A DNA stretch of 64,000 nucleotides, taken from the NCBI GenBank assembly GCA_024278275.1, contig JAJRTN010000172.1:1-64000 (forward strand). The letters are read 5' to 3'. The stretch comes from Candidatus Hydrogenedentota bacterium. GTDB taxonomy: Bacteria > Hydrogenedentota > Hydrogenedentia > Hydrogenedentales > JAJRTN01. Positions 1 through 64,000 of the stretch are shown one piece after another. Under the pieces are notes generated by a model. The model did not search any database. It was not told where the DNA came from and saw nothing but the letters and a program-made list of their open reading frames with translations. The stretch's first letter is position 1. Each line of letters opens with the position of its first letter. The position numbers and the translations under genes are program-made.

Positions 1-292
1 GGGTAGGGACAAGCTCCCGCTTGTCCGTTGCCCGGGCGTGGGCACGCTTTACGACGGATCTTCCTGTCGGCGTGGAGCCATCGCCGCCAACGGTCGCGCG
101 GGAGCGCGCCCCTACCGGTGCCGCTTGATTCCATGGACGGGTAGGGACAAGCTCCCGCTTGTCCGTTGCCCGGGCGTGGGCACGCTTTACGACGGATCTT
201 CCTGTCGGCGTGGAGCCATCGCCGCCAACGGTCGCGCGGGAGCGCGCCCCTACCGGTGCCGCTGGACCCCCATGGACGGGTAGGGACAAGCC
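1..292. repeat. Tandem repeat, about 138-139 bp unit, two full copies plus start of a third
   Basis: gggtagggacaagctcccgcttgtccgttgcccgggcgtggg... starts at 1, 139 and 278; the first two copies are near identical and the third is truncated after gggtagggacaagcc. Confidence 0.9.
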
Positions 293-305
293 TTGAGAGA
301 AACAA

Positions 306-1583
306 CTACCCGGGCTTGCGGAAGCTCAAAATAAGTTCGCCTTTCAGGATGTAGCGGTAGCCTTCCAGCACCAGGCCTTCCGCCTCGACGCGCCGGATGA
401 GGCCCTCCCGCGTGTAGTGGGTGATGTGTTCGTCGGCGTAGCCGCAGGGGTTGACGTGGGCGTAGATCCATTCCGTGAGAGGCCATGGCCAGGAACCGTA
501 GTCGGGGGTGCCCAGCACCAGGGAGCCGCCGGGGGCCACGCAGCGGGCAAGTTCGCTGAATACACGGTCGTCCTCGGGAATGTGTTCGATGACCTGGCTG
601 CAAATGACCACCTCGAAGGCGTGGTCGGCGTAGGGCAGGGCGAAGACGGAGGCCCGGGCGAGACGGCGCCCCGCCCGGCGCATGAAGCGGAGTTTACCGG
701 GGTTCACGTCGCAGCCCGCGGCCTGGGGCAGGCCGTTCATGATCTGGCTGGAGCCGCAGCCCACGTCGAGCACGCCGAGACGGTCGCCCACATAGTCGAG
801 GATGATATGGTAGCGTCGGCGCTGCCACCACCGCTGCAAGGGGATTCGGCTGCTGAAGGCGCGCAGGTCGTAGTCGGCGCTTTCGATGCTGTTGCGCAGG
901 CGCCACATGGCGGCCAGGGCGCGGAGGTAGACCACGCCGAAGGCCAGGACGCGGGCGTGGCTTTGGCCGTGGCGGCGGGGCCGGTAGTGAAAGGGCGTTT
1001 CCGCCACCTTGTAGCCCTTGCAGTAGGCCTTCACGACAATTTCCTGGAGCACGGCGTAGGTCGTGTAGCGGAGGTCGAGACCGGCCACGGCCCGGCGGTG
1101 GTAGAGGCGGAAGCCGCTCGAAAGGTCGCGCGGTTCGAGGGCCAGCACCCAACGGAAAAGGGTGTTCAGTGTTCGGCTGAGAACGAGCCGCGACCAGGGC
1201 ATGTCCGCATGGCCCTGGGACGTATAGCGCGACGCGATGACCACTTCCGCCTCGTGGCGCATGTCGTAGAGATACTTGATGATAGCCGGGTGATGGGAGA
1301 GGTCGGCGTCGAGGGTGATGATGTACGGGTTGGGCGCTTCCTCGAAAAGGGTTTTGATGGCCGCGCCATAGCCGGTGCCCCGCTGCCGGATAACCCTGGC
1401 GCCCAGGCGTTCGGCCACGGCCACCGTGCCGTCCGTCGAGCCGCCGTCCACAATGTAGACCTCCGCGGGCAAACCGTACATAGCGATAACGGCGTGGATA
1501 CGCGGGAGGAGCAATTCCAGGTTTTCCGCCTCGTTCAGGCAGGGCACGGCCACCGCCAAATCAAGATGCTTTTTACTGCTCAT
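306..1583 (-). CDS. Glycosyltransferase family 2 fused to C-terminal SAM-dependent methyltransferase
   Basis: N-term VAVPCLNEAENLELLLPRI...DGGSTDGT...DADLSHHP (GT2); C-term LGVLDVGCGSSQIMN...FEVVICSQVIEHIPEDDRVFSELARCVAPGGSLVLGTPDYG (class I MTase). Start set at MSSKKHLDL. Confidence 0.85.
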   Translation of the reverse strand: MSSKKHLDLAVAVPCLNEAENLELLLPRIHAVIAMYGLPAEVYIVDGGSTDGTVAVAERLGARVIRQRGTGYGAAIKTLFEEAPNPYIITLDADLSHHPAIIKYLYDMRHEAEVVIASRYTSQGHADMPWSRLVLSRTLNTLFRWVLALEPRDLSSGFRLYHRRAVAGLDLRYTTYAVLQEIVVKAYCKGYKVAETPFHYRPRRHGQSHARVLAFGVVYLRALAAMWRLRNSIESADYDLRAFSSRIPLQRWWQRRRYHIILDYVGDRLGVLDVGCGSSQIMNGLPQAAGCDVNPGKLRFMRRAGRRLARASVFALPYADHAFEVVICSQVIEHIPEDDRVFSELARCVAPGGSLVLGTPDYGSWPWPLTEWIYAHVNPCGYADEHITHYTREGLIRRVEAEGLVLEGYRYILKGELILSFRKPG

Positions 1584-1852
1584 GCGGACCTCCCTTGTCC
1601 CTGCCGACCGGCACACGATACTAGGGGCATGCGGCAGTCCCATGCAAGAAGTGCCATTGCCTGCTTTTGGGAATGCCGTATGCAACAGGGAGTAACAGGA
1701 GACAGGCACCGTGCATATTGCTTTCCGAAAGCTTTCGGCCACGATGCGTCCTTGAAAACAGCGACGACCTGGTGGGCGGGACGGGGAAACAGAGGTGCCG
1801 GCGCGGAGTGGTTCCGCGCCGGCACGTTGAGCATGCCTGGCAAGTGGCCGTG

Positions 1853-2461
<609 letters not shown>

Positions 2462-2863
2462 GGTTTCATCTCCTGGTTGTGAGCGTGAGGAAGCAATGGT
2501 GTGCGCTCTCGGGAAAGCGGCGTATCCGTCATTCATGGTTTTTTTCGCCGCCCGCGCACGCCGGTTTTTGCCTGGGTGAAAGTTACAGTCTTAACGCCGT
2601 TGCGTGGCAGTATATTTCCCGGGCGCTGAATCCAGGGGGAGGGAGGTCCCGGGGACCATGGGAGCGACGGGGCGGATAGGCGCCGTCCATGCCCCTTACA
2701 GCCGCCACGCTCCGGCTCGCAGGGTGGACAATGCCGATATATTACGGTATGCTTTCCTTTAGAGCGTGGGCCTTGCATGACCCAGGCCCGGATGCAACGG
2801 ATTGCACGGTTTCGCGGGGCTTCCTGGAATTGGAGGCCTCCGGGAACAGACAGGCAGGGATGA

Positions 2864-3361
2864 ATGGTACGGAAAAATCTTTTCATGGATGCCGGACGTA
2901 AGCATCCGGATGAGCACATGGTGCTTACCTCGGACAGTCGTTCGCTGCACCGGGGACGGCGGCGTTCGGCGCGGACGAAGGTGTGTCGGCCGTGTATAAT
3001 GTGGTTCGAGGACACGCCGGAGGAGCGGGTCCAGGGGGTGATGTTGGATCTCAATCCTTACGGCATGCGCATCCGAACCCTGCAACCTTTGGAACAGGGT
3101 GCGCGGGCGATGCTTCAGATGATGCGGGACGACTCTTTCAGTGATCCCCTTTCCCCGCCGATCCGCGTGGATGTGATTCGGTGCGAGGCCATGCGGAATG
3201 GCTTCGTGGACCATGGCGTCAAAACGGTTATTGAAACGATCCATCAGGAAGGGCCGGTACGTGTCGCGCCATTGAGCCCGTCACGGGTGCCAAGAGCACC
3301 GTATCACCGTATGCACACGGCGGATTACACGGCCCGGCGCATGGGGAAACGGCGTGGGTAA
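2864..3361 (+). CDS. PilZ-like domain protein (degenerate motif)
   Basis: RRRSARTKVCRPCIMWFEDTPEERVQGVMLDLNPYGMRIRTLQPLEQGARAMLQM resembles RxxxR ... D/NxSxxG PilZ pattern; start uncertain. Confidence 0.5.
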   Translation: MVRKNLFMDAGRKHPDEHMVLTSDSRSLHRGRRRSARTKVCRPCIMWFEDTPEERVQGVMLDLNPYGMRIRTLQPLEQGARAMLQMMRDDSFSDPLSPPIRVDVIRCEAMRNGFVDHGVKTVIETIHQEGPVRVAPLSPSRVPRAPYHRMHTADYTARRMGKRRG

Positions 3362-3734
3362 GCCCAAGATACTTATCGTGGACGATGAGCCGGACGTGGT
3401 GTCCATGGTGAAGCGCACGTTGAGCCTGGAAGGTTTCGAGGTGGTCGAAGCCTTTGACGGGGTGTCGGCGCTGGATCTTGCCGCCCAGGAACGGCCGGAC
3501 GTGGTGTTGCTGGATATTATGATGCCCCTGATGAGCGGCTATGAAGTCTGCGAACAGCTTAAGAGCAACCCGGAAACACGGGACATCCCGGTGCTCTGTC
3601 TCACATCGGCGCACACGCCGGAAGCGCGGGCCCACGGTTTCAAGGCGGGCGCCGACGAGGTCGTGACGAAGCCTTTCCTGCCGGCGGAACTGGTGGCGCA
3701 AATCCGGCGCAGGCTGAATGCTCCCGAGTCGTAA
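3354..3734 (+). CDS. Stand-alone response regulator receiver domain protein
   Basis: KILIVDDEPDVVSMVKRTL...DVVLLDIMMPLMSGYEVCEQLK...VLCLTSAHTPE...GADEVVTKPF; GTG start. Confidence 0.93.
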   Translation: MGKPKILIVDDEPDVVSMVKRTLSLEGFEVVEAFDGVSALDLAAQERPDVVLLDIMMPLMSGYEVCEQLKSNPETRDIPVLCLTSAHTPEARAHGFKAGADEVVTKPFLPAELVAQIRRRLNAPES

Positions 3735-3916
3735 GTCCGTTCGGCACATTGCATTGCGCCGCGTTGAGTGCGTATGATCCGCGTCGTAACGGCGCTGCTT
3801 TACCGTGGCGCGCGCCGTGCCGCCCAAAGCTCCACCTTCCCCACCTCCACAATGTTGCATGCCGTCTTTCGCACGGCGTGCCCGGAACCAACGACGCGGA
3901 CGGAAAAAGTAATCCC

Positions 3917-5278
3917 ATGGCGAAAACGCGCAAACTGCCCCTGGTGGCCATCTGCGGACGGCCCAACGTGGGTAAATCCACGCTGTTCAACCGCATCATC
4001 GGTAAATCACGGGCCATCGTTCATGACGAGGAGGGCATCACGCGGGACCGCTTTTTCGGCCAAGCCGAATGGGAAGGCCGTACGTTCCGGCTGGTGGACA
4101 CGGGGGGGATCATCGAAAACCCCCTGGACAGCATCTCCCAAAAAATGCAGGTCCAGGTGCGCGAAGCCCTGCGCGAGGCCCATGTCATTGTTTTCGTGGT
4201 GGACGGCCAGGAAGAAATCACCCGGGTGGACCAGGAGGTCCGGGATGAACTGTTCAAGTACGGTAAGCCCATTTTGCTCGCGGTAAACAAGCTGGATAAC
4301 GCCCGGCTCGCCGAGAACAGGTACGACTTTTATTCCCTGGGGGTGGGGGACCCCTTCCCCATTTCTTCGGGCCACGGCCTGGGAATGGAAGAACTGCGCG
4401 ACGCCATCGTGGCGCATCTGCCGGACACCGCCGACCTGCCGGAAGTAGAGGAAGCGCCGCAGGTGACGCGGGTCGCCGTGGTGGGCAAGCCCAACGTGGG
4501 CAAGTCTTCCTTCATCAACGCCATCATGAATGAGGATCGGACCATCGTGGATGACACGCCCGGTACCACGCGGGACGCCATCGACATCGAGTTCAAATGG
4601 CAGGAGCGGGACTACCTGCTCATCGACACGGCGGGACTGCGCAGGAAGGCCGGCATCAGGCGGAAGGTGGAGCGCTTCAGCGTGAGCAGGACCCTTCGGG
4701 CCGTGCGCCGGTCGGATGTGTGTCTCATCCTGATGGACGCCACGGAGGGCATCAGCGAACAGGACAAACGCATCATGGGCTATGCCCGTGAGAACGGAAC
4801 GCCCATGGTCATCGTCTGGACCAAGTGGGATCTCATCGGCGACAAGGAGAAGGCCTACAAACACATTCCCGACGAGATCGACCTGAAAATGCCCTACGTG
4901 AAATTCGTGCCCTATGTCACCATATCGAACCTCACGCGGCAGCGCTTGTTCAAGGTCTTCGAGCACGTGGACCGGGTGGCGGAAGAGGCAAAGAAACGCA
5001 TCCCCACGGCGGAATTGAACCAGCTCATGGACGACCTGAAAGCCAGGCACAACCCACCCAGCATCAAGGGGCGGCACGCCAAGATTCTCTATGCCACCCA
5101 GGCGTCCGTCCGGCCCACCGTCTTTGTGCTCTTCGTGAACCAGAAGCGGCTGTTCCATTTCAGCTACGTGCGGTATATTGAGAACCAGATTCGCGAACGG
5201 TACGGTTTCGCGGGCGTTCCCATCCAGATCGAGTTGCGGGAAGGTAAACCGAAAGGCGAGGGCAGGGGTAAGTCATGA
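3917..5278 (+). CDS. der: Ribosome biogenesis GTPase Der (EngA)
   Basis: Two GTPase domains GRPNVGKSTLFN and GKPNVGKSSFIN plus C-terminal KH-like domain; start at MAKTRKLPLVAICG. Confidence 0.96.
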   Translation: MAKTRKLPLVAICGRPNVGKSTLFNRIIGKSRAIVHDEEGITRDRFFGQAEWEGRTFRLVDTGGIIENPLDSISQKMQVQVREALREAHVIVFVVDGQEEITRVDQEVRDELFKYGKPILLAVNKLDNARLAENRYDFYSLGVGDPFPISSGHGLGMEELRDAIVAHLPDTADLPEVEEAPQVTRVAVVGKPNVGKSSFINAIMNEDRTIVDDTPGTTRDAIDIEFKWQERDYLLIDTAGLRRKAGIRRKVERFSVSRTLRAVRRSDVCLILMDATEGISEQDKRIMGYARENGTPMVIVWTKWDLIGDKEKAYKHIPDEIDLKMPYVKFVPYVTISNLTRQRLFKVFEHVDRVAEEAKKRIPTAELNQLMDDLKARHNPPSIKGRHAKILYATQASVRPTVFVLFVNQKRLFHFSYVRYIENQIRERYGFAGVPIQIELREGKPKGEGRGKS

Positions 5279-5865
5279 ATATGGGTCCGTCCATCGTCGC
5301 CGTGGTATTGTCCTATCTCCTGGGATCGGTGCCCACGGGCCTGTGGCTCGGGCTGCGTATTCGCGGCGTCGATATCCGGGAACACGGCAGCAGGAATATC
5401 GGCGCGACCAATACCCTGCGGGTCTTGGGAAAAGGACTCGGCATCACCGCGCTATGCTGCGATATGGCAAAAGGCGTGGTGCCTGTTCTGCTCCTGGCGC
5501 GCCTGGGGGATTGGGAACACCTTCCGCTGGCCTGTGGCGTGGCCGCCATTCTAGGACACTCTTTCTCGTTCTTTCTCCGCTTCCGGGGCGGTAAGGGCGT
5601 GGCCACGAGCGCGGGGGTCTTCCTGGCCCTGGCACCGCTCCCCACGGCCATCGCCATCGCGGTTTTCGCGGCCGTGCTGGGGCTTACCCATATGGTCAGC
5701 GCAGGTTCCATGGGGGCCGCCGTGGCCCTTATGGCCGGCGTTTTTTTCGTGGACCTCAGCGCTCCCGTTCGGGGAGTCACGGTGCTGGTGGCCCTGTTGG
5801 TGCTGTTCAAGCACCGAAGCAACCTGAAGCGCATTCTCCAGGGTAAGGAAAACCGGCTCTGGTGA
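5275..5865 (+). CDS. plsY: Glycerol-3-phosphate acyltransferase PlsY
   Basis: SYLLGSVPTGLWLG...HGSRNIGATNTLRVLGKG...GHSFSFFLRFRGGKGVATSAG; overlaps der stop by 4 bp. Confidence 0.95.
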   Translation: MNMGPSIVAVVLSYLLGSVPTGLWLGLRIRGVDIREHGSRNIGATNTLRVLGKGLGITALCCDMAKGVVPVLLLARLGDWEHLPLACGVAAILGHSFSFFLRFRGGKGVATSAGVFLALAPLPTAIAIAVFAAVLGLTHMVSAGSMGAAVALMAGVFFVDLSAPVRGVTVLVALLVLFKHRSNLKRILQGKENRLW

Positions 5866-5867
5866 AA

Positions 5868-5979
5868 CATTTGCGAAATTGAGGATCTTTTTACGTGCCA
5901 TCCTGTATGTTGCGGCTAAGATAGCCGCAACATACAGGATCATGTGGCGGTTATGCTGAAAACCGTCTTTTCGCAAATG
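5868..5979. repeat. 112-bp intergenic element: 11-bp terminal inverted repeats (catttgcgaaa/tttcgcaaatg) around a perfect 18-bp-arm palindrome (5900-5917/5923-5940)
   Basis: Direct reading; related sequences at 24011-24086, about 20850-20890 and about 38690-38725. Confidence 0.85.
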
Positions 5980-6001
5980 GCACCTGGTAGGTGGATTCGC
6001 C

Positions 6002-8218
6002 ATGGCGCGAACAGGACATGGAAAGGAAGTGGCGCAAGCCGCGCCCCATTCCTTGGAAGTATTCCATGGCGGAAGGTGGCCGCCAACCCAATACCCTCAT
6101 TCACACGAAAGCAAAGATGACGGCGCGCTGAAGCGCACCCTGCGGGATTGCCCCGAACCAAAGGGTGTTGGTAGGGTCGCGCTCCCGCGCGACCGTTCAC
6201 GCGGGGCGGGTCGCGTCAAGGGGAAGATCCCTTCAGAAGCGCACCCACGCCCGGCCAACGGGCAAGCGGGAGCTTGCCCCTACCAAGAGGGGCGGAATGG
6301 CGCGCTGAAGCGCGCCCTGTGTCGTTTACTGCCCAAGCGGCCGCGGTGCCTATCCATTCCCGGGGGGGGGAGGAAGCAAGCGGCCTTTGAACGTGCGGGA
6401 AACCATGTTTTCGCGGGGCTGGCCGCGGCGCTGGCCCTGCTGGTCTACCTGCTGACCCTGGCGCGGACGGTCACGGGGGAAGACAGCGGGGAACTCATCG
6501 TGGCGGCGTGGAGCCTGGGTATCCCCCACCCCCCCGGCTATCCCCTGTGGTGCCTGTCGGCCCATCCCTTCACCTGGATTCCCCTGGGTGCCGTGGCATG
6601 GCGAGCGGCGTTTTTCTCGGCGGTGTGCGCGGCGGGAACGGTGTACGTTGTGGTGCTGCTGGTACGCGCCCTGGGATGCGGGATAACCGCGGCCTTCACC
6701 GCGGGGCTGGCCCTCGCCTTCTCCCGCGAGTTCTGGGAGCAGGCAGTGATCGCGGAGGTCTACACGCTTAACGCGCTCTGCGTGGCGGCGTCCCTGCTGC
6801 TGCTCTTCACGTGGTACCGGACCCGCGCCGACCGCCACCTTTACGCGCTGGCTGTCCTTTACGGGCTGAGCCTGGGCAATCACGGCACCTTCGTGCTCCT
6901 GGGACCGGTCTTCGCGCTCTTCGTGTTCGTGGCGGATCGTCCGTGGCGCTGGGGACTGTACGCGCGGCTGACGGCCCTGGCCGCCGTGGCGTGCTTCCTG
7001 GTCTACCTCTACCTGCCGCTGCGGTCCATGGCAAACCCGGCCATTGACTGGGGCAATCCCGAAACCCTTTCAAACTGGTGGGACGTGGTGCGACGAAAAC
7101 AATATGCTTTCATGTTCAGCGAACATCCCCGGTCATGGATGCGTTTCGCGGAAGAACTCCGCATCTACGCCCTGTTGTGGACGCGTGAGTTCACGCCCTG
7201 GGTCGGTGCGTTGGGCCTGGCGGGGCTTCTGCTGCTGGTGTACCGCCGGCACTGGCACGGCCTGCTGATGGTCTCCGTGGCCGGGATCGTGGTGGCCGGA
7301 TTCAGCTACATCCAAAACTTTGACGATTCCGTGGAGTGGGTCTGGGTCATGACCGTCTTTGCCATTCCGGCGTACCTGGTTACGGCCGTGGGAATCGGGG
7401 CGGCCCTGGACCGCGTGGGCCGGACGGGCTACGCGCCCGTGCTGCTCCTGGCGGCGATCTGCGTGGCTTCGCCCCTGGTCACCCACTGGCGCCATAACGA
7501 CCGGTCCCACTCCCGCACGGCGGAAGATTACGCGCGCAACATGCTTGCGCCCCTCGCGCCGGACGCCCTGGTCATCACGGAAACCGACACCGCCGCCTTT
7601 GCCGGCCTCTACATGCAGGCGGTGCTGGGACTGCGCCCGGATATCACCCTGGGCCGGATCAATGGCTACCTCGCGCCCGCCGTGCTGGCCAACGCGCCCG
7701 GGGCACTTCGCGAGGCCGTGGGCCCCTTCCCCCGGCGGCGGGACGAGCCGCGCATCTTCGCCTGGCTCCTGGAACACACGGCGCGGCCCGTCTACTTCGA
7801 GCGCCGGCCCCGGCTTCCCGAAGGGGCGCCGAAGATTGGGTGGAAACGGGCGGGCCTGTTGTGGCGCGCCCTGCGCGAAGGCGAGACAGATCCCATCGAC
7901 TACCGGGCGGACTGGACCTGGCATAGCCTGGAGGATGACGTGGCGCGAGGCGATTACACGGCCCGGGCCATTTACTTCTCCCTTCATCTTGGCGAAGCGG
8001 AGGAAGCCCTGCGGCGGGGCGAAGACGTGTGGGCCGACGCCCTGGTCCGGGGGGCGCTGGCCGCCTATGGCCGGGACGTGCGGTCGCTGAACAACGCGGG
8101 AACCCTGTACGCCCGCCACGGCGAGCGAGAAAAGGCAAAGGCCCTCTTTCTGGAGGCCCTGGCGCAGGCGCCCTCCGACGCCACGGCACGAAAGAACCTT
8201 GACCGTTTGTCGCCATGA
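6002..8218 (+). CDS. DUF2723-type polytopic membrane protein with C-terminal TPR-like segment; true start uncertain
   Basis: LTLARTVTGEDSGELIVAAWSLGIPHPPGYPLWCLSAHPF...YLPLRSMANPAIDWGNPETLSNWWDVVRRKQY; recognisable protein starts near 6390; upstream ORF part lies in intergenic repeats. Confidence 0.8.
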   Translation: MARTGHGKEVAQAAPHSLEVFHGGRWPPTQYPHSHESKDDGALKRTLRDCPEPKGVGRVALPRDRSRGAGRVKGKIPSEAHPRPANGQAGACPYQEGRNGALKRALCRLLPKRPRCLSIPGGGRKQAAFERAGNHVFAGLAAALALLVYLLTLARTVTGEDSGELIVAAWSLGIPHPPGYPLWCLSAHPFTWIPLGAVAWRAAFFSAVCAAGTVYVVVLLVRALGCGITAAFTAGLALAFSREFWEQAVIAEVYTLNALCVAASLLLLFTWYRTRADRHLYALAVLYGLSLGNHGTFVLLGPVFALFVFVADRPWRWGLYARLTALAAVACFLVYLYLPLRSMANPAIDWGNPETLSNWWDVVRRKQYAFMFSEHPRSWMRFAEELRIYALLWTREFTPWVGALGLAGLLLLVYRRHWHGLLMVSVAGIVVAGFSYIQNFDDSVEWVWVMTVFAIPAYLVTAVGIGAALDRVGRTGYAPVLLLAAICVASPLVTHWRHNDRSHSRTAEDYARNMLAPLAPDALVITETDTAAFAGLYMQAVLGLRPDITLGRINGYLAPAVLANAPGALREAVGPFPRRRDEPRIFAWLLEHTARPVYFERRPRLPEGAPKIGWKRAGLLWRALREGETDPIDYRADWTWHSLEDDVARGDYTARAIYFSLHLGEAEEALRRGEDVWADALVRGALAAYGRDVRSLNNAGTLYARHGEREKAKALFLEALAQAPSDATARKNLDRLSP
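6169..6290. repeat. Second occurrence, partly inverted, of the 1-292 repeat modules
   Basis: Reverse complement of 6241-6283 matches ggtaggggcaagctcccgcttgcccgttg-ccgggcgtggg of the unit at 1; 6169-6200 resembles the ggtcgcgcgggagcgcgcccctacc half. Confidence 0.75.
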
Positions 8219-8373
8219 AGCGGGAACGCGCCGTGTCCTCTCGCGTTGCAATCCCCAACCGGCGCTGCTACCGTTGACCCAACGAACCACGTTCCTGACT
8301 CGAAACCGGGTCTCCCGTGAATTACGGGATATCACGCGGAGAGATGGACCTTGCGCGGAACAGGGGAGTTTTC

Positions 8374-10566
8374 ATGGCAACCGCCACCACGACAAAGCGC
8401 AAACATCCCTACTTTGCCACGGTACCCGCCCAAGAAATCGTGCCGATCATCAACGGCAACTATGAATCGAGTGTCAGGGGCATCTTTGTCATCGGGGACG
8501 TAACGGGCCTGCCCCTGGTCAAGGTGGCGGCCAACCAGGGGGTCGAGGTCATCGAGAAGATGGCGGCCAGGGGGGCTTTCCGCAACGGCGAGGCATCGGA
8601 ACACCTCGACCTGGTGATCATCGGCGGTGGTCCCGCGGGACTCTCCGCGGCGGTGGAGGCGCAAAAGCGCGACCTCCGGTACGTGGTGCTGGAGCGCGGC
8701 AAGGCCGCGAGCACGGTGCGCGGTTTCCCGCCGGGAAAAATGGTCTACGCCGAACCGCGTTTCCTGAAGAACGAAAGCGCCCTCGACGTGGAAGGCGCTC
8801 ACGAGAAGTCGGCGTTCCTCCGTATGATTGACCGGGTCATCGAGGAGCACGGCCTGAAGATTCGCGAGGGGACCGAAGTCAGCCGCGTCGTCAAGAAGGG
8901 CGAACACCATTTCGCGGTGGAAACGAAGGACGGGAAGACCTTCCCCGCGCGTAACGTGCTGGTGGCCGTGGGACGGCAGGGACAGCCCCGGCTCCTCGAC
9001 GTGCCCGGCGCGGACCGGGCGCACAAGGTGACCTACCGCCTCCACACGCCCGACGATTACCGGGACAAGGACGTGCTCATCGTGGGGGGCGGCAACTCGG
9101 CCATCGAGGCCGCCCTCATGCTCATGGACCACAACCGGGTTACCCTCGCCTATCGGGGAGAAGATTTCTTCCGGGCCAAGGAGGACAACCGCAGGCAACT
9201 TGAAGACGCGGAGCAAGGGGGCAAGCTCATTGTTCTTCGCAAGAGCAAGGTGAAGGCCATCCGGGAAACCGACTTGGATATTGACGTGGACGGCACGGCA
9301 CGGACGTTACCCAACGATAACGTGATTATCCTTATCGGTACGTTGCCGCCGGTGGATTTTCTCCTGGACATGGGCCTTGAACTGGACGGCATCTGGACGA
9401 AGAAGCGGGTGCTGTGGTCCGTCGTGGGGCTTGCCCTGGGGATCTTCGTCTATTTCTTCGCCAAGCATTTCGTTCTCCACCCCGATGCCGTGGACGACGG
9501 ATTCATCCTCATCCCGGGCCTGGCATGGCTTTTCAGGATCATTCCAAACCACTTCAATTTCACCAACCTATACGGGTTTTACTACCTGCTCTATTTCACC
9601 AGTATTGCTGTTTTCGGGATTTACTGGGGGTTCCGCTACAAGCACAAGCTGATCTGGCGGCGTAATCTTTCGGCCATTTTCTTCAACTGGGGTATCTGGT
9701 GGGGCCTGCCCACCTTCCTCGTGGTGTTTATCGGCGCGAACCCCTACACGCCTTTCCTGCAACGCCTTGTCAACGCCTGGCCGCTGAACATGACCGCCTT
9801 CCAGGTGCCCGATCTCACCGGTCCCGGCCATCCGGCCTGGTGGCAAACCTTCGCCATCGTGGGCGTCGTGTGGGCGGTGGTGCTTACCTTCATCGTGCTG
9901 CCCCTCTTCACCCTGCGCTTCGGCAAGATCTATTGCAGTCACGTCTGCTCCTGCGGCGCCCTGGCGGAGACGGTGGGCAACAGCTTCCGTCACCGGGGCC
10001 CGAAGGGGGACGGGCCGCGCAGGCTGGAAAAGGTGGGCTTCGTCTTCATCCTGCTCGCCACGGTGGCCACCATCGCCGACCTGCTGGGCTGGAAAGGCCC
10101 TTTCGGCTGGTACCACGTGGGGGTGGGCACCTTCCTCGCCGGGGCCCTGTCCATCGGCCTCTACCCCTTCCTCGGCCAGCGCATGTGGTGCCGCATGTGG
10201 TGTCCCCTCGCCTTCTGGATGAACTTCTGGGGTCGATGGTCCCGCTTCAGGATTACGCCCGAGAAGGGGAAGTGCATCGACTGCAACGTGTGCAACCAGT
10301 ATTGCCAGATGGGCATTGACATCAAGTCCCGCGCCCTTCAAGGGAAACCGGTCACCCTCGTGGACACACCCTGCGTGGGCTGTGCGGAGTGCGTGGTGCG
10401 CTGCCCCATGGGCATCCTGCACTTGGGCGAACTGCCCGCAGACAATAGAACTGGCGCGAAGACGGGACGGTCCCCCGTTTTTCCCGTGAAAGCCCGGGTA
10501 CGGAAGATTCTCGACATTCCGAAAATGAATGATCTCAGTTTGCATAACCGTGGAGGTGGTCAGTGA
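8374..10566 (+). CDS. TrxR/YpdA-like FAD/NAD(P) flavoprotein fused to membrane polyferredoxin (NapH/NosR/CcoG-like)
   Basis: GIFVIGDVTGLPLVKVAANQG at N-terminus, LDLVIIGGGPAGLSAAVEAQ, DVLIVGGGNSAIEAAL, then TM helices with CSHVCSCG, CRMWCPLAFW, CIDCNVCNQYCQMGI, CVGCAECVVRCPMG. Confidence 0.9.
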   Translation: MATATTTKRKHPYFATVPAQEIVPIINGNYESSVRGIFVIGDVTGLPLVKVAANQGVEVIEKMAARGAFRNGEASEHLDLVIIGGGPAGLSAAVEAQKRDLRYVVLERGKAASTVRGFPPGKMVYAEPRFLKNESALDVEGAHEKSAFLRMIDRVIEEHGLKIREGTEVSRVVKKGEHHFAVETKDGKTFPARNVLVAVGRQGQPRLLDVPGADRAHKVTYRLHTPDDYRDKDVLIVGGGNSAIEAALMLMDHNRVTLAYRGEDFFRAKEDNRRQLEDAEQGGKLIVLRKSKVKAIRETDLDIDVDGTARTLPNDNVIILIGTLPPVDFLLDMGLELDGIWTKKRVLWSVVGLALGIFVYFFAKHFVLHPDAVDDGFILIPGLAWLFRIIPNHFNFTNLYGFYYLLYFTSIAVFGIYWGFRYKHKLIWRRNLSAIFFNWGIWWGLPTFLVVFIGANPYTPFLQRLVNAWPLNMTAFQVPDLTGPGHPAWWQTFAIVGVVWAVVLTFIVLPLFTLRFGKIYCSHVCSCGALAETVGNSFRHRGPKGDGPRRLEKVGFVFILLATVATIADLLGWKGPFGWYHVGVGTFLAGALSIGLYPFLGQRMWCRMWCPLAFWMNFWGRWSRFRITPEKGKCIDCNVCNQYCQMGIDIKSRALQGKPVTLVDTPCVGCAECVVRCPMGILHLGELPADNRTGAKTGRSPVFPVKARVRKILDIPKMNDLSLHNRGGGQ

Positions 10567-11462
10567 TGGCGGCCAGGAAGGACGGAGCGTATTACGGCGG
10601 GCTGTTTTGGGTGAGCCTGGTGGCCTTCGTGGTGCCCCTTTTCGTGGCGGCGGCGGCCTTTCAGGCGGCCAGGGCGCCCTACACCAAGCCCGTGCCCCAT
10701 CCCGACGCCTCGGGCGTGGACAACGCGATCTGGGACTACCTGCTCAAGCAGTACGTGGAGAACGGTCTCATCGATTACGACGGCATGAAGCGCGACCGCC
10801 TCTTCACCACCTACCTCGCGGAATTGGGCCGGGCCCGGCCCGAGGCCCTCGCCACGGATGAGGACCGGCTGGCCCTCCTCTGCAACGCGTACAATGCCTT
10901 CGTGGTCGGCGGGGTAATCAACCACAAGATCACCACGTCCGTGATGGATTTCAAGGGATCGGTTGGCTTTTTCGACCTGAAAGAGCATATCTTTGCCGGG
11001 AAGACCGTGAGCGCCAACGACGTGGAGCACAAGCTCATTCGTCCCGTCTACCAGGAGCCGCGCATTCACATGGCGCTCGTTTGCGCCGCGATCAGTTGCC
11101 CCGCCATCCGGCGCGAGGCCTACACCGGCCCGGACCTTCAGCGCCAACTCGAAGACCAGGCGGTGCGGTTCGCCAACAACCCGGTCCATGTGAGCTACGA
11201 TGCCGCGAAGAACCGGGTTCACCTGAGCAGCATCCTCCAATGGTACGGGGATGACTTCAAAAAGGCGGGGGGCTACCTGGCTTTCCTGGCCCGACGGACC
11301 GAAGACCCCGGCCTCGCCGAGGCCCTGCGCCGCGCGGAGGCCGGGAAGGTGACGGTCGTTTTCGACGATTACGACTGGGCCCTGAACAGCCGGGCCATAC
11401 CGGCCGCGGGAAAGAAAAAACGGAGCACCACCTTTGGCTCCGGTTCCATTCCCAACGAATGA
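10563..11462 (+). CDS. DUF547 domain protein, N-terminal membrane anchor/signal
   Basis: DYLLKQYVENGLIDYDGMKRDR...LALLCNAYNAFVVGGVINHK...HMALVCAAISCPAIRREAYTGPDLQRQLEDQA; 4-bp overlap with upstream gene. Confidence 0.85.
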   Translation: MMAARKDGAYYGGLFWVSLVAFVVPLFVAAAAFQAARAPYTKPVPHPDASGVDNAIWDYLLKQYVENGLIDYDGMKRDRLFTTYLAELGRARPEALATDEDRLALLCNAYNAFVVGGVINHKITTSVMDFKGSVGFFDLKEHIFAGKTVSANDVEHKLIRPVYQEPRIHMALVCAAISCPAIRREAYTGPDLQRQLEDQAVRFANNPVHVSYDAAKNRVHLSSILQWYGDDFKKAGGYLAFLARRTEDPGLAEALRRAEAGKVTVVFDDYDWALNSRAIPAAGKKKRSTTFGSGSIPNE

Positions 11463-11616
11463 CGGGAACCGTTCACGGCCCACCTGATCCGGTTTGGCCG
11501 GAAGCAGGAATCCTTACCACCATCCGTGCCACGTCCCACCCCTGTTCCCGCGAAAGCGGGGCGCCATGGCAGGGGACGACACCTTGACCTTACGGGATTT
11601 TTTTGCACGGCAACCT

Positions 11617-12912
11617 TCAGGTGAGCCTTACCACCAGCAGCGTCTGGTCATCCTCGGGGCGTCCGCCCGCCTCGTGTTCCCGAAGCCGCGCGACAATACG
11701 ATCCAGGGTATCCCCGGCGGAGCCATCGGCCTGGCGGAGGATCTCGATGACGCCGGTTTCCTCCAGGAAGGCGCCATCCGGCGCGCGGGCCTCCGTTATG
11801 CCATCGGTGTAGAGGACCAGGGTCTGGCCGTGGGTCAGGGGGGTCTCGATGGTTTCGTAGGCGTTGTCCGACACCACGGCCAGCGGAAGATTACGGGTGC
11901 GCGCCAGGCAGCGCACCTCTCCGGACGGTTCGCGGACGAAAGGCGGGTTGTGTCCGGCGCAAGCGTAACGCATGTGTTCGCCGGCGGGATCGATAATGGC
12001 GTAGAAGGCGGACACGAAGTTGTTATGCACGGCGTGTCCCAGGAGGTGGTGGCTCAGGTAATCCAGCACCGCGCCGGGCTGGTCCAGTGGCTGCTTACAG
12101 CTCCGCAGGAGCACGGCCAGCATGGCCACGACCACGGCGGCCGAGGGACCGTGCCCCGATGCGTCGGCGATGAAAACCCCCAATCTCGGGGATTGACTTT
12201 CCAGCGCGGGGGGCAGTGGAAAGGTGTCGTAGAAATCCCCGCCCGCGCGGTCGAAGGTTTCGTACATGGCCGCCATGTCAATACCGGGAAGCGCGGGCAG
12301 TTCGCGGGGAAGCAGTCCCCGCTGAATGGCGGCGATGTCGTCGATTTCACGCTGGATCCACGCCGTGGCATCCCGCAATTCCTTGGCCACGCGCTTCACG
12401 TTTGTCGCGTTTCCAATCAGGTTGGACTGCATCATGCGCGCCTCGATCTCGCGCCAGGTCAACGCATGGGGATCGGTAAAGAGGTAGAGAATCCAGTTCA
12501 GGGCCTTGCCGTCATTGAAAACGGGCACGGCGACGATAAGACGGTAAGGTGCCAATTGATTGCCCAGGACCGGGTCGTCGGTAATCTCGGCATTGCGCAT
12601 GAGGGTCACTTCCCCGGAAGCGATAATCTCGCCCACGATGCCGCCCGAATGGATGGGGGCGTTGGGTCCCGCGTACATCATGTCCGTGAAACCTTCCCAC
12701 CCCACCCCCTCCTGGTGCAGAAACCGCATCACCCGGTAGCATCCCGGTTCGAGCCCGCGCAGGGATATGGACACAAGGCCCTGGTCGCCGTAGAGACGGC
12801 GAATCTGCCGGGAAAAATAGCTGACGGAATGCACGGGGTCCTGGTCGCTGCTGAATTTGCGCAGGACTTCCATCAAGTCGCGGGCACGTTCCCGCATTTC
12901 CGCTTCCGTCAT
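11617..12912 (-). CDS. PP2C/SpoIIE-type serine phosphatase with N-terminal GAF-like sensor region
   Basis: DIAAIQRGLLPRELPALPGIDMAAMYETFDRAGGDFYDTF...LGVFIADASGHGPSAAVVVAML...MRYACAGHNPPFV...LVLYTDGITEARAPDG. Confidence 0.92.
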   Translation of the reverse strand: MTEAEMRERARDLMEVLRKFSSDQDPVHSVSYFSRQIRRLYGDQGLVSISLRGLEPGCYRVMRFLHQEGVGWEGFTDMMYAGPNAPIHSGGIVGEIIASGEVTLMRNAEITDDPVLGNQLAPYRLIVAVPVFNDGKALNWILYLFTDPHALTWREIEARMMQSNLIGNATNVKRVAKELRDATAWIQREIDDIAAIQRGLLPRELPALPGIDMAAMYETFDRAGGDFYDTFPLPPALESQSPRLGVFIADASGHGPSAAVVVAMLAVLLRSCKQPLDQPGAVLDYLSHHLLGHAVHNNFVSAFYAIIDPAGEHMRYACAGHNPPFVREPSGEVRCLARTRNLPLAVVSDNAYETIETPLTHGQTLVLYTDGITEARAPDGAFLEETGVIEILRQADGSAGDTLDRIVARLREHEAGGRPEDDQTLLVVRLT

Positions 12913-12937
12913 GGCATGCCTCTGTTTCCGTCCACCC

Positions 12938-14170
12938 TCATCGCGACGGGAGGCTCAGTCTGTCAAACTCGTCGAGATACCGGCGGGCAATGGTTGGGTC
13001 GTGCAGAATAAGGACATTCTCGTCATTACGTTTTTCGGCGCTCTTGCTGAAATTGTAGCTGCCTGTTACCACCGTGTCACTGTCCACGATGATCACTTTG
13101 TGGTGCATGGTATATTCATTGGTGTCGAGCTCTATTTCGGCCCCCTGCCGGGCAAGATAGTCATCCTGGCTGTACCGGCTTCCCGCGCTCCGTGATTCAA
13201 AGATGGCCCGCACCTTCACCCCCTCCGCCATGCGCCGGGCCATGGCCTCCGCGATGGGCCGGCTCGTGAAAGCAAAGGCCATCACGTGCAGACGCTTTTG
13301 GGCGGCGTCGATCTCCGAAATGATCTCCGCCTGCACGCTGTCTTCCGGTGCGAAATAACATTCCACCTCGATGCCCCCCACCTCAAGCACCGGGTGCGGC
13401 GTGTTCCGGGGAGAGCGGCTTCCGAACCGGCCCGCCACCATCTCTTCGAATTCCGCGGCGTAGTCCTCGGCCAAGAGCGGCGCGTCGATCAGCAACGCGT
13501 TATTGTTGTTGCGGTACATGCCATTGGGCGTGAAGTTCGCGGAACCCGTCCAGACCCAGCGGCCATCCACAACGCAGAACTTGTTGTGCATGTAGGGTTC
13601 ACGGCGGTCGAAGGTGACATCCAGCCCCTCGTCCAGGCAGCGCCTCATGATTTCCCGGTTGGCGTAGCGGCTGTCCGATACCAGTCGCACCTTGATCCCC
13701 GCGAAGTGCTGGTCGATCAGGGCCTCCGCCACTTCGGGAAGGTCCAGTTCGTAGCACGCCATATCGACCCGGCGCTTCGCCCCCCGGATGAGCGCCACCA
13801 GTACGTCGTCCAACCCGTCTTCCTGTTCGGGTTTTACCGGTGCGAAAAACACCCGGATGGCGCCCGCGTCCACCGCCGACCCCGGGGGGGATGATTTCCG
13901 CTCCAGGACCACCTTGAGCAGGTCCGAGAACAGAACGGCGCCCTTGCGGGCATAGGCGGCAACCCGTTCGGGGGCCTCTTCGGCCAGGGGAGCGACCCGC
14001 CGCGGCAACGTCGTTACCGCCTGGACCAGTTCGCCGCTGCTTCCCCCCCGGTAGTAGTACCGCCCCAAACAGAGGGCGCCCCCCAGGAACAGGGCGATCA
14101 TCAGTAACCGGGTAAAGCAGCCGAAACAGCCGCAGCCCCGGTGTTCTCTTCCTCGATACGACCTTGCCAT
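12938..14170 (-). CDS. Phospholipase D-like protein with N-terminal TM
   Basis: Two HKD-type motifs: MHNKFCVVDGRWVWTGSANFT and MHHKVIIVDSDTVVTGSYNFSKSAEKRNDENVL. Confidence 0.93.
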   Translation of the reverse strand: MARSYRGREHRGCGCFGCFTRLLMIALFLGGALCLGRYYYRGGSSGELVQAVTTLPRRVAPLAEEAPERVAAYARKGAVLFSDLLKVVLERKSSPPGSAVDAGAIRVFFAPVKPEQEDGLDDVLVALIRGAKRRVDMACYELDLPEVAEALIDQHFAGIKVRLVSDSRYANREIMRRCLDEGLDVTFDRREPYMHNKFCVVDGRWVWTGSANFTPNGMYRNNNNALLIDAPLLAEDYAAEFEEMVAGRFGSRSPRNTPHPVLEVGGIEVECYFAPEDSVQAEIISEIDAAQKRLHVMAFAFTSRPIAEAMARRMAEGVKVRAIFESRSAGSRYSQDDYLARQGAEIELDTNEYTMHHKVIIVDSDTVVTGSYNFSKSAEKRNDENVLILHDPTIARRYLDEFDRLSLPSR

Positions 14171-14427
14171 GGGGGGGATGGTAACAAAAGGTCCCGGTTA
14201 GCCGCACCGTTTTGGGTTGTGCGGACGATGTCGGAATTTTCCATTTAGCACATGATATCGCGGGCATGATATAATTCAATAAAATCCTGACACCGTTGTC
14301 GTGTACAAACGCGAAGGGGTATGAAAAAACAGGCACGGGTAACCGTCAGCCTGGTCCCGCCTTACGGGGAGGGGCGTGTGTGGCCCCTGTTCTTCCCGGT
14401 GCCGTCCTTTCCCGGAGTTCCCCGCCC

Positions 14428-15099
14428 ATGTTCGATCACGAGATTCTGACCATTGAAGAAGTGGCGCGCTATCTGCGTGTTTCGGAACGCACCATCTACG
14501 ACTGGGCGCACCAGGGCGTTATTCCGTGCGGAAAAATCGGCGCCACGTGGCGCTTCCGGCGAAGCGAAATCGTGCGTTGGGTGGACAATAAGCTGAGCAC
14601 GCACAAACCGATTCAGCAAAGGGAATTCAGCGGTCTGGCCGGCGTATTGTTCCGGGAACGAATCCTCCTGACCCGTTTTCAGGAAAAGGCCGAGGTGCTG
14701 AACGCGCTGTTGGATTGTCTCGCCGACACCGAGTGTGTGACCGATCCCGAGGAACTCCGGCGGGAAATGCTGAACCGCGAGCGCATCATGAGCACGGGCA
14801 TGGGGCACGGTTTGGGCGTCCCCCATGTACGTATTCCATCGGTTAAGAACCTGGTCATGGCGGTGGCCGTCAACGACCGCGGCATTGCGGATTACGACAC
14901 CCTGGATGACCGCCCGGTACGCGTGGTTTGCATGATGGCCGCCCGCGACGACCAGCACACGCAGTATCTGCGTGCCCTGGCGGCGGTGAACGCTGTCATG
15001 CGGGATCCCGCCCAAAACGCCGCCCTTCTCGCGGCCGCTACGCCCGAAGCGGTGCGTGCCCTTTTCCTGGGGGCCACGAAGCCGTACGACGGAGACTGA
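14428..15099 (+). CDS. Excisionase-type HTH fused to PTS EIIA (PtsN/fructose-type) domain
   Basis: LTIEEVARYLRVSERTIYDWAHQGVIPCGKIGATWRFRRSEIVRWV then LNRERIMSTGMGHGLGVPHVRIPSVKNLVMAVAV (EIIA phospho-His context). Confidence 0.88.
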   Translation: MFDHEILTIEEVARYLRVSERTIYDWAHQGVIPCGKIGATWRFRRSEIVRWVDNKLSTHKPIQQREFSGLAGVLFRERILLTRFQEKAEVLNALLDCLADTECVTDPEELRREMLNRERIMSTGMGHGLGVPHVRIPSVKNLVMAVAVNDRGIADYDTLDDRPVRVVCMMAARDDQHTQYLRALAAVNAVMRDPAQNAALLAAATPEAVRALFLGATKPYDGD

Positions 15100-15233
15100 G
15101 GACGCCCCCCATTCCTCCCTGTCACTTTGAACGTTGACCGAAAGCACTCCCGTACCCGGGCGGGGATGAGAAGGGCACGAAGCGTGGGGGCGGACAATCC
15201 GGCTGCACCCTTTCACCGGATGCATCGAAACGC

Positions 15234-16031
15234 TTACGTCGTGAAATCGCGCACGATGCTGAGTACCAGCCCGGTGATGACGAGGGCGATACCCAGCGAC
15301 AGGGCGATGCCATAGAGACAGAGGATGGCCTGCATTAAACGTTTCAGGCTGTGATCCCAGCGGCGGGCGAGCGGCAAAGCGCTCAACATGCCCAAAGGCA
15401 CCACGAAAGCGATCACCGAAAAAAGCATTTTTCCCGCACGGGGCCGGAGCCAATCCCATTCACCCAGGGGCGGCACTTCAGGACGCAAATACGTCTTGAA
15501 GCCGTACAGGACAAGATCAATGACATATTGGGTGCCCACGTGAAGGGCCACCGCGATGAGGACCGCCAGTGTGGGCAGGCCCACCACGCGCATCAGGTTG
15601 ACATGGGGGCGCCGGGCACGGGGCACCGTAAAATACAGTTCCGCGAAACCGGCCAGGTAGACCAGCAGGGCCAGCGGTCCCGTGGCCAGGCCGATAAGCA
15701 CGGCGAAACACCGTATCACCCAGGGCCGAAGACCGGTACGTTCGGCCAGGTTGGCGCAAACACCCAGCCATATGGCCGGATGCTCGGGCTCTTCGCTTTG
15801 CTCCTTCTGCACCCGGTCCCGAGTCCCCCCCACACTCTTCAACACCCGCTCCAGGTCGCTATCCTCGACGACGGGTTTGTTGAGCGCCTCCAGTCTCCGG
15901 TAGATACGGTCTTGCGTTTTCGCAAGCAGCATATCCCGGTCGCGGTCGGACAACCCGGGCTCCAGGTGCAGCGAAACATCGCGCAGATAGCGCGTAATAG
16001 TTGATTCTTGGCGTTGTGTAAGTCTCATCAC
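15234..16031 (-). CDS. PspC-domain membrane protein
   Basis: AIWLGVCANLAERTGLRPWVIRCFAVLIGLATGPLALLVYLAGFAEL. Confidence 0.75.
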   Translation of the reverse strand: MMRLTQRQESTITRYLRDVSLHLEPGLSDRDRDMLLAKTQDRIYRRLEALNKPVVEDSDLERVLKSVGGTRDRVQKEQSEEPEHPAIWLGVCANLAERTGLRPWVIRCFAVLIGLATGPLALLVYLAGFAELYFTVPRARRPHVNLMRVVGLPTLAVLIAVALHVGTQYVIDLVLYGFKTYLRPEVPPLGEWDWLRPRAGKMLFSVIAFVVPLGMLSALPLARRWDHSLKRLMQAILCLYGIALSLGIALVITGLVLSIVRDFTT

Positions 16032-16118
16032 CCCTCCGCGGGAGCAGGCAAGAGTATAGCCGATCCCGCATGTCCCGGCAATTCGCGTGATCGCAACCGT
16101 TCACGGCCCTCCCCGTTC

Positions 16119-16204
16119 GTCATTTCCGCGATCACGGGAATCCACGGGAAAGGTCAAGGTGTCGCCCCCTATCCCGGTTCCCCGTGTTCGCGGGGATGAC
16201 GGTA
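16119..16204. repeat. Intergenic palindromic repeat (cgtcattNccgcg...ggaatccacgggaaaggtcaa...tcgcggggatgacggtaa)
   Basis: Near copy of 56219-56307; outer ends are inverted repeats. Confidence 0.8.
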
Positions 16205-16341
16205 AGGGTGATGCGGAGGTGGCTCCGGAATAGGACCCAACCCGTTTCCGGAAAATCATGCCCTCACCCCGCCCTGATCAGCAAGCCTGAGATTACGGAG
16301 ACAAGGCGATGATGGGCCAGGGTTCCCCCTGCTTGCATTGG

Positions 16342-17667
16342 TCACCGCGTAACCAGGTAGAGGATCATCCCCGCGAGAACGACGGACAGGATGGCAATGG
16401 CGATCCTCAGTATTACTCCGCTCCCCTTGCCTCCCTGGCGGTAGAGTTTGCCAATCTCGGGAAACTCCGCGGCGAGCGTCGCCTCGATGTTGCGCCAGTC
16501 ACCAATCCGGTTTCGGCGGCACCGGCTCCCTTTCGGGATGGTTCCGTTGCCGATGGCCTTGGCAATCTCGGCGATATCGCCCGATTCGAAAACCACGTCG
16601 CCATAGTCATCGGCGAATTCCCAAACGTGCCCCAACCCATGTTTGCTCCGGAAATCGTTGATGCGGCCCGCCAGGGCGTTTCGGGCCGCCATGTCGTTTG
16701 ATTTCTGATAAAGGCGCTCCAGGAAGCGCAAGCCGTGGGCCGCTTCGCCGTTGGCGCCCAGCGTTTCCGCGAGCACGTCAATCACGGGGGAATCGTCGGC
16801 CCCGCCCAACTCAAAAGCGCGCCGGGCATGTTCCAATGCCTTCTTCGCATTGCGGCGGCCCTCGTCCTCGAGCAGTATCCTGGCCATCAGCCGGTGGGCC
16901 AGGCGGGTTTCGTTTTCGGGGAGCACCAGTGATTCAAGCGCCTGGAACGCCTCGTCCAGCCGGCCCGATTTCACCAGGCGCTCCGCTTCAAGCAGGGCCT
17001 GGGGCGCTGCGGGCGCCTCATCGTCAGCCACATCCCCTGTTCCCGAACTGACCACCATGGTCTCGGCGTAGGATTGTTCCTGCACGAGCGACGTAATGCT
17101 GCTTCCCGGCACCACGTGATTCGGTTCCACGCGAAGCAACATGACGACCTGCTGACCGCCACGGACAATCTTCAGGGGCGTATCGGCCGTTCCCAGGCGC
17201 AGGATGGGCGCGAGAAGGGGCATGCCTTCGGGCGATATGACGGTAACCGTATCACCCTCGTGGAAAACACCGGACTTCACGTGGCCGCGAATGGTCGTCT
17301 CCTCGGTCGAGGCGGGGAAGACCGCCTCCACGATGAGGACGTTACTCTCTTCGACGCCATTTTGCGTCCCGGCTCCGGTGTCCGCGCCCAGCGCGCTGCT
17401 GGTTTCCTGGCGCACCCGCTCGATTTCCCGCCGCAGTTCCGCCAGCCGCTCGGCTTCGATCTTGCTTTCGAGCTTCATGCAACATGCGGCCGCGTCATCG
17501 GGCTGCTTCATTTCAATAAAACATCGTGCGCGTTGAAAAGTGACATGGCGGCTGTTGGGCCGCGCGGCGTCCAGCCCGTCGAGCAGGCGTAGCGCCCCCC
17601 CGAAGTCCTTGGCCTCCATGCTTCGCGTGGCACGCAGATAAATCTCTTTGGCTTCTTCGTTGGTCAT
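16342..17667 (-). CDS. TPR-like protein containing an EF-Tu domain-II-like segment and a C-terminal TM helix
   Basis: LIVEAVFPASTEETTIRGHVKSGVFHEGDTVTVISPEGMPLLAPILRLGTADTPLKIVRGGQQVVMLLR; repeat helices with ALEHARRAFELGG; C-term AIAILSVVLAGMILYLVTR. Confidence 0.65.
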   Translation of the reverse strand: MTNEEAKEIYLRATRSMEAKDFGGALRLLDGLDAARPNSRHVTFQRARCFIEMKQPDDAAACCMKLESKIEAERLAELRREIERVRQETSSALGADTGAGTQNGVEESNVLIVEAVFPASTEETTIRGHVKSGVFHEGDTVTVISPEGMPLLAPILRLGTADTPLKIVRGGQQVVMLLRVEPNHVVPGSSITSLVQEQSYAETMVVSSGTGDVADDEAPAAPQALLEAERLVKSGRLDEAFQALESLVLPENETRLAHRLMARILLEDEGRRNAKKALEHARRAFELGGADDSPVIDVLAETLGANGEAAHGLRFLERLYQKSNDMAARNALAGRINDFRSKHGLGHVWEFADDYGDVVFESGDIAEIAKAIGNGTIPKGSRCRRNRIGDWRNIEATLAAEFPEIGKLYRQGGKGSGVILRIAIAILSVVLAGMILYLVTR

Positions 17668-17884
17668 GCAAGTACTCTCCGGCGCCCATCATGTGGCAGC
17701 GGTCGAACCCCTTCTCATGCGTCCAACAACAATTGTGAGTATACCATAGAGAATGTCAACCATTACCATCTCCAGGGTAAGATTAACAAAAAAAGTTTGC
17801 CCCCTCGCGGGGAGCAAAGTCCATTGGCGCACGCCCCTCCGTGTAGTCTATGCTGTGGAAGACTTGGGAAGAGGAAAGGATCCC

Positions 17885-18853
17885 ATGCGCCAACTGGATG
17901 CTGATTCGCTGGTTTCTGTCGCCGCGCCGCTTTTCAATGAAGCGGAAGGCGTGGAGACCTATGTTAAAGAGGCGCGGGAATCCCTTCGGGCGCTGGCCTT
18001 GCCCTGTCCCCATGAATTCGTACTGGTGGACGACGGCAGCACGGACGGGACCGGCGCGAAGCTGGATGCGCTGGCGGATGCCCATCCGGGGGAGATCCGG
18101 GTGGTTCATCTGGCGCGCAATTTCGGCCATGCTTCGGCGGTGGCCGCCGCGCTGGACCATGCCCGGGGTGATGTCGTCATCCTCATGGACGCCGACCTCC
18201 AGGACGATCCGGCGGCTTTCGGGCTCTTTCTCGCGAAGTGGCGCGAAGGCTTCGACGTCGTTTACGCGCGCCGTGTGCTTCGCCCCGAGGGCGGTCTGCT
18301 GCGCGGCCTGTTCTGGTCTTTCTATCGTTTGCTCTCCTGGTTGGCCAGTACGGAAATTCCCATCGACGCGGGCAACTTTGCCCTCATGGATCGCCGGGTT
18401 GTGAACGACCTGGTGGCCCTGCGTGAACGGAATCGCTACCTGCCGGGCCTTCGTGCCTGGGTGGGCTACCGCCAGACCGGCATCGCCATCGCAAGGCGCG
18501 AGCGCTACGACAAGAACACGCGGGTCGGTTTACCGGGACTCTGGCGGCTTGCCATGAACGCCGTTTTCTCCTTCTCCTACGCGCCTCTCTTTTTTTTCCG
18601 CTTAACGGGGCTCCTCAGCATCGCCTTTTGCGCACTAGTTATCCTGTGGGCGTTCCACGACAAACTCATCAGTAATCACGCCGTGCCCGCCTGGGCCTCC
18701 GAGGTGGTTACCGTGTCCTTCCTGGGAGGGCTCAACCTGCTGGGCATCGGGCTGTTGGGGGAATACATTGCCCGAATTTACGAGGAGGTGAAGCAACGCC
18801 CCGTCTATATCATTGACCGGGTGACAGAACCGGAGGAACCCGGTAGAGAGTAG
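17885..18853 (+). CDS. GtrB/DPM1-like polyprenyl-phosphate glycosyltransferase (GT2)
   Basis: VAAPLFNEAEGVETYV...LVDDGSTDGTGAKLDAL...LMDADLQDDPAAF...FRLTGLLSIAF plus two C-terminal TM helices. Confidence 0.92.
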   Translation: MRQLDADSLVSVAAPLFNEAEGVETYVKEARESLRALALPCPHEFVLVDDGSTDGTGAKLDALADAHPGEIRVVHLARNFGHASAVAAALDHARGDVVILMDADLQDDPAAFGLFLAKWREGFDVVYARRVLRPEGGLLRGLFWSFYRLLSWLASTEIPIDAGNFALMDRRVVNDLVALRERNRYLPGLRAWVGYRQTGIAIARRERYDKNTRVGLPGLWRLAMNAVFSFSYAPLFFFRLTGLLSIAFCALVILWAFHDKLISNHAVPAWASEVVTVSFLGGLNLLGIGLLGEYIARIYEEVKQRPVYIIDRVTEPEEPGRE

Positions 18854-20783
18854 AACCGCCGGACGACAGCACCGGCGGTAACGCCAGTGTATAGGCATGG
18901 GGGGCGACGACGTAGCGGAAACCATACTTTGCCGACAGGCGTGTCCAGTCTTCAAGACTGAAACGGGGCCATGCAAGGTCGTGCCCGTCGCCCGGATATT
19001 CCACGTCGAATCCGTAGAGTTCCTCGTGCATCGTTTTCAATGCCGGCGCCAGGTAAGGCAGATAGGTCATGTGATGGGCGGTCTGGTAGTCCGCCATGAC
19101 CGGATGTCCCGTCCGGCACAGCCACTCGATATCCCAATACGGCGTCAGCACCATGGCATCGACCTCGCCGCTCCGCTCCAGGCAGGCCTTGACCGCCCGC
19201 TGGATCGCCGTGCGTGGCAGATGTTCCCGCGTGTGCCCCTGCTGATAGAGCATCGTCACCAGCACCACCAGGCTTAATAAAGCCAAACCCCGCCCGAAAG
19301 CCGTGGATGGGGTATCGTTGTGGAGCGGGGTCAACCTTCCTGTTGGCGCAATGCCACCCGCGCCAACGGTCATGGGGGACCATGTCCCTGCCGCAAGCGG
19401 CCTGGCGAGGTGTCTCGCGAAAACGTCCAGAACCAGCCCCGACGCCAGTCCGGCGAGGACGCAGGCGGCGCCATAGTCCGTGTAAGCCGAGAGCATTCCC
19501 AGGCCCGCAAGGGTAACCAGCCCATAAAGCCGTTTTAGACGAAGCGTGGGAAAGAGCGCCGCCCACGCACCGCCCGCGAGTACGTAGGGCAGCCACTCCT
19601 CGGGCGCGGCGTAGCGGGCATACAGTGTTTCGGGAAGTGCCGGCTTCAGGACCGGCAGCAGCGCCGCGCACACCATCGTCCAGAACAGGATCCACGCCGC
19701 GGGCCGGCGCCAGAGCAGGGCGCACGCTACCGGGACCAGCAGCATCGCGGCATGGTTGGTGAGCCGGTAGGGCATCCAACGCAGGAAGACATAGGGCAGG
19801 TTATCACCCAACGCGACCCGGAGCCCCTGGGTGCCGAAGACCACCACGGCCACGAGAAACACGTAGAAAGCCGGCCAGGCGTACCGCTCCCGGTCCTCTT
19901 CCCGGACCAGGGCCGCCCCGCCGCACAGGAGCGCGACCGTCCCCGTGGCGATAACGCTGCGTTCAAAGGGGCCGAAGCGCGGGAAGCCCCGGTGGACCCC
20001 GTGAAGAGGCAGGTAGTTTCGGAGGATGGCCATGGCGTCGCCGGTCACGGCATAGGGGCCGCTTTCCGGCGGCGCGACCTTGAAGAACAGGGCGTGGATC
20101 AACCAGAGCAGGGCCGACACGGCGAGCCCCGCCGCGCCCCACGTTACCGCCCGGCCCGCCGCGCCCCGTTCGTCCTGTCGCCAAAGCACGGCCACCCGCG
20201 TCAGCGCCACCAGCAGCAGGACCGGCAGGTGACCCAAATGTACGCACGCCAGCAACCCGGTCATGAGGTAGGCCGTTCGCCAGCAACGCGCCACGAGCAG
20301 GCCCAGGGCCACCATGGCCCAGCCCAGCCCGATATGACCGTTGGAATAGAAGGTGGGCCAGGTGTTGAGCGGGTAATAGCTGTCGAGGTTCAGGTACGCG
20401 CCAAGCAGGACGAACACCACGGCCGCGTGCCCCGCCGGCACGCGCCGCGCCAGCACGGCCCCCAGAAGATAGACCGGTACCGTGGTGAAAACGAGGTACG
20501 CCACATTACGCGCCGCGTTGATGGGCAGCGGGGCGGGAAAAAGCCGAACCAGCGCCGCGGAGAGGTAGGCCTGGGCGCTGAAAAGATTACGGAAAAACTG
20601 GAAAACGGGGTGCCCATCCGGATAAGGCACAAGCCGGCTGATGATCAGCGCGTTCTCGTAGGTCTCTTCCCAGCGCACGCCACGCAGTGCCACGGCAACG
20701 CAGGAAAATAAGACCCAAAAAAACAGCCCCCGGGAGAAGCCACGTGGAAGGTTGCCGTGGGTCTGGGGCAATGGGGCCTGCAT
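18810..20783 (-). CDS. Polytopic membrane protein of unknown function
   Basis: Long ORF with many TM segments; 3' end overlaps convergent GT2 gene by 44 bp. Confidence 0.7.
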   Translation of the reverse strand: MQAPLPQTHGNLPRGFSRGLFFWVLFSCVAVALRGVRWEETYENALIISRLVPYPDGHPVFQFFRNLFSAQAYLSAALVRLFPAPLPINAARNVAYLVFTTVPVYLLGAVLARRVPAGHAAVVFVLLGAYLNLDSYYPLNTWPTFYSNGHIGLGWAMVALGLLVARCWRTAYLMTGLLACVHLGHLPVLLLVALTRVAVLWRQDERGAAGRAVTWGAAGLAVSALLWLIHALFFKVAPPESGPYAVTGDAMAILRNYLPLHGVHRGFPRFGPFERSVIATGTVALLCGGAALVREEDRERYAWPAFYVFLVAVVVFGTQGLRVALGDNLPYVFLRWMPYRLTNHAAMLLVPVACALLWRRPAAWILFWTMVCAALLPVLKPALPETLYARYAAPEEWLPYVLAGGAWAALFPTLRLKRLYGLVTLAGLGMLSAYTDYGAACVLAGLASGLVLDVFARHLARPLAAGTWSPMTVGAGGIAPTGRLTPLHNDTPSTAFGRGLALLSLVVLVTMLYQQGHTREHLPRTAIQRAVKACLERSGEVDAMVLTPYWDIEWLCRTGHPVMADYQTAHHMTYLPYLAPALKTMHEELYGFDVEYPGDGHDLAWPRFSLEDWTRLSAKYGFRYVVAPHAYTLALPPVLSSGGSTLYRVPPVLSPGQ

Positions 20784-21122
20784 GATGGGGCAGTATAGGC
20801 GGGAAATGGGAATGAGCGCAACGGTCTCGTCCAGGCTTCACCTCGAAGGAATTTGCCAAAGAAGGCGCTTTTTACGTGCCCCTTCTCACACTCGAAGCGG
20901 TGAAACGTGGACCCAGAAGGAGCCGGGGTTGAACAAAGGTGACGCCGGATCCATCACGTGAACCCTAACACTCCTGCCGGGTCGCCCGTTTCGTTTATGG
21001 CCATATCCTCATCTGTTTGAACGATGTGCAAGTGGTCACCGGGGAAGGGGGCGGAACCGGGCAAAGAACCATCGTTCTGGATCTTGAGAAGCCCGCCCAC
21101 CCGGGACAAATTGCCCGCCTGC

Positions 21123-22391
21123 CTACGCGATATCCGGGGCGTTGGCCAAGAGGTAACGCTCGGCCTCCAGAGACCAGAGGCCGCCGTGACGGCCACATAT
21201 TTCCGCGAGAGCGGCGTAGAAGGGGTCGGTCTTGCCCCGTTCCTCGAAATCGGCAATGGCCACCATGGGCAGGTCTTTGTGGGTATACACGCATTTCTTG
21301 CCGGCGGGCACGTCGGGCAGGTGGGCGATGGCCTCGGAAGCCGACGCCAGGCCGCCGATGTGGGTCAGCATGACGGAGGGGTTGAGCGCGCCCTCGCCCA
21401 TGTACTTAAGCGCGATGCGCATATCATCCGTGTTGCCGCCGCTGTTCGCCGCCACGTGGTGATAGGCATAGTGAACATTGTAGAAGTTGATGGCCGCCTT
21501 GAAATTCGTGTCCGACGGTCCGGCGAAGAAGTTGAGGCAGCCATTGGCGCCCATGATCTCGCTGCCCTGCGACACAAGCGGCGCCACGGGCGCGAAAACG
21601 AACACGTCTTCGTAACCCTTGCCATCCGTGATATCCATCAGATCCCGCACCGGCGCTTCTCCGCCCGTGTTAACGTAGTGAAGATCGACCCCCTGCTTCT
21701 TGCCCTCCGCCACGGGGAAGAGTTCCTCGGCGCGGTTGAGGCGGCCCTGATCGATATCGGTCACCACCAGGATGCGCGGTTTGCGCGGGCCGTGAAGGGC
21801 GTAATCGATGGCGCCCAGCCCCATGGGCCCGGTGCCGCCGAGCAGGGCCAGCGCGCCATCGTCGGCCAGGCCCATCTTGTGCTCGTAGGAGCCCTGTTCG
21901 AAATGGTACTGCACGTTGAACCCACCCACGATGCAGGACATGACCTCCACGAGGGAGCCGAAGAAGTAGGCCTCGCCCGAATAACCCAGCAGGCAGTCCC
22001 GTTCCATCACTTCCCTGGGAATAATAACCTTGGTGGCCTGGCCGCCAAAGGTGTGGAAGGAGTAGCCCGGCGCGTCCCACTCACGTCCGGGATAATTGAG
22101 CGCCGGCTGGACGGTGTATTTTTCGCCCGCCTTGTACTTGTCGCCATACTTCGCGCCCACCTGGAGAATGTTGCCGCACATCTCGTGGCCCACGATGATG
22201 GGGTTCTCCGCCACATCGTCGGGAGCGCGCTTGTGGTCCGCCCCCTGGTTGTAGAGCTTGTAAGTGGACATGCAAATACTGTTGGTCTGCACGTCGGCCA
22301 GGATCTCGTCGTCGGCAATATCGGGCAGTTCAAAATCTTCCAGGCGAAGGTCCTTCTTGCCGTACAGCCGCAGTGCTTTCGTCTTGATCAT
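21123..22391 (-). CDS. Zinc-type alcohol dehydrogenase, sorbose-1-phosphate reductase-like
   Basis: IIVGHEMCGNILQVGAKYGDKYKAGEKYTVQP...LALLGGTGPMGLGAIDYALHG; MDR fold. Confidence 0.8.
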   Translation of the reverse strand: MIKTKALRLYGKKDLRLEDFELPDIADDEILADVQTNSICMSTYKLYNQGADHKRAPDDVAENPIIVGHEMCGNILQVGAKYGDKYKAGEKYTVQPALNYPGREWDAPGYSFHTFGGQATKVIIPREVMERDCLLGYSGEAYFFGSLVEVMSCIVGGFNVQYHFEQGSYEHKMGLADDGALALLGGTGPMGLGAIDYALHGPRKPRILVVTDIDQGRLNRAEELFPVAEGKKQGVDLHYVNTGGEAPVRDLMDITDGKGYEDVFVFAPVAPLVSQGSEIMGANGCLNFFAGPSDTNFKAAINFYNVHYAYHHVAANSGGNTDDMRIALKYMGEGALNPSVMLTHIGGLASASEAIAHLPDVPAGKKCVYTHKDLPMVAIADFEERGKTDPFYAALAEICGRHGGLWSLEAERYLLANAPDIA

Positions 22392-22460
22392 TGTATTCCT
22401 TTCGTAGGGGCCGAGAGGCGAACCGCATGGTCCGCCCCCTGGCGATGGTTTATGGCATGT

Positions 22461-23783
22461 TTAAGCCGGTTCCCGGGAGGGCAGCGATGTGTCGGCCGCG
22501 ACAAGTCTCTTGACCGCCACGATGAACACGCCCGTGAGAACCAGGTTCAGGGCGAGCGACAGAATGGCGACCAGGACTATCGTTCCCGAAATGTTGTATG
22601 ACAGGGCAATGAGCAAAACGCCGGCCCCGACCTCGCCACGGGGAAACATGGCGACCGCGACCGCGAGCCTCTCCCGCCAGGATGCTTCTCTTTTGTAGCA
22701 GAACGCCGGAAACATTTTGCCCAAATTGGACACCAAGGTAATCATCAGTACATGAAAGGCGACCACCGCCCAGTCCACGGTTTCACCATCATCCGCCCCG
22801 GTTATTTCACGCGCGGATTGCCGGGATGCAGGCGCGCCGGCGTCTTCAACAACGTAAGCCCGCGCCGCGACCAGGTCCGCCTCCTGAACGGCCTCGGGGG
22901 ATACGCCCATGGCCAGAAGCGGCGGCATTGACAATCCAATCAGCACCATGAACAGTGCGGAAACCCAGGTCGCAACGCGTAACTCGCCCGCCGAGTCAAG
23001 CACGTCCGGCTGATGATGCCCGTTCTGGATTCCTTCCGGGGTGGATTCAACATCATTCCTCGCGATCATGCAACCGAGCACAAATGCCGGCAGCAACACT
23101 TCGATATGTATGGGGACAAGCTCATCAATGAGGTGGCTTGAAAAATAGATTGCTTCGCATATTATCACCAACACGGTCGAATATGAAAAGACCCACGGCC
23201 ACGTGATGGGAATCTTCAGGACGTGCATGTATTTCCAGGCCAGCCATACCAGGAGCGTCACAACAAGAAACACGACGCCCAACTGCCATTTCAGGCCGAC
23301 GAAAATAAGCTGCAGGGGGATCATGAACAAGATGGTGTCAAGATCATCGAATATGGCGAGAATACGCGCCTTCTTGAATACCCAGGTGGCGCTCAAGCCC
23401 GCGGCGGCAAGCATCGCGAAAAGCACCCCGGCCGACGTGGGGGAGGCGAAACGCGCCGTAAGCAACGCGTCTTTCCATGCGTCCAATGACTGTCCGGCCC
23501 CAGCGGGCAATAGAAACCACACGAAGTAGAAGGAGCACAAAACCCACGGAAACGTGGCCGCCGTGGCGGCAACGAAGTAATCCCACGTGTACCTTTTGAT
23601 GTCGGATTTCACCAGGTCGAACTCATAACCCACGCGGATCATGATGAACGCCAGGGCCCACATGGTCATAAGCTTGATAACGTGGACCAAGGCTTCGTAA
23701 TGCGCTCCGGTAACCCAAAGCTCCATTTGCGAAAAGAGCAGGCCCATAATGAGCAGACCGGAATACACGTAGACTGTTTTCAT
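22461..23783 (-). CDS. Cation:proton antiporter-like membrane protein
   Basis: IKLMTMWALAFIMIRVGYEFDL...LLTARFASPTSAGVLFAMLAAAGLSATWVFKKARILAIFDDLDTILFMIPLQ. Confidence 0.75.
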   Translation of the reverse strand: MKTVYVYSGLLIMGLLFSQMELWVTGAHYEALVHVIKLMTMWALAFIMIRVGYEFDLVKSDIKRYTWDYFVAATAATFPWVLCSFYFVWFLLPAGAGQSLDAWKDALLTARFASPTSAGVLFAMLAAAGLSATWVFKKARILAIFDDLDTILFMIPLQLIFVGLKWQLGVVFLVVTLLVWLAWKYMHVLKIPITWPWVFSYSTVLVIICEAIYFSSHLIDELVPIHIEVLLPAFVLGCMIARNDVESTPEGIQNGHHQPDVLDSAGELRVATWVSALFMVLIGLSMPPLLAMGVSPEAVQEADLVAARAYVVEDAGAPASRQSAREITGADDGETVDWAVVAFHVLMITLVSNLGKMFPAFCYKREASWRERLAVAVAMFPRGEVGAGVLLIALSYNISGTIVLVAILSLALNLVLTGVFIVAVKRLVAADTSLPSREPA

Positions 23784-24010
23784 GGTGCCGCTCCAAATTA
23801 CCCTTGCGGGACGAGAAGGTTCTTAAAGTCCGATTTTTCGCTTTTCGGGTCTCTCGGAACCCATCGATTTACTGACGGTTCTTCATCGTGGGGCAGGAAT
23901 CCCCCTGGCGGTCACGGGGCTCAAGTCCCGAACCGGCCATCCCCGGGTTGCGGGAAAGGCCCCTTCGTACCCAGGTAACGCCTAAACCGGTCGCGAACGT
24001 TCCCGGGAGG

Positions 24011-24086
24011 CCTTTGCGAAATGGCGGTTCCTGCAACATGCCGGCCCATTGGGATGGTTTCGCTGATAATCGTCTTTTCGCAAATG
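24011..24086. repeat. Shorter copy of the 5868-5979 TIR element
   Basis: cctttgcgaaa...tttcgcaaatg; ggtgccatttgcgaaaagacg(g/a)tt(t/a)tcagc shared on the minus strand with the 5979 end. Confidence 0.7.
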
Positions 24087-24201
24087 GCACCCGAAAAGCG
24101 CTTGCATTGGGCTTGGACGATGGTGTATGATTGTTTTTGCTCAAATCGAGCAGGATTGTATACTATTCCATCAAAATCTTTCAACCGCGTGGCATTCCTC
24201 C

Positions 24202-24987
24202 ATGGCAACCGCATCGGCGAAACAGAAAGAACTGGCTCCGCAACGGCTCAACCGGCTGCGGGCCATTCTACATGAAAACCGCGTGGCGCGGGTAGATGAC
24301 CTGTGTGAGGAGTTGCACGTGTCCCCGGCCACGGTACGCCGCGACCTGGAGGAGCTGGAGCGGTTGGGTGAGGTGCGTCGGGTGCATGGCGGGGCCATGC
24401 TCGAGAATCGCCGCCTGGAAGAACCGTTGTTCGACGACAAGGCGGTCATCGCCCACCGTGAGAAGCGGCGCATTGCGGAAGCCGCGCTGGGCCTCATCCA
24501 GCCGGATGATACGATCTATCTCGACGGGGGCAGCACGGTACTGGCGCTGGCGAGTCTGCTGGGCGAGCACGCCGGGGTGACGGCGGTAACGAACTCCCTG
24601 CGGGCGGCCTGGGAACTGGCGGGCAAGGGACCGCGGGTAATACTCATCGGGGGGGAATTGCGGCGGCTGAGCCAGACCATGGTGGGCACGCTGACACGCC
24701 ATCTTCTGGCGGAGCTGCACATCGACAAGGCCTTCATGGGCACCCTGGGCATGACGCTGGACGAGGGGCTGACCACGACCGACCCCGGTGAGGCGTTTAC
24801 GAAGGAGCTGGTGATGGGCCGGGCGCGGGAGGTGGTGCTTCTGGCCGACAGCGAGAAAGCGGGGAAGGTGAAGTTTTCCCATGCGGGCAGCTTCGAGGAT
24901 GTGAACATCCTCGTGACAAACAAGGAAATCGACCCGTCATTCGTGCGGGGCGTCGAGAAAAGGGGCGTTCGCGTCATCCGGGCCTAG
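24202..24987 (+). CDS. DeoR/GlpR family transcriptional regulator
   Basis: QRLNRLRAILHENRVARVDDLCEELHVSPATVRRDLEELERLGEVRRVHGGAM...IYLDGGSTVLALASLL. Confidence 0.95.
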   Translation: MATASAKQKELAPQRLNRLRAILHENRVARVDDLCEELHVSPATVRRDLEELERLGEVRRVHGGAMLENRRLEEPLFDDKAVIAHREKRRIAEAALGLIQPDDTIYLDGGSTVLALASLLGEHAGVTAVTNSLRAAWELAGKGPRVILIGGELRRLSQTMVGTLTRHLLAELHIDKAFMGTLGMTLDEGLTTTDPGEAFTKELVMGRAREVVLLADSEKAGKVKFSHAGSFEDVNILVTNKEIDPSFVRGVEKRGVRVIRA

Positions 24988-25030
24988 GGGCCCGCAGCGC
25001 GCGCCGGCGACACGAAAGGACCGTGGCACC

Positions 25031-26392
25031 ATGCAAGAAATTATCATGCCTCAAATGGGCCAAAGCGTGGAGGAGGCCGAAATCACGCAATGGCTCAAGC
25101 AGGAAGGAGACTCGGTTGCGGAAGGTGAACCGATTTTCACGATCCAGACCGACAAGGCCGAAATTGAGTGCGAATCCACGGCGACGGGCGTACTTCGGAA
25201 GATCCTCGTTCCGGAAGAGGTGGAGGTTCCCGTGCTGACGGTGGTCGCCCTCGTGGGCGCGGCCGACGAAGACCTGCCCGACCTGGCCCAGTATGCCGTG
25301 GGCACGGAGAGCACTCCGGCGGCATCCCCGGCGCCAACGCCCGCGTCCGAGGCCGCCGCGCCCGAAACGGCTCCCGCACCCGAAGCGGCTCCCGCCGCGC
25401 CATCCGAAGCGCCGGTTCCGTCGGCGGGGAAAGGTTTTGCCTCGCCCCGCGCCCGTGCCGCGGGCAAACGCCTGGATATCGACGCGAGGGCACTGCCGGG
25501 TTCGGGTCCGGGCGGCCGGGTTTTGGAAGAAGACGTGCTGGCCTATCACGAGGCGCAGGAATCGGTGCCCAGCACCCCCTCGGCCCGCCGCATGGCGAAG
25601 ATGGAGGGCGTGGACCTCACCGCCGTGCCGGCCAGCGGTCCGCGCGGTCATGTACTGAAGGAAGACGTGCGCCAGGCACTGGCCTCCGGTCCCGCGGCGG
25701 CGGCCCAGGCCCCCCTCCCCGAGGCGAGCGGCGAAGGCAAGGTGATTCCGCTCACTCCCATGCGCCGCATCATCGCGGAGCGCATGGTACAGAGCAAGTT
25801 CTCCGCGCCCGAGTTCTACATCACCGTCGAGGTGGACATGAAGAACGCGGTGGCTTTCCGCACCAGCCTGCCCCATTTCAAGCCTTCCTTCAACGACCTC
25901 GTGCTGCGCGCCACGGCGCGGGCCATCCAGGATTTCCCGCAGGTTAACGCGCGCTGGCTGGGCGACGCGGTGGAGGAACTGCCGGACATTAACATCGGCT
26001 TCGCCACGGCCCTGCCCGAGGGACTTATCGTTCCGGTGATCAAACAAATCCAGAAGAAATCGCTCCAGGACATCAACCGGGAGACGAAGGAACTGGCCGG
26101 AAAGGCCCAGGCCGGCAAGCTCACGCCAGAGGATTACTCCGGCAACACCTTCACGGTGTCGAACCTGGGAGCTTTCGGCGTGGACACCTTCACGGCCATC
26201 ATCAACCAGCCCGACAGTGCCATCCTCGCCGTCGGCCAGATCAAGGACCGGGTGGTCGTCATCGACGGCGGCATGCAGATTCGCCCGATCATGAAGCTTA
26301 CTCTTTCCAGTGATCACCGGGTTCTTGACGGCGCCGTGTCGGCGCAGTTCATGGGCCGGCTGAAAGAGATCCTGGAGAACGCGGATTTTTAA
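25031..26392 (+). CDS. 2-oxoacid dehydrogenase E2 (dihydrolipoamide acyltransferase): one lipoyl and two peripheral-subunit-binding domains
   Basis: QTDKAEIECESTATG lipoyl motif; PSBDs SPRARAAGKRLDIDARALPGSGPGGRVLEEDV and TPSARRMAKMEGVDLTAVPASGPRGHVLKEDV; catalytic DHRVLDGA. Confidence 0.95.
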   Translation: MQEIIMPQMGQSVEEAEITQWLKQEGDSVAEGEPIFTIQTDKAEIECESTATGVLRKILVPEEVEVPVLTVVALVGAADEDLPDLAQYAVGTESTPAASPAPTPASEAAAPETAPAPEAAPAAPSEAPVPSAGKGFASPRARAAGKRLDIDARALPGSGPGGRVLEEDVLAYHEAQESVPSTPSARRMAKMEGVDLTAVPASGPRGHVLKEDVRQALASGPAAAAQAPLPEASGEGKVIPLTPMRRIIAERMVQSKFSAPEFYITVEVDMKNAVAFRTSLPHFKPSFNDLVLRATARAIQDFPQVNARWLGDAVEELPDINIGFATALPEGLIVPVIKQIQKKSLQDINRETKELAGKAQAGKLTPEDYSGNTFTVSNLGAFGVDTFTAIINQPDSAILAVGQIKDRVVVIDGGMQIRPIMKLTLSSDHRVLDGAVSAQFMGRLKEILENADF

Positions 26393-26446
26393 CCGGGGAA
26401 GAGCCCGCAAAAGCGCGGGTCCTCAAGACAAAGAAGGTTTGAGAAC

Positions 26447-28972
26447 ATGCCAAAATCAATCATGGTCGATCCCCGGAAGGTGCGTAAAGCCACGCAGGTA
26501 AAAGTGGGCGCCATTCCGGTCAACCAGTACAAGAAGACGGTCAAGCAGGAGATCAAGGACAACAAGGACCTGTCGGCGGGCCGCTGCCTGCGGATCTACC
26601 GCGACATGGTGCTCATTCGCGAATTCGAGTCCATGCTTGACAGCATCAAGAAAACGCAGAAGTACGGCGACGTGAGCTACATGCACGCCGGTCCCGCCCA
26701 CCTCTCCCTGGGGCAGGAAGCCGCCGCCGTGGGCGAGTGCATCCACCTTGGCGTGGAGGATCACATTTGGGGCAGCCACCGCAGCCATGGCGAGGTCATC
26801 GCCAAGGGCCTGCGTGCCGTGGAAGACCTCCAGGGCGCGGAGTTGGAAGCGGTGATGACCTCCTTCTGGGACGGGCGCGTGCTGAAAACCGTCGAAACCC
26901 ACGAACCCGACTGGGAAGGCCTGAAGGTCGGGGTCCGCAACGCCTTCAAAACAACGGAAGCGGAAGAGCGCGGCGTGGACTTTTTGATCTACGGTCTGCT
27001 GGCCGAGATCTTCGCCCGCGAGACGGGCTTCAACAAGGGCCTGGGCGGTTCGATGCACGTCTTCTTCACGCCCTTCGGCATCTATCCGAACAATGCCATC
27101 GTGGGCGGCAGCGCGGACATCGCCACAGGCTCGGCCCTGTTCAAGAAATGCCAGCAGCAGCCCGGCATTTCCGTCGCCAACATCGGCGACGCCTCCTCGG
27201 GCTGCGGTCCGGTGTGGGAAGCCCTCGGCTTCGCCTCCATGGCCCAGTTCAAGAAGCTCTGGGACGGCGCGTACCGGGGCGGCCTCCCCATGCTCTTCAA
27301 TTTCATGAATAACTTCTACGGCATGGGCGGCCAGCCCATCGGCGAGACCATGGGCTATGACTTCATTTCCCGCATCGGTTCGGGCGTGAATCCCGAGAAC
27401 ATGCACGCCGAAACCGTGGACGGAAACAATCCCCTCGCCGTGGCCGAGGCCTACAAGCGCAAGAAGGCGATCCTGCTCAAGGGCGACGGTCCCGTGTTGC
27501 TCGACGTGCAGTGCTACCGCCAGACCGGCCACTCCCCGAGCGACCAGTCCTCCTACCGTGAACGCGAAGAGATCGAGATGTGGCGCAAGGCCGACTGCAT
27601 CGTCGAGTTCGGCGAAAAGCTCATCGCGGCGGGCGTGGCCAAGCAGGCCGATCTCGACGCCATCAAGGCCTACGCCGAACGCAAGATCACCAAGGCGGCC
27701 AAGCTGGCCACCGACCAAGCCATTTCGCCCTACCTGAAGCTCACGGCCGACGCGGGCGTGGCGCCCATCATGTTCTCGAACCGAATTGACGAGGACCTTC
27801 CGGGCATCCGCGAGGGCGACGTGCTCATGCCCATGGAAGAGTGCCCCCGGGTAAAGCTCATCGCCAAGAAGTCCCGCAAGGGCATTGCCGAGAATGGCAA
27901 AGTGCTCAAGGGCAACAAGGCGGTCACCTTCGGCGAAGCCATTTTCGAATCCGTGTTGCACCACTTCTACCATGACTCCCGGCTGGTGGCCTATGGTGAA
28001 GAAAACCGCGACTGGGGCGGCGCTTTCGCCGTCTACCAGGGCCTGACCGAGTGCCTGCCCTACCACCGCCTTTTCAACTCCCCCATTTCCGAGGCCGCCA
28101 TCGTGGGCACCGGCGTGGGCTACGCCCTCGAAGGGGGCCGCGCCCTGGTCGAACTGATGTACTGCGACTTCCTCGGCCGCGCCGGCGACGAAGTGTTCAA
28201 CCAGATGGCCAAGTGGCAGGCCATGTCCGGCGGCTTCTGCCAAATGCCCATGGTCATGCGCGTCTCCGTGGGGAGCAAGTACGGCGCCCAGCATTCCCAG
28301 GACTGGACCACCCTCTGCGCCCACATCCCCGGGCTGAAGGTGGTCTTCCCCGCCACGCCCTATGACGCCAAGGGCATGATCGCCACCGCGCTGAGCGGCT
28401 CGGACCCGGTCATCTTCTTCGAGAGCCAGCGGCTCTACGGTCAGACCGAGACCATTCATCCCGAGGGCGTTCCGAAAGAATACTACCGCATCCCCCTGGG
28501 CGAGCCGAACATGGTGAAGGAAGGCAGCGACCTCACCCTGCTCACCTTCGGCGCCACCCTCTACCGCGCCCAGGAGGCCGTCGCCATCCTGGAGAAGGAG
28601 CACGGGGTCTCGGTCGAATTGATCGACGGCCGCAGCCTGGTGCCCTTCAACTACGACATGCTGGTGGAATCGGTGAAGAAAACCGGCAAGCTCATCCTGT
28701 CGAGCGATGCCTGTGAACGAGGCAGCTTCCTTCACACCATCGCCGGCAACGTCACGCAGATGGCCTTCGATTACCTCGACGCACCCCCGGCGGTCGTGGG
28801 CGCCCAAAACTGGATCGTCCCGGCCTACGAACAGGAAGACGATTTCTTCCCGCAGCCCCACTGGATCGTCGATGCCTACCACACGCAGATTAAGCCGCTC
28901 GCCGGGTATACCCCCGTGAGCGATCGCGGCGTGGAGGCCCTCATGGCCGAGAAGCGTTTCGGCATCTGTTAA
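26447..28972 (+). CDS. 2-oxoacid dehydrogenase E1, alpha-beta fusion (841 aa)
   Basis: RDMVLIREFESMLDSI...GPAHLSLGQEAAAVG...GDASSGCGPVWEALGFASMAQFK...NFMNNFYGMGGQ; beta half VTFGEAIFESVLHHFYHDSRLVAYGEENRDWGG...PISEAAIVGTGVGYALEG. Confidence 0.94.
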   Translation: MPKSIMVDPRKVRKATQVKVGAIPVNQYKKTVKQEIKDNKDLSAGRCLRIYRDMVLIREFESMLDSIKKTQKYGDVSYMHAGPAHLSLGQEAAAVGECIHLGVEDHIWGSHRSHGEVIAKGLRAVEDLQGAELEAVMTSFWDGRVLKTVETHEPDWEGLKVGVRNAFKTTEAEERGVDFLIYGLLAEIFARETGFNKGLGGSMHVFFTPFGIYPNNAIVGGSADIATGSALFKKCQQQPGISVANIGDASSGCGPVWEALGFASMAQFKKLWDGAYRGGLPMLFNFMNNFYGMGGQPIGETMGYDFISRIGSGVNPENMHAETVDGNNPLAVAEAYKRKKAILLKGDGPVLLDVQCYRQTGHSPSDQSSYREREEIEMWRKADCIVEFGEKLIAAGVAKQADLDAIKAYAERKITKAAKLATDQAISPYLKLTADAGVAPIMFSNRIDEDLPGIREGDVLMPMEECPRVKLIAKKSRKGIAENGKVLKGNKAVTFGEAIFESVLHHFYHDSRLVAYGEENRDWGGAFAVYQGLTECLPYHRLFNSPISEAAIVGTGVGYALEGGRALVELMYCDFLGRAGDEVFNQMAKWQAMSGGFCQMPMVMRVSVGSKYGAQHSQDWTTLCAHIPGLKVVFPATPYDAKGMIATALSGSDPVIFFESQRLYGQTETIHPEGVPKEYYRIPLGEPNMVKEGSDLTLLTFGATLYRAQEAVAILEKEHGVSVELIDGRSLVPFNYDMLVESVKKTGKLILSSDACERGSFLHTIAGNVTQMAFDYLDAPPAVVGAQNWIVPAYEQEDDFFPQPHWIVDAYHTQIKPLAGYTPVSDRGVEALMAEKRFGIC

Positions 28973-28993
28973 TCACCGGAAACACGACAAACG

Positions 28994-29028
28994 ACGGCCT
29001 CCGCCCCTTGGCGCGGGGGCCGTTTTTT
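28994..29028 (+). terminator. Rho-independent terminator after E1 gene
   Basis: acggcctccgc / gcgggggccgt 11-bp stem followed by T6. Confidence 0.85.
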
Positions 29029-29087
29029 CAAAACCGGGGCCGGTAAAATGCGAAGGGACAGGCATCCTTGGCGCGCCTGTACATCCC

Positions 29088-29345
29088 TTACGAACGGCTT
29101 TGCCCGTCCTTCACCTGGAGCCGACGGATGGCTTCGCCCTGTCGGGCGAGAACGCGCAGGATGCAGCCCCCAAGAACCAGCAAAACCGCCAGCGTGAGCA
29201 GGGAAAGAAACACCAACAGGGGAAGCAACCGGGCGTCTTCGCTTCCCGTGATAAAGAAATAGATGAAACGCATGAGGGGTACGACAGCCACCAAGGCGGC
29301 GAAAAGCCCGATATAGAGAATGATGAGTCCGGCGCGCTTTTCCAT
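29088..29345 (-). CDS. Small two-TM membrane protein
   Basis: MEKRAGLIILYIGLFAALVAVVPLMRFIYFFITGSEDARLLPLLVFLSLLTLAVLLVLGGCILRVLARQGEAIRRLQ. Confidence 0.6.
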   Translation of the reverse strand: MEKRAGLIILYIGLFAALVAVVPLMRFIYFFITGSEDARLLPLLVFLSLLTLAVLLVLGGCILRVLARQGEAIRRLQVKDGQSRS

Positions 29346-29510
29346 GGTGTTCTCCTTTCCTGACCGGGCCGAGCCGGAACCAAGTATTTCATCGCCACGG
29401 AGAACCGTGGCTCCAAAGAAAAGTAATTCCGTCATCCCCGCGTCCGCGAGCATGACGGAAGGGCGGGGCAAACACGTTTTCGTGATATTTTTCCAGGGGC
29501 AAGGGATCCA

Positions 29511-29679
29511 GCCCGGATATTTCACCAGCCTCCTGTTGCGCACGCGTATCCCGGGCCATCGCAAGGACCTGTCCCGTTCGGTGAACTACTCCACGCGCTG
29601 TCGTCCGCCTCGTTTCGCCAGGCCCCTGGCCTGGCTCCATCGGTACATGCTCACGACGGGGTGGGTGAAATATCCGGGC
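29511..29679. repeat. Intergenic segment bounded by 16-bp perfect inverted repeats (gcccggatatttcacc / ggtgaaatatccgggc)
   Basis: Direct reading 29511-29526 and 29664-29679. Confidence 0.75.
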
Positions 29680-29692
29680 TAGAATATCCGGG

Positions 29693-30658
29693 CTAGCGGC
29701 CAAAACGCCGCGCGTGTTCGCGGTATTCCATTTCCCGGATGCGCCAGCGGATCTCCTCAAGCAACTGGCGGTTGACGGTGATCAGTTCCGCCATGAGGCC
29801 CACGGCAATCATGGTGACGCCGAGACCGATAAAGAGTACGGCAAAGATGAGGGACTGGATATGCCCGTCACCCTGTCCGTGAAAATAGAAAATGAGGAAT
29901 CGAATGGTCGGAACGAGTCCCAGCAGGATACCGATGCCACCGAGAAAGGTGAAGAACCGGAAGGGCCGGTAGGTCATGAAAATACGGACGATGGTGAAAA
30001 GCGACCGCTGTACGTAGGTCGGGATATTCTTCACCAGCCGCGAGGGACGCAGCTCGTCGTTGGTGCGAATGGGCACCGACGTGATGGACATGTTCTTCCG
30101 CCCGGCCTGGATGATCGTTTCCAGCGTGTAGGTGTAGTTGTCGAAAACATCCAGGCGGGTCGCGGCCTCGCGGGTCATGGCGCGGAAGCCGCTGGGGGCG
30201 TCGGGGATCTTGGTGCCGCTCGCCATCTGCACCACCCACGACCCCAGCTTCTGCAAGACCTTTTTCGTGGGAGAGAAATGATCCGTGTCGTTGATGGGGC
30301 GCTCGCCCACCACGATCTCCGCCTCGCGACGCAGAATGGGGGCAATCAGCTTGGGAATGTCATCGGCGTTGTACTGGTTGTCCGCGTCGGTGTTGACGAT
30401 GATGTCCGCGCCGTTCTTCAGGCAGTAATCCAGGCCGGCCGTGAAAGCGCGCGCCAGGCCGCGGTTGATATGGTTGCTCACCACATGGTCCACGCCATGG
30501 GCACGGGCCACCTCCACCGTGCGGTCCGTTGAGCCGTCGTCGATAATAAGCCACTCGACCACGTCTACCCCGGGAATCTCCCGGGGCAGGGCATCCAGCG
30601 CCACGCCGATGGTTTCTTCCTCGTTGTAGCACGGGATCTGGATGATAAGTTTGGTCAT
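29693..30658 (-). CDS. GT2 glycosyltransferase with C-terminal TM helices
   Basis: LIIQIPCYNEEETIGVALDALP...IIDDGSTDRTVEVA...NTDADNQYNADDI. Confidence 0.93.
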   Translation of the reverse strand: MTKLIIQIPCYNEEETIGVALDALPREIPGVDVVEWLIIDDGSTDRTVEVARAHGVDHVVSNHINRGLARAFTAGLDYCLKNGADIIVNTDADNQYNADDIPKLIAPILRREAEIVVGERPINDTDHFSPTKKVLQKLGSWVVQMASGTKIPDAPSGFRAMTREAATRLDVFDNYTYTLETIIQAGRKNMSITSVPIRTNDELRPSRLVKNIPTYVQRSLFTIVRIFMTYRPFRFFTFLGGIGILLGLVPTIRFLIFYFHGQGDGHIQSLIFAVLFIGLGVTMIAVGLMAELITVNRQLLEEIRWRIREMEYREHARRFGR

Positions 30659-30850
30659 ATTCCGCCTGTTGTGCCAATCAGCTAGAACGCGAGTATAGCA
30701 GAAAGGGGTGGGGGGCCGGCCACCGGAAGGCTGCCGCTTTCCATACCGGCGGCCTGCCGCTTCTTGACCATTTCACTGGTGCGCAGGAAATATGATGGAC
30801 CACAAGAAAGGGGGCAGCAAGCTGCCGCACTCCATACCGGGCTGCCGCAC

Positions 30851-32719
30851 TCAATCCAGGTACTGCCGCTGCCACTGCTCGAAGACGATCAGCGCCCAGA
30901 GGCGCCAGGTGTGGTCCCGTCGTCCCGCGCGGTGGTCGCGTACCATGGCGTGGACGGCCGCGGCTTCGAAGAAACCACGCCGCCGCAGGGTCTCGCCGGA
31001 GAGGCACTCCTCCAGCAGGGGCCGCAGACGGGTATTGAGCCACGCGCCCATGGGCGGGTTGAATCCCTGTTTTCCGCGCCGCACGTCGGCCCCGGGGAGA
31101 CGGCCCGCCATTCGCCGGCGCAGGAGATACTTCGAAACACGGCCCCTGACTTTCAGGTCGCCCGGCGCGCCGGCCATCAGTTCGATGAGCCGGTGATCCG
31201 CCAGGGGCACCCGCGCCTCCAGCCCGTGGGCCATGCTCATGCGGTCGCCGTAGTGCAGCACGTTGTTGGGCAGGAAGGCGTTTACGTCAATGTACATGGC
31301 CCGCGTCACCGGGTCATTCGTGCCGGATTCATCCGCCAGTTGCCGAAGATGATCCAGCGGATCACGGCCGGCGAGTTCACGGCGCAAACTGCCCGTGTAG
31401 AGGGCCTGCCGCTGATCGTGGGTGTAGTGACTCAGCCAACCCGCGTACATATCGACCGGGTCGAGGAGCGAGCCCGCCGAGAAGGCGCGAAGCCTGCGCA
31501 AGGCATGGAAGCCCCGGGTGCTTTCGGGGAGCAACTGTACCAGTGGATCGATCACGCCACCCCGAAACCAGGCGGGGAGCTTCCGGTACGTCTCGGCCAC
31601 CTGCACGCCCCGGTAGCGCGGGTAGCCGCCGAAACACTCGTCGCCACCATCGCCGGAAAGGACCACCTTCACCCGTCTGCGCACCGTCTCGCACAACACG
31701 TAGGACAGCAGCGCGGTGGGGTTGCCGAAGGGCTCATCAAAATGGGACACCATGGCGGGGAGCAGCGTGGCCACGTCGGCCTCGACGGTCTGTTCGTGGT
31801 GGTTGGTGCCCAAGTGTTGCGCCAGGCCTCGGGCTTCTTTCGTTTCGTCATACAGGGCACCCTCTCGACCGAAGCCGATGGTGAAGGTCCGCGGCGTGCC
31901 CCCCTCTTGTTTCATGTAGTGGACGATGGACGACGAGTCCAGCCCGCCGCTGAGGAACACGCCCAGGGGGACGTCGGCGAGGAGGTACCTGGCCACGGTC
32001 TCGCTGAGGGCCGCGTCGAGTTCCTCCAGCCAGTCCTTCTCGGGACGTGCCACGGGATCGGTTCGCAATCGCCAGTAACGGCGCATGGTGAGTGTGCCCG
32101 CCTTCCACACCGCGATGTGGGCGGGAGGCAACTGGCGAATGGCGCGGTAAATGGTGCGCGGCGGCACCGTGTGGAGAAAGGCGAGGTAATCGTCCAGCCC
32201 CTCGGGATCCATGGCGCGACCAATCCCGGGACAGGCCAGGAGCGCCTTCATCTCGGAGGCAAAGTAGAGCGTGTCGCCCACTTGCGCATGGTAGAGGGGC
32301 TTCACGCCGATGGGATCGCGTGCCAGCAGGAGCCGCCGTTCCGTGCCGTCCCACAGGGCGAAGGCGAACATGCCCTGGAAATGGGTGACACATTCGTCGC
32401 CATACTCGGCATAGGCTGCGAGGATCACCTCCGTGTCGGACCTCGTGCGAAAGACATGGCCCCGGGCTTCGAGATTCCGGCGCAGTTCCCGGTAGTTGTA
32501 AACCTCGCCGTTGTAGACGAGCCAGTAGCGGCCGTCCCCGTAGGCCATGGGCTGATGGCCGCCGTCGAGATCGATGATACTCAGGCGGCAATGACCCAGC
32601 GTGATCCCCTCTTCGGCATGGCATCCCGCGTCATCCGGGCCGCGATGGGCCAGGAGCTCCGTCATGCGAAGGACCAGCGCCTCGTCGCGCCGTCCCGCCA
32701 TGCCCGCGATGCCGCACAC
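30851..32719 (-). CDS. asnB: Asparagine synthase (glutamine-hydrolysing)
   Basis: GTG start, VCGIAGMAGRRDE...LAHRGPDDAGCHAEEGITLGHCRLSIIDLDGGHQPM; C-term VPLGVFLSGGLDSSSIVH (PP-loop). Confidence 0.94.
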   Translation of the reverse strand: MCGIAGMAGRRDEALVLRMTELLAHRGPDDAGCHAEEGITLGHCRLSIIDLDGGHQPMAYGDGRYWLVYNGEVYNYRELRRNLEARGHVFRTRSDTEVILAAYAEYGDECVTHFQGMFAFALWDGTERRLLLARDPIGVKPLYHAQVGDTLYFASEMKALLACPGIGRAMDPEGLDDYLAFLHTVPPRTIYRAIRQLPPAHIAVWKAGTLTMRRYWRLRTDPVARPEKDWLEELDAALSETVARYLLADVPLGVFLSGGLDSSSIVHYMKQEGGTPRTFTIGFGREGALYDETKEARGLAQHLGTNHHEQTVEADVATLLPAMVSHFDEPFGNPTALLSYVLCETVRRRVKVVLSGDGGDECFGGYPRYRGVQVAETYRKLPAWFRGGVIDPLVQLLPESTRGFHALRRLRAFSAGSLLDPVDMYAGWLSHYTHDQRQALYTGSLRRELAGRDPLDHLRQLADESGTNDPVTRAMYIDVNAFLPNNVLHYGDRMSMAHGLEARVPLADHRLIELMAGAPGDLKVRGRVSKYLLRRRMAGRLPGADVRRGKQGFNPPMGAWLNTRLRPLLEECLSGETLRRRGFFEAAAVHAMVRDHRAGRRDHTWRLWALIVFEQWQRQYLD

Positions 32720-32720
32720 C

Positions 32721-33866
32721 TCAGCGGTTTCCTTCCAGCCTGGCGAAGGCCGCCAGCAAACGCTGTTCGTCCTGTTGCCAGTTGTACTTCTCTTCCACGA
32801 TACGCCGGCCATTGGCCCCCAACCGGGCCGCCCGCGCCGGGTCCCGCAGCAGGCCGCCGACGGCCCCCGCGATGGCTTCCGGGGAGGTCACGTCCACCAG
32901 GACACCCGCGTCGGCCTCCCGGACAATACGCGCCACTTCAATGGCGAAATCCGGGGCGACCACGGGGGTGCTCTCGCGCATGTAGTCGAATAGCTTGTGG
33001 GGCATGGCGAGGGTGTGGTTGCGCGGGCCGGGCTGGAAAAGGATCAGCCCCACCTTCGCCACGCTGATAAAGGCGGGCACGGCATCGAAGGGCACGGTGC
33101 CGGGGAGCAGGAGGTGCTCTTCGAGTCCCGCCCGTTGGATGGCCCGGCGGTAGTCCGCCTCGTCGCCGAAAACGTAATCGCCCAGCACAATACACCGAAT
33201 GTCCGGGAAGTCCCTGACCAGCAGCTTCATGGCGTCCAGCAGTTGGTACGACCCGCGCACGTCGCCAAACTGGCCCTGGTGAATGAGGGTGGGACGGTGG
33301 GCGTAGCGAGCCTTCAATGCCTCCGGCGCGTCGTCGCACGGGGGCTGGAGGTGGTTGGTATTGATCACCGTCACCCGCGGCACCTTGAGGCCCGACCACT
33401 CGGCCTCGAAGCTGTCCCGCGTGAGGATGACGAGATCGGTGTAGCGCGCGAAGAGGCGCATGAAGCGCACCGTGAGCCAGGTCATCAAACCCCGGAAAGG
33501 ACGGGGGAAGAACTTGGCGAACTCCGTGGGCACGTGCTCGTGCATGTCGAAGACCACCTTGCCGCCCGCCACGAACTTGATGCACAGGGCCGCCACCCAC
33601 GACTCCGGTTCGGGCGCGAGGTACACGTCGGCCTGTTCACGCCGCCCCAGGCGAATGAGCCGTCCCACCGAAACCAACCGCCCCTTTTTCGAGGCCGCCG
33701 GGGGAATGCGAACGAAGCGCACGCCCCCGGATTCCTTCGGCAGGGCTTCCCGGGACGGGGCGATGGAAACCACCTCGTGGCCCGCGCCGACCAGGCTGCG
33801 GGCCACCTTCTGGAAGACCCGTTTGTCGCAGGCCTCGTGGATCACGTTGAGCAGGCAGACCTTCAC
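32721..33866 (-). CDS. GT4-type glycosyltransferase
   Basis: KVCLLNVIHEACDKRVFQKVARSLVGAGHEVVSIAP...LLLPGTVPFDAVPAFISVAKVGLILFQPG. Confidence 0.85.
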   Translation of the reverse strand: MKVCLLNVIHEACDKRVFQKVARSLVGAGHEVVSIAPSREALPKESGGVRFVRIPPAASKKGRLVSVGRLIRLGRREQADVYLAPEPESWVAALCIKFVAGGKVVFDMHEHVPTEFAKFFPRPFRGLMTWLTVRFMRLFARYTDLVILTRDSFEAEWSGLKVPRVTVINTNHLQPPCDDAPEALKARYAHRPTLIHQGQFGDVRGSYQLLDAMKLLVRDFPDIRCIVLGDYVFGDEADYRRAIQRAGLEEHLLLPGTVPFDAVPAFISVAKVGLILFQPGPRNHTLAMPHKLFDYMRESTPVVAPDFAIEVARIVREADAGVLVDVTSPEAIAGAVGGLLRDPARAARLGANGRRIVEEKYNWQQDEQRLLAAFARLEGNR

Positions 33867-36001
33867 GGCGATGCCTTGCCCCCCGCGCCGAGGGCCTCGA
33901 CGGCAATGCGGGTGGCCCGGAGACCGTCCTCGGCGGTGATGTCGAGTTGGCCTTCCCCGCGAACGGCGCGGATAAAATGTTCCATGATGGCGAACTGGCC
34001 CTTGTCCTCGGCGCGGCCATGGGCGTTCTTGCCCCGAAGGCCCGCGAAGGTGACGCCGCGAAAATCGTCGATCACCACGCCGCCCCCGCCCGCGTAAGCC
34101 TCCACCCGCTCCTTGCCCAGGCCAAGATGGCCGAGGGTCGTGTAGATCACCGTGGCGGACGAACCATTCTGGAAGCGCAGGTGTACGCTGAGGTTGTCTT
34201 CCGGCGGCGACAGGGCCGAATCCGACCGGATGCCACCTGCCGTCACGTTCACCACCTCCGAGCCCGCCAGCCAGCAGCCCAGGTCGAAGAAATGCACCGC
34301 CTCCCCCAGGATGCGTCCACCACCCACCCCGGGATCACGGGTCCAGTGATCCGGCGGAAGAGGGCCGGCGTTGCAGCGATAGAGAATCATGCGCGGCCCC
34401 GGCGTGCCGTCGAGGGCTTTCTTCGCGGCCCGCGCATGGGCGGAGAAACGGCGGTTGAAGCCCACCGTAACCAGCACGCCCCGTTCCGTCGCGGCTTCGG
34501 CTATGCGTTCGCAATCCGCGACGGTCAGGGCCAGGGGCTTCTCCACGAAAACATGCTTCCCCGCCTCGATGGCGGCGAGGGTCATTTCCGCGTGGAGGTT
34601 GTGGCGCGTGGCGACGACCACCGCCAAGACCCGGTCGTCGGCCAGCACTTCCCGGTAGTCCGTGGCGCAATAGCGCGCGCCGAACTTTTCGGCGGACGCC
34701 TTCGCCTTGCTCCCGGTGCGGGCCACCACCGCCTCGATGCGTACGCCGGGAATCCTGTTCAGGCCGGGCAGGTGGTAGGCGGTGGCGAAAGACCCGGCGC
34801 CGATGACCGCCACGCCCACCTCGCCGGAAACCGGCGTTTCCATGTTTACCATCTGCACCCGTTCGGGCGCCGTGAAGGTCTCCGGCGGCGGACCATGGGT
34901 GATGATCGCGGAGATGGTGTTCTCGTCCCCGCCCAGGATGGCCTGGTACGCATCGGCCGCGTCGTCCACGCTATGCTCCACGGAAATGAGCGGCTTGACC
35001 CGGACCTTGCCCTCGGCGATCATGCGGAGGAATTCGCCCATGTTGCGGCCCTCGGTCCAGCGCACGTAACCAATGGGATAGTCCAACCCCTTTTCCTCGT
35101 AGGCCGGATTGTAGCGACCGGGGCCGTAAGAGCAGGAGAGACGAAAATCGAGTTCCTTGAGGTAAAGCGGCTCCCGCTGGAGATTCATACCCACGGCGCC
35201 CACCACCACCACGCGCCCTTTCTGGCGGCAGCAATCCAGGGCCTGGTTCGTGACCTCGCTGCCCTTCGACGCCGCGCAGACCAGCACCGCGTCCGCGCCG
35301 TAGCCGCCGGTCCACTCGGCCACCACATCGGCCAGCCGATCCGGCGCGCAGACCGCTTCCGCGCCCAGTTCCCGCGCCAGTTCGCGCTTCGCGGCGATGG
35401 GGTCGCAACCGATGACCCGGCACCCCGCGGCACGGGCCACCTGGGCCGCCAGTTGCCCCAGGAGCCCCAAGCCGGAAACGACGAAGGTCTCGCCGAACTG
35501 CGGCTCGGCACGGCGCACACCCTGCATGGCGATGGCACCCAGGGTGACGAACGCCGCTTCCTCGAAATCGACCCCGTCCGGGATGGGCGTCAGCAGGGCA
35601 TGGGGAACCGCGTTGTACCCCGCGTGGGAAGCATAGCCCACGCCCGAGCACGCCACGCGGTCGCCCACGGCGAAACCGGGCACGTCCTCCGCGCACTCCA
35701 CGATAACCCCTGCGGTGCTGTAGCCCGGCGCCTGGAACTCGAAGAGCTTCGACTTGATCACCTCGATGGTGCCCTTCACCCCCACGCTCGCCAGTTTCCG
35801 CTTCACCTTTTCCAGGTTGAGCGGGTCCCGGGCCTTTTTCAGGACATAGCCCGCCGTGCCGCCGTCCGAGACAAAGCCCGACTCCGTGCCCGAACTGATG
35901 AGCGAGTGGGTCACCGCCACCAGCGCCATACCCGGGGAAAGCCCCGGCGGCGGAACCTCCACCACCTCGACTTTTCCGCCTTTGACGAGAACCTGTTTCA
36001 T
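33863..36001 (-). CDS. Bi-domain oxidoreductase: Zn-type MDR dehydrogenase plus Gfo/Idh/MocA domain
   Basis: MKQVLVKGGKVEVVEVPPPGLSPGMALVAVTHSLISSGTE...; VAVIGAGSFATAYHLPGLNRIPGVRIEAV...AGKHVFVEKPLALT. Confidence 0.93.
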   Translation of the reverse strand: MKQVLVKGGKVEVVEVPPPGLSPGMALVAVTHSLISSGTESGFVSDGGTAGYVLKKARDPLNLEKVKRKLASVGVKGTIEVIKSKLFEFQAPGYSTAGVIVECAEDVPGFAVGDRVACSGVGYASHAGYNAVPHALLTPIPDGVDFEEAAFVTLGAIAMQGVRRAEPQFGETFVVSGLGLLGQLAAQVARAAGCRVIGCDPIAAKRELARELGAEAVCAPDRLADVVAEWTGGYGADAVLVCAASKGSEVTNQALDCCRQKGRVVVVGAVGMNLQREPLYLKELDFRLSCSYGPGRYNPAYEEKGLDYPIGYVRWTEGRNMGEFLRMIAEGKVRVKPLISVEHSVDDAADAYQAILGGDENTISAIITHGPPPETFTAPERVQMVNMETPVSGEVGVAVIGAGSFATAYHLPGLNRIPGVRIEAVVARTGSKAKASAEKFGARYCATDYREVLADDRVLAVVVATRHNLHAEMTLAAIEAGKHVFVEKPLALTVADCERIAEAATERGVLVTVGFNRRFSAHARAAKKALDGTPGPRMILYRCNAGPLPPDHWTRDPGVGGGRILGEAVHFFDLGCWLAGSEVVNVTAGGIRSDSALSPPEDNLSVHLRFQNGSSATVIYTTLGHLGLGKERVEAYAGGGGVVIDDFRGVTFAGLRGKNAHGRAEDKGQFAIMEHFIRAVRGEGQLDITAEDGLRATRIAVEALGAGGKASP

Positions 36002-36249
36002 GGACACATTACACCGTGGGTTGATTTGGACGGGCAACCATCACCCGCACAAGAGCATCATACCGCCACGAAACGCGTGAGTCTAGGCGGTACCGTCGCG
36101 GCGTGGGCGGGACGCCCGTCACAGGCGTTCCCACGGAGAACCGTGGGAACGAGGAAATCGGAAGGGCACCGCTGCCCAGAGCCAACCTGCGGACCGTCCG
36201 TGCCGCGCGCGTCATCCCCGCGAATGCTTGAGGCATTGAGGCGGTGCGC

Positions 36250-36771
36250 CTATTCGAGTGATTCGCGCAGTTTCTTCAGGGCTTCCAGGACTTCCCGGCT
36301 AAGGCCGTCTTCGATTGAGGCGGGCTGCTCGTTCCGTGATTGGGTGAGCACCTGGGTGGTATCGGCACGGCTGCCACGGCAGACTTCGAGAAAGCTGTCG
36401 GCGCCCATTACCATGGCGCCCATGCCGGCACAGAGGTCCCTGAGCCCCCGGTCGTTGCTCACCACAACCACGTCAAGGCGGTTCTCGTGGCGGTAAACGG
36501 CGCGCTCGATCACGGCATCGGCGGTGCTGTTTTGCGGCGCGTAACGCACTTCCATGTTGGGCACGCCCCGGTAGTGCGCCACGGTTTCGGCCACGTTTCG
36601 GCCACGTCCGTCAAAGACGATGATCGCCCGGTTCCGCGTGGTGCTGCACAGGTGGGCCACCTTGTCAATAAGCCCCTCCCGCGCCGTTTCGTTATCCGTG
36701 GCAATGAGATGACGAAGGCGGCGTGACTTGTGGAGCACGTTGTAGCCATCAATGTAGTAGAGGGTGGACAT
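36250..36771 (-). CDS. YacP-like NYN domain protein (predicted RNase)
   Basis: YYIDGYNVLHKSRRLRHLIATDNETAREGLIDKVAHL...IIVFDGRG...VVVVSNDRGLRDLCAGMGAMVMGADSF. Confidence 0.88.
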   Translation of the reverse strand: MSTLYYIDGYNVLHKSRRLRHLIATDNETAREGLIDKVAHLCSTTRNRAIIVFDGRGRNVAETVAHYRGVPNMEVRYAPQNSTADAVIERAVYRHENRLDVVVVSNDRGLRDLCAGMGAMVMGADSFLEVCRGSRADTTQVLTQSRNEQPASIEDGLSREVLEALKKLRESLE

Positions 36772-36780
36772 GATGCCGCT

Positions 36781-37899
36781 TCACGCGTACTCCCGCGCCA
36801 CGCGGGGACCGATTCCGGCCAGGATTTCGTAAGGTATGGTGTCGGCGGCGCGGGCCAGTTCCTCGGCGGTAATCCGCTCGTCCCCGTCGGCGCCGATAAG
36901 GGTGGCCGTATCCCCGGCTCGAACCTCGCCAAGGTGGGTGGTCTCCACCAGGATCTGGTCCATGCTCACAGCGCCGCGAACGGGACAGCGCCGGCCGCGA
37001 ATCAACACGTCGGCGCGGTTGGACAGGGCGTGCCGGTACCCGTCGGCATAACCCACGGGAAGCACGGCGGCGGTCATGGGGGCGGGCGTAACATAGGTTC
37101 GGCCGTAGCCCACGCTGGATCCCTCCTTGAAATGGCGCACCTGGATCACCCGCGTGCGCCAGCTCAGCACGGGACGCAAGTCCGCGTGCGCGGCGGGCTT
37201 GACGGTGGTGCCCACCCCGTAGGTCATCAGTCCGGGGCGCACCAGGTCGAAATGGCTGGCGTGATAGTTGAGAAGGGCCGCGCTGTTGGCCGCGTGGGTC
37301 ACCTCGTAGGGGATGCCGGAGCGCTCCAGTTGGCGGAGAAGATGCCTGAACGCCCGAACCTGGCCCATGGTGTACGTGTCTTCCGGAATGTCCGCGGAAC
37401 AGAAATGGGTGGCAATCCCCTCGATGTCGATGTGGGAAATGCGTGTAATGTATTCAATGGCCTCCCGGGCCTCGGCCACATCAAATCCCTGGCGGCCCAT
37501 GCCGGTGTCAATTTTGCAATGGACCGCCACTACGCGTTTTGCGCGGTGGGCCAGTTGTCCCAGCGCCTCGGCCGTCCGCACGTCACCAATCATCACGGTG
37601 AGCCGGTGGGCGACGGCCTCGGGCAGGGCGTCGCGGCCGGGCTGCACCATGACGAGAATGGGGCCGTCCAGGCCCGCGGCGCGCAGGGCCATCCCCTCCT
37701 CGACCGTGGCGACCGCCAGCATGGCGGCCCCTTCCTGCAAGGCCCGTTGGGCGACGGGCGCCAGGCCATGACCATAGGCGTTCGCCTTCACAACCGCGGC
37801 GATACCCACCTTCTTTCCGATGATGCGCCGGACTTCATGGAGGTTGTGGGCGTAGGCCTCCAGGTCGATGACGGCGCGTGATGGGGCGGCCCCATCCAT
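36781..37899 (-). CDS. alr: Alanine racemase
   Basis: AVIDLEAYAHNLHEVRRII...VVKANAYGHGLAPVA...HCKIDTGMGRQGF. Confidence 0.96.
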   Translation of the reverse strand: MDGAAPSRAVIDLEAYAHNLHEVRRIIGKKVGIAAVVKANAYGHGLAPVAQRALQEGAAMLAVATVEEGMALRAAGLDGPILVMVQPGRDALPEAVAHRLTVMIGDVRTAEALGQLAHRAKRVVAVHCKIDTGMGRQGFDVAEAREAIEYITRISHIDIEGIATHFCSADIPEDTYTMGQVRAFRHLLRQLERSGIPYEVTHAANSAALLNYHASHFDLVRPGLMTYGVGTTVKPAAHADLRPVLSWRTRVIQVRHFKEGSSVGYGRTYVTPAPMTAAVLPVGYADGYRHALSNRADVLIRGRRCPVRGAVSMDQILVETTHLGEVRAGDTATLIGADGDERITAEELARAADTIPYEILAGIGPRVAREYA

Positions 37900-38510
37900 T
37901 ACAGGTCGTCCAGGCGGAGCAGTCGCCAGTTGATCCGGGCAAACTGGATACCCGAATACACCGTGTAGGCCGCCACGAAAACAATCGACGCCAGGGAGGC
38001 CCGGCCGATGTAGACGGCGAAGGAGTCCACACCTCCCGGCACGTACGCGGCCGCGCCCTCGAAGGTGCGCAGGAAGAGGAGGGCCATGGCGAAAAACAGG
38101 AACGTGAACACATGGATCATCTGAAACACGGTCTTGCGCTTGCCCCACTTGTTCGCGGGAATCACCACCCCTTCGGAGGCCGCCAGGGAACGGGCCCCGG
38201 TAATGACGAACTCACGCGCCAGGATGACCATGATCGCCCATGGCGGCGTGCGCAGATCCTCCATGGGAATCATCACGAGAAAAGCGGACAGCATAAGCAC
38301 CTTGTCCGCCACGGGATCGAAGAGTTTCCCGAAGTTGGTGACGAGGTTTCGTTTGCGGGCAATGCGGCCGTCGTAGTGATCGGTGATGGCGGCCACGGCG
38401 AACAGGGTATAGGCCACCACGTAGCAAACGAGGTTCTCGAAGGACATGAGCACCACGAAGACCAGGGACATCATGCAGCGCGCCATGGTGAGTTTGTTGG
38501 GAAGATTCAT
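37899..38510 (-). CDS. pgsA: CDP-diacylglycerol--glycerol-3-phosphate 3-phosphatidyltransferase
   Basis: MNLPNKLTMARCMM...DHYDGRIARKRNLVTNFGKLFDPVADKVL. Confidence 0.93.
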   Translation of the reverse strand: MNLPNKLTMARCMMSLVFVVLMSFENLVCYVVAYTLFAVAAITDHYDGRIARKRNLVTNFGKLFDPVADKVLMLSAFLVMIPMEDLRTPPWAIMVILAREFVITGARSLAASEGVVIPANKWGKRKTVFQMIHVFTFLFFAMALLFLRTFEGAAAYVPGGVDSFAVYIGRASLASIVFVAAYTVYSGIQFARINWRLLRLDDL

Positions 38511-38736
38511 GGTAGCCCTATTCTAGCAGACCCGCTCGCCGCGGCACGACTGTTGGCGTTTTGCGAAAGCCCGGATTCAGCGAGACCGCCACATGATCCG
38601 GCATCGTGTCAAACCCATTTCCGGAAAACCATTCCCTTACCCGGCCGGGTTAAGGAAACCCGATGATCGGGGATGGAACGCGCTTCCACGAATGGCACGG
38701 AAAAAACACCCTGATTTCGCCAATGCCGCGGTACGG

Positions 38737-40851
38737 TTATCGTGTCATCACCTGGTAGCGGGGCCGTGTCCGCCAGTCCGGGGGAAGCCACAGGGTCGGC
38801 CAGAAGGGGATGTGTTCCGCCCCTAGCACTCGGTACACACCGGTGATGCGCCCGTGGTATTCGGGCGGGATGAGGATACCCTGGAAGCGGCTTTCCTCCG
38901 TGTAGTACAGGGGAAAGTAAACCCGGGTATCGCCGCCGGGGGGCGTTCTCACCTGGAAGTCCCGGCTGAAATCGTAGTGTTCGGCATCGTCGGCCGTGAA
39001 GGCGAAACGGACCGGGACAGGCGCGCCCGGCCCGTGCAAGGCCACCACGAGATATTCCGACTGGGTGGGCAGACCGGCCTGTTGGGGCGGCAGGTTGTCC
39101 AGCGATGCGAATCCGGGCACCGTGATGAGGCCGTCGGCCCGGCCCGAGGTTTTCCAGGGCAGGGGCTCCAGGGTTGCCGTGCCGCATTGCTCCAGAAGCG
39201 CACCCAAGGTGTAATGCTGTCGCCAGCGCATCCCCCAGAGCAGCAGGGTCAACACCAGGGCCGACACGAGGGCCACGGTGGCCACGCGCAACAGGAGCCG
39301 CCGTCCCCCGGGCCACCAGCGCAGGAACGCGGCGCGCGTCTCGCCGCCGCGCAGAATCCGTGTCCCGGTGACGAGTTGCTGCACCAGGAAGCCCGTGGCC
39401 CAGAGGGACATGAACTCGAGATAGAACACGTGGCGGAGGTTGTATTGCAGGGCGGTGTAGCCGGCGAAGTAGAGGAGGAGGAAGAGGGCGCCGAAGGCCC
39501 ATCGGACGCGGCGGCAGGCGATGAGCGCCAGGGCGAGGACAACATGGTAGCGGCCCTGGCCGGGGAGGTGGTCGAAAAGCAATGCGCGAATCGTGTAGAG
39601 GTGCTGTAGCAGCGGGTTGGTGATGTTCCGGGGCCAGGGCGCGGCGGGATTGATGCGCAGTTCGTCCAACACGCGGAGCACGGCGGCGTAGGCCCGCAGC
39701 ACCAGGTCGCCGGGAACGAGAAACCCGTAGTCGCGCAGGAAGGCCTGGGTGGCCTCGTGGTAGCGCGGGTCCCAATGGGTGGACGGCGGCATGGGCAGGC
39801 CCGCCCGGTGGATGTAGGTCTGCACCATGTTGACGATGTAGAAATCGGAGTAGGGCCCGCCCACCTGGTAGAGGTCCGAAGCAACCCCGAGGCGGAGATC
39901 GCAGTAGTGTAAAAAACCCAGCAGCGTCACGTGGGCGAAGTGGCCGGTCTCCCGGAACAGCTCGACGAGGATGGGATAGCCCGCCACCAGGAAGCCCAGA
40001 AGGAAGACCATGCACGCCGCGATGCGCCAGGGAAGGGTGCGGAAAAACGGACCGGGCAGCAGGAAGAGCACCACGGTGAGAAACGCGGGCGCCGCGATGG
40101 CCAGGTCGGCGCGGAACCCCAGGCCCACACCGATGACCACGCCGCAGAGCAGCGCCGCGCCGAGAAGGGCCATGGGCCGGACGTGCCGCCTGATGAGGCA
40201 GCCCATGAGCAGCAGGGCCAGCAGGAGAAAGGGCGCCTTGGCGTAGTCCCGGATGTGGGGCGCCATTTGCAGGTGGAGGGGGGATACCAGGAAAAGCACG
40301 GCGCAGAGGGTGGACATGACCCGCCCCATGCCCAGGCGAAACAGGCCGTATGCCGCGACCACCGAGGTCCCGTAGAGAAGCCCCACCAGGGGCCCCAGGG
40401 CCGACCAGCACACGCCGAAAAGGCACCAAAGGGCCGTTACCGAAAAAACCAGGTAGAGGTGGTAGCGCTGCCATGGCAGGAAGCCGAAAAAGAACATCTG
40501 CGGGTTGTAGACGCCGATTTCCTCGACGGTCATGCCGCTTGTGTCACGGGGAAGGACGCGCACGTCGTCGGGGATGGCCCCACAATCGAAACAGTCCGTC
40601 TCGCTGTCGAGAAAGGCCTGGAGTCCGGGTACGTCGGAGACCATGGGATTTTCCCAGCCGTGGCCGCAGCTCCACATGATGCCCTGCATGAAGGTGACGT
40701 TCTGCCAGAACTGGGGCAGGCCGCCCCAGGTGGCGTTGTAGACCATGGCGGCACAGGCCCCCGTCACGAACAGGGCCGCCGCGATGCGGAGGTCCCACCG
40801 GCGGGGGCGCGTCTTCCCTTCGGGGCGGGTGTTTTCCAGCCCCTCCTTCAT
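38737..40851 (-). CDS. Polytopic membrane protein of unknown function
   Basis: 704 aa with many hydrophobic segments; ATGA overlap with upstream gene. Confidence 0.7.
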   Translation of the reverse strand: MKEGLENTRPEGKTRPRRWDLRIAAALFVTGACAAMVYNATWGGLPQFWQNVTFMQGIMWSCGHGWENPMVSDVPGLQAFLDSETDCFDCGAIPDDVRVLPRDTSGMTVEEIGVYNPQMFFFGFLPWQRYHLYLVFSVTALWCLFGVCWSALGPLVGLLYGTSVVAAYGLFRLGMGRVMSTLCAVLFLVSPLHLQMAPHIRDYAKAPFLLLALLLMGCLIRRHVRPMALLGAALLCGVVIGVGLGFRADLAIAAPAFLTVVLFLLPGPFFRTLPWRIAACMVFLLGFLVAGYPILVELFRETGHFAHVTLLGFLHYCDLRLGVASDLYQVGGPYSDFYIVNMVQTYIHRAGLPMPPSTHWDPRYHEATQAFLRDYGFLVPGDLVLRAYAAVLRVLDELRINPAAPWPRNITNPLLQHLYTIRALLFDHLPGQGRYHVVLALALIACRRVRWAFGALFLLLYFAGYTALQYNLRHVFYLEFMSLWATGFLVQQLVTGTRILRGGETRAAFLRWWPGGRRLLLRVATVALVSALVLTLLLWGMRWRQHYTLGALLEQCGTATLEPLPWKTSGRADGLITVPGFASLDNLPPQQAGLPTQSEYLVVALHGPGAPVPVRFAFTADDAEHYDFSRDFQVRTPPGGDTRVYFPLYYTEESRFQGILIPPEYHGRITGVYRVLGAEHIPFWPTLWLPPDWRTRPRYQVMTR

Positions 40852-43487
40852 GGCGCGGGTGCCTTGCGGTTCCAGTTGTACGTGGGCACGAGACGCATTT
40901 CATTTTGCGCACGGATGAGTTTTTCCCGGTACGCGGGATTCGCCGGCTCCAGTTGATAGGCCCGCTGATAGGGTGCGCACGCATCTTCCGCGCGGCCCTG
41001 CCGCATAAGGGCATCGCCCCACAGGGCATAGGACACGGCGCGCCAGGGCGCGCACGCGGCCGCTTCCTCGAACAGGCCTTCGGCCGCCTCGAATTGTCCG
41101 CGCTTGAACAAGGTCTCGCCGAATTCCTCGCGCACTTCGGGATTCAGCGGAAGAATCTCCATGACCCGGCGATAGTCCTTATCGGCCATGTTCCAAATGC
41201 GGGTGTCGCGGTAGCGGCGTGCCTCTCCAAGCAACGCGAGGCCCAGGCGTTCCGTTTCCTCGTACCGTTGGTTTTCATAATCCGCCCCCACCCGGGAGAG
41301 CAGGTTATCCACCGGCGCGTAGTTATCCTCCAACAGGCACGGCCCGCTTCGCGCCACGAGTTGATCTATCTCTTTTTCACGGAGAACTTCGCCGGGGAAA
41401 GAAGGGTGGACGCTCCGGATTCGCCCTGCCAGGTCGTCCAGGTCGAGAGGCCGCTTCGCGCAGATAATGATGATGGTGTCCCGCTGGCCCGCGTTCCGGG
41501 GCCGCGTGGTGCAGGCGTAAACGTTGGCGAAAACCTGCCGGCACGTATACATGATCGCGCCGGTAAAGCGGCCCGTGTCGAAGCGATCCGTCGTGTTCAA
41601 CAGGTAAAGCCCATTGTCGTTGAGCAGATCGTGGACCTTTCTCGTGAACTCCACGGTGGTCAATTGAAAGGGTACGCTGATGCGGTTGATGGAATCACCG
41701 ATGACGTAGTCGAAGGTCCCTGCCCGGTCACGCAGCAGATCCTCCATCAGGTTGCGTCCGTCCAGGTCATGGGCCTGAATGGTACTGTCCGGTGGAAAAT
41801 CGAAGAAGTCCCGTGCCGCCCGGGTCACCGCCGGATCGATCTCCGCCACCTCGATCCGGCTCCCCGGCCGTGCCACCTCGACGTAACGGGGGAACACGTA
41901 GCCGCCGCCGCCGATCATCAACATGCTTGTCGGCATCGGCGCGGGATGTGCCAGGGCCATGACGCCTTCGTAGATCCACCAGAAGCGGAAACGCAGGTCG
42001 AGGGGATCGTCGAGATTGGCCTCCGTGTGAACCAGGTTGTCCAGGGCCAACTCACGCAACCGTTTGCCGCCCGATTGGTCCCGCACGCCAAGCCAGGAAT
42101 ACTGGGTATGATCCGCGTGGATGAACGGGCTCGGGTCGGCCCCCGGTAGTTCCAGGGCGTTGCGGAGGGGGGCCGCCAGGGGCGACGGCATGACCGCGCC
42201 CGTCGTGAGCAACAGGGTGAGGGTGAAGGCGCACCACGCCAGGCGGCTGCGCCGTCCGTGAAGCACCGCGCAGGCGGTCAGCACCAGGCAGAGCGCCAAC
42301 AGGGCGCCCGAAGGCCAGAGCCAATCCACGAGCCAATAGCCGGTAAGGAACGTCCCCGCCACGCTGCCGACGGCGCCGAAGGCGTAGACCGCCCCCAGGG
42401 CACGCCCGGCCTCGGGGTTGCGCGCCAGCGCCCACTTCGCCACGGCGGGCCCGATCATCCCCAACAGGAGGGAAGGAAGGAAGAAAGCGCCGAAGGTGTG
42501 CAGCACGAGGCGCGTCACCCGGTGCAGGCCCGTGGGGCGAAGCAGGAACAGAAGCTGTTCGTGGGTCCAGAGCGTGCCCAGGCATGCCGCGGCGGCCAGC
42601 ACGAAAAGCATGGACAGCAGGCGGGACGGCGGGGTCTGATCCGCGGCACGCCCCCCCAGGTAGTTGCCCGCCGTGATACCGGCCAGGACGATGCCCAGGA
42701 TGGCGGTCCACGTGTGCAGACCATGGCCGAATTCCCGGGTCACCATGCGTGAACCCGCCAGTTCCAGCACCATGAACGCCGCGTTCGACACGAAGACCGT
42801 GGCGCCCGGCAGGAACCAGTCCCGCATCCGCGCACGTTGCGCGGTCCCCGTGGGGCGCGACCGTATTGAATCACGGGACCCGAAAAACCAGGCCAGGCCC
42901 AGCATTCCCATGGCGCCCGCCAGGGCACCCACGATGGTGGTGGTGCGCCACCACGCCACCAACACGAAGCCCGTCAGAAAGACCCCGCCAATGCTGCCGG
43001 CCGCCGCCGCCGCGTAGATGCGGCCCACGGTGCGCCCGGCCCCGGCCCCGGCATCCAGGGCACGCCGCGCGGCGACGGGATTGATGGTGCCCAGGAAGGC
43101 GGCGGGCAGGAAAAAGGTGACCATCATGTGCGCCGCGATGCGCGCGGGCCACGAAAGGGCGGCGAGGCCCAAGTCTTCCCCGGCCAGCCGGTTCAGCAAC
43201 AGAATGGCCACAATGGCCAGGGCGGCAAGGAAAAACAACCAACCCATCAGCCGTGGCGAGGGAAAACGGTCCGCGAGGCGTCCCCCCGCCCAATGCCCCA
43301 GCGACATGCCGCCGAGAATGACCCCGATAATCGCGGTCCACGTGTAGAGGGATTGCCCCAGGTACCGCGCCACCAGCGCGCCCGCCACCAACTCCAGCGC
43401 CATGATCGCCCCGTTCGCCAGGAAGACGGTGAGCACGAGGGGCGCGGTCATGGCCCGGACCGGCAAAAGGCGCGTCTCACGGGTCAT
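40848..43487 (-). CDS. Fused multi-TM transporter-like / spermidine synthase-like protein with C-terminal TPR
   Basis: VLTVFLANGAIMALELVAGALVARYLGQSLYTWTAIIGVILGGMSLGHWAGGRLAD; SMLMIGGGGYVFPRYVEVARPGSRIEVAEIDPAVTRAARDFF. Confidence 0.88.
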   Translation of the reverse strand: MTRETRLLPVRAMTAPLVLTVFLANGAIMALELVAGALVARYLGQSLYTWTAIIGVILGGMSLGHWAGGRLADRFPSPRLMGWLFFLAALAIVAILLLNRLAGEDLGLAALSWPARIAAHMMVTFFLPAAFLGTINPVAARRALDAGAGAGRTVGRIYAAAAAGSIGGVFLTGFVLVAWWRTTTIVGALAGAMGMLGLAWFFGSRDSIRSRPTGTAQRARMRDWFLPGATVFVSNAAFMVLELAGSRMVTREFGHGLHTWTAILGIVLAGITAGNYLGGRAADQTPPSRLLSMLFVLAAAACLGTLWTHEQLLFLLRPTGLHRVTRLVLHTFGAFFLPSLLLGMIGPAVAKWALARNPEAGRALGAVYAFGAVGSVAGTFLTGYWLVDWLWPSGALLALCLVLTACAVLHGRRSRLAWCAFTLTLLLTTGAVMPSPLAAPLRNALELPGADPSPFIHADHTQYSWLGVRDQSGGKRLRELALDNLVHTEANLDDPLDLRFRFWWIYEGVMALAHPAPMPTSMLMIGGGGYVFPRYVEVARPGSRIEVAEIDPAVTRAARDFFDFPPDSTIQAHDLDGRNLMEDLLRDRAGTFDYVIGDSINRISVPFQLTTVEFTRKVHDLLNDNGLYLLNTTDRFDTGRFTGAIMYTCRQVFANVYACTTRPRNAGQRDTIIIICAKRPLDLDDLAGRIRSVHPSFPGEVLREKEIDQLVARSGPCLLEDNYAPVDNLLSRVGADYENQRYEETERLGLALLGEARRYRDTRIWNMADKDYRRVMEILPLNPEVREEFGETLFKRGQFEAAEGLFEEAAACAPWRAVSYALWGDALMRQGRAEDACAPYQRAYQLEPANPAYREKLIRAQNEMRLVPTYNWNRKAPAP

Positions 43488-43786
43488 GGGTTTCTCCTCG
43501 AAGGTTTTCAGGTATGACGGCGATTCTACCAGAGGAGAGGCACGGACGAACAAGGACGACAAGGGGCTTGGCGATCCAAGCCCGTGACCGTCCGTGTTCG
43601 TCCACCGCCTTGCGGCCGGTCCGCGGATGTATACCAGGGGAACGGCCCCACCCGGAAGCAGGTTGAACCCGGATGAGTTCCCTTTTCATGTCCTGTTTCG
43701 GATTTCAGCCACCCATGCCCCAAGTGCTCTCGGGGGTGCCGCATTTGCGGTGCGGTCGTGACTTTTCTGTCGCGTCAAATTAGCTG

Positions 43787-43845
43787 TAAGTTATTGTTAT
43801 ACAATTACTTATCCGATTATTTATTTTCTTGGCACGGCATATGCA
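43787..43845 (+). promoter_or_regulatory. Candidate sigma54 promoter (ttggcacggcatatgca, 43829-43845) with upstream imperfect palindrome (taagttattgt-tat-acaattactta, 43787-43811)
   Basis: TGGCAC-N5-ATGCA against TGGCAC-N5-TTGCA; AT-rich upstream region; about 90 nt before Hsp20 ATG. Confidence 0.55.
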
Positions 43846-43933
43846 CCTTCCTTGGCAGTGTGTGCGTGAGCAACCTCGATTCGGGGATGTCATGCACGGA
43901 AGACCGCGTGAATGGTCAAACCAGCAGGAGGAA

Positions 43934-44584
43934 ATGATCATGACCGAAAGGACCAAGACGCGTGCGTTGGTGGTGTTTGCGGTGGTGCTCCTGATGGCCG
44001 TGGGCGCGCAGGGGTACCAGCTTTTCGGCTTGCGGCATCAGTTGGCCCGGCTCACGGGCGATACGGGCAAGGCGGAGTTCGCCGGGACGACGCGGGAACC
44101 GAAGCCGTTCCAGCTTGCCACGCCGGCCTTTCCCGATCCCCTGTCGCAGACCCCGCCTTTCGACCCGCAGACCTGGGATCCCTTCCAGGAACTGTCGCGC
44201 ATGCAGCAACATATCGACGCCATGTTCAACAGCACCTTCGGGCGCTTTGGGCTGAGCCAAAACTTCGGCCCCATGGTCTCCCAGTTTTCTTTCAGCCCGA
44301 AAATGGACTTGCAGGAAAAGGGCGATGAGTACATCGTGCGTCTCGAGATCCCGGGCAGTGACAACTCGAAGATCAATGTGAGCGTCAATGACAACGTGCT
44401 CACCGTCGAAGCGGAGACGGAAACAGGCACCCGACAGGAACCGGGCGGCAAGATGTTGTACCAGGAACGGCACATCGGCAAGTTCAGCCGGACGATTACG
44501 CTTCCGGAATCGGCCGATGCAAAAAGCCTGAAGACCGATTATAAGGATGGCGTGTACACCATCAGGATCAGGAAAAAGCCATAA
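43934..44584 (+). CDS. Small heat-shock protein (Hsp20/alpha-crystallin) with N-terminal TM anchor or signal
   Basis: TRALVVFAVVLLMAVGAQGYQLFG N-term; MDLQEKGDEYIVRLEIPGSDNSKINVSVNDNVLTVEAETE...FSRTITLPESADAKSLKTDYKDGVYTIRIRKKP; ggaggaa RBS. Confidence 0.94.
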   Translation: MIMTERTKTRALVVFAVVLLMAVGAQGYQLFGLRHQLARLTGDTGKAEFAGTTREPKPFQLATPAFPDPLSQTPPFDPQTWDPFQELSRMQQHIDAMFNSTFGRFGLSQNFGPMVSQFSFSPKMDLQEKGDEYIVRLEIPGSDNSKINVSVNDNVLTVEAETETGTRQEPGGKMLYQERHIGKFSRTITLPESADAKSLKTDYKDGVYTIRIRKKP

Positions 44585-44629
44585 TATCTCCCCTCCTCCC
44601 CTCCCCTCCCTGCAACCCCATGCAGGAAG

Positions 44630-44671
44630 TGCCGGGCCCGCCCCACCCCTGACGGGCCCGGCAAGTTTTTT
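44630..44671 (+). terminator. Rho-independent terminator after Hsp20 gene
   Basis: tgccgggcccg / cgggcccggca stem, then agtttttt. Confidence 0.9.
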
Positions 44672-44765
44672 CCCGGGAAAAGACGGCACAAAACGGATAA
44701 CCGGTTGCGCGGTGTTCAACACGGGGGTATGATGCGAAACAGCCCGGTCCGCGTGGAGAACGCCC

Positions 44766-45521
44766 ATGGCCATGAAGAAGAAAAATCCGCCCGGGATTCC
44801 CGATTCCCCCTTTTACCGCATTGATCGGCGGGGCTACGCCGCGAAGCGCGAAGCACGGATGATTGAATTGCTCGACCAGTTTTTCTGGAAGTGCTTTTTT
44901 ATGCTGCGCATGAACCGTATTCCGGGCGATTACCTCGAATTCGGGTCGGGGAGCAACGTGCGTTCTTTCCGCCTGGCCTATAAATACCGCGTTCTGGAAT
45001 ATCCCGAACCGCGCCTCTTCGCCTTCGATTCCTTCCAGGGACTGCCGGAACCCACGGCGGACGATCTCCATGACCAATGGCGGCGTGGCGCCATGGCGGT
45101 ATCGCTGGAGGATTTTCACAAGGTGATGCGCCGCATGCGCGCCAAGCCCGATGATTATACGGTCGTGCCGGGGTTTTACAGCGAGACCCTCGACGGAACG
45201 CAGCCCAAGACCTACGGCATCACGCGGGCGGCCATGGTCTTCGTGGACTGCGATCTCTATTCGTCCGCCGCGTCGACATTGCGTTTCGTAAAGCCCGTTT
45301 TGGGCGATGGTACCATCATCGCTTTCGACGACTGGTACTGCTACGGCGGTTCACCGGAGAAAGGCGAACAGCGGGCGTTCCGCGAATTCCTCAAGAACAA
45401 CCGGCGTATCCAGGCCGCCGAATACCTCGATTTCGGATGGCACGGCAAGTCGTTCATCATTCACAAGGTCAAGCCCAAACGCCGGCCCGCCCGGAAACGG
45501 CCGGCGCGGCGAAACGGGTGA
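44766..45521 (+). CDS. TylF/MycF-like SAM-dependent methyltransferase
   Basis: DYLEFGSGSNVRSFRLAYKY...LFAFDSFQGLPEP...VFVDCDLYSSAASTLRFVKPVLGDGTIIAFDDWYCYGGSPEKGEQRAFREF. Confidence 0.85.
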   Translation: MAMKKKNPPGIPDSPFYRIDRRGYAAKREARMIELLDQFFWKCFFMLRMNRIPGDYLEFGSGSNVRSFRLAYKYRVLEYPEPRLFAFDSFQGLPEPTADDLHDQWRRGAMAVSLEDFHKVMRRMRAKPDDYTVVPGFYSETLDGTQPKTYGITRAAMVFVDCDLYSSAASTLRFVKPVLGDGTIIAFDDWYCYGGSPEKGEQRAFREFLKNNRRIQAAEYLDFGWHGKSFIIHKVKPKRRPARKRPARRNG

Positions 45522-45678
45522 TTAGCCGGTGCTTGGAAAGCCCGGGCTGGAAGCCGGGCAACATGCGTGGATACCCGGCCGGCGGTGGCCAACCCTAAAG
45601 ACGTTCCCCCAAGGCAAGAGAATGCGTCATGGGACGGGGCTTGACGCTACAGGAAGCAACACCTGGAGAAAAGCCGAG

Positions 45679-48147
45679 ATGTCTGCAACATTATCCCCCG
45701 AGGAAGCACAATCGATATCGGTGGCGGACACGCTGGAGCGGCTTGGCGTGGACACCCGCGGCCTGTCGGGGAAAGAAGCGGTGCGGCGGCTGGCCGACTT
45801 TGGCCCGAACGCCCTCGAAGAGAAGCGCGTTCATCCGTTTGTCAAGTTTCTTGCCCACTTCTGGGGCCCCATCCCCTGGATGATTGAGGCGGCGGCGGTG
45901 CTCTCCGCCTTCGAACGGGACTGGGCCGATTTCGGAATCATCGCTGTCATGTTGCTCTTTAACGGCGCCATCGGCTTCTGGCAGGAGCACAAGGCCGACA
46001 ACGCCATCGCCCTCCTCAAACAGCAACTCGCACTCAAAGCGTTGGCCTTGCGTGATGGTGCATGGAAGGTGGTGGAAGCCCGCGAACTGGTCCCCGGGGA
46101 CTGTGTGCGGGTGCGGCTGGGGGAGATCATTCCGGCCGACCTCAAGCTGATAACCGGCGACTACCTGGATGTCGATCAGTCCGCGCTAACCGGGGAGTCG
46201 ATGCCGGTCGAAAAGAAAGCCGGGGATGTCGCGTATTCGGGATCCATCGTGGGCCGGGGAGAAATGGACGGCGTGGTGGTTTCCACCGGCATGGATACCT
46301 TCTTCGGCCGGACGGCGCGGCTTGTCCAGGAAAGCCACGTGGTGAGTCACTACCAGCGCGCCGTGTTACGGGTCGGCCATTTTCTGATTATGTTGACCCT
46401 GGCCCTGGTCGCCCTGATCCTCATGGTCGCCCTCTTCCGCCATACACCGCTGCTTGAAGCGGGCCGCTTCGCCCTGATTCTCACGGTGGCCGCCATTCCC
46501 GTGGCCATGCCGGCGGTGCTCTCCGTCACCATGGCCGTGGGGGCCGTGAAACTCGCCCGGTACAGGGCCATCGTTACGCGCCTGGTGGCCATCGAGGAAA
46601 TGGCGGGCATCGACGTATTGTGTTCGGACAAGACCGGAACGCTGACCCAGAACAAGCTTGTCGTGGAGGATCCCATCGTTTTTTCCGGCCCTTCCGCCGA
46701 AGAAACGATACGGGTGGCGGCACTCGCTTCAAGACGGGAGAATCCCGATCCGATAGACCGGGCCATACTCGAAAAGCTGGCGGCGCTGGGCCAGGAGGCC
46801 ACGGGCACCGTCGAGGATTTTGAGCCCTTTGATCCCGTTACCAAGCGAACGGAAGCGGACGTGGTGGATGGGGAACGGCACTTCAAGGCCGGCAAGGGTG
46901 CGCCTCAAGTCATGCTTGACCTGTGCGGGACCACCGGCGCCGCGCGGGACAAGGTCCAGCAGGCCGTCAATGACCTGGCGGAACGGGGCTACCGTACGCT
47001 GGGGGTTGCCCGCACGGACGACCAGGGCCAATGGACTTTTCTCGGGCTGCTGCCCCTCCAGGATCCACCCCGGGAAGATTCCGCCAAAACGCTCAAAACG
47101 GCAAAGGAAATGGGGATGGCGATCAAGATGGTGACCGGCGATCACCACGCCATTGCCCGGGAACTGGCCGGTCAGTTGGGACTGGGGAAGAACATCCTTA
47201 CCGCGGACAAGCTCGAGGGACTGGATTCGCACGCCTACGAAGAACAGGTCGAAGACGCGGATGGATTCGCCGAAGTCTTTCCCGAGCACAAGTACCGAAT
47301 CGTGCAGGCCCTTCAGCGCCGGGGCCATATCGTGGGCATGACCGGCGACGGAGTCAACGACGCGCCCGCGTTGAAGGAAGCGGATGCGGGTATCGCCGTT
47401 TCCGGCGCGACCGACGCGGCCCGCAGCGCGGCCGATCTCGTGCTTACCGCGCCGGGCTTGTCGGTCATCGTTCTGGCCATCGAGGAGGCGCGAAAAATCT
47501 TTCAGCGGATGACGGCATACGCGACCTACCGAATTGCCGAAACCATCCGCGTGCTGCTTTTCATGACGCTGGCCATTCTAATCTTCGACAGCTACCCCGT
47601 AACCGCGGTCATGATCATCATCCTGGCCTTGCTCAACGATCTGCCCATCATGATGATCGCCTATGACAATGCCAAGGCGACGCCCAAGCCCGCGGGCTGG
47701 GACATGCACAAGGTACTCACCCTGGCCATCGTGCTCGGCGTTGCCGGCGTGTTCGCCAGTTTCGGGATGTACTGGATCGGCAAGGTCTATCTGAAGCTGG
47801 ATTTGCCCACCGTTCAAACGCTCATGTTCCTGAAACTGACGGTCGCGGGACACATGACCATCTATCTTACGCGGACGGGGGAACACCCCTTCTGGCACCG
47901 CCCGTTCCCGTCGCTCGCCTTGCTGGGCACCTCGGAGCTTACCCAAATCGTGGCCACCCTCTTTGCCGTCTACGGCTGGTTCATGGAGCCTATCGGCTGG
48001 TCCCTGGCCCTTTTCGTGTGGGGCTACGCCCTGGTGGAACTGGTCCTCAGCAATGAACTGAAAACACGTGCCTTCCGCCTGGCTACCCATGGGAGGGGCG
48101 CCGAAAAGCGTCACCTTGAGCGAAGCAACCTGCGGCTGCACCCGTGA
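45679..48147 (+). CDS. Plasma-membrane-type (P3A) H+-translocating P-type ATPase
   Basis: DVLCSDKTGTLTQNKLVVEDP, MTGDGVNDAPALKEADAGIAVSGATDAARSAADLVLTAPGLSVI; start at MSATLSPEEAQ. Confidence 0.94.
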   Translation: MSATLSPEEAQSISVADTLERLGVDTRGLSGKEAVRRLADFGPNALEEKRVHPFVKFLAHFWGPIPWMIEAAAVLSAFERDWADFGIIAVMLLFNGAIGFWQEHKADNAIALLKQQLALKALALRDGAWKVVEARELVPGDCVRVRLGEIIPADLKLITGDYLDVDQSALTGESMPVEKKAGDVAYSGSIVGRGEMDGVVVSTGMDTFFGRTARLVQESHVVSHYQRAVLRVGHFLIMLTLALVALILMVALFRHTPLLEAGRFALILTVAAIPVAMPAVLSVTMAVGAVKLARYRAIVTRLVAIEEMAGIDVLCSDKTGTLTQNKLVVEDPIVFSGPSAEETIRVAALASRRENPDPIDRAILEKLAALGQEATGTVEDFEPFDPVTKRTEADVVDGERHFKAGKGAPQVMLDLCGTTGAARDKVQQAVNDLAERGYRTLGVARTDDQGQWTFLGLLPLQDPPREDSAKTLKTAKEMGMAIKMVTGDHHAIARELAGQLGLGKNILTADKLEGLDSHAYEEQVEDADGFAEVFPEHKYRIVQALQRRGHIVGMTGDGVNDAPALKEADAGIAVSGATDAARSAADLVLTAPGLSVIVLAIEEARKIFQRMTAYATYRIAETIRVLLFMTLAILIFDSYPVTAVMIIILALLNDLPIMMIAYDNAKATPKPAGWDMHKVLTLAIVLGVAGVFASFGMYWIGKVYLKLDLPTVQTLMFLKLTVAGHMTIYLTRTGEHPFWHRPFPSLALLGTSELTQIVATLFAVYGWFMEPIGWSLALFVWGYALVELVLSNELKTRAFRLATHGRGAEKRHLERSNLRLHP

Positions 48148-48402
48148 GGTATCACCCTAAAAAAGGCGGTTAAATCGCAGGATTGGTCGTAAGTCATTGT
48201 TGAAAAGTGCTTTACATGCGTCGGTGCATTCACCTCTTGGGGGAGCGGATTTCAACGGCCGCGCCGTTGAGAACCGTCGATATACATCAATGCTGCATGG
48301 CGAAATAAAATGCGTAGAAGCCTCCGCAATAAGGACGCAACGGCCCTTTCCAGGTTCAACCACGAAATACACAAAATACACGAAATGAGTTGTCGTAGTC
48401 CT

Positions 48403-48565
48403 GGTGGGCCTTGACCCACCAAGACGGAAACCTTGACGACGAAACAGCCTCCCTTGAAAAAAGGCCTTTCTCAATTCGTTTGGTGGGCCTTGGCCCACCA
48501 TAACCTTCCCCCATGGCAAGACGGTCTCGCCTCAAACACATAGGCTTGGTGGGCCAAGGCCCACC
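48403..48565. repeat. Three copies of 18-bp palindrome ggtgggcc(tt/aa)ggcccacc (48403-48420 with one mismatch, 48482-48499, 48548-48565)
   Basis: Direct reading; another copy at 56499-56516. Confidence 0.9.
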
Positions 48566-48584
48566 CTGCCTTCGCGGGAAAACG

Positions 48585-48655
48585 TAGAAGCGGCTTCTAC
48601 GTTTTTCGAAACCACGGTTCTCCGCGGAGATGATTGCGGCTATGCCGGGTTAGGT
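48585..48655. repeat. Composite intergenic repeat (gtagaagcggc...ctacgtttttcgaaaccacggttctccgcggagatgatt...gccgggttagg)
   Basis: Copy at 56306-56420; inverted diverged copy at 29361-29435. Confidence 0.75.
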
Positions 48656-48735
48656 TCAAGCCGGTGAAGCCCACCTCCGTCCCGTAGACATTTTATGTTG
48701 CAGATCAAGTCTTATCACGGATTTTTTCCACCGGT

Positions 48736-49983
48736 TTATCCACAGAGCTTTGCGTAGACTGGGCTTCCGCTTTTTTTCAGGGCTTGCACGTAGCGGGCTT
48801 CGTCGTAGGGCTGACCGGTCTGGACCATGCGGAATATGATCTTGAGCCATTTGTCGGCAAGTTTGCGCAGGGCCGTGGCGTAGCCGTCGCCCTTCTCGCG
48901 GCGCAGCTCGTAGTAGGCCCGAGCCCAAGGGCACCAGACGATGGAACTCTTGGCGTAGAGATGCATGGTGTTGCACCAGTATTTGTTGCAACGCTTGCGC
49001 CACCGTACGCACTGGTGCTTGCCGCTCTTGTTTTCGACGGGCGCGGTGCCGCTCAGACAGCGCAGCCCTTGGAAGTCCGCGCCCGCGGTGGTGACGATGG
49101 CCGCGAGCGCGGGGGCGAGGCAATCGCCGGCGCCGGGTAGGCTTCGCATGAGCTTGGCTTCGGGCAGTTCGCCGGCGCGCTCGGCGATGAGCTTGTCGAG
49201 TCTGTCGATGTGGGGCTGCAGGGATTGAAGCTCCGCGGTAATGGCCAGGGCGCAGGCCTCCAGAGCGAGATGGTCGGGGGGGCTTTGCCATTGGACGGCT
49301 TGGACGCGCTTATCGATGCGTTCGAGCCAAAGGGGCTTGAGACCGATGCGGTTGGCCTTGAGGAACTTGATGAGGGTGCTTTTGCGGGCCCGGGCCAGGG
49401 TCTCGGGCCGGGGGAAACGATTGAGAAAACGCCAGGCCACGGGCGAGGTCCAATCACTAAAAAAGTCCAGAACCCCCCGGAAGTATTGGCGAAGGGTCGC
49501 TTTGAGGCGCTGCACAAGGCTCGTGCGGTGCGAGATCAGCTTACGCATTTCCCGGCACAGGCCCGCCAGTTCCTCGGCGGCGGGGTCGCCGGGTTTCAGG
49601 GGACGCAGATCCTGATGGCGCCGGGACAGTTCCACGGCCAGAACATAGCCGTCGCGCTCATCGTTCTTCACGCTGGCCACCGAGTTGCAGTCACGCCAGT
49701 TCTTCGACAGCTTCGGATTGATCGGATAGAGCGTGAAGCCCTCCGCGAGCAAGTGGCCGGCCACCGGTTCCCGCGAACTCTCGATGGCAATCCCAGCCAG
49801 GTTGGGGAAAGCGTGCAGGCTTTCGGCCAGGCGCTTTATCTCCTCGAGGGAGGCGCCCGTCTTGAACTGAGCGAGGATTTCATGGTTCTCGGAGACCACC
49901 GAGACGGCGTTCTCCTCGGTGCCCCAATCCACGCCGGCCCAACATGTTTGCAGCGTTTGCTTCCCTGTCGATTCCTGTTTCAT
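48736..49983 (-). CDS. IS110-family transposase (DEDD)
   Basis: WAGVDWGTEENAVSVVSENHEIL...GIAIESSREPVAGHLLAEGFTLYPINPKLSKNWRD...KNDERDGYVLA; C-term LMRSLPGAGDCLAPALAAIV...LRCLSGTAPVENKSGKHQCVRWRKRCNKYW. Confidence 0.95.
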   Translation of the reverse strand: MKQESTGKQTLQTCWAGVDWGTEENAVSVVSENHEILAQFKTGASLEEIKRLAESLHAFPNLAGIAIESSREPVAGHLLAEGFTLYPINPKLSKNWRDCNSVASVKNDERDGYVLAVELSRRHQDLRPLKPGDPAAEELAGLCREMRKLISHRTSLVQRLKATLRQYFRGVLDFFSDWTSPVAWRFLNRFPRPETLARARKSTLIKFLKANRIGLKPLWLERIDKRVQAVQWQSPPDHLALEACALAITAELQSLQPHIDRLDKLIAERAGELPEAKLMRSLPGAGDCLAPALAAIVTTAGADFQGLRCLSGTAPVENKSGKHQCVRWRKRCNKYWCNTMHLYAKSSIVWCPWARAYYELRREKGDGYATALRKLADKWLKIIFRMVQTGQPYDEARYVQALKKSGSPVYAKLCG

Positions 49984-50084
49984 AATCACCTCGTTTCGGT
50001 TGCGGTTTGGGCGACCGGTTCCCGTTACGTCAAGCCTTATAGAAAAGCGCTCGCAGCGCGGCATTTGATCGTGACTGAATCGGG

Positions 50085-50156
50085 ACGCGACGGTGGCGGA
50101 CAGGCTACGGGTAGCTCTTTTTTGAGCAAGAGCGGAAAGTCCTGCCACCGTCGCCG
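50085..50156 (-). ncRNA. Candidate IS110 bridge RNA core (structured upstream non-coding region)
   Basis: Long imperfect stem gcgacggtggc...agg (50087-50104) / cctgccaccgtcgc (50141-50154) with inner hairpin gctctt/aagagc (50114-50133), upstream of transposase start. Confidence 0.4.
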
Positions 50157-50204
50157 CCCAAACCATTTTGAGCGACAAAACCGGATAATGCCTCACGCGC
50201 CGGT

Positions 50205-50275
50205 CGGTTATCCACAGGCGACAAGCGACTGGGGCCTGTGCCAGGCGGACACCACTTGTCGCCTGTGGATAACCG
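50205..50275. repeat. Perfect 21-bp inverted repeat cggttatccacaggcgacaag / cttgtcgcctgtggataaccg, 29-bp spacer, each arm containing TTATCCACA
   Basis: Direct reading 50205-50225 and 50255-50275. Confidence 0.9.
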
Positions 50276-50530
50276 ACGTGGCAACTATAAAGAGGCCATG
50301 CTGCTTCGTCCCTTACGGAACTGACGTGGGCTTCGCCCACGGGACGAAAACGTGTTCTGCCGCGCGTTCCCACGTGGCGTACCACTGGCAGACAAGCCGC
50401 CCAGGTTGCGGCGGCGAAGGAATTGGATTGGGGAACGAGACAAGCGATTATCGGGGAACTTCGGCGCGGAATGGAGGATCCCGTCATGGGGCTTTGCGGC
50501 CCTTATCCACCGCATGATAGGCTTTCCGTC

Positions 50531-52690
50531 ATGGCCCGATTCGACCCCGCACAAGATATCCCGACCCCACGCCGACGCGGCTGCGGCGGCGTGTTTTTCT
50601 GCGTCATGCTCGTCGTGGGCGCGGGCTGGGGCGCGGCGCTGGGCGTCTTCGTATGGGTTCTCGAAGACGCCAAGACCACTATCGCGGCGCTGGAAGACTT
50701 CCGGCCCAAGATCGGCACGAAGGTCTACTCCGCCGACGGGGAACTGCTGGGCGAATTCTCGAACGAGGAAAAACGCCAACTCGTCCGGCTGAGCGAAATG
50801 CCGCTCTACCTGCAAAAAGCCTTCGTGGCCACGGAAGACGACAAGTTCTTCGACCACCGGGGGGTCCGGCCCGACGCCATTATCAATGCCCTCGTTTACA
50901 CGATCCAGCACGGCCGCACCCGGGGCGGCAGCACCATCACCCAGCAGGTGGTGCGCAACGTGGAGAGCCTGGGCGTGGGACAGGAGCGCAAACTCCAGCG
51001 CAAGATCCGCGAGGCCATCGTGGCCCTCCAGGTGGAACGTGAATTCACCAAGGACGAGATACTGGAGTTGTACCTCAACCAGATTTTCCTGGGTATTTCC
51101 GCGTGGGGCGTGGAATCGGCTTCGTGGCAGTATTTTGGAAAGAGCTGCACCGACTTGACCCTCGGCGAGGCCGCGACGCTGGCCGGACTCACGCGCGCCC
51201 CCAACGCGCAGGAGCCCATTCATCATTTCGACAACGCCCTCGCGCGACGGAACGTGGTGCTGGGGCAGATGCTTGAAAACGGATTCATCAGCCGGAAGGA
51301 GTATGATGGCGCGGTCGCTGAAGATCTGGCGGCCTCGATTATCACGCCCGAGGAACGGGCGGCCCGGCGCGCCTCCGGAAAGGGGGTCTGGACGCCCAAC
51401 CAGTTCCAGGCCCCCTACTTCGTGGAGGAAGTTCGCGCCTTCATGCTCGACCGATTCCCCAAGGAGGAGGTCTTCGAGGACGGCCTGGAGGTGCATACCA
51501 CTCTCGACATGCGCCTCCAGCGCGCGGCGGAGGAGGTTCTCCTCTCCGCATTGGACGAATTCGACGCGAAGAAGCTGAAATATCTCCAGGCCCGCGACCG
51601 GGAGAAGGAATTCACGCCCGTTTCGGGGGCCTTGGTGTGCATCGACAACCGGGAGCCCTACCAGGGCTGGGTCCGCGCCCTGGTGGGCGGGCGGGACTTC
51701 CAGAAGGACAAGTTCAACAAGGCAACCCAGGCCCTCCGTCAGCCGGGCTCCAGCGTGAAACCCTTCGTGTGGGCCCTGGCCATCAACAGCGGCATGACGG
51801 CTTCAACAGTGGTTATCGACGAGCCTTTTGAACAGTTGGACGGCGCGGGCAACGTGTGGCGTCCCAAGAACTTCACCGGCGATTTCCGCGGCCCCATGCC
51901 CATTCGCCTGGCCCTGGAAAAGTCCGTCAATATCGTATCCATCAAGCTTGCCCAGCAACTCGGCGCGCCACGGGTCATCTCCCTGTACCGGAACTGTGGC
52001 ATCACCACGCCTATCGACAACACGGTGGGGCTCACCATTGCCCTGGGCACGCCGGTGGTCCGGGTCATTGACCAGTGCGTGGCCTACTCGGTCTTTGCCA
52101 ACGGCGGCGCGCGTTACGACTACCTCATGGTCCCTGAAGTGCGCGACCGCGACGGCCTGGTACGGTACCGCCACGAGAAGGACGACACCGGGGCGCGGTC
52201 CGGACCGGAACAGGTGATGGACCCCCGCGTGGCCTTCATCATGACCCATCTCATGGAAGGCGTGGCCCGCTTTGGAAGCGGCGCCCGAAGCCGTGCCCTC
52301 GACCGTCCCCGTGCCGGCAAAACGGGTACCACCAATGAAAGTCGAAATGTATGGTTCTGCGGCTTCACCCCGGACTACACCTGCGTCGTATGGCTGGGCT
52401 ACGACGACAACCGGCCCCTGGGAAAAGGCGTCAACTACACCGGCGGGCGGCTGGCCTGTCCCATCTGGACCCAATTCATGATCCGCGCCCACGAGGGCCT
52501 GCCCAAACGCCATTTCGTGGAACCCGACGGAATCGTCTGGTACAACATCGACCGGGAAACGGGCGTGCAGGGCGGCAACTACCCCGAGGCCTATCTCGCC
52601 GAGGGACCACCGCCGCCCACCGAATGGTATGGCGATCTCTACCCGGACACGGATGGAGAACTCGACGCCAACCTGCTGGAGGACCTGTAG
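50531..52690 (+). CDS. Penicillin-binding protein 1A (transglycosylase/transpeptidase)
   Basis: AFVATEDDKFFDHRGVRPDAI...GGSTITQQVVRN...LNQIFLG; TPase ALRQPGSSVKPFVWALA, RPRAGKTGTTNESRNVWFCGF. Confidence 0.95.
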   Translation: MARFDPAQDIPTPRRRGCGGVFFCVMLVVGAGWGAALGVFVWVLEDAKTTIAALEDFRPKIGTKVYSADGELLGEFSNEEKRQLVRLSEMPLYLQKAFVATEDDKFFDHRGVRPDAIINALVYTIQHGRTRGGSTITQQVVRNVESLGVGQERKLQRKIREAIVALQVEREFTKDEILELYLNQIFLGISAWGVESASWQYFGKSCTDLTLGEAATLAGLTRAPNAQEPIHHFDNALARRNVVLGQMLENGFISRKEYDGAVAEDLAASIITPEERAARRASGKGVWTPNQFQAPYFVEEVRAFMLDRFPKEEVFEDGLEVHTTLDMRLQRAAEEVLLSALDEFDAKKLKYLQARDREKEFTPVSGALVCIDNREPYQGWVRALVGGRDFQKDKFNKATQALRQPGSSVKPFVWALAINSGMTASTVVIDEPFEQLDGAGNVWRPKNFTGDFRGPMPIRLALEKSVNIVSIKLAQQLGAPRVISLYRNCGITTPIDNTVGLTIALGTPVVRVIDQCVAYSVFANGGARYDYLMVPEVRDRDGLVRYRHEKDDTGARSGPEQVMDPRVAFIMTHLMEGVARFGSGARSRALDRPRAGKTGTTNESRNVWFCGFTPDYTCVVWLGYDDNRPLGKGVNYTGGRLACPIWTQFMIRAHEGLPKRHFVEPDGIVWYNIDRETGVQGGNYPEAYLAEGPPPPTEWYGDLYPDTDGELDANLLEDL

Positions 52691-52709
52691 CCCACGGCAA
52701 CACACCGCC

Positions 52710-53391
52710 ATGATCACGAAGACCACCATCACGCTGAGTTTTCTCTCCTTCGCCACTTTCCTGGGCGGCATGCTCCTCGCCCGTTGGGATATGGTTCCGC
52801 CCCTGGCGGGACTCGCCCTCTTCGTGCTCGGCGGCATGTTGGGCATGGCCGCCGTGGGTTTCGCCATTGCGGTCATGTTCACCGGGCAAGGCTATGGCGT
52901 GGCCATGGCGGGCATGCTCGGCGCCCTGCCCTTCATTGCGCTCCTCGGCGGGGCGCTCGGCGCCATGCGGTACCCCGCCATCAACGATATCACCACGGAT
53001 CCCGACAACCCGCCCGCGATTCTCGGTGAGGACAAGCCGGCCCGGCCGGCCGGGGAAATCATCCGCCGGTACTACCCCGATATCGTCGCCCTGACCTGCG
53101 ATCTGCCCCCCCGAAACCGCTTACGCGCAAGCCCTCTCCCTCGCCCGCGCGCCGCGCCGGCATTGGACGATCACGGACGAGCAGAGACAGGCACGGACCT
53201 TCCACGGCGTGGCCACCACCACCCTCTTCCACTTCAAGGACGATTTCACCGTGCGTGTCACCCCCACGAAAGACGGCGGCAGCCGCATCGACATGCGATC
53301 CAGGTCCCGCGTGGGCAAAAGCGACCTCGGCGCCAACGCCCGCCGCATCCGAACGTTTCTTGACGCCCTCGCCCCCCTGCTCGAACGGTAG
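52710..53391 (+). pseudogene. DUF1499-like membrane protein gene interrupted by a 1-nt frameshift in a C7 tract (53106-53112)
   Basis: Frame 1: MITKTTITLSFLSF...IIRRYYPDIVALTCDLPP; continues in another frame as ETAYAQALSLARAPRRHWTITDEQRQARTFHGVATTTLFHFKDDFTVRVTPTKDGGSRIDMRSRSRVGKSDLGANARRIRTFLDAL. Confidence 0.8.
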
Positions 53392-53531
53392 CCCCGGGGA
53401 GAAGGTGTCGATTCTGCGTCGACAATGATTTTCCGAAACAAGTTTGGCCCTATCCCCCGGCCCATTCCGAATTTCCCGGGCCGTCATCCCTGGAAACAGG
53501 GGCTTGGCATGTCGTGAACGGCGGCCTTGTT

Positions 53532-54254
53532 TCAAGGGAGGGTGCGCAATACCCCGGGCAGTTCGGAGAGGTCGCGGATTTTCACCTCGGGCACGTTCTC
53601 CGGTGCGTCGTCCATGTGATGCCAATGCCGGCTCTCCACCAGCACGGCGGTCATGCCCGCGCCGTGGGCACCGCAGACATCGCGGTGGGGCTTATCGCCC
53701 ACGTACCACGTTTCCTTCGGAGAAAGCCCCATACGGTCAAGAGCATGGTGAAAAATGCGGGGATCGGGTTTGTTGACGCCATACTCCGCCGAAAAGACGG
53801 TGAACTCGAAGTAGGGCATGATGCCTGCTTCTTCAAAACGTTCGCGAAGGTACGCGGCACCGTTGAAGGTGTTGGAAACCACCCCCATGCGGAGCCCCAA
53901 GTCCGCCAGGGCCTGGAGCGCCGGGCGCACGTGGGGGTAGACGGGCCGCGCTTCCCACCGTTCCATGAGGTAGCGCCAATACTCGATGCGCTCCGCCGTG
54001 GCCGCCTCCCCCTTGCGTTCAAGCCACTCGGCGATCATGGGCCGGGGATCCAGGGCCGGGCGCGGCGGATCAAACATCACATAGCGCCGAATACAGTCCT
54101 CCGACATGGCCACGAACCAGTCCACGTCGCCCCCATCCGGCAGCCCGTAGGGAAAGGCCGCGGGAAAGGTCTCCGCGTCATAGCGGTCGCCCGACTCGAG
54201 CAACACCCCGCCCATATCGAGCAGGATCGCGGTGGGGCGGGTAAGTCCGGACAC
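53532..54254 (-). CDS. HAD-superfamily hydrolase (HAD-IA-like)
   Basis: AILLDMGGVLLESG...LGLRMGVVSNTFNG...GVNKPDPRIFHHALDRMGLSPKETWYVGDKPHRDVCGAHGAGM. Confidence 0.92.
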   Translation of the reverse strand: MSGLTRPTAILLDMGGVLLESGDRYDAETFPAAFPYGLPDGGDVDWFVAMSEDCIRRYVMFDPPRPALDPRPMIAEWLERKGEAATAERIEYWRYLMERWEARPVYPHVRPALQALADLGLRMGVVSNTFNGAAYLRERFEEAGIMPYFEFTVFSAEYGVNKPDPRIFHHALDRMGLSPKETWYVGDKPHRDVCGAHGAGMTAVLVESRHWHHMDDAPENVPEVKIRDLSELPGVLRTLP

Positions 54255-54256
54255 CC

Positions 54257-56047
54257 CTACACCTCCAAGGGCAGATCGACATCGTCGAAGTTGTCGGGGG
54301 TGCGGGCGGCGCGGAGGCGTTCGAGGGTTTCGATGGCCTGCTCACAGGGCACGGTGGCCTGGTCCTTGCGGCAGTAACGGCGCCAGGTGACCTCCCGGTT
54401 TTCCGCTTCCTTGCCGCCGATGATCCAGATGTTGGGAATCTTGCGGGTAACGGCGTTGCGGATCTTCTTGCCGAAGCTCTCGCTGCTCTCGTCGATCTCG
54501 ACGCGGAAAAACTCGTCGCGCAAGGAGTCCCGCAGATCTTGCGCGTAGTCCATGACCTCGTCGTTCACGGGCACGATGCGCACCTGGGTGGGCGCGAGCC
54601 AGGTGGGGAAGGCGCCGCCGTAGTGCTCGATGAGGAAACCGAAGAAGCGTTCGATGGACCCCAGCACCACGCGATGAATGAGCACGGGGCGGTGGCGTTC
54701 GCCGTCGGGGCCGGTGTAGGCGAGGTCGAACTTGTCGGGCATGGCGAAGTCGAGCTGGATGGTGGCACACTGCCACGACCGACCAAGAGCGTCCTGCATG
54801 TGGAAGTCGATCTTGGGACCGTAGAAGGCGCCGTCCCCTTCGTTGACCTGGTAGTCCTTGCCCTTGCGCCGGAGGGCGGTCTCCAGGGCGCTGGTGGCCA
54901 GTTCCCATTGCTGGTCCGTGCCGATGGATTTGTCGGGCCGGGTGCTGAGTTCCAGGGTGTAGTCGATGCGCAGGGCGGAATACATGCGGTCGATCAAATC
55001 GATGACGCCGTCGATTTCCTGCTGGATCTGGTCGGGGGTCATGAAGATGTGGGCATCGTCCTGGGTGAACATGCGCACGCGGGTGAGGCCGTGGAGGACG
55101 CCCGACTTCTCGTGGCGGTGTACCAGGCCCAGCTCGGCCATGCGGAGGGGCAGGTCGCGGTAGCTCTTGAGGCCCGTGCGGAAGATGAGCATGCCGCCGG
55201 GACAATTCATGGGCTTGATGGCGAACTCCCGCTCGTCGATCTCGGTGAAGTACATGTTCTCCTGGTAGTTGTCCCAGTGGCCAGACTGATGCCACAGCTT
55301 CACGTCGAGCATCTGGGGGGTGCGCACTTCGACATAGCCTTCCCGGTCGTGCTCTTCGTGCCAGAAGCGCAGCAATTCGTTGATCACGGCCATGCCGTTG
55401 GGGTGGATGAAGGGGAACCCCGGCCCTTCCGGGTGCATGCTGAAGAGGTCGAGTTCCTCGCCCAGTTTCCGGTGATCCCGCTCCATGGCCAGCTTGCGCC
55501 GTTCGATGTAATCCTTCAGTTGGGCCTTGTTTTCGAAGGCCAGGCCGTAGATTCGGGTGAGCATGGGACGCTTCTCATCACCGCGCCAGTAGCTGCCCGA
55601 CATGCGGTCGAGTTTGAAACAGGCCTTGGGCACCTCGCCGGTATGTTCCAGGTGGGGTCCCTCGCACATGTCGATGAAGCCGCCGTTCTCATAGAAGGAA
55701 AGGCTGCCTTCGCCGGCTTTGCCCGTCTCCACCAACTCCTCGGCATACTCGATTTTATAGCGCTGCCCACCCTCTTCCAGGAACTTCTTTGCTTCGTCAA
55801 GGGGCATTTCCGTGCGCGCAAAGGGCTGCTTCGCCTTGATGATCCTGCGCATACGGTTCTCAATGTCTTCGAGATCCTTTTCACCGAGGGGCGTATCGCC
55901 AAAATCGAAGTCATAGTAAAAACCAAAGTCCACGGGCGGGCCAAAGGCCAGCTTGGCATGGGGGCGGATCTCCAGCACGGCCTGGGCCATGATGTGGGCC
56001 AGGGAGTGGCGGAGCCGGTAGAGATAATCGTCGTGTACGTCGCTCAT
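54257..56047 (-). CDS. thrS: Threonyl-tRNA synthetase lacking N-terminal TGS domain
   Basis: LRHSLAHIMAQAVLEIRPHAKLAFGPPVDFGFYYDF at residue ~10; FAIKPMNCPGGMLIF; MFTQDDAHIF; C-term anticodon-binding domain. Confidence 0.95.
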   Translation of the reverse strand: MSDVHDDYLYRLRHSLAHIMAQAVLEIRPHAKLAFGPPVDFGFYYDFDFGDTPLGEKDLEDIENRMRRIIKAKQPFARTEMPLDEAKKFLEEGGQRYKIEYAEELVETGKAGEGSLSFYENGGFIDMCEGPHLEHTGEVPKACFKLDRMSGSYWRGDEKRPMLTRIYGLAFENKAQLKDYIERRKLAMERDHRKLGEELDLFSMHPEGPGFPFIHPNGMAVINELLRFWHEEHDREGYVEVRTPQMLDVKLWHQSGHWDNYQENMYFTEIDEREFAIKPMNCPGGMLIFRTGLKSYRDLPLRMAELGLVHRHEKSGVLHGLTRVRMFTQDDAHIFMTPDQIQQEIDGVIDLIDRMYSALRIDYTLELSTRPDKSIGTDQQWELATSALETALRRKGKDYQVNEGDGAFYGPKIDFHMQDALGRSWQCATIQLDFAMPDKFDLAYTGPDGERHRPVLIHRVVLGSIERFFGFLIEHYGGAFPTWLAPTQVRIVPVNDEVMDYAQDLRDSLRDEFFRVEIDESSESFGKKIRNAVTRKIPNIWIIGGKEAENREVTWRRYCRKDQATVPCEQAIETLERLRAARTPDNFDDVDLPLEV

Positions 56048-56218
56048 GGTTTCCTGTTTCCTGTTCATTGCGCCCGTGTCGTGGGCCATCCGCCTTCACC
56101 CATGCCATGCGTACCGGACGATGCCGGGAAAAAGGGAGGTGTCACCCACGGAAGGGTTAGCCCCTTACCCGTGAAGTTTTGTACAAATAGTCATGAATAC
56201 GTGTCTGCCTCTCCTTCC

Positions 56219-56307
56219 GTCATTCCCGCGAAGGCGGGAATCCACAGGAAAGGTCAAAGGGTTTCCTCGTATCATGGAGCCCCGCCTTCGCGGGAATGAC
56301 GGTAATG
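56219..56307. repeat. Copy of the 16119-16204 intergenic palindromic repeat
   Basis: cgtcattcccgcgaaggcgggaatccacaggaaaggtcaa...cgccttcgcgggaatgacggtaa. Confidence 0.85.
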
Positions 56308-56420
56308 TAGAAGCGGCGTCCAGTCGCTTTGAATAGGCTGGAAGCCTCTTCTACTTTTCTTCGGAACCACGGTTCTCCGTGGAGACGATTCCTGGTTCCG
56401 GCCAAGCCGGGTTAGGATAG
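56306..56420. repeat. Copy of the 48585-48655 composite repeat
   Basis: gtagaagcggc...cttctacttttcttcggaaccacggttctccgtggagacgattcctggttccggccaagccgggttagg. Confidence 0.75.
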
Positions 56421-56642
56421 CAGATGAACGCGGGGTATTTCGACGAATCGTGATTGCTTTCCCCTGCCGGCGCGCGGAAGGCGCAAGTAGTGCCGCAGGG
56501 TGGGCCTTGGCCCACCATCGTCCTGGATTCGGAACATGATCGGGATCCTGCGCGATCCTCCTGCCGGAGGCTTCGTCGAGGGTGACGGGAAGACGCGTTC
56601 CCACGGAGGATCGTGGGAGCCGCGCTTTACCCACGCCCCCCC

Positions 56643-57761
56643 CTATGACCGGTAAGCGAGGGGTACTTCGTCCCCCATGCAGGTGCCCACTTCGCGGGCG
56701 GACAGCAGCCAGGGGTGATCGGCGGGCACCAGGCGTTTTTCCTTGACCACTTCTTCCAGGGGCACGGCGACAAAGGCCTGTCCACGCTTTCCGACCATGT
56801 TTCCGAACTCGCCCCGAAGCGCCAATTCGGCGGTCTTCACGCCGAACTGGGTACAAAGGAGACGGTCCCGCGCGGTGGGTATGCCGCCCCGCTGGAGGTG
56901 GCCCAGCGAGGTGACACGGGTCTCCAGGCCGGTCACCTTCTCCAGGTGCTCGGCGAGTACGGCGCTCACCGGTTCTTTGCTGTTGCCCTTTCGTTTTTTG
57001 CCGCCCTCCTCCTCTCCACCGTGGCCGGCCAGTTCGTCGACGGAACAGGCCCCCTCGGCCACGGCGACGATGCTGAACATCTTGCCATGGCGCATGCGGG
57101 ACAGGAGTGATTCGGCGACCACGTCGAGGGTATAGGGGATCTCGGGGATGAGGATGACATCCGCGCCGCCCGCGATGCCCGCGCCCAGGGCGAGCCAACC
57201 GGCGTTGTGCCCCATGATATCGACCACCATGACACGGTGGTGACTGCTGGCCGTGGTGTGAAGGCGGTCAATGGCCTCCGTGGCGATGGCCATGCCCGTG
57301 TCGAATCCAAAACAGGTATCCGTGCCGGACACGTCGTTGTCGATGGTTTTGGGCGCGGTGATGATGTTGAGTCCGCCTTCCTTCATCAGGCGAAAAGCGT
57401 TTTTCTGGGTGCCTCCGCCGCCCAGGCAGATGAGGCAATCAAGTTTCAGCCGCCGGTAGGTCTCGATGGCCGCGCCCGACATGTCCCGCGTTCCCCCGTC
57501 CCGCATGGGCATCTTGTGGGGCTTGTCGCGGCTGGTGCGCAGGATGGTGCCGCCCACGGTGAGCAGTCCGCTCGTCTGTTTGTCATCGAGCACGATGTAA
57601 CGGTTTTCGATAAGGCCGCGAAAGCCCTCCATGATGCCGAAGACCTCGACTCCGTGGGCCATGAGTCCCTTCGTTATGGCACGAATCACCGCGTTGAGGC
57701 CGGGACAGTCCCCGCCCGAAGTAAGGATTGCCGCGGTGCGAATGGCCGAAGTGTTCTTCAT
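56643..57761 (-). CDS. pfkA: 6-phosphofructokinase
   Basis: [20 protein letters not shown]...[16 protein letters not shown]...[20 protein letters not shown]...[15 protein letters not shown]. Confidence 0.93.
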
Positions 57762-57807
57762 AATCCTGAATTTCCCGGGGCGCGCCACCCGGCACGCCAT
57801 GGTTACA

Positions 57808-58722
57808 TTATGGTTTCTTCTTTCCATGATGGTGACACGCCGTGGCGGGGGAAGCAAACAGTGCCCGTGTCCGCCGGACCTGTTTCCTGCTGAAAAAGGC
57901 GGGGGCTTTACGGCGAAACCGCTTCCAATGGCGCGCCGCCTGCCGGTCCCAGAACCGGGCCAGGAGGGGCATGACCCCTTTCGTCTCTACCGGCGCCCCA
58001 TCCGTGATACGAACGATCTCGTCGCGAAGCATGCGGCAGTCATTCCAGTCGCCCAGCAATTGTTGCACTTTCTTCAGACGGTCCAGGTAGGCGGCCATGT
58101 CGCTTCCGTAGTGAATGGCATGTACCTCGCAGGCATAGCGGAGTTTCTTGAATGCAATGCGTACCCGGTGCAATCGGGCCTCCTTCTTCGATGCTTCCCA
58201 TCGCCGGAATTGCCGGCGCAACGCCTTTTCCCGTTTCAGGAGGCATTTCCGAACGTACTTGAGATGGCATTGCCCGCCCACTGCAAGGCCGTCCAGCAAG
58301 AGGCGAAGGGGCTGAACGTAATCCTCGGAGGCCACCGTATCGGCCACGCGGGCGCACGTATCGGCCTCGGCCTGCCGGAAGCGCCGCAACCGGCGAAGCG
58401 TGTAGGCGATGGCCGGACGGAAGGCCTCCGGCGCGGAGGCCCGCCAGGCGAGGAGCATGTCCACCATGACATCCAACTCGCGCGCCCGCCCGAGGTCGCG
58501 GGTGATGGAACGAACCTGCGCGACAAAGGGCTCGGCGCCGCCCCCCACCGCGGGCGCAAACTCCATCAGTGCCGCGCGGAGACGGCGCGACGCCACACGC
58601 ATTTCGTGGATGCCTTCGGCGTCCCCGGCCCGCACCGGGCCGGTGAGTTGCCGCAGGTAGCGCGCCCGTATGGCCAGGGCGGCGCGTGCCGAGGGAAGCG
58701 CCAAATCACAGGTTTTCTTCAC
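57808..58722 (-). CDS. CHAD domain protein
   Basis: [18 protein letters not shown]...[14 protein letters not shown]...[16 protein letters not shown]...[20 protein letters not shown]. Confidence 0.93.
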
Positions 58723-59332
58723 GCCATTCCTTTGCCGCCGTATCCGGCGCCTCGATTTCCAGGGTCACGTCAAAGCAGGCCTCGAAAAGGGGCCGTTTGC
58801 GGCGCGCCCCCCGGATATCAATCCCGCCGGCCCGCCGTTGCCGCACCGTCAGGATTACCCTGTGCTTTTCAAAGCGCACCGCCAGGTCACGCACGGTGGC
58901 CATGTGTCCTCGATCCAACCCGTCCGCAATGCGCAACAGGGCCGCGAGTTTGCCCACGGCTTCCCGCGCCCCGGGTTCCAGGTCAGCATACACTTTGTGG
59001 GTGGGCTTGGGAAACGCCTTGCGGTGGTACCGCGCCACGCAGGCCACCATGCGGTGTTCTTCCGTGGAAAAGCCCGGAAAAGCCTGTTCCATGATGATAT
59101 CGCGGGCGTGTTTGTGATGGCGCCACAAGCCCCGCGCGTGGCCCGAGTCGTGGAGCAACGCCCCCGCTTCGAGCACATCGCGCTCACGAGGACCGTAGCC
59201 ATGGAGTTTCACCAGGGCGTCGAAGAGCCGCAAGGCGTACCGGCAAACCTGGAAGGCGTGCTCCGGCTCCGGATCAATCTTCCGCGCCAGGGCGCGCACA
59301 AATGCCATTCTGCCGGTTTTATCAATCGCCAT
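58706..59332 (-). CDS. HD-domain protein resembling the C-terminal domain of Ppx/GppA phosphatases
   Basis: LEAGALLHDSGHARGLWRHHKHARDIIMEQAFPGFSTEEHRMVACVARYHRKAFPK...LLRIADGLDRGHMATVRDLAV; overlaps CHAD start. Confidence 0.88.
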   Translation of the reverse strand: MAIDKTGRMAFVRALARKIDPEPEHAFQVCRYALRLFDALVKLHGYGPRERDVLEAGALLHDSGHARGLWRHHKHARDIIMEQAFPGFSTEEHRMVACVARYHRKAFPKPTHKVYADLEPGAREAVGKLAALLRIADGLDRGHMATVRDLAVRFEKHRVILTVRQRRAGGIDIRGARRKRPLFEACFDVTLEIEAPDTAAKEWREENL

Positions 59333-59499
59333 GGTCCGTTCCACTCCTCCTTCAGCCGATGAAAAACGTCTTACGGGCCAGCTTGAACGCTGCCTGTAAC
59401 CAGGAATGACGCCGCCGGAAAGGTCCTAACCGTTTACGACAAGGCACGCCCATATTTCAAGGGTGTTGTGTCGTTACCACAAGAACACCAATGCGCTCT

Positions 59500-59685
59500 T
59501 ATGTGGCACAGCCGCCCTCGGCTGTGGGGCCGACAGGCCCCAATTGGACGTAAACGCTTACGCGAGCTTAAGGTTTGTCGCTCGGAAAAGTCACAATAGC
59601 CGAAAGAACGGAGATGGAACCCTGCGGTTTCCACGGCCCCCGGTCCGGGCCGAGTACGGCCCACAGAGGGCGGCTGTGCCACATA
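59500..59685. repeat. 186-bp intergenic element with 20-bp perfect terminal inverted repeats (tatgtggcacagccgccctc / gagggcggctgtgccacata)
   Basis: Direct reading 59500-59519 and 59666-59685. Confidence 0.85.
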
Positions 59686-59882
59686 AAAGAGGTCCATCGA
59701 AACGCACGTCACAGCCGCCCGTGAGCAGTTACGAGCAGGGAACCGAAAACCGCCACCTTGACCGCCTCATGCCGGTTCGTTATGATGGCCTGGCAACATT
59801 CAATTGGCCAAGGACGCACAAAAGAGGTATCACGCATGAAGTGGTACCCGCCGTTACGTAATCACGACGGGTAGCTTGGGCG

Positions 59883-60740
59883 ATGGAACATACCGATGCA
59901 AGGGAAAGAATGGCGGATCTCCGGGAAAACGGCCTCAGCACATACCTGGCGGAAATCTCCCGCATCCCTCTGCTGACTTCGGCGGAAGAAATACGCCTCG
60001 CCAGAATGGCGCAAAAGAATGACGGCGCGGCGCGGCGCAAACTCATTGTCTCCAATCTTCGCCTGGTCGTGAGCGTGGCCAAGAAGTATCTTTATTACGG
60101 TCTCCCTTTGCTCGATCTTATCGAAGAAGGTAATCTGGGCCTGATGAAGGCGGTGGACCGCTACGACCCGGAGCGGGGTTGCAAGTTCTCCACCTATGCC
60201 ACGTGGTGGATTCGCCAGGCCGTGACGCGCTCCCTGTCCAATCATGGGCGCACGGTGCGCATCCCGGTCTACATCACGGACAACCTGGCAAAGTACAAGA
60301 AAATTGCCGAGAAACACTACATCAAGACGGGCACACTTCCCGATATAGAGGACGTGGCCAAGGAACTGGGGGTCAAGCCGGCGGAAGCCAAGCGCCTCCA
60401 GGAATTCGCTGACACGGTGTCGCCCATCGAACGCATCCGAACCACGGACTCCGACGGCAGCCGGGGCATCCCGGAAAGCATCGAGCCGCAACATGCGGAC
60501 AAGGCCATCGAGCAGATCGCCCTGGATCAGCAGATGAGCGAGTTGATGAGCCAACTCGACGAGCGGGAGAGCAAAATCATTCGATACCGCTATGGCCTCA
60601 TGGATGGCAAGGCCCATACCCTGGAGGAGACGGGAAAGAAGTTCGGCCTCACCCGCGAACGAATCCGCCAGATCGAGAAAGACGTCATGAAGCGGTTGCG
60701 TGAGTTTGTTTCGGCCCACCAGGAGGATTTCCGCCCGTAG
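59883..60740 (+). CDS. Sigma-70 family RNA polymerase sigma factor (RpoD/RpoS-like, without long region 1.1)
   Basis: LIVSNLRLVVSVAKKYLYYGLPLLDLIEEGNLGLMKAVDRYDPERGCKFSTYATWWIRQAVTRSLSNHGRTVRIP; C-term LEETGKKFGLTRERIRQIEKDVMKRLRE. Confidence 0.95.
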   Translation: MEHTDARERMADLRENGLSTYLAEISRIPLLTSAEEIRLARMAQKNDGAARRKLIVSNLRLVVSVAKKYLYYGLPLLDLIEEGNLGLMKAVDRYDPERGCKFSTYATWWIRQAVTRSLSNHGRTVRIPVYITDNLAKYKKIAEKHYIKTGTLPDIEDVAKELGVKPAEAKRLQEFADTVSPIERIRTTDSDGSRGIPESIEPQHADKAIEQIALDQQMSELMSQLDERESKIIRYRYGLMDGKAHTLEETGKKFGLTRERIRQIEKDVMKRLREFVSAHQEDFRP

Positions 60741-60902
60741 GGCAAATCCGCTCCGGACTTCAACGGCGGTGGCGACGGGTTCACGAAAAACGTGGGGGCC
60801 TAATGGCCGCTCCAGAATCCACCACGAATGCGTTCGGGATGACAGGGGGGGGCGGCTTTTGTCATCCGGCGTTTTACATGTATCAGCAAAGGAAGTATCC
60901 CC

Positions 60903-61424
60903 ATGGATCTCGCACACGTCATACGAAACATTCCCGACTTTCCCAAGCCGGGGATCCAGTTCAAGGACATCACCACGCTGCTCCTTGAACCGAATGCCTT
61001 CCGCCAGGTGATTGACACGTGGTACGAACGGTACCGCGCCAGGGCGATTGACGCCATCGTCGCCATCGACGCGCGCGGCTTCGTTTTCGGCGGGGCCTTG
61101 GCCTACGCCCTTGGCGTGCCCCTGGCGCTCGCGCGCAAGAAAGGCAAGCTCCCCGGTGAAACCCTGGCCGAGTCGTTTGAGCTGGAATACGGCACCGATA
61201 CGGTGGAAATCCACGCGGACGCCGTGCAACCGGGGCAGCGGGTGGTGGTGATGGATGATCTGCTGGCCACGGGGGGCACGGCCGCCGCGGTGACGCGACT
61301 GGTGCGCCGTCTCGGGGGCGAAGTGGTGGAGGCCGCCTTCGTGATCGAGTTGCCCCCGCTCCAGGGGCGCAAGGCCCTGGACGGTATCCCGGTCCACACG
61401 TTGGTTTCTTTTATGGTCGACTGA
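60903..61424 (+). CDS. apt: Adenine phosphoribosyltransferase
   Basis: IRNIPDFPKPGIQFKDITTLL...IDARGFVFGGALAYALGVPLALARKKGKLPGET...VVVMDDLLATGGTAAAV. Confidence 0.97.
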   Translation: MDLAHVIRNIPDFPKPGIQFKDITTLLLEPNAFRQVIDTWYERYRARAIDAIVAIDARGFVFGGALAYALGVPLALARKKGKLPGETLAESFELEYGTDTVEIHADAVQPGQRVVVMDDLLATGGTAAAVTRLVRRLGGEVVEAAFVIELPPLQGRKALDGIPVHTLVSFMVD

Positions 61425-61458
61425 CCCCATTGCGCGACGCGCGGGAGCACCCCATTCA

Positions 61459-62295
61459 ATGACTTCATCCACGGCTTCGGCCATTGAGTTTGTAAACCGT
61501 CCGCCCCAAGGCCTGGTGCGGCATGTCCTCTTCGATTTTGACGGCACGATCAGTTTGCTGCGCGAAGGTTGGCAAAGGGTCATGCGGGAGGTCTGTATTG
61601 ATTTTGTCCGCGGCGACACACCGCCCACGCCTGAAATCGAGTCCGCCGTGGAGAACATGATTGACGAAACCACCGGCGTGCAGACCATCGTGCAGATGGA
61701 ACGCCTCGCGGCGATGGTGGCGGAGGCGGGCCTGGTCCCGCCGGAGCAGCGCCTGGACGCGGCAGGATACAAGCGCATTTACCTTGACCGCCTCATGGAG
61801 CCGGTACGGGAACGCATCGCGGAGGTGGAAAGTGGAAAAACCCCCGCCGAACAGTGGATGGTCCGGGGAGCGGTGGATTTCCTTCGCCGGATCAGCGAGA
61901 TGAATGTGACCCTTTGCGTGTTCAGCGGCACCGACCGCGATGATGTGCGAAACGAGGCCCGGCTGCTGGGGGTGAGCGGCTTTTTCTCGGAGATCTGGGG
62001 GGCCTTGGGCAATATCGAGGCGTATTCCAAGGAGAAGGTCATCCGCGAGATCATGGCGGACCACCACCTGGAAGGCCCTGAAGTGCTGGCCATCGGCGAT
62101 GGCCCGGTGGAACTGCGCAACGTGAAGGCGGCGGGCGGCATCGCCATCGGGGTGGCCTCAAACGAGAAAACGGGCCACGGCCTGGACCCGCGAAAACGGA
62201 AACGCCTGATCGACGCGGGGGCCGACATCATCATCCCGGACTTCACCGTGGGACGGGAACTCCTCGATTACCTCTTCCCCGGCGGCAAGGCATAA
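61459..62295 (+). CDS. HAD-superfamily hydrolase (phosphoglycolate phosphatase-like)
   Basis: VLFDFDGTISLLREGWQRVM...LCVFSGTDRDDVRNEARLLGVSGFFSEIWGAL...VLAIGDGPVELRNVKAAGG. Confidence 0.9.
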   Translation: MTSSTASAIEFVNRPPQGLVRHVLFDFDGTISLLREGWQRVMREVCIDFVRGDTPPTPEIESAVENMIDETTGVQTIVQMERLAAMVAEAGLVPPEQRLDAAGYKRIYLDRLMEPVRERIAEVESGKTPAEQWMVRGAVDFLRRISEMNVTLCVFSGTDRDDVRNEARLLGVSGFFSEIWGALGNIEAYSKEKVIREIMADHHLEGPEVLAIGDGPVELRNVKAAGGIAIGVASNEKTGHGLDPRKRKRLIDAGADIIIPDFTVGRELLDYLFPGGKA

Positions 62296-62318
62296 GGAAC
62301 AAGCACGGAGAAACAGCC

Positions 62319-64000
62319 ATGACAAAGGCGCATGATATGACCATCCACATGATCGGCCATGGTCACATCGATCCAACGTGGCTATGGCGGTGGACGGAAG
62401 GCTTTGAGGAGGTTCGGGCCACCTTCCGCAGCGCCCTAGACCGCATGAACGAGACGCCGGACTTCCACTTCACCGCGAGCAGCGCCTGTTTCTACACTTG
62501 GGTGGAAGCGTGCGACCCGGCCATGTTCGAGGAAATCCGGGCGCGCGTGGCGGAGGGGCGCTGGGAGATCGCCGGGGGGTGGTGGATCGAGCCGGACTGC
62601 AATGTGCCCTGTGGAGAATCCTTCGTGCGACAGGGCCTGTATGCCCAGCGCTTCTTCCAGCGGGCTTTCGGGAAAACCGCCCGCGTGGGATTCAATCCCG
62701 ACAGTTTCGGTCACGCGGGCGCGCTGCCCCAGATCCTGAAGAAACTCGGCCTGGACTACTACGTCTATATGCGGCCCCAGCCGGTCCACGAAATGGAGTA
62801 CCCCGAAGGCACGACTTTCTGGTGGGAGGGGCCGGACGGATCGCGCGTGCTGGCAAGCAACATTCCCGTCAGCTATAACGCCGACGCGGAGACTTCGGAA
62901 CGAATCCAACAACTGGCCACGTATGCCCATCTCAATCCGGGGCAACGCCATGTTCTCGGCTTTTATGGCGTGGGAAACCACGGCGGCGGCCCGACGAAGC
63001 GGGCCATCAGGCAAATCCAGGCGACCGCGGAAGCGCCGGACATGCCCCGGCCCAGGCTTTCCACCCTGGAAGCCTATTTCGCGGCGCTCGAAGCGGAGGG
63101 ACAACTGGATGACATGCCCGTCATCCGCAACGAGCTTCAGCACCACGCACGGGGCTGCTACAGCGCCCACGCCGGCGTGAAAAGACTCAACCGCCGGGTC
63201 GAGCACGCCCTGATGGACGCGGAACGGCTCGCCGCCGTGGCCCATCTCCAGGGACACCGGCCCTATCCGCGGGAAGCACTGGCCGAAGGCTGGCGGAACC
63301 TGCTCTACAACCAGTTCCACGACATCCTCGCCGGAACCAGTATCGCCCCTTCCTATGAAGACACCCGCGACCAGCTCGGGGCCGCGCGCCATGGCGCCGA
63401 CCGGATCCGCAACCTGGCGATCCAGTCCCTCGCCCGCGAAATAGACACCCGCGCGGAAGGCAACACCCTCGTGGTCTTCAACCCCCTGCCCTGGGCCATC
63501 CGGGAGCCGGTGACCGTGTCGCCCATCGTGGAGCGCACCCTGGATAAACCGCTTCGACTGGTAGACGATAAGGAACAGGACGTGGCGCTGCAGGCTGTCC
63601 GGGGCGACCAGGTCGGGGCCGCGCGCTACGCCTTCACCGCCGAGGCGCCGCCCCTGGGGTACCGGGTTTACCATGTACGCGGCGGTAAATCGACCGGGGG
63701 TGAAGGCGTGTCGGCAAGCACGGAGGCGCTGGAGAACCGGTGGTGGCGGATCACCTTTGATCCCGAGTCCGGCCGGATGGATGCCTTGCTGGATAAGGAA
63801 ACGGGCGTCCCGGTGTTGAAAGCGGGGAATGTGCTGGCCTGCCTGGAAGACCCGTCGGACACCTGGAGCCATGGGGTGCGGCAATACGACCGGGAAGCGG
63901 GGTGTTTCGGCGCCGCGCGGCTGAAGGTGGCGGAAAGCGGACCGGTGCTCGGGCGCGTGCGCGCCGTATCCCGTTTCGGCGATTCCACGGCCATCACGGA
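62319..64000 (+). CDS. Glycoside hydrolase family 38 alpha-mannosidase, truncated by window end
   Basis: MTIHMIGHGHIDPTWLWRWTEGFEEVRATFRSALDRM...GGWWIEPDCNVPCGESFVRQGLYAQRFFQRAFGKTARVGFNPDSFGHAGALPQILKKLGLDYYVYMRP; open frame to 64000. Confidence 0.95.
   Translation, partial: MTKAHDMTIHMIGHGHIDPTWLWRWTEGFEEVRATFRSALDRMNETPDFHFTASSACFYTWVEACDPAMFEEIRARVAEGRWEIAGGWWIEPDCNVPCGESFVRQGLYAQRFFQRAFGKTARVGFNPDSFGHAGALPQILKKLGLDYYVYMRPQPVHEMEYPEGTTFWWEGPDGSRVLASNIPVSYNADAETSERIQQLATYAHLNPGQRHVLGFYGVGNHGGGPTKRAIRQIQATAEAPDMPRPRLSTLEAYFAALEAEGQLDDMPVIRNELQHHARGCYSAHAGVKRLNRRVEHALMDAERLAAVAHLQGHRPYPREALAEGWRNLLYNQFHDILAGTSIAPSYEDTRDQLGAARHGADRIRNLAIQSLAREIDTRAEGNTLVVFNPLPWAIREPVTVSPIVERTLDKPLRLVDDKEQDVALQAVRGDQVGAARYAFTAEAPPLGYRVYHVRGGKSTGGEGVSASTEALENRWWRITFDPESGRMDALLDKETGVPVLKAGNVLACLEDPSDTWSHGVRQYDREAGCFGAARLKVAESGPVLGRVRAVSRFGDSTAIT

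Follow-up and report, generated by a model that had tools for sequence, protein, structure and literature searches.

The protein encoded at 8374-10566 of the window (the whole 64-kb stretch of Hydrogenedentota DNA that was analysed) carries a circularly permuted YpdA/TrxR-type FAD domain, confirmed at the level of sequence, in one polypeptide with a membrane polyferredoxin. The fusion is probably a membrane-bound NAD(P)H-dependent electron-transfer flavoprotein, in which the permuted FAD domain would feed the polyferredoxin. Its gene starts with ATG at 8374, with AGGGGAG upstream, and both the start site and the N-terminus are kept in relatives of the same taxonomic order. No Rfam match was found within the window. 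The features of the locus are the following.

8374..10566, forward strand: whole gene, permuted YpdA/TrxR-like flavoprotein plus membrane polyferredoxin (730 aa; colinear relatives in the same order)
8443..8568, forward strand: relocated C-terminal FAD-domain 'GD' segment, aa 24-65 (hhalign, BLASTP, pLDDT)
8569..8604, forward strand: linker from the old C-terminus to the old N-terminus, aa 66-77, variable in length and sequence (entropy, length spread)
8605..9387, forward strand: first part of the FAD domain and NAD(P) domain, aa 78-338 (Pyr_redox_3, pLDDT, Foldseek)
8617..8640, forward strand: first dinucleotide motif IIGGGPAG, aa 82-89 (alignment with 7a7b)
9073..9108, forward strand: second dinucleotide motif LIVGGGNSAIEA, aa 234-245 (G238-G240, A243 and E245 invariant in 57 sequences)
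9400..10200, forward strand: membrane helices, aa 343-609, about six in the AlphaFold2 model
9934..9954, forward strand: first membrane Cys motif C521-x3-C525-x-C527 (invariant in 10/10 polyferredoxin-type rows; Fer4_5)
10189..10206, forward strand: second membrane Cys motif C606-x3-C610-P611 (invariant in 10/10 polyferredoxin-type rows)
10273..10305, forward strand: [4Fe-4S] motif 1, C634 C637 C640 C644 (invariant in 10/10 polyferredoxin-type rows)
10372..10404, forward strand: [4Fe-4S] motif 2, C667 C670 C673 C677 (invariant in 10/10 polyferredoxin-type rows)
10566..11462, forward strand: DUF547 protein with N-terminal membrane anchor (PF04784, 6e-22)

The first-pass annotation had described a GD segment lying ahead of the first dinucleotide fold, followed by the second dinucleotide motif and by FLLDMGLELDG running into a polyferredoxin with CxxC-type clusters. 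All of these motifs were located: the GD segment (aa 24-65, including GIFVIGDVTGLPLVKVAANQGVEVIEKMA at aa 36-64) precedes the first dinucleotide motif (surrounded by LVIIGGGPAGLSAA, aa 80-93), the second lies within DVLIVGGGNSAIEA (aa 233-246), FLLDMGLELDG occupies aa 329-339 and the clusters follow at aa 521-527, 606-610, 634-644 and 667-677. Pyr_redox_3 (PF13738) matches aa 81-337 above cut-off (E 1.9e-42), with Fer4_5 and Fer4_21 matches C-terminal to it.

Using hhalign, we compared a profile of 57 permuted sequences with one of canonical paralogues; one such ordinary, canonical-order paralogue (L002) resides in the same genome as the fusion. The main block places aa 75-345 on canonical positions 20-295 (E 3.7e-55), and a second, abutting block, which holds the GD segment, places aa 24-75 on canonical positions 294-350 (E 2e-11). 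As the swapped blocks tile the whole canonical chain, the rearrangement is an exact circular permutation. BLASTP against the non-permuted protein L089 from a Pseudomonadota genome gave the same picture, with aa 74-325 aligned to 17-273 (E 9e-41) and, as the swapped second block, aa 17-61 aligned to 287-331 (E 8e-9). The flavin core of the fusion stops at about aa 338, where a canonical YpdA/TrxR protein has about 55 residues more; correspondingly, the Pyr_redox_3 match ends at profile position 281 of 305 and reaches 305 in L089. No GD segment is present C-terminal to the flavin core; it is found at the N-terminus instead. The linker behind it is more variable than the GD segment itself (entropy of 3.1 versus 1.6 bits), and the distance from G56 to D79 ranges from 17 to 35 residues.

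An AlphaFold2 model built on the 57-row alignment folds the N-terminal segment with high confidence, compatible with packing in the canonical place within the FAD domain, with pLDDT of 87-96 at aa 21-70 and mostly 83-98 over the remaining flavin core (lowest block 71). Foldseek retrieved YpdA (7a7b, E 3.8e-19) with 267 alignment columns against a 323-residue target; it could not score the moved segment because its alignment follows sequence order. The earlier designation 'TrxR-like' holds for the fold, but the nearest canonical relative is YpdA/Bdr and not TrxR proper; the nearest solved structures are likewise YpdA/Bdr proteins, aligned over aa 78-338 only. In the open-access literature, no description of a permuted TrxR/YpdA was found.

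A scan of 85,462 species genomes yielded 80 named loci, in 78 of which the match runs continuously through the GD motif into the core in the permuted order; the other two are L081, which is masked at the GD motif, and L089, which is not permuted. These loci span more than a dozen bacterial phyla (Bacteroidota, Acidobacteriota, Planctomycetota, Myxococcota, Pseudomonadota, Calditrichota, Gemmatimonadota, Ignavibacteriota, Nitrospinota, Nitrospirota, Verrucomicrobiota and candidate phyla) and include Emticicia aquatica CECT 8858 and the complete chromosome of Planctomycetes bacterium Poly30; the protein also occurs in plasmid records of Emticicia oligotrophica and Pseudoalteromonas. The permuted FAD domain proposed at first reading is thus borne out both by two swapped, abutting profile blocks and by the same order across phyla. 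In public records these proteins are named only 'NAD(P)-binding domain-containing protein'.

Judged by these homologues, the window protein is no isolated oddity but represents one of the three architectures in a broad permuted family. Type i consists of a membrane helix, two [4Fe-4S] motifs, the GD segment and the FAD/NAD(P) core, and then ends (~450 aa); type ii adds a membrane domain of about 300 residues; type iii, to which the window protein belongs, has the order GD, FAD/NAD(P), membrane polyferredoxin. The ferredoxin-first permuted proteins mostly end 5-34 residues past the core, again without a C-terminal GD segment. In three loci (L006, L007 and L009, from genomes G020, G034 and G037), ~90 extra residues containing predicted membrane helices separate the first helix from the remaining polyferredoxin; the window protein lacks this insertion.

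In a tree of 94 sequences, type iii and type ii each form a single group (support 89/81 and 100/100, respectively), and the non-permuted cyclic-nucleotide/ferredoxin proteins (L089 and Sphingobium) join type iii on a long branch (99/97). A constraint uniting all permuted rows costs only 0.3 log units and is not rejected (p-AU 0.50), so that, despite this placement, the tree is compatible with single as well as repeated permutation: one event, two, or one with a reversal are possible.

The cofactors can be predicted from the motifs. Two Rossmann motifs together with the FAD-NAD(P) domain sequence, the hallmark of the Pyr_redox_3 fold, are present, and the fusion would accordingly bind NAD(P)H and FAD. 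All 57 permuted sequences keep R261 and R267, which lie at the position of the TrxR motif that binds the phosphate of NADPH and hint at NADPH as the predicted donor. Type iii proteins share 13 invariant cysteines: 521, 525, 527, 606, 610 and two CxxCxxCxxxC sets (634-644 and 667-677), and the cluster motifs would be occupied by [4Fe-4S] centres. Two CX3C-type and two [4Fe-4S] motifs after membrane helices are the hallmark of NapH/MauN, and by these motifs the polyferredoxin is of that kind.

The flavin core looks quite different in this respect. No cysteine occurs in aa 1-345 of the window protein and none is conserved in the core across the permuted family; the CxxC redox disulphide of the thioredoxin reductase (TIGR01292) NADPH domain is absent from the window protein, and in the alignment with 7a7b the position of the YpdA catalytic Cys14 (GGGPCG) is taken by Ala88 (GGGPAG). 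The activity of YpdA depends on this residue, and C14A abolishes it (PMC6591457). A thiol-disulphide enzyme is therefore unlikely, which makes transfer from FAD to Fe-S the natural reading.

The membrane part is modelled with helices at aa 343-367, 399-421, 425-453, 488-516, 546-570 and 591-609 (pLDDT about 52-83), and no solved structure was found to resemble it beyond its clusters. Six helices would put the flavin core, the ferredoxin clusters and the Cys motifs on the cytoplasmic side, where the clusters of NapH also lie (PMC5449189).

Our best reading of this anatomy, which the missing redox disulphide also fits, is electron transfer from NAD(P)H via FAD and [4Fe-4S] to the membrane within one polypeptide. 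With the last strand-helix unit and its GD motif moved to the N-terminus, the freed C-terminus, just past the NAD(P) domain, leads straight into the NapH-like polyferredoxin. FAD would be reduced by NAD(P)H and pass electrons singly to the pair of cytoplasmic [4Fe-4S] clusters; from there they would move on to the CX3C sites in the membrane part, and these sites may hand them to quinone or to a partner. In the order, the likely partner would be the adjoining membrane-anchored DUF547 protein, encoded as part of a module that arsenosugar-type (ArsS/GT87/TIGR04282) clusters also contain.

Electrons might also flow in reverse, with quinol or another donor reducing the polyferredoxin and the flavin in turn making NAD(P)H or reducing another substrate. 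Two-way operation has a precedent in the TrxR-type FNRs, which function in both directions. A quinol-oxidising role has, moreover, been proposed for the helices of NapH-type modules (PMC5928378). We nevertheless regard this direction as unlikely, as the step from quinol to NAD(P)+ is uphill unless a coupling device drives it, and the neighbourhood showed no ion-pump subunit.

The DUF547 start codon overlaps the stop of the fusion (TGATG), and the two genes adjoin in all five loci of the order that are readable on that side (the window, L116, L117, L118 and L119); outside the order, no polyferredoxin-type member was seen with DUF547 next to it. A VTT/TVP38 gene follows the pair in L116 and L118. 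The L117 pair stands at the head of a gene cluster that further encodes an ArsM-ArsS fusion (413 bits to TIGR04167, cut-off 300), a glycosyltransferase resembling GT87 and a fusion of GT2 with TIGR04282 (201 bits against a cut-off of 134). In that cluster (L117:1514-10095, genome G054) ArsM and ArsS form one 715-aa protein, and a divergent rhodanese is also encoded. ArsS clusters that contain DUF547, VTT or both but lack the permuted fusion occur elsewhere in the order; in two of them (L146 and L147) a MerA-like FAD oxidoreductase is encoded nearby (734 and 748 bits against a cut-off of 620), which suggests that the fusion may stand in for the MerA-like enzyme. In the same two clusters (genomes G029 and G007) one protein matches both the VTT and the DUF547 queries, and the MerA-like enzyme belongs to the PRK06370 family. 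In Pseudoalteromonas sp. Bsw20308 the type iii gene is located among GT87, GT2, TIGR04282-like and TIGR04283-like genes.

These neighbourhoods offer a lead, drawn from one cluster of the order and the Pseudoalteromonas glycosyltransferase cluster, that the fusion may perform a redox step in a glycolipid or sugar pathway related to arsenosugar synthesis. The window's own genome has no ArsS, so that arsenosugar synthesis itself is unsupported for this organism, and its TIGR04282 gene sits elsewhere. Among 68 genomes of the order, TIGR04282 is present in 6/7 with the fusion versus 14/61 without it; we give this association little weight because the window's own lineage and family f11 together supply five of those six genomes, and TIGR04282 occurs without the fusion in two genomes of f11. 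The open-access literature yielded no description of DUF547 in arsenosugar clusters. Two further genes of the window were noted: a TMEM260-like O-mannosyltransferase with C-terminal TPR (6002-8218), just upstream of the fusion and not kept in relatives, and, by eye, an MFS/spermidine-synthase-like fused membrane protein (40851-43451), the family of which also occurs near the Pseudoalteromonas homologue (L114:18857).

The MerA-like enzymes found in the same place in relatives' clusters, the cysteines of the DUF547 partner and the YpdA/Bdr identity of the nearest solved structures would all suit a membrane-tethered YpdA/TrxR-like disulphide reductase that, like the ferredoxin-thioredoxin reductases, draws on Fe-S as donor and acts on a partner thiol. 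Such an enzyme is distinctly improbable, given the cysteine-free flavin core of the window protein, the lack of conserved cysteines there in the family and Ala88 in place of the residue on which YpdA depends (C14A, PMC6591457). The window does come from a draft assembly of 200 contigs, but there is next to no chance that misassembly, gene fusion or a wrong start produced the GD segment at the N-terminus as an artefact and that the FAD domain is merely truncated, a case that the first-pass annotation had named against itself: the order recurs in 78 of 80 independent named loci, among them the complete Poly30 chromosome, the Emticicia oligotrophica and Pseudoalteromonas plasmid records carry the segment too, and its conservation exceeds that of the linker, which refutes such readings and marks the N-terminus as genuine.

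The homologue search also uncovered redox neighbours in the other two architectures. Multihaem cytochromes often lie beside type i/ii genes (55 loci), as does a second family of secreted proteins that appear barrel-like by eye (34 loci); on Emticicia oligotrophica plasmid pEMTOL02 (L113), ccsA and two genes of the cytochrome c3 family belong to the annotated operon. Ferredoxin-first operons (L023-L102, e.g., L045:5599-12926) contain cytochrome c7/c3-like multihaem proteins, the barrel-like secreted protein and ccsA. In Bacteroidota and others, these operons possibly encode a route from NAD(P)H to periplasmic cytochromes.

The TrxR/YpdA low-molecular-weight fold is among the best-studied flavoprotein folds, and a natural, widely kept circular permutation shows that it tolerates a new topology. 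The new termini sit beside ferredoxin, membrane and cytochrome partners, which gives a handle on why the permutation arose. The annotation of a large family of 'NAD(P)-binding domain-containing proteins' is corrected, and in Bacteroidota, Acidobacteriota, Planctomycetota and others a candidate route emerges that links NAD(P)H with electron carriers of the membrane and periplasm. We tentatively propose, as a speculative generalisation, that the permuted TrxR/YpdA superfamily of more than a dozen phyla might comprise NAD(P)H-to-membrane electron entry modules, one branch feeding periplasmic multihaem cytochromes and the polyferredoxin branch driving an extracytoplasmic DUF547/VTT glycolipid or arsenosugar redox step, and that permutation might have freed the C-terminus for direct joining to a membrane relay.

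Among known systems, the best NCBIfam scores of the fusion are to TIGR04018 (YpdA bacillithiol disulphide reductase; 146.1 bits, below the curated cut-off of 339.9) and, in the C-terminal half, to TIGR02163 (NapH/MauN; 42.8 bits, E 4e-11, below the curated cut-off of 213). With YpdA/Bdr (PDB 7a7b, 7a76) it shares the FAD and NAD(P) domains at about 29% identity over aa 78-338, but its FAD halves are permuted, Cys14 is replaced by Ala and a membrane polyferredoxin is attached. The non-permuted FAD-cNMP-ferredoxin proteins (L089; Sphingobium pMSHV, L115) also carry ferredoxin clusters in the same chain and resemble it in the core (38% identity) and GD segment (49%), whereas they have the canonical order, cyclic-nucleotide-binding domains and no membrane part seen. 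Their domains were called on L089 (3343-5850), which is arranged as FAD/NAD(P) core, GD in the usual place, cyclic-nucleotide-binding domains and ferredoxin motifs; in Sphingobium herbicidovorans pMSHV (L115) a cytochrome c3 family gene lies nearby. The TrxR-type ferredoxin/flavodoxin-NADP+ reductases (PDB 3ab1, 6gar) have a TrxR fold without the disulphide and trade electrons with Fe-S carriers, as proposed here, while the fusion is permuted and its carrier is membrane-bound in the same chain. The membrane ferredoxins NapH/MauN and NosR have the same two CX3C-type and two [4Fe-4S] motifs; the polyferredoxin of the fusion is joined to a TrxR-like FAD/NAD(P) module, whereas NosR carries FMN. 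Each domain of the fusion is already known, and what is new is their order and combination.
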